Assembly: GCA_021768485.1 (NCBI GenBank)
Contig: JAIZVZ010000041.1
Span: forward strand, 1 to 33,592
Direction: 5' to 3'
DNA: 33,592 nt
Source: Oxalobacteraceae bacterium
Lineage (GTDB): Bacteria > Pseudomonadota > Gammaproteobacteria > Burkholderiales > Burkholderiaceae_D
Shown: positions 1 to 33,592 of the stretch, piece by piece
Layout of the letters: every line of letters begins with the position of its first letter
How positions within the stretch are numbered: position 1 is the stretch's first letter
Position numbers and translations under genes: made by a program
The notes under the pieces: generated by a model
The model's input: only the letters and a program-made list of their open reading frames with translations
What the model was told of the DNA's origin: nothing
The model's database searches: none

Positions 1-290
1 ATCTCAGTTCGTCCTTGAGTAGGATATACCCTTTTAAGAGTGCTCAGAAAAACCTGATGATTTGAGGGCAGGCAAAAACAAGGCATAGCATAACCATGCG
101 CAAGCTTCATTATTTAATAAAATACAGGGTTTGCCTGCCTAATTAGGCAATGAGCGAAAGGGGCGATATGTAAATGTGCTCTGTCATGATTCCTTGATAT
201 TTAAAAGGTTAACAAATCAGGAATTGCTTGCAAAGATAGAATTTAAATTGAATTTCAAAAAAATTGAATTAGGCTGGCATAAAATTTACG
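1..290. other. AT-rich left-edge segment, no recognisable gene
   Basis: This stretch is strikingly AT-rich beside the GC-rich remainder and ends abruptly near 290, where codon use becomes typical of the window. It contains a 10-bp inverted repeat (GGCAGGCAAA 67-76, TTTGCCTGCC 130-139) and an overlapping 14-bp perfect palindrome (TGCCTAATTAGGCA 136-149). No transposase fragment or other protein is recognised. It could be the end of an insertion element, foreign DNA or an assembly artefact. Which one cannot be decided from sequence alone. Confidence 0.6.
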
Positions 291-3196
291 GCATTGCCCC
301 CGGCGCGCCGTTCAAGACTGAAATGCTGGAGATCGCCGGCAGCAAATTTCGCAAGGAAGGGCTGGGCAAGGACGTCACCGATAAATTCCTGTCGGGCTTG
401 CCGGGCATCCAAAAGGAAGGTTGCGATGGCCTGATTACTTCGGCGCGCTGGATTTTGCACCGCATGCCCAAGCATGTGCGCACGGTCTGCCTCGAGTTTT
501 TCGGCCAGGCGCGCGATGCCATTCCATCGATTGTCGAAATCAAGCATTATCTCGATAACTTGCCGGCCAGCGGCGCGCAATATGCATCGGTACGCCTGGC
601 CGGTCTCGAGCATCTCGACGAGCGCTACCTGCGCGCGGTCGGCTATGCCACCAAGTCGAAGCGCGGCACGCTGCCGAAGATGGCCTTGTTCGGCGACATC
701 GTCGGCGACGATGACAATGCGGTGGCGCAAGCGGCCTCGGAAGTGGTACGCATCGCCAATGCCCGCGTCGGCGAAGGCTTTGTCGCCGTCAGCCCCGAAG
801 CGCGCAAGAAATTCTGGCTCGACCGCGCCCGCACCGCGGCCATCGCCAAGCACACCAATGCCTTCAAGATCAATGAAGACGTGGTGATCCCGCTGCCGCG
901 CATGGGCGAGTACACCGACGGCATCGAGCGCATCAATATCGAACTGTCGCTGAAAAACAAATTGCAGCTGGTGCAGGAATTGAAGGCCTTTTTCGCGCAG
1001 CGCAATCTGCCTTTGGGGAAAAGCGAAGACGCGGCCGGCGAAGATATCGACGATGCCGAAATGCTCGGCGACCGCGTGGCCCAGGTCGAAACGCTGCTGG
1101 CCAATACCGGCGCGCGCTGGGCATATCTGCTCAAGCATCTCGACCAGCCGCTGGCCCAAGCCCAGGATTTGCTCAGCGCCCTGGGCCTCGAGCATCTGAA
1201 TGCGGCGTTCGCCGCGCGGCTGGCGCAGCAAGCGGACGCGACCGTGTTCGATGTCTGCCAGGACCGCACCGTGCGCATCTCGTGGAAGCACGAACTGCGC
1301 GCCGAGCTGCGCCAGCTGTTCAACGGCGGCGCCTACCGCCAGATCCTGGCCGAATGCGCGGCCATCCACAAGCGCGTGTTGCGCGGCCGGGTCTTCGTGG
1401 CGCTGCACATGCACGCCGGCGACGGCAATGTGCACACCAATCTGCCGGTCAATTCCGACCACTACGAAATGCTGCAGGATGCGCACCAGGCCGTGGCCCG
1501 CATCATGGCGCTGGCGCGTTCGCTCGATGGCGTCATTTCGGGCGAACACGGGATCGGCATCACCAAGCTCGAATTCCTGAGCGACGCCGAGATGCACGAA
1601 TTCCGCCAGTACAAGCAGCGCATCGATCCGCACGGCCACTTCAACCATGGCAAGCTGCTCAACCTCGAGGGGCTCGGCGCCGATTTGCGCAATGCCTATA
1701 CGCCCTCGTTCGGTCTGATGGGGCATGAATCGCTGATCATGCAGCAAAGCGATATCGGCGCCATCGCCAACAGCGTCAAGGATTGCCTGCGCTGCGGCAA
1801 ATGCAAGCCCGTGTGCTCGACCCATGTGCCGCGCGCCAATCTGCTGTATTCGCCGCGCGACAAGATTCTGGCGACGTCGTCGCTGATCGAGGCTTTCCTG
1901 TATGAAGAACAGACGCGGCGCGGCATTTCGATCAAGCACTGGGCCGAATTCGAAGACGTCGCCGATCATTGCACGGTCTGCCATAAATGCGTCACGCCAT
2001 GCCCGGTCAATATCGACTTTGGCGATGTGTCGATGAATATGCGTAACCTGCTGCGCAAGATGAACAAGAAGTCCTTCAATCCCGGCTCCAAGGCCGCCAT
2101 GTTCTTCCTCAACGCGACCGATCCGGTGACCATCAACGCCACGCGCCAGGTCATGATCGCCTGGGGCTACAAGGCGCAGCGGCTGGGCCACGACTTGCTG
2201 GCCAAGTTCGCCAGCAAGCAGACCAAGGCGCCGCCGCCAAGTACCGGCAAGGCGCCCGTCAAGGCCCAGGTAATCCATTTCATCAACAAGAAAATGCCGG
2301 GCAACCTGCCCAAGAAATCGGCGCGCGCCCTGCTCGATATCGAAGACGATGCGATCGTGCCCATCATCCGCGATCCGCACACCACCAGCAGCGACACCGA
2401 AGCCGTGTTTTATTTCCCCGGCTGCGGTTCCGAGCGCCTGTTTTCGCAGGTCGGACTGGCGACCCAGGCCATGCTGTGGCAGGTCGGGGTGCAGACGGTG
2501 CTGCCGCCCGGTTACCTGTGCTGCGGTTATCCGCAGCGCGGTTCGGGCCAGTTCGACAAGGCCGAAAAAATGATGACCGATAACCGCGTGCTGTTTCATC
2601 GCGTCGCCAATACGCTCAATTACCTCGACATCAAGACCGTGCTGGTGTCGTGCGGGACCTGTTACGATCAGCTGGCGACCTATGAATTCGAAAAGATTTT
2701 CCCGGGCTGCCGCATCCTCGACATCCACGAATATCTGCTCGAAAAAGGCGTGCGGCTGGAAGGCGTGCAGGGCACGCGCTATATGTATCACGAGCCGTGC
2801 CACAATCCGATGAAGCTGCAAGAGTCGGGCAAGACCATCAATGCGCTGATCCAGACGGCCGACCAGGTCAAAATCGAGAAAAACGACCGCTGCTGCGGCG
2901 AGTCGGGGACGCTGGCCGTGACGCGCCCCGATATCTCGACCCAGGTCCGCTACCGCAAGGAAGAGGAAATGCGCAAGGGCGCCGATAAATTGCGCGCCGA
3001 CGGCTTTGAGGGCGCGGTCAAGGTCTTGACCAGCTGTCCGTCCTGCCTGCAGGGCCTGAGTCGCTTCGACGACGATGCCGGCAGCACGGCCGACTATATC
3101 GTGGTCGAGATGGCCCGTCATCTGCTGGGCGAGAACTGGATGCCCGATTATGTCGCCCGCGCCAACAACGGCGGCATCGAACGGGTGCTGGTATGA
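176..3196 (+). CDS. FAD-linked oxidase / Fe-S (CCG-domain) oxidoreductase, N-terminally truncated
   Basis: This is the C-terminal three quarters of a large glycolate/lactate-dehydrogenase-like flavoprotein fused to an Fe-S reductase (the DUF3683-containing family, normally about 1,300 residues). Visible are a FAD-oxidase C domain with HMHAGDGNVHTN near residue 411 and GEHGIGITK near 457. Two ferredoxin-type clusters follow, CLRCGKCKPVC near 536 and CTVCHKCVTPC near 599. Two CCG domains complete it, with cysteine motifs at about 744-830 and 873-960. The N-terminal DUF3683 and the PCMH-type FAD-binding domain are absent. The first 38 or so residues are Lys/Ile/Phe-rich, AT-rich in codons and not like the family, so the GTG at 176 is only the first start in the open frame. 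As drawn the protein could not bind FAD normally. It is either a disrupted gene or a contig-edge artefact. Its stop overlaps the next start (ATGA), as in an intact operon. Confidence 0.75.
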   Translation: MLCHDSLIFKRLTNQELLAKIEFKLNFKKIELGWHKIYGIAPGAPFKTEMLEIAGSKFRKEGLGKDVTDKFLSGLPGIQKEGCDGLITSARWILHRMPKHVRTVCLEFFGQARDAIPSIVEIKHYLDNLPASGAQYASVRLAGLEHLDERYLRAVGYATKSKRGTLPKMALFGDIVGDDDNAVAQAASEVVRIANARVGEGFVAVSPEARKKFWLDRARTAAIAKHTNAFKINEDVVIPLPRMGEYTDGIERINIELSLKNKLQLVQELKAFFAQRNLPLGKSEDAAGEDIDDAEMLGDRVAQVETLLANTGARWAYLLKHLDQPLAQAQDLLSALGLEHLNAAFAARLAQQADATVFDVCQDRTVRISWKHELRAELRQLFNGGAYRQILAECAAIHKRVLRGRVFVALHMHAGDGNVHTNLPVNSDHYEMLQDAHQAVARIMALARSLDGVISGEHGIGITKLEFLSDAEMHEFRQYKQRIDPHGHFNHGKLLNLEGLGADLRNAYTPSFGLMGHESLIMQQSDIGAIANSVKDCLRCGKCKPVCSTHVPRANLLYSPRDKILATSSLIEAFLYEEQTRRGISIKHWAEFEDVADHCTVCHKCVTPCPVNIDFGDVSMNMRNLLRKMNKKSFNPGSKAAMFFLNATDPVTINATRQVMIAWGYKAQRLGHDLLAKFASKQTKAPPPSTGKAPVKAQVIHFINKKMPGNLPKKSARALLDIEDDAIVPIIRDPHTTSSDTEAVFYFPGCGSERLFSQVGLATQAMLWQVGVQTVLPPGYLCCGYPQRGSGQFDKAEKMMTDNRVLFHRVANTLNYLDIKTVLVSCGTCYDQLATYEFEKIFPGCRILDIHEYLLEKGVRLEGVQGTRYMYHEPCHNPMKLQESGKTINALIQTADQVKIEKNDRCCGESGTLAVTRPDISTQVRYRKEEEMRKGADKLRADGFEGAVKVLTSCPSCLQGLSRFDDDAGSTADYIVVEMARHLLGENWMPDYVARANNGGIERVLV

Positions 3197-3612
3197 CGAC
3201 CTGTTCCTTGTGCCTGCAAGACGGCGGCGAAGTGCTGTTTCGCGATCAGCAGTTGCGCGTGGTGCTGGTCGACGATGCGCACTATCCCGGCTTTTGCCGC
3301 GTCATCTGGCAGGCCCACGTCAAGGAGATGACCGATTTGGCGCCAGAGGCGCGCGCGCGCCTGATGGCGGTGCTGTGGGAAGTCGAGGCGGCCCTGATCG
3401 AGAGCATGGCGCCGGACAAGGTCAACCTGGCCAGTCTTGGCAATATGACACCGCATTTGCACTGGCACCTCATTCCGCGCTTTGTCGACGATGCCCATTT
3501 CCCGGAAGCGATCTGGGCGCCGGCCCAGCGGCCCGGCGTTCCGCCGCCGGCCAGAGTCGCCTTGTTGCCGGCGCTGCGGGCCGCCATCGTGCGCCGCCTG
3601 GCGAGCGTGTGA
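3193..3612 (+). CDS. HIT family protein
   Basis: A small histidine-triad nucleotide hydrolase/transferase of 139 residues. The triad is HLHWHLIPRF near residues 87-96 (H-x-H-x-H), preceded by the usual Asn-Leu-Ala-Ser-Leu-Gly segment. An N-terminal CSLC pair is present, as in several bacterial HIT proteins. HIT enzymes act on nucleoside phosphoramidates or dinucleoside polyphosphates in the cytoplasm. The exact substrate cannot be read here. The start overlaps the stop of the upstream oxidoreductase by four bases, so the two are probably translationally coupled. Confidence 0.9.
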   Translation: MTTCSLCLQDGGEVLFRDQQLRVVLVDDAHYPGFCRVIWQAHVKEMTDLAPEARARLMAVLWEVEAALIESMAPDKVNLASLGNMTPHLHWHLIPRFVDDAHFPEAIWAPAQRPGVPPPARVALLPALRAAIVRRLASV

Positions 3613-3627
3613 GACCCTTGTTTTGAT

Positions 3628-3650
3628 CCGCGCGGCGATGTGCCGCGCGG
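3628..3650 (+). terminator. GC-rich hairpin between the HIT gene and the DUF971 gene
   Basis: A perfect 9-bp stem, CCGCGCGGC (3628-3636) with GCCGCGCGG (3642-3650), closes a 5-base loop. Only a short CCTTTG follows rather than a real T-run, so it may be a weak terminator or an RNA-processing/stability hairpin. The in-frame ATG at 3640 lies in the loop, which argues against it as the start of the next gene. Confidence 0.45.
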
Positions 3651-3672
3651 CCCTCCTTTGATGGTGACCATG

Positions 3673-4116
3673 ATGACAACAGATTCCAAATCCACCCCCG
3701 CCACACCCATTCCGACCGGCTTGACGCTGCACCGCGCCTCGCGCACGCTGGAAATCGGTTTTGACGACGGCCAGACTTTTTTGCTGCCGTTCGAACTGTT
3801 GCGTGTCTATTCGCCGTCGGCCGAAGTGCGCGGCCACGGTCCCGGCCAGGAAGTGCTGCAGACCGGCAAACGCGATGTGACGCTGACGGCGCTCGAGCCG
3901 GTCGGCAATTACGCGGTGCAGCCGGCATTTTCGGACGGCCATTACACGGGGCTTTATACCTGGGATTATCTGTACAATCTCGGCGCCAATCAGCAGCAAT
4001 TGTGGCAAGACTATCTGCAGCGCCTGCGTGCGGCCGGCTATACCGAAGACAGCGGGCGCGCCCCGCAGCCGGAGGCGCCGGCGCCGGCTGGCGGCGGCTG
4101 CGGCCACAAGCACTGA
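3673..4116 (+). CDS. DUF971 (GBBH-like N-terminal domain) protein
   Basis: A 147-residue protein of the DUF971 family, the small fold found at the N-terminus of gamma-butyrobetaine hydroxylase. Typical signatures are LRVYSPSAEVRGHGPGQ, the KRDV segment, and the stretch ending in YTWDYLYNLG. The C-terminus is a Gly/Cys/His tail (GGGCGHKH) that could hold a metal. Stand-alone members are linked by context to iron-sulfur or quinone metabolism, but no reaction is established, and the gene here lies just before ubiE. The start is uncertain: ATG codons at 3640 (inside a hairpin loop), 3661, 3670 and 3673 are in frame. I prefer 3673 because GGTGA at 3663-3667 is spaced five bases upstream. Confidence 0.85.
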   Translation: MTTDSKSTPATPIPTGLTLHRASRTLEIGFDDGQTFLLPFELLRVYSPSAEVRGHGPGQEVLQTGKRDVTLTALEPVGNYAVQPAFSDGHYTGLYTWDYLYNLGANQQQLWQDYLQRLRAAGYTEDSGRAPQPEAPAPAGGGCGHKH

Positions 4117-4270
4117 ATCGGCCGGCCGCCGGCGCTGCGCGCCGAGGGCGGTCCGGCTGACCGTATCGCACTCGTGTTGTGGACGCATTGCGGACGCATC
4201 GCGCCCGCATTCCGGTATAAATCACTGTTTATTACCGCCCACATGCGCTCGCGCGCACAATCGACCCTAG

Positions 4271-4276
4271 TATAAT
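4271..4276 (+). promoter_or_regulatory. Candidate -10 box upstream of ubiE
   Basis: A perfect TATAAT lies 26 bases upstream of the ubiE start. No convincing -35 hexamer is present at 16-18 bases spacing (the region reads CTCGCG), so the promoter assignment is tentative. Confidence 0.35.
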
Positions 4277-4301
4277 GAGCATAGTTTAACGAGGCTGGCA
4301 T

Positions 4302-5036
4302 ATGACCAATACGACCCATTTCGGCTACAAAACCGTTGCAGAAGAAGACAAGGTGCACAAAGTCGCCGAAGTCTTCCATTCCGTCGCGGCCAAATACGAT
4401 GTGATGAACGATCTCATGTCAGTTGGTTTGCACCGGATCTGGAAAACCTTCACGATCGCCAAGGCGGCCGTGCGTCCCGGCTTCAAGGTGCTCGACATTG
4501 CCGGCGGCACCGGCGACCTGGCCAAGGCCTTTGCCCGCCACGCCGGCCCCAGCGGCCAGGTCTGGCTGACCGACATTAACGAATCGATGCTGCGCGTCGG
4601 CCGCGACCGGCTCTTGAATAATGGCTTGATGACCCCCATTTCGCTGTGCGATGCCGAGAAATTGCCGTTTCCCGACAATTATTTCGATCGCGTCAGTGTC
4701 GCCTTCGGCTTGCGCAATATGACGCACAAGGATGCGGCGCTGGCCGAGATGTACCGGGTCTTGAAACCGGGCGGCAAATTGCTGGTCCTGGAATTTTCCA
4801 AGGTCTGGGAAGTGTTGCAGAAACCGTATGACGTCTATTCGTTTTCGGTCCTGCCATGGCTTGGCAAGAAAATCGCCAACGACGCCGACAGCTATCGCTA
4901 TCTGGCCGAGTCGATCCGCATGCATCCCGACCAGCAGACATTGAAGACGATGATGGAAGAGGCCGGTTTCGAGGGCGTTGACTATTTTAATTTGACGGCA
5001 GGTGTGGCCGCGCTTCACACTGGAATCAAACTTTAG
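4302..5036 (+). CDS. ubiE: Demethylmenaquinone/2-methoxy-6-polyprenyl-1,4-benzoquinol C-methyltransferase
   Basis: UbiE is the SAM-dependent C-methyltransferase of ubiquinone (and menaquinone) synthesis. At 244 residues it has the family length. It opens with the family-typical FGYKTV and then [20 protein letters not shown]. The SAM-binding loop DIAGGTGD is at about residues 64-71. The later motifs [15 protein letters not shown] and [14 protein letters not shown] are also typical. GAGG sits about eight bases upstream of the ATG. It is followed after 11 bases by the Tim44-like gene and then by ubiJ and ubiB, so the region groups ubiquinone functions. In an organism making only ubiquinone, the benzoquinol activity is the relevant one. 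Confidence 0.97.
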
Positions 5037-5047
5037 GATCACAGACC

Positions 5048-6016
5048 ATGAATATCAAAAAATTCCTGCTTACGATGGTACTTGCTGTCGGCGCTTTGGC
5101 GCTGGTGAGCAGCGAAGCCGAGGCGCGCCGCCTCGGCGGCGGCGGCTCGTTCGGCCGGCAGTCGCAAAACGTCAGCCGCCAGTCGCTGTCGCCAAGTCAG
5201 GCCGCGCGGCCGACGCCGGCACCGGCGGCCGCACCGTCGCCGATGACGCCGCCGGTAAAACCGCCATCGCCATGGAAAGGCATCGCCGGCGGCCTGCTCG
5301 GCGGTCTGGCGCTCGGCGCACTGTTTTCGCACCTTGGCATGGGCGGCATGATGGGCGGCCTCGGTGGCATGCTCAGCTCGATCCTGACCATCGCGCTGCT
5401 GGCCATGGTCGCCATGTTCATCTATCGCCTGGTGCGCGGCAAGGCTGCCACGCCAGCGCCCGCAGCCTACGGCGCTGGTGCCAGTGGCGGTTTTCAGCCT
5501 GAAAACAGCTATGCCCAGAACGCCAATCAGTCTGCCCAGTCTGCCTATACGCCTGAAATCGGTTCGCGCATCGGCCAGGGCGCGCCGGCTGCCGTGGCAG
5601 GCGCCCCGACCTATGGCCAGGTCGAGCATACGCCGTGGGGCGTGCCGGCCGATTTCGATGCCAGCTCGTTCTTACGCAATGCCAAGACCTATTTCATCCG
5701 CTTGCAGGCAGCGTGGGACAAGGCCGATATCAACGATATCCGCGAATTTACGACGCCGGAAATGTATGCCGAGATCAAACTCGAAATTCAGGAGCGCGGT
5801 CCGAGCGCCAATGTGACCGATGTGGTGTCGATCGAGGCGCAGTTGCTGGGCCTGGAAGTGATCGGTTCCGACCATCTGGCCAGCGTCAAGTTCTCCGGCA
5901 TGATCCGCGAAGCGCTCAATGCGCCGGCCGAGCCGTTTGCCGAAGTCTGGAACCTGTCGAAACCGCTGTCGGGCGCCACCGGTTGGGTTCTGGCCGGCAT
6001 TCAGCAGCTCAACTAA
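5048..6016 (+). CDS. Tim44-like domain protein, exported or membrane-anchored
   Basis: A 322-residue protein with an N-terminal signal segment (KKFLLTMVLAVGALALVSS, likely processed after AEA near residue 26). A Gln/Ser/Pro-rich linker follows, then a Gly/Met-rich hydrophobic block at about 75-128 (GLLGGLALGALF, ILTIALLAMVAMFIY) that should cross or enter the inner membrane. The C-terminal half, about residues 200-322, is a Tim44-like fold with an FLRNAKTYFIRLQAAWDKAD segment start and PAEPFAEVWNLSKP near the end. Bacterial Tim44-like proteins have no settled function. The ubiE-tim44-like-ubiJ order suggests a link to quinone or membrane biology by context only. The gene starts 11 bases after ubiE with AGGA as ribosome site. 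Confidence 0.85.
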   Translation: MNIKKFLLTMVLAVGALALVSSEAEARRLGGGGSFGRQSQNVSRQSLSPSQAARPTPAPAAAPSPMTPPVKPPSPWKGIAGGLLGGLALGALFSHLGMGGMMGGLGGMLSSILTIALLAMVAMFIYRLVRGKAATPAPAAYGAGASGGFQPENSYAQNANQSAQSAYTPEIGSRIGQGAPAAVAGAPTYGQVEHTPWGVPADFDASSFLRNAKTYFIRLQAAWDKADINDIREFTTPEMYAEIKLEIQERGPSANVTDVVSIEAQLLGLEVIGSDHLASVKFSGMIREALNAPAEPFAEVWNLSKPLSGATGWVLAGIQQLN

Positions 6017-6157
6017 GCGGCCGCTTGCGGGCCGGGCGGCGTGCTCATGCAGCACGCTCCGCAGCATGCCAATGCAGGTGGCGGCTGCGCGTCTGCTGCC
6101 AAACTGTCGCTGCAATTTTTTCTTTGGCGAAAAACGCTCAAGAAGCTGCTAAACTTG

Positions 6158-6192
6158 AAGCCGCTCATCCTTGTATGAGCGGCTTTTTATTT
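6158..6192 (+). terminator. Rho-independent terminator after the Tim44-like gene
   Basis: An 11-bp stem, AAGCCGCTCAT (6158-6168) with ATGAGCGGCTT (6175-6185), closes a 6-base loop and runs into TTTTTATTT. It ends the ubiE-Tim44 transcript. It also covers the in-frame ATG at 6175, so that codon is unlikely to be the ubiJ start. Confidence 0.85.
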
Positions 6193-6207
6193 GGCCCCAC
6201 GAATTTC

Positions 6208-6876
6208 ATGAGCCTTGCCCCTATGCGTTCATTCTTTCCCGCGCACGCGCTGCCGGCTGTTGTCAATCACTTGCTGGCGCAAGAGCCGGCGGCGCGCGGC
6301 AAACTGGCGCAGTATGCCGGCAGCGTTGCCCGTATCGAAACCGGCGTCCTTACCCTGAATTGGCAAGTGCTGGCCGACGGCTCGATTGCCGCCCGCGCTG
6401 CCGCACCGGCGGCCGCCGACGTCGCGCCGCGGGTCGTGATCCGCATCGACGCCGCCGATCTGCCGCAGATTGCCCTGCATCGCGAGCGCGCGTTTTCCTA
6501 CGTCAAAGTGGAGGGCGATGCCGAATTTGCGACTGTCATTTCGCAGCTGACGCAGTCCTTGCGCTGGGATGCCGAACTCGATCTGAGCCGCTGGATTGGC
6601 GATATCGCCGCCGTGCGCGTGGTGGCCGGGAGCCGCAGCGCGCTGGCTTTTGGCCTTGACACGGGGCGCAGGCTGGCCGAAAACGTCGCTGAATATCTGC
6701 TCGAAGAGCAGCCCGTCTTGATGCGTCCGGGCGCCATCGCCGACTGGAGCGCCGATGTCGTCGAGCTGCGCAACGATGTCGAACGCCTGCTCAAGCGGAT
6801 CGAAAAAATCGAAACAAAATTGAGCGCCGGCGCTGCCGCTGCGTCCGCCCCCTCAGCAAAATTGGACAAGCAATGA
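6208..6876 (+). CDS. ubiJ: Ubiquinone biosynthesis accessory factor UbiJ (SCP2 domain)
   Basis: UbiJ is a lipid-binding SCP2-fold protein that works with UbiK and the soluble Ubi complex in ubiquinone synthesis. The chosen frame gives about 222 residues, close to the E. coli protein (about 200). The N-terminal helix ([15 protein letters not shown]) precedes the SCP2 sandwich. The C-terminal third is helical and ends in a coiled-coil-like stretch ([18 protein letters not shown]), as in the family. The open frame extends far upstream, but 6175 lies in a terminator. Starts at 6208 and 6223 remain, neither with a clear ribosome site. The stop overlaps the ubiB start by ATGA, so the pair is coupled. 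Confidence 0.85.
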
Positions 6877-8429
6877 TAGTGAAATTTCTGCGGCTGTTTA
6901 AAATTTTCAAGGTCGCAATCCGTTACGGACTCGACGAAATCGCCATCTCCGGCCTGCGCGTGCCGCGTCTCGCAAAACTGATCGATACCGTCATTTTCTG
7001 GCGCGACCTGACGGCGCCGCGCGGTGTGCGCTTGCGCAAGGCGCTTGAAGAGCTGGGGCCGATTTTCGTCAAATTCGGCCAGGTCTTGTCGACGCGGCGC
7101 GATTTGATGCCGCCCGATATAGCCGAGGAACTGGCCAAACTGCAAGACCGGGTGCCGCCCTTCGATTCCGATCTGGCCATTGCCCAGATCACGAAGTCGC
7201 TCGGCGCCCATCCCGACCAGTTATTCGCCAGTTTCGAACGCGAGCCGGTGGCCTCGGCCTCGATTGCGCAAGTGCATTTTGCGACATTGAAAAATGGGAC
7301 CGAGGTGGCGGTCAAGGTCTTGCGGCCGAATATGAAAAAGTCGATCGATGGCGACATCGCCTTGATGCATCTGGCGGCCGACTGGCTCGAAAAGCTCTGG
7401 GCCGACGGCAAGCGCCTGAAACCGCGTGAAGTGGTGGCCGAATTTGATAAATACCTGCACGATGAACTCGACTTGATGCGCGAGGCAGCCAATGGCAGCC
7501 AGTTGCGCCGCAATTTTGCGCAATCGACGGTCTTGTTGGTGCCCGAAATGTTTTGGGATTATTGCTCCTCGTCGGTAATCGTCATGGAGCGCATGCACGG
7601 CATTCCGGTGTCGCAAATCGAGCGTTTGCGCGACGCCGGCGTTGACCTCAAGAAGCTCTCGCGCGATGGCGTCGAAATCTTTTTCACGCAGATTTTTCGC
7701 GACGGGTTTTTTCACGCCGATATGCACCCCGGGAATATCCTGGTCTCGGTCGCGCCAGCCACGTTCGGCCGCTATATCGCGCTCGATTTCGGCATCGTCG
7801 GCACGCTCAATGATTTCGACAAGGATTATTTGTCGCAAAATTTCCTGGCGTTTTTCCGCCGCGATTACAAGCGCGTCGCCGAAGCCCATATCGAATCGGG
7901 CTGGGCGCCGCGCGAGACGCGTGTCGATGAGCTCGAATCGGCGGTGCGCGCCTGCTGCGAACCGATTTTCGACCGCCCGCTCAAGGATATTTCCTTCGGC
8001 CAGATCTTGCTGCGCCTGTTTCAGACTTCGCGCCGTTTCAATGTCGAAATCCAGCCGCAACTGGTCTTGCTGCAAAAAACGCTGCTCAATATCGAAGGCC
8101 TGGGGCGCCAGCTCGACCCGGACCTCGATTTGTGGAAGACCGCCAAGCCCTATCTGGAAAAATGGATGGCCGAGCAGGTCGGCTGGAAAGGCATGTTCGA
8201 ACGCCTGAAAAACGAGGCACCGCGCTATACGCATATCTTCCCGCAATTGCCGCGCCTCGTGCATAAAGTCTTGAGCAAGGCGGCCGAGCAACCGGGGGCA
8301 GATGTACAATTGTTGCAGCATTTGATTGTGCAGCAACAACGCACCAATTTGCTGCTCGGTTTTGGCGTCTGCTTGCTGGTGGGCATCGTGCTGGGTGTGA
8401 TCGGCATCGAATTTATTGCGTATTGGTAA
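6873..8429 (+). CDS. ubiB: Ubiquinone biosynthesis protein UbiB (ABC1/ADCK atypical kinase)
   Basis: UbiB is the ADCK/COQ8-type atypical kinase-ATPase required for ubiquinone synthesis at the inner membrane. At 518 residues it has normal length. The diagnostic KxGQ motif is K67-F-G-Q70. The Ala-rich nucleotide loop reads [11 protein letters not shown] near 128-138. The HADMHPGN catalytic loop and LDFG metal-binding motif lie near 285-310. Two C-terminal membrane segments ([19 protein letters not shown] and the end) anchor it. Translation is coupled to ubiJ by a 4-base overlap. Confidence 0.97.
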
Positions 8430-8551
8430 TGGTTTAATCCCATGCGCGATGCCGCTCGGGCGCGGCCGGCCGCATGGCGCTGGCCGCCTGGCGGCGCGCC
8501 ATGCGCGGCGATTCCCTGTGCCGACGATGCGGTGGCCGACAATTAGCCGGT

Positions 8552-8576
8552 AAAACCCTTTATAATTAGGGGTTTT
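8552..8576 (+). promoter_or_regulatory. Candidate promoter of fmdB-type gene with -10 inside a dyad
   Basis: A perfect TATAAT (8561-8566) lies 34 bases before the start of the next gene. It is bracketed by AAAACCC (8552-8558) and GGGTTTT (8570-8576), a 7-bp inverted repeat that would place a repressor or a cruciform over the -10 box. No clear -35 hexamer is visible. The preceding 120 bases after ubiB are GC-rich with several short dyads and no gene. Confidence 0.4.
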
Positions 8577-8600
8577 GGATGATTTTTGCGGAGTTTTACT

Positions 8601-8867
8601 ATGCCGATCTACGCTTATCGCTGTGAAGCGTGTGGTTTTACCAAGGACGTGTTGCAAAAAATATCAGACCCGCAACTTACGGAATGCCTGTCTTGCGGCG
8701 CGCCTGCCTTCAAGAAGCAATTGACTGCGCCTGGTTTTCAACTGAAGGGAACCGGCTGGTATGCCACCGATTTCCGCAATGGCGGCGTGGCGCCGCCGGC
8801 CGATGCCGTGGCCCCGAGCTGCCCGGCCAGCTGTCCTGCGGCCAGTTCCGCCAGCGGCGATAAATAA
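8601..8867 (+). CDS. FmdB-family zinc-ribbon protein
   Basis: An 88-residue member of the FmdB/putative regulatory protein family. It starts with the hallmark MPIYAYRCEACG and carries a four-cysteine zinc ribbon (C8, C11, C29, C32), followed by the conserved FQLKGTGWYATDF. The Ala/Pro/Ser-rich tail has two further Cys. The cellular role of the family is unknown. GGAG at 8590-8593 is seven bases before the ATG at 8601. The longer frame from 8586 lacks a ribosome site. The gene precedes a DUF502 gene and aspS, a linkage I recall as common in betaproteobacteria. Confidence 0.93.
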   Translation: MPIYAYRCEACGFTKDVLQKISDPQLTECLSCGAPAFKKQLTAPGFQLKGTGWYATDFRNGGVAPPADAVAPSCPASCPAASSASGDK

Positions 8868-8898
8868 CCCCATTCATACATAGAATGTCTTAAGCGAA

Positions 8899-9513
8899 AT
8901 GCGTAAATATTTCATAACCGGTTTGCTGATTCTGGTCCCGCTGGCCATTACCGCCTGGGTACTCAATCTGGTGATCAGTACCATGGACCAGTCGCTGTTC
9001 CTGTTGCCTGCGCGCTGGCAGCCCGAGTACGTGTTCGGTATGAATATTCCCGGTTTGGGCGCCATCCTCACTTTGCTGATCGTGTTTTTTACCGGCCTGC
9101 TGACCCGTAATTTCATCGGCAATTATGTGGTTTCCTTGTGGGAGCGCCTGCTGCAGCGCATTCCGATCGTCAATTCGCTCTATTCGAGCATCAAGCAAGT
9201 CTCGGATACCCTGTTTTCGTCGTCGGGCAACGCCTTTCGCAAAGCGCTGCTGGTGCAGTATCCGCGCCAGGGCTCCTGGACCATCGCTTTTCTGACCGGC
9301 GTGCCCGGCGGCGACGTCAAGAATCATTTGCAGGGCGACTATGTCAGTGTATATGTGCCGACCACGCCGAACCCGACCTCGGGATTTTTCCTGATGATGC
9401 CGCGCGCCGATGTCATCGAACTCGACATGAGCGTCGATGTCGCCCTCAAGTACATCGTTTCGATGGGCGTGGTGGCGCCGGAGCCGCCGCCGGCGGCCGA
9501 GGAGCGGCCGTAA
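8899..9513 (+). CDS. DUF502 family inner-membrane protein
   Basis: A 204-residue DUF502 protein. Two hydrophobic spans are visible, about residues 5-27 (TGLLILVPLAITAWVLNLVI) and 53-75 (GLGAILTLLIVFFTGLLT). The typical motif IPIVNSLYSSIKQVSDTL follows. The later conserved segments are GVPGGDVKN and VYVPTTPNPTSGFF. The soluble C-terminal part ends in a Pro/Glu tail. The family has no established biochemical role. The ribosome site is weak (TTAAGCGAA). It sits between the FmdB gene and aspS and is probably co-transcribed with the former. Confidence 0.92.
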   Translation: MRKYFITGLLILVPLAITAWVLNLVISTMDQSLFLLPARWQPEYVFGMNIPGLGAILTLLIVFFTGLLTRNFIGNYVVSLWERLLQRIPIVNSLYSSIKQVSDTLFSSSGNAFRKALLVQYPRQGSWTIAFLTGVPGGDVKNHLQGDYVSVYVPTTPNPTSGFFLMMPRADVIELDMSVDVALKYIVSMGVVAPEPPPAAEERP

Positions 9514-9558
9514 CTGGAATTGAAGAACAAGCAAGAAGAATGAAGTAGAAACGAGCGT

Positions 9559-9590
9559 CACCCGTTGCCACGGGTGGAACCACCCAATTT
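9559..9590 (+). terminator. Overlapping hairpins in the leader of aspS
   Basis: Two mutually exclusive hairpins share bases: CACCCGT (9559-9565) pairs with ACGGGTG (9570-9576), and GGGTGG (9572-9577) pairs with CCACCC (9580-9585), which runs into AATTTT. The second may act as a weak terminator for the DUF502 transcript. The alternative pairing could make it conditional, but only about 98 bases separate the genes. Confidence 0.35.
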
Positions 9591-9611
9591 TGAATCAGAT
9601 CGAGAATTAAT

Positions 9612-11414
9612 ATGTCCATGCGAACTCACTACTGCGGCCTTACCAATGAAACGCTGCTTGGCCAAACCGTCAGCCTGTGCGGCTGGGTCCATCGTCGCCG
9701 CGATCACGGCGGCGTCATTTTCATCGACTTGCGCGACCGCGAAGGCCTGGTGCAAATCGTTTGCAATCCCGAGCAGACCGAAGTGTTCAAGGCGGCCGAA
9801 TCGGTGCGCAACGAATTCTGCCTGCGCGTGACCGGGGTTGTCGCCAACCGTCTCGAAGGCACGATCAACAGCAACCTGAGCTCGGGCAAGGTTGAAGTCA
9901 TTTGCGAAAACCTCGAAGTGCTCAATCCTTCGGTGACGCCGCCGTTCCAGCTCGACGACGACAATCTGTCCGAAACCACGCGCCTGACGCATCGCGTACT
10001 CGACTTGCGCCGTCCGCAAATGCAAAACAACCTGCGCCTGCGCTACAAGGTGACGATGGAAGTGCGCAAATTCCTCGACGCCCACGGCTTTATCGATGTC
10101 GAAACACCGATGCTGACCAAGTCGACACCGGAAGGCGCGCGCGACTACCTGGTGCCTTCGCGCGTCAATGCCGGCCACTTTTTCGCCTTGCCGCAATCGC
10201 CGCAATTGTTCAAGCAATTGCTGATGGTGGCGAACTTCGACCGCTATTATCAAATCGTCAAATGCTTCCGCGACGAAGACTTGCGCGCCGATCGCCAGCC
10301 TGAATTTACCCAGATCGATTGCGAGACATCGTTCTTGTCCGAACAGGAAATCCGCGATCTGTTTGAAGACATGATCCGCCTGGTCTTCAAGAATACCCTG
10401 AACATCGATTTGCCGAACCCGTTCCCGGTCATGGACTTTGCTACCGCGATGGGCTTGTACGGTTCGGATAAACCCGATATGCGCGTCAAGATGGCATTCA
10501 CCGATCTGACCGCCGTGATGAAAGATGTCGACTTCAAGGTGTTTGCCGGCGCTGCCAACATGGAGGGCGGCCGCGTCGTCGGTCTGCGCGTGCCGGGCGG
10601 CGGCGCCATGCCGCGTTCGGAAATCGACGCCTATACGCAATTTGTGGCGATCTACGGCGCCAAGGGCCTCGCCTACATCAAGGTCAACGAAAAGGCCAAG
10701 GGCCGCGACGGCTTGCAGTCGCCTATCGTCAAGAACCTGCACGATAACGCGCTGGCGCAAATCGTCGAATTGACGGGCGCCGAAGACGGCGACCTGATTT
10801 TCTTTGGCGCCGACAAGGCCAAGATCGTCAACGACGCCATCGGCGCGCTGCGCGTGAAAGTCGGCCATAGCGACTTCGGCAAGAAGGCCGGCCTGTTCGA
10901 CGATGTCTGGAGCCCGCTGTGGGTGGTCGACTTCCCGATGTTCGAATACGATGAAGACGGCAAGCGCTGGAACGCGACCCACCATCCGTTCACCGCACCG
11001 AAGGACGGCCATGAAGACATGCTCGAATCGGATCCGGGCAAGTGCATCGCCAAGGCTTACGACATGGTCTTGAATGGCTGGGAACTTGGCGGCGGTTCGA
11101 TCCGTATTCACCGTGCCGAAGTGCAGAGCAAGGTGTTCCGCGCGCTCAAGATCGACGCCGAAGAAGCGCAGGAAAAATTCGGCTTCCTGCTCGACGCCTT
11201 GCAGTACGGCGCGCCACCGCATGGCGGCCTGGCCTTCGGTCTCGATCGCATCGTCACCATGATGACCGGCTCCGATTCGATCCGCGATGTGATCGCCTTC
11301 CCCAAGACGCAACGCGCGCAATGCCTGTTGACGCAGGCACCGTCGGAAGTCGACGAAAAGCAGCTGCGCGAACTGCATATCCGTTTGCGGACAGCCGAAC
11401 CGAAAGTGGTATAA
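9612..11414 (+). CDS. aspS: Aspartate--tRNA ligase
   Basis: A class II aminoacyl-tRNA synthetase charging tRNA-Asp. The 600 residues have the bacterial layout: an N-terminal OB-fold anticodon domain (about 1-110), the catalytic core split by the bacterial GAD insertion (about 290-420), and a C-terminal core segment. Visible motifs are [12 protein letters not shown] near 172-183, motif 2 [14 protein letters not shown] near 219-232, and motif 3 [10 protein letters not shown] near 539-548. Whether it is Asp-specific or also charges tRNA-Asn depends on the presence of GatCAB/AsnRS elsewhere and cannot be told here. No strong ribosome site precedes the ATG (GAGAATTAAT). Confidence 0.98.
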
Positions 11415-11437
11415 GACCCGGCGCGCCGGGACTGCTG

Positions 11438-11466
11438 AAAAAGCGCGGGCAACCGCGCTTTTTTTT
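11438..11466 (+). terminator. Rho-independent terminator after aspS
   Basis: The stem AAAAAGCGCGG (11438-11448) pairs with CCGCGCTTTTT (11453-11463) around the stable tetraloop GCAA. The T-run extends to 11466. This is the canonical end of the aspS transcript. Confidence 0.92.
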
Positions 11467-11548
11467 CGCGTTTTTTATATCATTTTTGATTCGCGATCAA
11501 ACGCATGGCGCGTCTGCGCCATGATAATACCGGCTGCGCGATGCGGTG

Positions 11549-11626
11549 CCGGCAAACCGGACCGGCAAATAAGGCCGGCAAATAAGGCCGGCAAATAAGG
11601 CCGGCAAATAAGGCCGGCAAATAAGG
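11549..11626. repeat. 13-bp tandem repeat array A (CCGGCAAATAAGG)
   Basis: Five perfect head-to-tail copies of CCGGCAAATAAGG occupy 11562-11574, 11575-11587, 11588-11600, 11601-11613 and 11614-11626. They are preceded by one degenerate copy (CCGGCAAACCGGA, 11549-11561). The array is non-coding and lies in the 347-base gap between aspS and nudB. Perfect identity suggests recent slippage expansion, so copy number may vary between strains. Confidence 0.95.
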
Positions 11627-11647
11627 CATAATCGCAGCTGCAGCGGT

Positions 11648-11750
11648 CTTGCGTATATGCCCTGCGTTTATGTCTTGCGTTTATGTCTTGCGTTTATGTT
11701 CTGCGCTTTGTTTTGCGTTTCTTTGTTTTGCGTTTATATGCCGCGTTTTT
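11648..11750. repeat. 13-bp-period tandem repeat array B (CTTGCGTTTATGT)
   Basis: A second array starts 21 bases after the first. Units are CTTGCGTATATGC (11648), CCTGCGTTTATGT (11661), CTTGCGTTTATGT (11674 and 11687), and then four decayed units spaced 12-15 bases to 11750. It ends 11 bases before the nudB start and so forms the nudB leader or promoter region. Sequence is unrelated to array A but the period is the same. Confidence 0.9.
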
Positions 11751-11761
11751 AGGTCGATCTG

Positions 11762-12232
11762 ATGACTGTCTATAAAATTCCCGAATCGGTGCTGGTGGTG
11801 ATCCATACCACGGCGCTCGAGGTCTTGTTGCTAGAACGCAAGGGCGATCCCGGTTTTTGGCAATCGGTGACCGGCTCCAAGGATGCGCCCGACGAAGCTT
11901 TGCTGACCACGGCCATGCGCGAAGTGCTCGAAGAAACAGGTATTGCGGCCACGCCGGCGCAGCTGTGCGACTGGCATCTGTCGAATGTCTACGATATCTA
12001 TCCGCGCTGGCGCCAGCGCTATGCTCCTGGCGTGACGCGCAATACCGAACACGTGTTTAGCCTGGCGCTCGATTGCCCGGTGCCGGTGGTCTTGAGCGCG
12101 CGCGAACACAGCGCTTGCATGTGGCTGCCCTATCGCGAGGCGGCCGACAAGTGTTTTTCGGCTTCCAACGCCGAGGCGATTTTGCAGTTGCCGCACCGCT
12201 TCGGCCCTGTTTGTGCGAAGCAGCTATCTTAA
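11762..12232 (+). CDS. nudB: Dihydroneopterin triphosphate diphosphatase (Nudix)
   Basis: NudB removes pyrophosphate from dihydroneopterin triphosphate in folate synthesis. The 156-residue protein begins like the family (YKIPESVLVVIHT, LEVLLLERKGDPGFWQSVTGS). It carries a Nudix box with E45, R53-E54 and E57-E58-x-G60. The box is one residue longer between its first Gly and first Glu than the usual GX5E, a mild oddity. The segment HLSNVYDIYPRWRQRYAPGVTRNTEHVF is typical of NudB. Ribosome site is weak (TAGGTCGATCTG). The gene lies in the usual betaproteobacterial place downstream of aspS, here separated by the repeat arrays. Confidence 0.93.
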   Translation: MTVYKIPESVLVVIHTTALEVLLLERKGDPGFWQSVTGSKDAPDEALLTTAMREVLEETGIAATPAQLCDWHLSNVYDIYPRWRQRYAPGVTRNTEHVFSLALDCPVPVVLSAREHSACMWLPYREAADKCFSASNAEAILQLPHRFGPVCAKQLS

Positions 12233-12324
12233 TGCATCAGTTAAACCATTGTGTGCGTGCATATTGGCAGCAAATCGCATGAAAAACAGTGCCGGCGGCA
12301 AGCGCCGAGGTTTAAAATTGTGCA

Positions 12325-13137
12325 ATGAAAATTCGCGTCGCAACCTATAACATCCACAAGGGCGTATCGTCGATACTGAGCCAGCCACGGGTTCATGCCT
12401 TGAAAAGTGCGATCGATGCGCTTAATGCCGAAATTGTTTTTTTGCAAGAAGTGCAGGGGCGCCACGACAAGAATGCCTCGCAATTCGGGGCCGAGACCAA
12501 TGGCGGCAAGCAATGGCCGGCCGAGGCCCAGCATGAATTCCTGGCCGGGCAATCGCACCATTCTGCCTACGGGCTCAATGCCGCCTATGATCATGGGCAT
12601 CATGGCAACGCTTTGCTGAGCAAGTTCCCCATCGTTTCATCGCATAATCAAGACGTCTCCGATCATGCTTATGAAAAACGCGGCATCTTGCATTGCGTGA
12701 TCAACAAGGCCGGCGCCGATATTCATTGCTATGTCGTCCATCTCGGTTTGTTTGCCGGCAGCCGCGGCCGGCAGACCGAGGCGCTGGTCGAGGCGGTCTC
12801 GGCCTCGGCGCCGCCCGGCGCGCGCGTCATCATTGCCGGCGACTTTAACGATTGGCGCGACGAATTGAGCGCGACCCTGCGGGCCGAGCTTGGCGTGATC
12901 GAAGTATTCGACGAACGGCGCGCGGCAAGCGGCCTCGGTCATCTGTGGCGCAGCCTGCGCGGTGGCGAGGCGCGCCGCTTGCAGCCGGCCCGTACCTTTC
13001 CGGCGGCATTGCCCTGTCTGCGCCTGGACCGGATTTATGTGCGTGGTTTTACGGTCGAATCGGCAAAGGTATTGCACGGCCCGCGCTGGGCCAGATTATC
13101 GGATCACGCGCCGATTGTCGCGTCGCTGTTGCTGTAG
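12325..13137 (+). CDS. Endonuclease/exonuclease/phosphatase-fold protein, YbhP-like
   Basis: A 270-residue metal-dependent hydrolase of the EEP superfamily. Catalytic motifs in order: N-terminal RVATYNIHKG, the metal-binding Glu in IVFLQEVQ (about residue 43), HHGNALLSKFPI, the His-Leu strand CYVVHLGLF, IAGDFNDW, and the terminal SDHAPIV. The substrate may be nucleic acid, phosphoinositide-like lipid or another phosphodiester. In E. coli the related ybhP lies beside clsB, and here the start of clsB follows only 13 bases after this stop, so a phospholipid-linked role is a reasonable inference. Confidence 0.9.
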   Translation: MKIRVATYNIHKGVSSILSQPRVHALKSAIDALNAEIVFLQEVQGRHDKNASQFGAETNGGKQWPAEAQHEFLAGQSHHSAYGLNAAYDHGHHGNALLSKFPIVSSHNQDVSDHAYEKRGILHCVINKAGADIHCYVVHLGLFAGSRGRQTEALVEAVSASAPPGARVIIAGDFNDWRDELSATLRAELGVIEVFDERRAASGLGHLWRSLRGGEARRLQPARTFPAALPCLRLDRIYVRGFTVESAKVLHGPRWARLSDHAPIVASLLL

Positions 13138-13150
13138 CGAGAGGACCGCC

Positions 13151-14338
13151 ATGCGCCAGGTGGAGCTCAGTCCCAATAATGATGTAACTTTGTTATTTTG
13201 TGGCGGGCAATTCTATCCCGCCCTGCTGAAGGCCTTCGAGGCGGCGACCGCCGAAATCTATTTCGAAACCTATATTTTTGCCGAGGACGATACCGGCGCC
13301 ATCATCAAGGCCGGCTTGCTGCGCGCGGCGCGGCGCGGGGTGCGGGTGCGCGTGATCAGCGACTGGTTCGGCACCAAGCGCGCCGCCAGCAATCGCCTGC
13401 ACGAGGAGCTGACGGCCGGCGGGGTCGAGCATCGCATGTTCAATCCCTGGTTCCGGCGCGGCCTGACGCGTTCGCACCGCAAGATTTGCGTGGTCGATCG
13501 CGAAATCGCCTTTGTCGGCGGCCTTAACGTGAACGACGATATGCGCTGCGATTACAACCATGAGATTGTGCTGCCCCTGCCGCGCTGGGACATGGCGGTG
13601 CAGATCGCAGGGCCGTTGCTGGCGCAGATACAGCAAGAGGTCGAGGCGCAGTGGGCGCGGGTCGGCAAACTGACCATCGTGTCGCGGATCGAACTGTTCC
13701 GTGAAATGCGTTCGCGGAAAATGGCGGCGTCTGCCTTGCCCGCGGCGGCGCCCGGCCCTGGCGCGGCCCTGGCCGGTTTTGTGGTGCGCGACAATTTGCG
13801 CAATCGCAGTACGATCCAGCGCGCTTATCTGCAGGCAATGAGTGCGGCGCGCAACAGCATCACCTTGGCCAACCCTTATTTTGCCCCGGGACGCAAGCTG
13901 CGCGATGCGCTGACCTCGGCCGCCCGGCGCGGGCTTGATGTGACGCTGCTGATCGGTGTCGGCGAAATGCCGCTGCAAGACGCGGTCGCGCATTCCTTTT
14001 ATCCCGTTTTGCTGGCCAGCGGCGTGCGCATCGTCGAATATAGCAAGACGCAGTTGCATGGCAAGGTGGCCGTGATCGACGACGAATGGTGTACGGTCGG
14101 CTCCAGCAATTGCGATGGCCTCAGCCTGTTCGTCAATCAGGAAGCCAATGTGGTCGTCAGCGATGTGTCTTTTGCGCGCACGCTGCGCGCGCGCATCGAT
14201 GCCGCGATCGCCGACGGTCATCCGGTGCGGCTCGCCGATTTTGCCAATATCGCCTGGCCGCGGCGCATCGGCTTCGGCATTTCCTATCTGGTCTACAGGA
14301 GCTTGATGCGTATTTTTACGGTCGGCAAATACAGCTGA
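13151..14338 (+). CDS. clsB: Cardiolipin synthase B (phospholipase D family)
   Basis: A 395-residue phospholipase-D-superfamily enzyme that transfers phosphatidyl groups to make cardiolipin at the inner membrane. Two HKD motifs are intact: H109-R-K111-x4-D116 (SHRKICVVD) and H303-G-K305-x4-D310 (LHGKVAVID), each followed by Gly/Ser-Asn partners (VGGLNVND, VGSSNCDG). There are no N-terminal membrane helices, as expected for ClsB rather than ClsA. GAGAGGA precedes the ATG at 13151. The longer frame from 12962 only overlaps the upstream gene and is discarded. It is translated right after the YbhP-like gene, so the two form an operon. Confidence 0.93.
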   Translation: MRQVELSPNNDVTLLFCGGQFYPALLKAFEAATAEIYFETYIFAEDDTGAIIKAGLLRAARRGVRVRVISDWFGTKRAASNRLHEELTAGGVEHRMFNPWFRRGLTRSHRKICVVDREIAFVGGLNVNDDMRCDYNHEIVLPLPRWDMAVQIAGPLLAQIQQEVEAQWARVGKLTIVSRIELFREMRSRKMAASALPAAAPGPGAALAGFVVRDNLRNRSTIQRAYLQAMSAARNSITLANPYFAPGRKLRDALTSAARRGLDVTLLIGVGEMPLQDAVAHSFYPVLLASGVRIVEYSKTQLHGKVAVIDDEWCTVGSSNCDGLSLFVNQEANVVVSDVSFARTLRARIDAAIADGHPVRLADFANIAWPRRIGFGISYLVYRSLMRIFTVGKYS

Positions 14339-14453
14339 GCCAGCCGCCGGCTGCTCGGGCCTGCGCCACGCTGTTTGCCGGCGCGCGTGCGAATGCGCTA
14401 TATTGAATGCGGCGCTGCCGCTGGTGCCGCTTTTTCATTTTACCCGGGAAAAC

Positions 14454-14828
14454 ATGACAGATTCGGTGCGTATCGATAAATGGCTCTGGGCCGCCCGTTT
14501 TTTCAAGACACGCACGCTGGCCACCAGCGCCGTCGACGACGGCAAGGTCAAGCTCGGCGGCGAACGCGTCAAGCCGGCGCGCAGCATCAAGGTCGGCGAG
14601 GTGCTCGCCATCGATAATGGCGCCGACGAGTGGGAAGTGCAGGTCGTTGCGCTGTCGGCGGTGCGCGCCAGCGCGGCGATCGCCCAGCGCCTGTATCTCG
14701 AGAGCGAGGCCAGCGTCAGGCGGCGCGCCTTGCAACAAGAGCGCAGGCGCCTGTTTCCCGAGCCGAGCGCGGCTCTCAAGGGCCGGCCGACCAAGCGCGA
14801 CCGGCGCCTGATCGATAAATTTTCTTGA
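14454..14828 (+). CDS. hslR: S4-domain RNA-binding protein, Hsp15-like
   Basis: A 124-residue S4-domain protein of the heat-shock Hsp15 type, which binds 50S subunits carrying stalled nascent chains. The S4 fold covers about residues 5-65, beginning VRIDKWLWAARFFKTR and with GGERVKPARSIKVGE. The Arg/Lys-rich C-terminal tail (RRRALQQERRRLFPE, GRPTKRDRRLIDKF) is typical. Start at 14454 rather than 14403: GGGAAAAC lies just before it and the family begins with this sequence. Confidence 0.92.
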   Translation: MTDSVRIDKWLWAARFFKTRTLATSAVDDGKVKLGGERVKPARSIKVGEVLAIDNGADEWEVQVVALSAVRASAAIAQRLYLESEASVRRRALQQERRRLFPEPSAALKGRPTKRDRRLIDKFS

Positions 14829-14932
14829 GTGGCGCGGGCCCGTTATTGCCGCCCGCTATTGGCACTATCTCCGTCCAGCCATCGCACCGTCTGCCCCTCC
14901 GCCTATCGCACCGGCATGCTGCATTGCACCAA

Positions 14933-14948
14933 TAGAATGGCCATTCTA
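14933..14948. promoter_or_regulatory. 16-bp perfect palindrome upstream of the TetR gene
   Basis: TAGAATGGCCATTCTA is a perfect 16-bp palindrome in the 254-base gap between hslR and the TetR gene. A partial echo, AAAATGGCATTT, follows at once. It has operator geometry and could be the binding site of the downstream TetR regulator, but the distance to that gene is about 135 bases. No gene is seen in this gap. Confidence 0.45.
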
Positions 14949-15082
14949 AAAATGGCATTTGACTTTTTCCCCCCGCTGGATAATAGTACGAGCGTTCGCA
15001 ATTTTATTCGGGCGCGACTACAGGCGGGACGCCGCCATTTTTTCATTTAGTCAGGATTATCATTAATACCAATCGTACATTT

Positions 15083-15700
15083 ATGCGCAAAGGCGAATTG
15101 ACCCGTACAGCGATCGTCGATGTTGCCCTTGAACTAGCCAGCCGCAATGGACTTGAAGGACTGACCATCGGCTTGTTGGCCGATAAGATGAACATGAGCA
15201 AATCCGGGGTATTCGCCCATTTCGGTTCGCGCGAAGATTTGCAAATGGAAGTGCTCAAACTTTATCACCATCGTTTTGAGCAGGAAGTGTTTTACCCGAG
15301 CATGAAGGAACCGCGTGGCATCCGGCGCCTGGAATCGATGTTTGCGCGCTGGGTCAAGCGGGTGACGGTCGAAATTGCCTCGGGTTGTATCTATATCAGC
15401 GGCGCGGTCGAGTATGACGATCGGCCCGGCCCGATTCGCGAAGAACTGGTGTCGATGGTGCGTACCTGGCAGGGCGCTTTGCTGCGCTGCGTGCAGCAGG
15501 CAATTGCGACGGGCGACCTGGCGCCGGCCACCGATGCGCCGCAACTGGTATTTGAAATGTATGGCTTGATTCTGGCGCTGCATCACGACGCCAGGTTTTT
15601 ACGTATCCCCGGCAGCGTCGACCGCGCCCAGCTGGGATTTGAACGCTTGAAGTTTGCATACCAGCATGCCGGTGCCGCACCGGCGCTCGGTGCGGACTGA
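15083..15700 (+). CDS. TetR/AcrR family transcriptional regulator
   Basis: A 205-residue TetR-type regulator. The helix-turn-helix lies at about residues 27-52 (LTIGLLADKMNMSKSGVFAHF), followed by the family SREDLQMEVL. The C-terminal ligand domain (about 80-200) is helical, with CIYISGAVEYDDRPG and a FEMYGLILALHHDARFL segment. It is the first gene of a beta-oxidation cluster and on the same strand, so it probably represses the cluster until an acyl-CoA or fatty acid binds. That role is inference from context. No Shine-Dalgarno sequence stands close to the ATG. Confidence 0.9.
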   Translation: MRKGELTRTAIVDVALELASRNGLEGLTIGLLADKMNMSKSGVFAHFGSREDLQMEVLKLYHHRFEQEVFYPSMKEPRGIRRLESMFARWVKRVTVEIASGCIYISGAVEYDDRPGPIREELVSMVRTWQGALLRCVQQAIATGDLAPATDAPQLVFEMYGLILALHHDARFLRIPGSVDRAQLGFERLKFAYQHAGAAPALGAD

Positions 15701-15702
15701 TT

Positions 15703-15767
15703 CGCCGCACAATTTACGTCACGCAATATACGCCGCACTGCTTACGTCACACCGCTTACGTCACACC
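15703..15767. repeat. Repeated CGCCGCAC / TTACGTCAC motifs before the acyl-CoA dehydrogenase
   Basis: The block CGCCGCAC-NN-(T/C)TTACGTCAC occurs at 15703-15722 and again at 15731-15750, 28 bases apart. GCTTACGTCACACC is then repeated in tandem at 15740-15753 and 15754-15767. TTACGTCAC therefore appears three times (15714, 15742, 15756). The repeats fill the gap between the TetR stop and the dehydrogenase start and are plausible operator half-sites. Confidence 0.7.
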
Positions 15768-15842
15768 ATAACGCCGCAAATTTAAATTACTTAGCCACGC
15801 ATCTCGCTAAGGCTCATTAATGTAGTCGTCAGGAGAATAAGT

Positions 15843-17633
15843 ATGGGTCAATATGTCGCTCCACTGCGTGACATGCAATTTGTGTTGCATGAATTGCTGC
15901 ATGTCGAGCAAGAATTGAAGCAATTGCCGCGCCACGCCGATGTCGATACCGAGATCATCAATCAGGTACTCGAAGAAGGCGCCAAATTCACGTCCGAAGT
16001 CTTGTTCCCGCTAAACCATTCGGGCGACCGCGAAGGCTGCCGGCTCGACCAGGACAGCCACGCGGTGACGACCCCCAAAGGCTTCAAGCAAGCTTACCAG
16101 CAATACGTCGAGGCCGGCTGGGCGGCCCTGTCGTGCGATCCCGAATACGGCGGTCAGGGCTTGCCGATGGTGATCAATAATTGCTTTTATGAAATGCTCA
16201 ATTCCTCGAACCAGGCCTGGACCATGTATCCGGGCCTGTCGCACGGCGCCTACGAATGCCTGCACGAGCACGGCAGCGAAGAACAGAAGAAACTGTATCT
16301 GCCCAAGCTGATCTCGGGCCAATGGACCGGCACCATGTGCCTGACCGAAGCCCATTGCGGCACCGACCTCGGCCTATTGCGCTCGAAAGCCGAGCCGCAG
16401 GGCGACGGTTCTTACCATATTACCGGCAGCAAGATTTTCATCTCGGCCGGCGAACACGATATGGCCGAAAACATCTTGCATCTGGTGCTCGCGCGCCTGC
16501 CTGATGCGCCGGCCGGCACCAAAGGCATTTCCCTATTCCTGGTGCCGAAATTTTTGCCGACGGCCGACGGCGGCATCGGCGCCCGCAACCCGATTTATTG
16601 CGGCGCGATCGAAGAAAAAATGGGCATCCACGGCAATTCGACCTGCCAGATGAATATCGACGGCGCCACCGGCTGGCTGATCGGCGAGCCGCACAAGGGC
16701 TTGAATGCGATGTTCGTGATGATGAATGCGGCCCGCCTCGGCGTCGGCATGCAGTCGCAAGGCCTGATCGAGGTGGCCTATCAAAATGCGCTGGTCTACG
16801 CCAAGGATCGCATCCAGATGCGCGCGCTGACCGGGCCCAAGGCGCCCGACAAGCCGGCCGATCCGATCATCGTCCATCCCGACGTGCGGCGCATGCTGCT
16901 GACCGCCAAAGCCTACGCCGAAGGCGGGCGTGCTTTCGGTTCCTATATCGCGCTACAGATCGACAAGGAACTGAACCATCCCGACGCCGCGGTGCGCAAG
17001 GATGCCGCCGATGAGGTGGCGCTGCTGACGCCGGTGGTCAAGGCTTTCATGACCGACAATGCCTGGATCTCGACGTCGGAAGCGATGCAGGTGTACGGCG
17101 GCCACGGCTATATTGCCGAGTGGGGCATGGAACAATATGTGCGCGATGCCCGCATCAACATGATTTATGAAGGCACCAATACGGTGCAGTCGCTCGACCT
17201 GCTCGGCCGTAAAATTTTGATGGATAACGGCGCCAAGCTGCGCAAGTTCGGCGATAAAATCAAGGCCTTTGTCGAAGAAAACGGCCTTGACGAAGCGATG
17301 AACGAATTTGTCACCCCGCTCGGCGACCTCGGCGACAAGGTCGGCAAATTGACGATGGAAATCGGCATGAAGGCGCTGGCCAATCCCGATGAAGTCGGGG
17401 CCGCCGCCGTGCCGTATCTGCGCGTGCTCGGTCACCTGGTCTACAGTTATTTCTTTGCCCAGATGGCCAAGATCGCGCTCGAAAAACAGGATGGCGGCGA
17501 CCCGTTCTACCGCTCCAAGCTGGGCACGATCCGTTTCTACTTCTCGCGCCTGCAGCCGGAAACCGCGACCCTGATCCGCCAGGCGCGCGCCGGTTCCGAG
17601 GCCTTGATGGCGCTCGATGCGGATTTGTTCTAA
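15843..17633 (+). CDS. Acyl-CoA dehydrogenase (with C-terminal extension)
   Basis: A FAD enzyme that introduces the first double bond in fatty acyl-CoA. At 596 residues it is longer than the ordinary 380-residue type and belongs to the group with an extra C-terminal domain. The substrate/FAD signature is MCLTEAHCGTDLGLL near 168-182. The catalytic Glu is in MIYEGTNTVQ at about E443. YGGHGYIAEWG is also present. AGGAGA stands eight bases before the ATG. It heads the beta-oxidation genes after the TetR regulator, with repeats in its leader. Its in vivo chain length is not deducible. Confidence 0.95.
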   Translation: MGQYVAPLRDMQFVLHELLHVEQELKQLPRHADVDTEIINQVLEEGAKFTSEVLFPLNHSGDREGCRLDQDSHAVTTPKGFKQAYQQYVEAGWAALSCDPEYGGQGLPMVINNCFYEMLNSSNQAWTMYPGLSHGAYECLHEHGSEEQKKLYLPKLISGQWTGTMCLTEAHCGTDLGLLRSKAEPQGDGSYHITGSKIFISAGEHDMAENILHLVLARLPDAPAGTKGISLFLVPKFLPTADGGIGARNPIYCGAIEEKMGIHGNSTCQMNIDGATGWLIGEPHKGLNAMFVMMNAARLGVGMQSQGLIEVAYQNALVYAKDRIQMRALTGPKAPDKPADPIIVHPDVRRMLLTAKAYAEGGRAFGSYIALQIDKELNHPDAAVRKDAADEVALLTPVVKAFMTDNAWISTSEAMQVYGGHGYIAEWGMEQYVRDARINMIYEGTNTVQSLDLLGRKILMDNGAKLRKFGDKIKAFVEENGLDEAMNEFVTPLGDLGDKVGKLTMEIGMKALANPDEVGAAAVPYLRVLGHLVYSYFFAQMAKIALEKQDGGDPFYRSKLGTIRFYFSRLQPETATLIRQARAGSEALMALDADLF

Positions 17634-17653
17634 GAGCCGACAGGCTTGAAGTC

Positions 17654-17671
17654 TTTCAGACTTGTCTGAAA
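17654..17671. promoter_or_regulatory. 18-bp near-continuous dyad after the acyl-CoA dehydrogenase
   Basis: TTTCAGAC (17654-17661) and GTCTGAAA (17664-17671) are an exact 8-bp inverted repeat around TT. No T-run follows, so a protein-binding site or RNA hairpin is likelier than a terminator. Confidence 0.4.
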
Positions 17672-17708
17672 TTTCTGTGAGCAGGCCGGCCGCCGCGCGC
17701 ATTGCGCT

Positions 17709-17738
17709 CGCGCCCGGCAACAGGCGATGCCGGGCGCG
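17709..17738 (+). other. Strong GC-rich hairpin in the dehydrogenase-FadN-type spacer
   Basis: CGCGCCCGGCA (17709-17719) pairs over 11 bases with TGCCGGGCGCG (17728-17738), with an 8-base loop. No T-run follows. It may stabilise the upstream message or reduce expression of downstream genes. Confidence 0.5.
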
Positions 17739-17799
17739 ATACCGATCGGCCCGGCGATCATTCTGGTGCATAGCTGGATGTGAAACCAAAGGATAAATC

Positions 17800-20196
17800 A
17801 TGAGCAATTTCATCGTTAAAAAAGTCGCCGTGCTCGGTGCCGGCGTAATGGGCGCGCAAATCGCCGCCCACTGCATCAACGCCCGGGTGCCGGTCGTGCT
17901 GTTCGATTTGCCGGCCAAGGAAGGCGACCACAACGGCATCGTGCTGCGCGCCATCGAAAACCTCAAAAAACTCAGTCCGGCGCCGCTCGGCAATGTCGAC
18001 GACGCGGCCCTGATCGAAGTGGCCAATTACGACGACGACCTGGCCCTGCTCGAAGGCTGCGACCTGATCATCGAAGCGATCGCCGAGCGCATGGACTGGA
18101 AGCACGACCTGTACAAGAAAGTGGCGCCGCATATCGCGCCGCAGGCGATCTTCGCCTCCAACACCTCGGGGCTGTCGATCACGTCGCTGTCGGAAGGTTT
18201 TGACGCCGAGCTGAAGTCGCGCTTTTGCGGCGTGCATTTCTTCAATCCGCCGCGCTATATGCATCTGGTCGAACTGATTCCGACCGCCAGCACGCGCGCC
18301 GACATCCTCGACCAGCTCGAAGGCTTTTTGACGACCACGCTCGGCAAGGGCGTGGTGCGGGCCATCGATACCCCGAACTTCATCGCCAACCGGGTCGGCG
18401 TGTTCGGCATGCTGGCCACCATTGTCGAAGCCGAGAAATACGGGCTGTCGGTCGACGTGGTCGATGACCTGACCGGCGCCAAGCTCGGCCGCGCCAAGTC
18501 GGGCACCTTCCGCACGGCCGACGTGGTCGGCCTCGACACCATGGGGCACGTGATCAAGACCATGCAGGACAATTTGCAGGACGATCCCTTCTATGCCGTC
18601 TACCAGACGCCGCCGGTGCTGGCCAAGCTGGTCGAAGCCGGCGCGCTGGGGCAAAAAACCGGCGCCGGTTTTTATAAAAAGGTCGGCAAGGATATCCTGC
18701 GTCTCGATAGCGCCACCGGCCAGTACGTTGCCGGCGGCGGTAAGGCGGCCGATATCGTCGGTCGCATCATGAAGGAAAAAGATGCCGGCAAACGCATGAA
18801 GGCGATGCGCGAATCGAGCAATCCGGAAGCGCAATTCCTGTGGGCGATCTTCCGCGATGTCTTCCACTACATCGCGGTCCATCTCGGCGAAGTGGCCGAC
18901 AATGCCCGCGACATCGATTTTGCGATGCGCTGGGGCTTCGGCTGGAGTGTCGGCCCGTTCGAGACCTGGCAGGCGTCGGGCTGGCTGCAGGTGGCCAACT
19001 GGGTCAAGGAAGACATCGATGCCGGCAAGGCCTTGTCGACGGCGCCGCTGCCGGCCTGGGTGTTCGAAGGCGCGGTCGCCGAAAAAGGCGTGCATACGCC
19101 GCAAGGCTCTTACTCGGCCTCGCGCAATAGCTATGTGCCGCGCTCCGGATTGCCGGTCTATGCGCGGCAGGCGTTCCGGGCGCCGGTATTCGGCGACGGT
19201 GCGGCCAACGGCAAGAGCGCCGGCGAAACCGTGTTCGAGGATGACTCGGTGCGGCTGTGGCATCAGGGCGACGAGATCCTGATCCTGTCGTTCAAGACCA
19301 AGATGCACGTGATCGGCGCCGGCGTCACGGCCGGCCTGTCGCGGGCGCTGGCCGAGGCGGAAAAAAATTACAAAGGCCTGGTGCTGTGGCAGACCGATGC
19401 GGCCGAAGGCGGGGCTTTCTCGGCCGGCGCCGACCTGCAATCGATGCTGCCGCTGTTCATGTCGGGCGGCGTCAAGGCGATCGAGCCGGAAGTGGTCAAG
19501 CTGCAGCAAGCCCATCAGGCGCTGAAATACGCCGGCGTGCCGGTGGTGGCGGCGGTGGCCGGTCTGGCGCTGGGCGGCGGCTGCGAACTGATGCTGCATG
19601 CGGCGCGCCGGGTCGCTGCCATCGAATCGTATATCGGTCTGGTGGAAGTGGGCGTGGGCCTGATTCCGGCCGGCGGCGGCCTCAAGGAAGCGGCGGTGCG
19701 GGCGGCGCGGGCGGCGCAGGGCAATGATTTGCTGCAGTTCCTGAAAGGGCCGTTCCTCAACGCGGCCACCGCCAATGTCTCGCGCTCGGCGCTCGAAGCG
19801 AAGAAAATGGGTTATCTGGCCGGCGACGACATCATCGTCTTCAATGCCTATGAATTGCTGCACGTGGCCAAGGGCGAAGCGCGGGCGATGTACGACGCCG
19901 GTTATCGCGCACCACTGAAAGCCAGACTGCCGGTGGCTGGCCGTTACGGCCTCGGCAATATCATGGCGCAGCTGGTCAATATGCGCGACGGCGGTTTCAT
20001 CTCGGCCCACGATTTCAAGCTCGGCAGCATGATCGCCGACGTCGTGTGCGGCGGCGACATCGAGCAGGGCAGCCTGGTCGACGAACAATGGCTGCTGGAC
20101 CGCGAACGGCGTGCCTTCATGGAGCTGCTCAACAATCCGAAAACGCAGGAACGCATCATGGGCATGATGCAGACCGGTAAGCCGGTGCGCAACTGA
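17800..20196 (+). CDS. 3-hydroxyacyl-CoA dehydrogenase / enoyl-CoA hydratase (FadN type)
   Basis: A bifunctional beta-oxidation enzyme of 798 residues performing hydration and NAD-dependent oxidation of acyl-CoA intermediates. The order is dehydrogenase first, hydratase last, the reverse of FadB. The NAD-binding motif VLGAGVMGAQIAAH is at about 8-21. The dehydrogenase segments HFFNPPRYMHLVE and TPNFIANRVGVF follow. The crotonase domain fills about the last 300 residues, with FSAGADLQSM, AAVAGLALGGGCEL and VEVGVGLIPAGGG. AAAGGAT precedes the ATG. It belongs with the flanking dehydrogenase and thiolase as one pathway. Confidence 0.95.
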   Translation: MSNFIVKKVAVLGAGVMGAQIAAHCINARVPVVLFDLPAKEGDHNGIVLRAIENLKKLSPAPLGNVDDAALIEVANYDDDLALLEGCDLIIEAIAERMDWKHDLYKKVAPHIAPQAIFASNTSGLSITSLSEGFDAELKSRFCGVHFFNPPRYMHLVELIPTASTRADILDQLEGFLTTTLGKGVVRAIDTPNFIANRVGVFGMLATIVEAEKYGLSVDVVDDLTGAKLGRAKSGTFRTADVVGLDTMGHVIKTMQDNLQDDPFYAVYQTPPVLAKLVEAGALGQKTGAGFYKKVGKDILRLDSATGQYVAGGGKAADIVGRIMKEKDAGKRMKAMRESSNPEAQFLWAIFRDVFHYIAVHLGEVADNARDIDFAMRWGFGWSVGPFETWQASGWLQVANWVKEDIDAGKALSTAPLPAWVFEGAVAEKGVHTPQGSYSASRNSYVPRSGLPVYARQAFRAPVFGDGAANGKSAGETVFEDDSVRLWHQGDEILILSFKTKMHVIGAGVTAGLSRALAEAEKNYKGLVLWQTDAAEGGAFSAGADLQSMLPLFMSGGVKAIEPEVVKLQQAHQALKYAGVPVVAAVAGLALGGGCELMLHAARRVAAIESYIGLVEVGVGLIPAGGGLKEAAVRAARAAQGNDLLQFLKGPFLNAATANVSRSALEAKKMGYLAGDDIIVFNAYELLHVAKGEARAMYDAGYRAPLKARLPVAGRYGLGNIMAQLVNMRDGGFISAHDFKLGSMIADVVCGGDIEQGSLVDEQWLLDRERRAFMELLNNPKTQERIMGMMQTGKPVRN

Positions 20197-20303
20197 GTCG
20201 CCAGAAAACCTCTATTTGAGCGCCGCGAACGTCTGTTCGCGTGCTCGCCTGAAGCGGTGCCGGCCGGTCCGGCACACTGAACAGAATCGATAAGGAGTAT
20301 TCC

Positions 20304-21500
<1,197 letters not shown>

Positions 21501-21530
21501 GCGGCGTCGCCGCGTTAATGTTGTGCGCTT

Positions 21531-21561
21531 GCCGTGCCGCGAAGAGCGGCACGGCTTTTTT
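21531..21561 (+). terminator. Rho-independent terminator after the thiolase gene
   Basis: The 10-bp stem GCCGTGCCGC (21531-21540) with GCGGCACGGC (21546-21555) closes the loop GAAGA and is followed by TTTTTT. It should end or attenuate the beta-oxidation transcript before the second hydratase. Confidence 0.93.
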
Positions 21562-21601
21562 GTCTGGGGCCGCGAAGAGCGGTACGGCTTTTTTGTCCGG
21601 G
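21536..21601. repeat. 33-bp tandem duplication of the terminator 3' half
   Basis: Copy 1 (21536-21568) and copy 2 (21569-21601) differ at two positions (C/T and T/C). Each carries GCCGCGAAGAGCGG, a CGGC and TTTTTTGT. Only the first copy keeps the full 10-bp stem because the left arm GCCGT was not duplicated. The second copy can form only a short CCGC/GCGG hairpin. Confidence 0.93.
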
Positions 21602-21635
21602 GCAGAATTTTTTCTTCGATATCAGGAAAATCAAT

Positions 21636-22412
21636 ATGGATATTTTGACGCACAAGGCTGACGGCATCACGACAATCCAGTTCAACCGGCCGCAACGCAA
21701 GAACGCGATCACGATGGCGATGTATGTGACGATGGCCGAGGCCATCCTCGACGCCGAGCGCGACCCGGCGGTGCGCGCCATCGTCTTTCTCGGTCAGCCC
21801 GAAATTTACACGGCCGGTAACGATCTTGAGGATTTCCTGAAAGGCATCGTGCCGAGCGCTGGCGCGCAAGAAGTGCCGGCCGTGTTCCAGTTCATGCGCG
21901 CCCTGCATGGCGCCACGAAACCGGTGGTGGCGGCGGTGGCCGGCGCCGCGGTCGGCATCGGCACCACGATGCTGCTGCATTGCGATCTCGTCTACGCGGC
22001 CGAGAATGCGCAGTTTTCCATGCCTTTCACGCAACTTGGCTTGTGTCCGGAATTCGCCTCGAGCGTGCTGTTCCCGCAGCTTGCCGGCTATCCGCGCGCG
22101 GCCGAAAAGCTGATGCTCGGCGAAGCCTTTTCGGCGCAGGAAGCGCTGGCGATGGGCCTGGTCAGCCGGATCTTGACGGTCACAGAGCTGGCACCGTTCG
22201 CTCTGGCCCAGGCGGCCAGGCTGGCGGCGCTGCCGCCCGCCTCGATCCGCACCACCAAGCGCCTGATGCGCGCCAGCCGGGCCGCCGCGGTGGCCGACAT
22301 CATGCAGGAAGAGAACAAGCTGTTCGGCGAAATGCTGGCGGCGCCGGAAGCGAAAGAAGCGTTTACGGCATTTTTCGAAAAGAGAAAGCCCGATTTCAAG
22401 CAGTTCTGCTGA
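21636..22412 (+). CDS. Enoyl-CoA hydratase/isomerase family protein
   Basis: A 258-residue crotonase-fold protein. The acyl-CoA oxyanion-hole segments are YTAGNDLEDFL near residues 56-66 and VAAVAGAAVGIGTTMLLHCD near 96-115. SMPFTQLGLCPEFASS follows, resembling the Delta3,Delta2-enoyl-CoA isomerase/PaaG-like subset rather than a classical hydratase, so isomerase activity is possible. The start at 21636 follows AGGAAAA. The frame is open from 21534, but that part is the duplicated terminator. It is the last gene of the beta-oxidation cluster. Confidence 0.92.
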   Translation: MDILTHKADGITTIQFNRPQRKNAITMAMYVTMAEAILDAERDPAVRAIVFLGQPEIYTAGNDLEDFLKGIVPSAGAQEVPAVFQFMRALHGATKPVVAAVAGAAVGIGTTMLLHCDLVYAAENAQFSMPFTQLGLCPEFASSVLFPQLAGYPRAAEKLMLGEAFSAQEALAMGLVSRILTVTELAPFALAQAARLAALPPASIRTTKRLMRASRAAAVADIMQEENKLFGEMLAAPEAKEAFTAFFEKRKPDFKQFC

Positions 22413-22481
22413 TAGCGGCGCCCGCCCAGGCGACAGACCTGCTTTATAGCGCCCGCGTGACGCTGCGGTGCGATATAACGC

Positions 22482-23537
22482 TCAGTTTTGCAGCGAGGCC
22501 ATGTCGATCACGAAGCGGTATTTCACATCGCTCTTGAGCAGGCGCTCGTAGGCGGCATTGATATCCTGGATCTGGATCACTTCGATGTCCGAGGTAATGC
22601 CGTGGGCGCCGCAAAAATCGAGCATCTCCTGGGTTTCTGCAATGCCGCCGATCAGCGATCCGGCCACTGTCTTGCGTCCCATGACGAGCGGTGCCGTGTT
22701 CAGCGAGGGCGCCAGTTCGCCGAGAAAGCCGAGCAGCACCAGCGTGCCATCGGTGGCCAGCGCCGGCATGTAGGGATTGAGATCGTGCACGTAGGGCACG
22801 GTGTCGATGATCAGGTCGAACTGGCCGGCCACCTGCGCCATCTGCGCCGCATCGGTCGAATACACCACGTGGTGGGCGCCCAGGCGTTTGGCGTCGGCTT
22901 CCTTGCCGGGCGAGCGCGTCAGCAGCGTGACCTCGGCGCCCATCGCGGCCGCCAGTTTCAGGGCCATATGACCGAGGCCGCCGAGGCCGATGACGGCCAC
23001 TTTGCTGTGCGGGCCGACTTTCCAGTGACGCAGCGGCGACCAGGTCGTGATCCCGGCGCACAGCAGCGGCGCGGCGCCGGCCAGCGGCAGGCCGGCCGGG
23101 ATTTTCAGGACGAATTTATCGGAGACCACGATTTTTTCGGAATAACCGCCATAAGTCGGCTGGCCGTCGCGGCGGTCGACCGCGTTATACGTGTAGGTCG
23201 AACCGTGTTCGCAGTATTGTTCATGGTCGTGTTCGCAAGCCTTGCAGTGCTGGCAGGAGTCGACCATGCAACCGACGCCGACTTCGTCGCCCGGCGCAAA
23301 ACGCGTCACCCCGGCGCCGACGCTGACGACGCGGCCGATGATTTCGTGCCCGGGCACCATCGGATAGCTGGCGCCGCCCCAATCGTTGCGCACATTGTGC
23401 AAATCGGAGTGGCAGACGCCGCAATAGAGGATCTCGATGACCACGTCGTCGGCGCGCGGTGCGCGGCGTTCGAAGCGGAACGGTTGCAGATCGGACGTGG
23501 CCGAGTGGGCTGCGTAAGCGCGTACATTGATTGTCAT
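22482..23537 (-). CDS. Zinc-dependent NAD(P) alcohol dehydrogenase (cinnamyl/YahK type)
   Basis: A medium-chain dehydrogenase of 351 residues that interconverts aldehydes and alcohols. The catalytic zinc site is C42 in CGVCHSD with H64-E65 in PGHE. The structural zinc site is C95, C98, C101 and C109. The Rossmann motif is GLGGLGHMA near residue 180. The sequence resembles the broad-specificity NADPH aldehyde reductases (YahK, AdhC-like). I chose the ATG at 23537 because AAAGAAG precedes it. An alternative in-frame ATG at 23552 has no ribosome site. It is divergent from the LysR gene, its likely regulator. Confidence 0.94.
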   Translation of the reverse strand: MTINVRAYAAHSATSDLQPFRFERRAPRADDVVIEILYCGVCHSDLHNVRNDWGGASYPMVPGHEIIGRVVSVGAGVTRFAPGDEVGVGCMVDSCQHCKACEHDHEQYCEHGSTYTYNAVDRRDGQPTYGGYSEKIVVSDKFVLKIPAGLPLAGAAPLLCAGITTWSPLRHWKVGPHSKVAVIGLGGLGHMALKLAAAMGAEVTLLTRSPGKEADAKRLGAHHVVYSTDAAQMAQVAGQFDLIIDTVPYVHDLNPYMPALATDGTLVLLGFLGELAPSLNTAPLVMGRKTVAGSLIGGIAETQEMLDFCGAHGITSDIEVIQIQDINAAYERLLKSDVKYRFVIDMASLQN

Positions 23538-23644
23538 GGGGGCTTCTTTCATAAGAATTGTTGTATCGGTATCAGGGCTGAGGCGGTGCGGCGGGCCGCG
23601 ACGGCGGCGAAACGAGGCGCTATCGCATGCTGCTACTTTAACGG

Positions 23645-23680
23645 ATGCCGATCATCTTGATAAGCAGTTATAATCGGCAT
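23645..23680. promoter_or_regulatory. Candidate LysR-type operator in the divergent spacer
   Basis: ATGCCGAT (23645-23652) and ATCGGCAT (23673-23680) form an 8-bp exact inverted repeat. Between them lies ATAAGCAGTTAT (23660-23671), itself a dyad with the T-N11-A style of LysR boxes. A TATAAT overlaps at 23669-23674. Position between the dehydrogenase and LysR genes suits autoregulation plus divergent control. Confidence 0.5.
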
Positions 23681-23703
23681 GATCTTATGAGAGAGATTCA
23701 TAA

Positions 23704-24597
<894 letters not shown>

Positions 24598-24649
24598 GCG
24601 CGTGTCTTTTTCTCGCTGGCGTCATCGCGGCGTTTGCCGGGGCGCCGTT

Positions 24650-24946
24650 TCAGCAGCATTCCTTTTCCAGTTGGCCCAGCAGTGCCAATGCCTCGCGGTC
24701 ATCCCACAGTTCGAACAATTCCTGTATCTGCCCGAGATTGGAATGAATCATGAGCAAGTCGTCGGCTTGCAGGCCGATCTCGCCGGCGCGCTTTTTCGCA
24801 AAATAATCCCAAAAGGCATTATTGTGCTCGGGGATCGCGCGGTGGCGGTCGATGCATTGCATGACGCGCCGCGCCTGGCCCATGCAGTCGATGCCGGCAA
24901 AGCTGACGTAGCGATCGGTTTTCTTGCAGCCGCAATTGGCACTCAT
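24650..24946 (-). CDS. cowN: CowN, carbon-monoxide protection protein of nitrogenase
   Basis: The 98-residue product matches the CowN family throughout: DRYVSFAGIDCMGQARRVM, the NAFWDYFAKKRAG segment, DDLLMIHSNLGQIQELFE and the terminal LLGQLEKECC. CowN lets diazotrophs fix nitrogen in the presence of CO and is reported to bind and protect nitrogenase. This copy has a short Cys-rich N-terminus (NCGCKK). No nif gene is in the window. GGAGG stands seven bases upstream of the ATG. The gene lies 74 bases downstream of, and on the same strand as, a CooA-like regulator, with a CooA-type site in between. Confidence 0.93.
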   Translation of the reverse strand: MSANCGCKKTDRYVSFAGIDCMGQARRVMQCIDRHRAIPEHNNAFWDYFAKKRAGEIGLQADDLLMIHSNLGQIQELFELWDDREALALLGQLEKECC

Positions 24947-24976
24947 GAAAGCCTCCAGAACGAGTCGATGCTTGCC

Positions 24977-24982
24977 ACTGTA
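24977..24982 (-). promoter_or_regulatory. Candidate -10 element of cowN
   Basis: Read on the minus strand, TACAGT (4 of 6 matches to TATAAT) lies about 31 bases upstream of the cowN start. It predicts a transcript start near 24970, which places the operator at 25004-25019 at about -41.5, the class II activator position. The -10 is weak on its own, as expected for an activator-dependent promoter. Confidence 0.4.
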
Positions 24983-25003
24983 GCGCGTCGGCCGCCGCCG
25001 ATC

Positions 25004-25019
25004 CGTCGGCTGGCTGACA
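25004..25019 (-). promoter_or_regulatory. Candidate CooA-type operator of cowN
   Basis: On the minus strand the site reads TGTCA-GCCAGC-CGACG. The Rhodospirillum rubrum CooA site is, as I recall it, TGTCA-N6-CGACA, so nine of ten specified bases match. It lies between the regulator stop codon and cowN, with a suitable -10 box downstream. Confidence 0.55.
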
Positions 25020-25020
25020 A

Positions 25021-25737
25021 TTAAGCGTCCATGTCCGCTGTGGCGGCGCGCGCCTGCAGCGCCTCAAGCTGGCAGATCAGCAGGCGGCGCCGGCCCTGGC
25101 GTTGCAAGATGCCTTCGCGCTGCCATTGATTGAGCAGGGATGAGACGGTCTGGCGCGTGCTGCCGAGCAGGCTGGCGATGTCTTGCGTGCTCAGGTCGAG
25201 TTCGAGCAGCCAGCCTTGTTCACCGGTTTGCGCGCGGCGCTGGGCCAGGCCGACCAGAAAGCGCGCCAGCCGCGCCGGCACTTCGCGAAATGCGAGATCG
25301 TCGATCAGCGCCACGGCATTGCTTAACAAGCGCCCCATGACGCGCATGATGGCTGGGTGGATGTCGGGCTCATGCGCGAGCTTGCGGGCAAAGCGAGCGA
25401 TATCCATGGTCCATAATTCGCAGGCCGCCACCGTTTGCACATAAGCGGGCGTATGTGTCGTATAGATGTCGCCCGGTTCGAGAAACGCCAGGCTCAGCTC
25501 GCGGTTGGCGCCGGCCAGATAGACGCGCAAGCGGCCGCTACGGACGACGAAAACCTGATTTTCCTGCTGGCCCGGCGTCGACAGCAGATAAGCCTTGGGC
25601 AGGCGGCGCAGGGCAAAGTCGGCCAGCCAGCCGTGCGGCTGCGCGGCGCCGGCCAGCGTGGCGAGGTCGATCGAGGCGTGACAATGAGAATGGACGTGGG
25701 CATGCATATCGTATGGCTCAAGCAAAAGTAGTGCCAT
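25021..25737 (-). CDS. CooA-like Crp/Fnr transcriptional regulator (possible CO/heme sensor)
   Basis: A 238-residue Crp/Fnr protein: cyclic-nucleotide-like sensor domain (about 25-125), dimer helix, and C-terminal winged helix (about 160-230). It aligns without gaps over the effector core to R. rubrum CooA as I remember it: ENQVFVVRSGRLRVYL with ENGVFVVVDGRLRVYL, and GDIYTTHTPAYV with GDMFCMHSGCLV. The CooA heme ligand His77 corresponds to His95 here, while Cys75 is Thr93. The recognition helix GSTRQTVSSLL resembles CooA GSSRQTTSTAL. The N-terminus carries an unusual histidine cluster (MHAHVHSHCH, residues 11-20). The start at 25737 has AAGGA eight bases upstream. An alternative is ATG 25707. 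The frame extends to 25896 without support. It probably controls cowN. Heme binding is inferred. Confidence 0.85.
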   Translation of the reverse strand: MALLLLEPYDMHAHVHSHCHASIDLATLAGAAQPHGWLADFALRRLPKAYLLSTPGQQENQVFVVRSGRLRVYLAGANRELSLAFLEPGDIYTTHTPAYVQTVAACELWTMDIARFARKLAHEPDIHPAIMRVMGRLLSNAVALIDDLAFREVPARLARFLVGLAQRRAQTGEQGWLLELDLSTQDIASLLGSTRQTVSSLLNQWQREGILQRQGRRRLLICQLEALQARAATADMDA

Positions 25738-25786
25738 GTTGCAAGTCCTTGATTTGGCGGCCGCGCCTGCCTGGCGTCGCGATGTT

Positions 25787-25827
25787 TGCCGGGTTTGCGA
25801 CAAGCGCGGTTGCAGGCAATGCGACAA
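25787..25827. promoter_or_regulatory. Repeated CGACA half-sites upstream of the CooA-like gene
   Basis: TGCGACAA occurs at 25796-25803 and 25820-25827, a direct repeat with 24-base spacing in the 252-base gap between the regulator and the divergent small gene. With its left flank the first copy gives TGCCG-GGTTTG-CGACA (25787-25802), 8 of 10 specified bases of the recalled CooA site. It could serve autoregulation or the divergent gene. The rest of the gap shows no gene. Confidence 0.35.
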
Positions 25828-25989
25828 TTTTGTTGCTGAGGGCAGTGCGCTCGCGCCTGCTCTTGCTTTCCCGATTTTGCCAGGCGGTCGGCGCACGTGC
25901 TATCGTGGCGCCACGCTGAGCGAAGCTGTGCCAGTTATCTATCAGTTTTTATCAAGTTTTTATCAATCCATAGCGAGCCAAGACGATTC

Positions 25990-26229
25990 ATGACGACTTT
26001 ATTTTCCATGCCGGTGTTCGATGCCACTGTAGTCTACGAAGGAAACGAGCTATTCAAGGGCAAAGGTTCGGCCGAGCAATGGGCACAACGCCTGAGCGCT
26101 GAAATCAAAAGCGAGACCACGGTGCGCAAGATCGGCACCGGCTGGGCCATTTGCGGCACGGTCGACGATGTCGAGTGCCAGTGGGGCATTTACGGACAAC
26201 GCCTGAAGCGCATCGATCAACAACAGTAA
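25990..26229 (+). CDS. Small uncharacterised protein divergent from the CooA-like gene
   Basis: A 79-residue soluble protein with no family I recognise. It is Trp-containing and of mixed charge, with VVYEGNELFKGKGSAEQWAQ in the first half and IGTGWAICGTVDDVECQWGI in the second, suggesting a small compact alpha/beta fold. Two cysteines are present and there is no signal or membrane segment. The ATG at 25990 is preferred. ATG 26008 is an alternative and neither has a good ribosome site. Its position opposite the CooA-like regulator, with operator-like repeats between, makes it a possible member of the same regulon. Confidence 0.6.
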   Translation: MTTLFSMPVFDATVVYEGNELFKGKGSAEQWAQRLSAEIKSETTVRKIGTGWAICGTVDDVECQWGIYGQRLKRIDQQQ

Positions 26230-26243
26230 GGCAACGGGCAGGA

Positions 26244-26275
26244 AATAAGCGGGCAATAAGCGGGCAATAAGCCGA
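26244..26275. repeat. 11-bp tandem repeat AATAAGCGGGC
   Basis: Two perfect copies (26244-26254, 26255-26265) and a partial third (AATAAGCCG from 26266) lie directly after the small gene. The unit shares AATAAG with the arrays at 11562 and 26976. Confidence 0.8.
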
Positions 26276-26365
26276 CCGGATGCATTGCTGCGGCCCCCGC
26301 CATGTGCGTGCAGAGAAAGACCGGGTCATTTTCATTTATGCAAATTCAGGGACCGTGCTTCAATC

Positions 26366-26998
26366 ATGACTGTGCCGCCAGAAGTAAAATTGAAAACATC
26401 GAATGCCTTGCGGTACTGGATCAATTCCCTGCCTATCGCATTATTCCCGTCATTTCTGATCTTTATTTGGTTACGTCCATGTGTATTATTTGATGCGGCG
26501 TGGGCTTTTCCGCGGCTGGTCTTGATTGGGATACTGATATATCTGGTGCCGTTTGCCTACATCCTGATTCGCACCAGGTCGATTGTCGGTCTTGCCCGGC
26601 GCTGCGAGCCGAAATCGCCCAAACCGCTGGCCGTCCTTGCTTTTATCATTTTCGGCGGCGGGCCAACGTGGGGCGCCGCCTTCGCACTGATGACGCAAAT
26701 CGGCATTCGCGCCGTTCCCTCTGCGCCGCTGTCGGTTGATGGGAAAGTGTCCTCTTTATCGCGCAGCAAAAAATTTGGCCTGAAAGTTGATTTTGACACC
26801 TCTTATGGAGTAATTTCAGCCAAATCACCGACAGAGCGCGGTTACCAGCCGGGTCTGGCACAACGCATTCCTATGCCGGAAGATCTGAAAGAGGGGGATG
26901 CAGTGAGGCTCGACGGACTGTCAAATCGGTTTGCCTTTGTATTGTATGAAGTAAAGGCTGGTGAGGTCGGGCGTGAAAATAAGCCGACTGCAAAATAA
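26366..26998 (+). CDS. Uncharacterised membrane protein
   Basis: About 210 residues with no recognised family. Three hydrophobic segments are seen, near residues 22-42 (LPIALFPSFLIFIWL), 47-70 (PRLVLIGILIYLVPFAYILI) and 88-112 (LAVLAFIIFGGGPTWGAAFAL). A soluble C-terminal part of about 95 residues follows, rich in Lys, Ser and Gly. I take the ATG at 26366 (MTVPPEVKLK). The frame is open from 26285, but that part looks non-coding and no strong ribosome site is seen for either. The last codons and the stop lie inside a 16-bp tandem repeat, so the C-terminus may have been reshaped by repeat growth. Codon use is less GC-biased than its neighbours. Confidence 0.6.
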   Translation: MTVPPEVKLKTSNALRYWINSLPIALFPSFLIFIWLRPCVLFDAAWAFPRLVLIGILIYLVPFAYILIRTRSIVGLARRCEPKSPKPLAVLAFIIFGGGPTWGAAFALMTQIGIRAVPSAPLSVDGKVSSLSRSKKFGLKVDFDTSYGVISAKSPTERGYQPGLAQRIPMPEDLKEGDAVRLDGLSNRFAFVLYEVKAGEVGRENKPTAK

Positions 26999-27040
26999 GC
27001 CGACTGCAAAATAAGCCGGCTGGAAAATAAAGGCGGCTGC
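26976..27040. repeat. 16-bp tandem repeat AAAATAAGCCGACTGC overlapping a gene end
   Basis: Copies start at 26976, 26992 (identical), 27008 (two changes) and 27024 (17 bases, more diverged). The first two span the stop codon of the membrane-protein gene. The 27041-27229 stretch that follows shows no gene. Confidence 0.88.
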
Positions 27041-27229
27041 ACGCAGAATTTTCCAGAAAATGTCGCCATGAATATGCTTCGCGGCGGCGTCTTGTCTTCG
27101 CTTCTCCCACCAGCAATTACAGATTGACGAGAAGTCGGCGCTCGCGCAAACCTAATTGCAAGGAAATTGCAAAGACCGCGCCGCAAGCCCGGCGTTTGTT
27201 GCTTTTTGAGACGCTATTGGAACCGGCTC

Positions 27230-27652
27230 TTACTGCAATTTTGACGGTGGCAAATGGAAGATATTGCGGTGGTCACAAACCGTGTCCTGGATTTGCTCGA
27301 TTTCTTCCATCAGCGTGACCAGTCTTTGCAGCCACGGATACTGGCTGTAGCGGCGGCTGGCATTTTGCCTCGACAGCGAGGCAATCAGGTCCGGGCACAG
27401 CACGCGCGGCTTGCTGTTCGGTGAGACGCCGCCATGCGCCAGCGCGCGCGCACCGAGATAGGCGTTGGCGTAGCGGCGCTTGTATTCGAGCTTGTCGGCA
27501 GCCGGCAGGGTGACAAGCGTATCGGTTTGCCTGCACGCCAGTTGATAGGCGTGCCAGTCGCCTTCCAGACAACGCTCCTCGCCCGACTCCATGCCGACGG
27601 CGATGAGGTCGCCGGCCGGATTTTTGACGGTAATGTCCTGGAACGTTTGCAT
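27230..27652 (-). CDS. Uncharacterised 140-residue protein
   Basis: A soluble protein of unknown family. It is supported by a strong ribosome site (GGAGGAT, five bases before the ATG) and a full-length open frame with typical codon use. Features include an N-terminal MQTFQDITVKNPAGDLIAVG strand-rich part, then WHAYQLACRQTDTLVTLPAA and a helical C-terminal half (LQRLVTLMEEIEQIQDTV). No signal peptide, membrane span or metal motif is evident. No function is proposed. Confidence 0.7.
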   Translation of the reverse strand: MQTFQDITVKNPAGDLIAVGMESGEERCLEGDWHAYQLACRQTDTLVTLPAADKLEYKRRYANAYLGARALAHGGVSPNSKPRVLCPDLIASLSRQNASRRYSQYPWLQRLVTLMEEIEQIQDTVCDHRNIFHLPPSKLQ

Positions 27653-27666
27653 ACATCCTCCATAAA

Positions 27667-27696
27667 CGCATGATTGCGCATGATTGCGTATGATCC
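27667..27696. repeat. 10-bp repeat CGCATGATTG before the 140-residue gene
   Basis: Two perfect tandem copies (27667-27676, 27677-27686) and a degenerate third (CGTATGATCC, 27687-27696) lie 15-44 bases upstream of the start codon of the minus-strand gene, in promoter or leader position. Confidence 0.75.
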
Positions 27697-27808
27697 ATCA
27701 ATGAGTTCTTTTCAGATTTTCAGTATAGGCGTCCGAAAAAAAACCGATATAGGATAGACAGCAAATTTTATGTAGGAATTGATGCAGTTCTAGTCGCGCT
27801 GCGCCGCG

Positions 27809-28018
27809 TTAGTGCGCCGCGCTGGCGGTGACGGGATAGCCGGCCTCGTCGATGGCAGCGACAATCTTTTCTAGCGGAATACTGGTGTGCCCGACCTGCA
27901 CCGCCTTGGTCTTCAGATCGACCGTCACCGTGGCTGCCGCATCGAGTGCCTGGACCGCTTTGGTCACGCTGCCGACGCAATGATTACAGCTCATTTCTTC
28001 GACTTGTAGTGTGTACAT
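27809..28018 (-). CDS. copZ: Heavy-metal-associated domain copper chaperone
   Basis: A 69-residue HMA-domain protein that carries Cu(I), likely to the CopA ATPase. The metal site is C11-x2-C14 in EEMSCNHCVGSV. The beta-alpha-beta-beta-alpha-beta pattern and the ending GYPVTASAAH fit the family. CGGAGAAT precedes the ATG. It is the third gene after copA and cueR on the same strand, 74 bases after cueR, so it is probably induced with them. Confidence 0.93.
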   Translation of the reverse strand: MYTLQVEEMSCNHCVGSVTKAVQALDAAATVTVDLKTKAVQVGHTSIPLEKIVAAIDEAGYPVTASAAH

Positions 28019-28092
28019 CGTGTATTCTCCGTTTGAAAAAAAGTGGTGAAAATGGGGGGCTGTTGCCGGCCATGCCTTGGTCGTGGACCGGC

Positions 28093-28512
28093 TCAGCTGT
28101 CATCGGCGCAACAGCCTTCGCCGAGCGGCATTGCCAATTCCTGCAGGATCGGACAGTCGGGTTTGTGATCGCCGTGGCAGGCTTGCGCCAGATGGCTGAG
28201 GCTGTCGCGCATGGTCGTCAGTTCGGCGATGCGCCGCTCGAGCTCCGCCACGTGGCGCAGCGCGATCTGCTTGACATCGGCACTGGCGCGCCCGGCATCG
28301 CGCCACAGCGACATCAGCTCGCGCAACTGCCCGAGCGAAAAGCCGAGTTTGCGGCCGCGGCGGATGAAGTGCAGCGCATGCAGATCGTTGCCGGTATAAC
28401 TGCGGTAGCCGGCCGCGCTGCGCTGGCTCGGTGCAATAAGGTCGATGCTTTCGTAGTAGCGGATCATCTTGGCCGAGATGCCGGTCGCTTGCGCCGCCTG
28501 TCCGATATTCAT
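28093..28512 (-). CDS. cueR: Cu(I)-responsive MerR-family regulator
   Basis: A 139-residue MerR-type activator. The winged helix (residues 1-70) begins [21 protein letters not shown]. The effector end holds C112 and C120 (C-x7-[10 protein letters not shown]) and Ser77. These are the same positions that give E. coli CueR selectivity for monovalent copper, silver and gold. A C-terminal GCC adds two more thiols. It overlaps the copA stop by ATGA, so it is translated from the copA transcript and would amplify its own synthesis. Confidence 0.95.
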
Positions 28513-30767
28513 GCGTGCTGCTCCTGTGTACTGGTTTGCGCCTGCGGCTTCCAGCGCCGCAGCAACAAGGCATTGCTGATGACCGACACCGAACTCAAGG
28601 CCATGGCGGCACCGGCAATCATCGGATTGAGCATGCCGGACGCGGCCAGCGGAATGCCGATCAAATTGTAGATGAAGGCCCAGAACAGATTCTGGCGAAT
28701 CTTGCTATAGGTGCGGCGCGAGATGTCGATGGCGTCGGCAACGAGGTTCGGATCGCCGCGCATCAGGGTGATGCCTGCGGCGTGCATGGCGACGTCGGTG
28801 CCGGTGGCCATGGCGATGCCGACATCGGCCGCCGCCAGCGCCGGGGCGTCGTTGATGCCGTCGCCGACCATGGCCACATGGCGCCCGCTGTGTCGCAGTT
28901 GCGCCACTTGCGCCGCTTTTTCAGCCGGCAGCACATGGGCGATGACCTGGTCGATTTGCAGCGTCGCGCCGACTGCACTGGCGCTGCCCTGATTGTCGCC
29001 GGTCAGCAGGACCGACCGGATGCCGAGGGCGCGCAGGCGCGCAATGGCCTGGTGCGCGGACGGCTTGATCTGGTCGCCGAAGGCGATCAGGCCCAGCAGC
29101 GTCGGCTGCGGCGTCAGGCTCGCCAGCCACGATACCGTATCGCCTTTCGATTCCTGGGTGGCGGCGCGGCTGGCCAGCGGCGTCAGGTCGACCCCGAGCT
29201 CTTGCATCAGGCGCGTGCTGCCCAGGCGCAGCGCCAGACCGTCGACGTCGGCGCCGATGCCGCGCCCGGGCAGCGCCACCACTTCAGTGGCCGGCCGCAG
29301 CGCCGCCAGTTCGAGCGCCGCCAGCGTGACGACGGCGCGCGCGAGCGGATGTTCGCTGCCGTTTTGCACGCTGGCCGCCAGTTGCAGCAGGCGGCTGCGG
29401 TCGATGCCTTGCGGGACCAGGACGGTCACGCCCGGCTGGCCCAGCGTCAGCGTGCCGGTCTTGTCGAACACCACGGTGCCGCTGCGGTGTACCGTTTCCA
29501 GCGCTTCGGCGTCCTTGATCAGGATGCCGTATCTGGCCGCCACGCCGGTGCCGACCATGATGGCGGCCGGGGTTGCCAGGCCCAGCGCGCAAGGGCAGGC
29601 GATGACCAGCACGGCGACCGCATTGATGATGGCGGTCTCGATATCGGCGCCGGCGTACCACCAGCCAAGCATGGTCGCCAGCGCCAGCAGCAGCACGACC
29701 GGCACGAAGATCGCGCTGACGCGGTCGACCAGGCGCTGGATCGGCGCTTTGGCCGCCTGCGCGTCTTCGACCATGCGGATGATGCGCGCCAGCGTGGTCT
29801 CGGCGCCGATGGCGCCGGTGCGCACCAGCAGCAGGCCGTCGGTGTTGATGGCGCCGCCGGTGACCTTGTCGCCAGCCTGCCTGGCCACCGGCAGGCTCTC
29901 GCCGGTGATCAGCGATTCGTCGACATGGCTCTGGCCTTCGATGATGATGCCGTCGACGGCGATCCGTTCGCCGGGGCGGACCACGACCAGGTCGCCGAGC
30001 GCCACCTGCTCGATCGCGACCTCGAAGTCGGCGCCGTCGCGCCGCACGCGCGCCGTATCGGGGCGCAGCACCTGCAGGGCGCGGATGGCCGAGGCGGTCT
30101 GGCGTTTGGCGCGCGATTCCAGCCATTTGCCGAGCAGGACCAGCGTGATGACCACGGCCGAGGCCTCGAAATACAGGTGGGCCATTTCGCCATGGGTCAG
30201 CAATTGATAGACGCTCAGGCCATAGGCGGCACTGGTGCCGAGCGCCACCAGCAAGTCCATGTTGCCGGCGCCGTCCTTGACGGCGCCCCAGCCGGCACGG
30301 TAAAAACGCGCGCCGAGCCAGAATTGCACGGGCGTTGCCAGTACCAGTTGCAGCCAACCCGGCAGCATGGCGTGCAGGCCGGCCGCCGCCAGCAGCATCG
30401 GCAGCAGCAGCGGCAGCGACAAGACCGCTGCCAGGACCACCGCCAGCGCCTCCTGGTGGTCTTTGTGCCCGGCCTTGGCCGCCGCTTGCGCCGGCGTCAG
30501 CTGCGGCGGCAGGCTGGCGTGGTAGCCTGCCTTGTCGACCGCTTGCAGCAGCGTCTCGACGCGCACGTCCGGCGCGGCATGGATGCGTGCGCTTTCCGTT
30601 GCCAGATTGACTTCGGCGCTGGCCACGCCGCTGACCTTGTTCAAGGTGTTTTCGACGCGCTTGACACAGGAGGCGCAAGTCATGCCTTCGATGGCAATCG
30701 TAAATTCTTGTTCAGACGGCATGTTTTTTGCAGCCGCAGCTGAATGCAAACGCGTTAAGGCAGTCAT
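28509..30767 (-). CDS. copA: Copper-translocating P1B-type ATPase
   Basis: A 752-residue Cu(I) efflux pump of the inner membrane. One N-terminal HMA domain carries C31-x2-C34 (GMTCASC). The membrane core includes the P1B ion motif CPC in [15 protein letters not shown]. The phosphorylation motif DKTGTLT follows, then GDNQGSA and the hinge [18 protein letters not shown]. Length and the single HMA domain are normal. I start at 30767, where GGGGGT lies just upstream. An internal Met at 30722 has no ribosome site. It heads the copA-cueR-copZ operon under the CueR promoter at 30798-30828. Confidence 0.97.
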
Positions 30768-30797
30768 GGCACCCCCGACAAACGAAACAGAATCTCT

Positions 30798-30828
30798 ATA
30801 TTGAAGTATCCCACGATGGGAAGGTCAA
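30798..30828 (-). promoter_or_regulatory. CueR-type promoter of copA
   Basis: On the minus strand, TTGACC (-35, 30828-30823) is followed by a 19-base spacer and CAATAT (-10, 30803-30798). The spacer contains the dyad TTCCCATCGTGGGATA (30822-30807). An over-long 19-base spacer with a central dyad is the hallmark of MerR-family promoters, and TTGACCTTCCC is the start of the E. coli copA CueR box as I recall it. The predicted transcript begins about 24 bases before the copA start. Confidence 0.85.
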
Positions 30829-30889
30829 GCTCAATTTCAGCGTGATTTCATTGAAATTTCCTCATCTGGCGCGCGCGCTGCCGCCATTT

Positions 30890-30919
30890 CTGACTGTCTG
30901 GGCAATCCTGCGCTAGAAT
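30890..30919 (+). promoter_or_regulatory. Candidate sigma70 promoter of the sensor kinase
   Basis: CTGACT (30890-30895, 4 of 6 to TTGACA) and TAGAAT (30914-30919, 5 of 6 to TATAAT) are 18 bases apart. The predicted start is about 20 bases before the kinase GTG. Confidence 0.45.
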
Positions 30920-30945
30920 TGGACCTGTTTTCATAAAGGATTGCC

Positions 30946-32310
30946 GTGTCGATAAAATCGCGTCCCTTGCCTTTATATAAGACCGTCCTGTTCATCACTT
31001 GCGTGGTGATTTTGGTGGTCAATACGGCCAGCCTGTATCAAAACCTGCGCGCGCTGCGCAGCGCCAATGTCGAGATGGAACAGAGTTGGGACATCAAGAG
31101 CCGTTTGCAATACCTGAATGTCTTGATCAGCGATGCCGAAAGCAGCAGCCGCGGTTATTTTTTATCGAATAACGATATCTATCTGGGCCCGCTGCGTACG
31201 GCCAATTCGCAAATCGACAGCGAGTTTGCGAAGTTGCGCACGGCGCTGGCCGACAGTGCGGGGCAAACCAGAAGCCTGAACCAGCTCTACAGCCTGTTCA
31301 AGGGCAAGCTGGCCACGCTGAACGCGAATGTCGATGTCTACCAGCACGGCGGGATTGCCGACATCCTCAGGATCGCGCGCGCCGATGAGGGCAAGGATTT
31401 GCTCGATGAAATCCGCTTGCAGGTGGTGCTGATGGTGCGTGAGCAGACCGAGGTCGAGCATGCGCGGCGCCAGCGCTTTTATATCGAATATCAATACGCG
31501 GTCATGCTGGGCATCGTCATCAATGCGATGGCCATTTTCGTGTTGCTGATATTTTACCGTTCGATCCGCATGAGTTTTTTCAGCATGGCGGCGGTCGAGG
31601 ATGCGCTGCATGCGGCCAACGACAACCTGGAGGCGACAGTGGCGGCGCGCACCGCCCAGTTGTCGGTCTTGTCGCGCCATCTGGTACATGTGGCGGAAGA
31701 GGAAAAGACCAAGCTGGCGCGCGAACTGCACGACGAACTCGGTGCCAACCTGACGGCGATCAGCATGGATATCGCCAGCGTGTCGGAGAAATTGCAAGAC
31801 CGCGAGCCGCAAGTGACGCGGCAATTGGCGCGCGCCCGCGATACTCTGCTGCAGACGATTAATTTCAAGCGCCACATCGTTGAAAATCTGCGGCCGAGCA
31901 TGCTCGACCATCTGGGCCTGTCGGCATCGCTGCTCAACTACTGCGAAAATTTTGCCAGCATTACCGGTGTTCCGTGCGAGGCGCGCATGCCCGACGACGA
32001 CAGCAATATCGATGCCGCACGGGCAATCGTGGTGTTCCGGATCACGCAAGAGTCGCTCAACAATATCACCAAGTATGCGCAGGCAAGCCGGGTCGTTGTC
32101 ACACTGACGCGGCAAGAGGATGGTTTGCAGCTATGCATTGCCGATGATGGCGTCGGTATTGCTCCTGATGCACTCGAAAAGCCGATGTCGCATGGCTTGC
32201 TGGGCATGCGCGAGCGCACCCTGCTGGTCGGCGGGACTTTCGCGGTGCGCGGCGGCGCCAATGGCCGCGGCACCGTCATCGAAGCCTTTATCCCGCTCGA
32301 TGCCGCTTAG
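30946..32310 (+). CDS. NarL-family sensor histidine kinase with CHASE3-like region
   Basis: A 454-residue inner-membrane sensor kinase. Membrane segment 1 is about residues 11-30. A helical periplasmic CHASE3-like sensor region (about 35-180, with ISDAESSSRGYFLSNN) is followed by membrane segment 2 (about 187-207) and a short coiled linker (LEATVAARTAQLSVLSRHL). The HisKA_3 domain carries phospho-acceptor H262 in ARELHDELGANL. The HATPase region has QESLNNITKYAQAS, ADDGVGI and GLLGMRERTLLVGG. The GTG start has AAAGGA six bases upstream. No LuxR/NarL response regulator is adjacent, so the partner is elsewhere. The signal is unknown. Confidence 0.92.
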   Translation: MSIKSRPLPLYKTVLFITCVVILVVNTASLYQNLRALRSANVEMEQSWDIKSRLQYLNVLISDAESSSRGYFLSNNDIYLGPLRTANSQIDSEFAKLRTALADSAGQTRSLNQLYSLFKGKLATLNANVDVYQHGGIADILRIARADEGKDLLDEIRLQVVLMVREQTEVEHARRQRFYIEYQYAVMLGIVINAMAIFVLLIFYRSIRMSFFSMAAVEDALHAANDNLEATVAARTAQLSVLSRHLVHVAEEEKTKLARELHDELGANLTAISMDIASVSEKLQDREPQVTRQLARARDTLLQTINFKRHIVENLRPSMLDHLGLSASLLNYCENFASITGVPCEARMPDDDSNIDAARAIVVFRITQESLNNITKYAQASRVVVTLTRQEDGLQLCIADDGVGIAPDALEKPMSHGLLGMRERTLLVGGTFAVRGGANGRGTVIEAFIPLDAA

Positions 32311-32354
32311 CAGCGGGCGTCGCCCGGCGCCGTGTCTTGCTGCGGCAAACAGGA

Positions 32355-32374
32355 GCGGCCGGCCCGCCGGCCGC
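32355..32374. terminator. GC hairpin between convergent kinase and catalase genes
   Basis: GCGGCCGG (32355-32362) pairs with CCGGCCGC (32367-32374) around CCCG. It lies between two converging genes and may stop or stabilise both transcripts, although no T-run follows on either strand. Confidence 0.4.
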
Positions 32375-32391
32375 CGCGCCACCGCTGGCAA

Positions 32392-33592
32392 TTATTTTGC
32401 CAGCGCCGCCAGCGCGGCCCGCACGCCGGCGCCGTAGGCGGCATCGGCCAGATCGAAATGCGCCAGCTGGCGCTGCACGATCGTGTCCTCGACCTGACTC
32501 AGGGGCGCCGCCAGATTGGCGCACAGATTGGCTTTTTCCTGCGGTGACAGCAAGCGGAACAGATTGCCGGCCTGGCTGTAATCGTCTTCCCGGCCGCGGC
32601 CGTCGAAGCGGCCGGCATTGCCGCTCAAAGGCAATTCAGGCTCGCCGTGGCCCATGCCGTGCGGGGCGCTGCCCTTGGCCGCCAGCGTCGCATAGTTGGC
32701 CGCAACGTCGCCGTTGTCGGCCGCCATCGCGCCATCGCGCTGGTGGTTGTGGAAAGGGCAGCGCGGGGCATTGACCGGCAAATGCTGGTGGTTGGTGCCG
32801 ACCCGGTACAACTGCGCGTCGTGGTAGGCAAACAGTCGTCCTTGCAGCATCTTGTCGGGAGAGTAGCCCAGGCCCGGCACCACATTGGCCGGCGAGAAGG
32901 CGGCCTGTTCGACTTCGGCGTGATAGTTGCGCGGATTGCGGTTCAGTTCGAACATGCCCACCGGCTGCAGCGGAAAGTCGGCGTGCGGCCAGACCTTGGT
33001 CAGGTCGAACGGATTCCAGCCCGTGCGTTGTTCCCACGCCGCCAGCTCGGCTTCGGTGGCGACCTGGATTTTGACGTCCCATTGCGGAAAATTGCCGCTG
33101 GCGATGGCCTCGAACAGGTCGCGCTGGGCGTAATCGGGATCGCTGCCGGCCAGTCGCCGGGCTTCTTGCGCAGACAGATTCTTGATCCCCTGCCGCGTCA
33201 GGAAATGCCATTTGACATAGACGCGCACGCCATCGGCATTGATCAGGCTGTAAGTATGGCTGCCGAAGCCGTGCATGTGGCGATAGCCGTCGGGCGTGCC
33301 GCGGTCGCTGAACAGCGTGGTTACCTGGTGCAGGCTTTCCGGTGCCTTGCTCCAGAAGTCGAACATCATGGTCGGCGATTTCAGATTGCTGTGCGGGTCG
33401 CGTTTCTGGGTGTGGATAAAGTCGGGAAAGTTGATCGGATCCTTGATGAAAAATACCGGCGTGTTATTGCCGACCAAATCCCAATTGCCGTCCTCGGTAT
33501 AAAAGCGCAGCGCAAAGCCGCGCGGATCGCGTTCGGTATCGGCGCTGCCGCGTTCGCCGCCGACGGTCGAAAAGCGCACCACCATCTCGGTC
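32392..33592 (-). CDS. Catalase, 5' end cut by the window edge
   Basis: The C-terminal 400 residues of a monofunctional haem catalase, which converts hydrogen peroxide to water and oxygen. The frame runs off the right edge. Codons for Thr-Glu precede the first in-window Met, so that Met is internal. Present are VVRFSTVGGERGSADTERD, NTPVFFIKDPINFPDFIH with the distal Asn just before it, HMHGFGSHTYS and the proximal haem-ligand region RLFAYHDAQLYRVGTNH. The distal catalytic His lies outside the window. Total length would be near 480 residues, the small-subunit clade. No regulator is visible here. Confidence 0.95.
   Translation of the reverse strand, partial: TEMVVRFSTVGGERGSADTERDPRGFALRFYTEDGNWDLVGNNTPVFFIKDPINFPDFIHTQKRDPHSNLKSPTMMFDFWSKAPESLHQVTTLFSDRGTPDGYRHMHGFGSHTYSLINADGVRVYVKWHFLTRQGIKNLSAQEARRLAGSDPDYAQRDLFEAIASGNFPQWDVKIQVATEAELAAWEQRTGWNPFDLTKVWPHADFPLQPVGMFELNRNPRNYHAEVEQAAFSPANVVPGLGYSPDKMLQGRLFAYHDAQLYRVGTNHQHLPVNAPRCPFHNHQRDGAMAADNGDVAANYATLAAKGSAPHGMGHGEPELPLSGNAGRFDGRGREDDYSQAGNLFRLLSPQEKANLCANLAAPLSQVEDTIVQRQLAHFDLADAAYGAGVRAALAALAK

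Follow-up and report, generated by a model that had tools for sequence, protein, structure and literature searches.

The 74-nt intergenic stretch in front of cowN in this Oxalobacteraceae genome very probably holds a CO-inducible promoter, activated in class II fashion by a CooA-like protein whose own gene is predicted to be under sigma54 control. The window analysed is the whole stretch of 33,592 nt (contig JAIZVZ010000041.1). On its minus strand, cowN (24650-24946) encodes a 98 aa N2-fixation-sustaining protein that matches NCBIfam NF033689 (120.4 bits, cut-off 48) and Pfam CowN, and the gene directly upstream (25021-25707, minus strand) encodes a 228 aa homologue of the CO sensor CooA. The CooA-type operator TGTCAGCCAGCCGACG (25004-25019, minus strand) is a 16-bp dyad that starts one base past the stop codon of the CooA-like gene (25023-25021) and is separated from the cowN ATG (24946) by 57 nt. 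A -10 hexamer, TACAGT (24982-24977, minus strand), follows the dyad after 21 nt; set at -12 to -7, it predicts a cowN start at 24970 (minus strand) and a leader of 24 nt with the Shine-Dalgarno sequence GGAGG (24952-24956, minus strand), and the centre of the dyad, between 25011 and 25012, falls at -41.5. An earlier note on this DNA had proposed a minus-strand site TGTCA-N6-CGACG at these positions, matching TGTCA-N6-CGACA at 9 of 10 bases, together with the same hexamer and start and a centre at about -41.5, the class II position. The site is present as described, the position and arithmetic of the start agree, and recomputing the centre from the predicted start returned the same value.

The site is better read against the CooA consensus TGTCGGCNNGCCGACA, given for Rhodospirillum rubrum and Desulfovibrio in the accessible part of PMC545781, than against TGTCA-N6-CGACA. 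It agrees with this consensus at 12 of 14 positions, and no other site in the window scores as high; sites of at least 12/14 in 60 shuffled windows averaged 0.43 over both strands (maximum 4), and 18 of 20,000 shuffles of the 74-nt intergenic stretch reached 12/14. The D. desulfuricans cooSC site in the same part of PMC545781 differs from the window operator in its last base only. The final G is likewise the single mismatch to TGTCA-N6-CGACA and to the wider TGTC(A/G)-N6-(C/T)GACA dyad (9/10). Along with this base, the window site departs from the ideal in its A/C asymmetry and in a weak -35-like hexamer (CGGATC, 25000-25005, minus strand) that overlaps the end of the dyad, a feature to be added to the first description. 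A generic sigma70 scan of the window did not report the cowN promoter, because its -35 is poor. By itself, a loose dyad match is near chance level. Such matches are common in the window, given that TGTCA-N6-YGACA with up to two mismatches occurs 58 times where 34 are expected, and exact TGTCA-N6-YGACR occurs 18 times in the genome versus 14 for the reversed control. The composite of dyad, GA, N19 and TANNNT matches once across the 4.17 Mb of the genome, namely at cowN, and the reversed control also has one match. It is the comparison across loci that carries the case.

For this comparison, CowN was searched in sets of 60, 369, 398, 399 and 47 genomes (1, 4, 5, 8 and 10 positive, respectively; the sets overlap, and the window's own genome is counted among the positives in the first four), as well as in a plasmid collection (1 record) and in genome_contigs, where 80 of 92 relatives were kept. 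Dropping 11 near-duplicates from 105 cowN loci left 94; the initial alignment of CowN sequences was too varied for use in scanning. A CooA-like gene lies directly upstream of cowN in 41 loci and is missing from the locus in 52, and in one locus (L076), tallied apart from both groups, it lies 1.2 kb upstream. All 41 cooA-adjacent loci carry a GTC-N8-GAC dyad scoring 8-10/10 no more than 300 nt before cowN, with NANNNT 21 or 22 nt downstream, and in 31 of them the downstream element is TANNNT. Seven of the 52 loci without a CooA-like gene have the dyad, and three (L032, L042 and L049) have both the dyad and TANNNT at 21/22 nt. The mutual support of site, spacing and neighbouring regulator that the earlier note had claimed, and the conservation of the dyad before cowN on which it had staked its reading, are both borne out by these counts.

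The best dyad within 250 nt of cowN scores 9 or 10/10 in 30 of the 41 loci, 8 in ten and 7 in L089, whose dyad lies at -252 and is included at 300 nt. Shuffles of the upstream regions, which keep base composition and nothing else (as do those for the -10 spacing and for the sigma54 score given below), reach at least 9/10 in 1.3% and a maximum of 8 in 18.5%. TANNNT stands at 21/22 nt in 30 of 40 sites, against 2,000 shuffle runs that averaged 0.52 and never exceeded 4, in a test designed after the spacing had been seen in the first nine loci, which (or duplicates of which) are among the 40; the remaining ten -10 hexamers lack the first T and keep A2 and T6. The -10 position and the conserved 21/22-nt spacing together centre the dyad near -41.5 of a predicted sigma70 promoter. 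Immediately behind the dyad, positions 17-20 from its start are G in 39, A in 38, C in 30 and A in 20 of 40 sites, and in the relatives this G-A-C(-A) occupies the place expected of a -35. The spacer is non-random, which also amends the first reading. Information per position is 1.52 bits in the dyad, 0.16 in the upstream flank and 0.30 in the spacer. The loci are related, mostly Rhodocyclales and Burkholderiales going by their titles, and similarity of CowN was the basis on which they were gathered. Since the dyad is conserved while the flanks vary, common ancestry is not by itself enough to account for the pattern. The dyad/-10 pattern also fits the alphaproteobacterial locus L014 (Rhodobacter) and the loci of Stutzerimonas (L054) and Thiobaca (L089), which we take to be gammaproteobacterial. 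A single predicted operator thereby becomes a conserved, spacing-locked promoter in dozens of genomes.

The dyad is palindromic and lies just past the cooA stop in the window; in 17 of 40 loci it reaches into the 3' end of the cooA frame. Such a position would also suit an intrinsic terminator or other 3' RNA hairpin of cooA, and coding constraint on the end of cooA may add to the conservation of the dyad. A terminator scan, however, placed two sites in 24600-26000, neither of them at the dyad; RNA from the dyad stretch folds no better than its shuffles (z 0.40), no T run stands behind it, and the dyad remains at cowN where cooA lies elsewhere, as in L042 and in L076, in which it sits just before cowN and is followed by TACAGT. 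The terminator reading was rejected on the scan, the folding test and these two loci, and we consider it extremely unlikely.

A different reading makes the dyad a NifA upstream activator sequence (UAS), TGT-N10-ACA, which has the same length, with cowN driven directly by NifA and sigma54. The sequences of CooA and NifA sites overlap, as do the sites themselves in Gluconacetobacter diazotrophicus, according to the accessible part of PMC8047169; several Ectothiorhodospira cowN loci have TGT-N10-ACA together with a sigma54-like element. Against this reading, TGT-N10-ACA is kept in 14 of 40 sites and is not present in the window, whereas GTC-N8-GAC is kept in all 40, and a UAS and a sigma54 element occur together within 300 nt of cowN in one of the 41 cooA-adjacent loci (loose sigma54 matches in 6, UAS in 14). 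A sigma70-type -10 at fixed spacing from the dyad also argues against direct NifA/sigma54 control, which was rejected for the cooA-linked group on this spacing and on the rarity of a kept UAS, and which we rate as very improbable for the window. Ectothiorhodospira-type cowN loci (L075, L079, L082, L085 and L028) show TGT-N10-ACA with TGGCCC-N5-TTGC-type elements and no adjacent CooA, and a search of two Ectothiorhodospira genomes (L074 and L075) found no CooA. Two modes of cowN control can be set apart in this way, CooA with sigma70 on the one hand and, in several Ectothiorhodospira, a UAS with sigma54 on the other.

The preferred reading, activation by the neighbouring CooA-like protein, is consistent with the features of this regulator. 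Its best PDB matches are CooA entries (E 5.7e-41 and E 3.5e-33), presumably the Carboxydothermus and Rhodospirillum proteins, respectively, and both cNMP_binding and HTH_Crp_2 are above cut-off. His77, the proximal haem ligand, is kept in 42 of 42 cowN-linked regulators. These also retain RQ(T/S)xS in the recognition helix, of which the window protein keeps R177, Q178 and S181 (CooA numbering). In R. rubrum CooA, Cys75 is the ferric haem ligand and the N-terminal Pro2 is also a ligand, and CooA acts from class II positions at the R. rubrum coo promoters; a CO response is known for Azotobacter CooA as well. The first reading is to be amended in that the window regulator lacks Cys75: the residue is T here, C in one of 42 linked regulators and S in the CooA proteins of Geomonas and Azomonas, and because the latter also do without it, Cys75 was treated as non-defining for CooA. 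Pro2 is absent from the predicted N-terminus, MHAHVHSHCH, which follows from the likely start codon (ATG at 25707). This N-terminus is rich in His, and relatives repeatedly show starts of the same kind (MHAHAH..., MHPHA...). Through this comparison, the CooA sensors that lack Cys75 and are linked to nitrogenase protection can be delimited as a group.

A further rival reading is that some other Crp/Fnr-family protein, and not the neighbour, uses the site. CooA was searched in 39 genomes, representing 35 of the 49 operator-less cowN loci, the three operator-bearing loci that have no local CooA-like gene and one control; several of these are incomplete assemblies. Twelve of the 39 hold other Crp/Fnr proteins, scoring 75-93 bits, and such a protein could in principle occupy the dyad. 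Its GTC/GAC half-sites, however, fit published CooA sites, with which the dyad consensus of the relatives agrees as far as the accessible parts of PMC545781 and PMC5371261 give them; the neighbouring regulator keeps the three recognition-helix residues named above; and just three of the 35 genomes with an operator-less cowN have a CooA match above 200 bits, namely two Geomonas and Dactylopiibacterium, the last of which has another cowN (L052) that bears the operator. Use of the site by a different family member is therefore highly unlikely. Two of the loci with an operator and no adjacent cooA, L032 and L042, have CooA matches elsewhere in the genome (315 and 237 bits). In L042 (Azomonas) this match is at base 487178 of a contig, beyond the end of the cowN contig of 231203 bases, and CooA is therefore on another contig. 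No dyad was found within about 1.5 kb after the L032 CooA, and for L049, which has the dyad, no CooA was found in the 1.9 Mb assembly.

The two Geomonas genomes with CooA have no dyad before cowN. Their cooA genes (L120 (2245) and L121 (2289)) are followed by a dyad, 21 nt and TACAGT or TACATT, and the gene behind is of the NADH-oxidoreductase 20 kDa type (NuoB/hydrogenase small-subunit-like). As the dyad here accompanies cooA in front of a gene other than cowN, the promoter geometry tracks CooA rather than cowN. In the genome of the window, the extended dyad pattern is matched at four more places (reversed control, 0). As further CooA targets these were rejected, none having TANNNT at 21/22 nt in readable sequence. 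C66 falls within a TldD/PmbA gene and C218 within an open frame with no Pfam match; C24, close to an outer-membrane efflux gene, and C184 are at contig ends and were judged on one side only.

A second level of control is predicted upstream of cooA, where the sigma54 -24/-12 element TGGCACTACTTTTGCT (25721-25736, minus strand; GG-N10-GC) would place a start at 25710 and the ATG at +4; a candidate cooA ATG further upstream (MALLLLEP) falls inside this element. The best sigma54 match, taken regardless of the ATG, scores at least 9 in 31 of 45 cooA genes (9.7% of shuffles), with L073 covered in part only, and 26 of these 31 have an in-frame ATG at +1 to +4. When an in-frame ATG is required near the sigma54 start, 28 of 43 cooA loci qualify (19 at +2) and 15 do not; the 28 include L040, whose match in this count is probably spurious, a separate inspection of the locus showing GGGCATTGCTCTTGCA and an ATG at +2, and the 15 include L031, a miss owing to a misplaced anchor, which by hand count has TGGCACCGCTCTTGCT and an in-frame ATG at +3. 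Shine-Dalgarno runs, scored as exact substrings of AAGGAGGT alone, have a length of 0 before 19 of the 28 cooA starts, 3 before eight and 4 before one, and before cowN in the same loci they span 3-6 in 27 loci and 4-6 in 26 of these. With the -12 element 12-15 nt before the cooA ATG, no clear Shine-Dalgarno sequence there and an ordinary cowN leader, these features suggest that cooA is read from a leaderless sigma54 transcript in a NifA-CooA-CowN cascade. Leaderless cooA did not appear among the open-access matches listed (10 of 182 for the broadest search) or in the accessible part of PMC3616915, and the Azoarcus BH72 paper on NifA names neither cooA nor cowN in its main text.

Further upstream of cooA, at 66 nt from the -24 element, lies a degenerate dyad, TGTCGCAAACCCGGCA (TGTCG-N6; 25787-25802, minus strand). 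Many related cooA genes have a dyad at 58-66 nt ahead of the -24; the window has TGT-N10-GCA, and six relatives have an exact TGT-N10-ACA UAS 58-59 nt before the -24. This dyad is a candidate NifA or CooA site, and autoregulation of cooA is possible. At nifH, the window genome has TGGCACGGCATTTGCA and two TGT-N10-ACA sites. A small ORF (MTTLFSMPVFDATVVYEGN..., 25991-26229, plus strand) is divergent from cooA and has no Pfam or NCBIfam match.

Control of cowN by CooA is already in print for Rhodobacter and Gluconacetobacter, and the window is a further instance. In the algH-cooA-cowN arrangement of G. diazotrophicus, the CooA site lies 60 bp before cowN and overlaps a NifA site, and cooA is likely RpoN-dependent; cowN RNA is raised in diazotrophy and further with CO, and shows no CO rise in ammonium-replete cultures (accessible part of PMC8047169, which also gives Rhodobacter capsulatus cowN as coordinated by NifA and CooA). 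The window resembles these systems in that cooA adjoins cowN, the CooA site is about 60 bp before cowN, the predicted function is CO protection of nitrogenase and cooA is likely RpoN-dependent. In contrast, the window cowN site has no overlapping NifA UAS, and next to cooA no algH ORF was noted, the upstream neighbour being the small ORF just described. In Rubrivivax gelatinosus, also of the Burkholderiales, cooA and cowN are adjacent and CooA has been suggested as the cowN regulator (accessible part of PMC4257681, which gives no operator or promoter). The window has the same adjacency. The dyad is found in the Rubrivivax loci L043 (9/10), L045 (8/10) and L047 (8/10), but their -10 hexamers (TAAGGT, GACATT and CACAGT) are weaker than that of the window. 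The CooA targets described for R. rubrum and Desulfovibrio in the accessible part of PMC545781 are CO dehydrogenase and hydrogenase; in the window genome, in contrast, CooS (24 bits) and CoxL (169.6 bits) stay below their cut-offs of 478 and 991, respectively, and nifHDKEN are above cut-off.

In the proposed mechanism, a homodimer of the adjacent CooA-like protein would bind CO at its haem and adopt the DNA-binding form. The CO-bound dimer would occupy the 16-bp dyad centred on -41.5 and contact the alpha N-terminal domain and sigma70 of RNA polymerase, in the manner of a CRP-family class II activator. Transcription would then begin 24 nt ahead of the cowN start codon, and CowN would be produced when nitrogenase is endangered by CO. 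The nif-type sigma54 element of cooA, with NifA as its likely activator, would supply CooA mainly under nitrogen-fixing conditions, and readthrough from cooA may give basal cowN expression. The resulting NifA-to-CooA-to-CowN cascade would have AND logic, which fits the CO response of G. diazotrophicus being absent from ammonium-replete cultures. We give an even chance to the broader proposal that, in many proteobacteria, a leaderless NifA/sigma54-dependent mRNA for the CO sensor and the loss of Cys75 together make CO sensing follow nitrogen status, as a two-promoter AND gate for nitrogenase protection. If this is true, the redox ligand Cys75 would have been dropped, and CO sensing in these bacteria would be wired to nitrogen status by transcription and not by haem redox.
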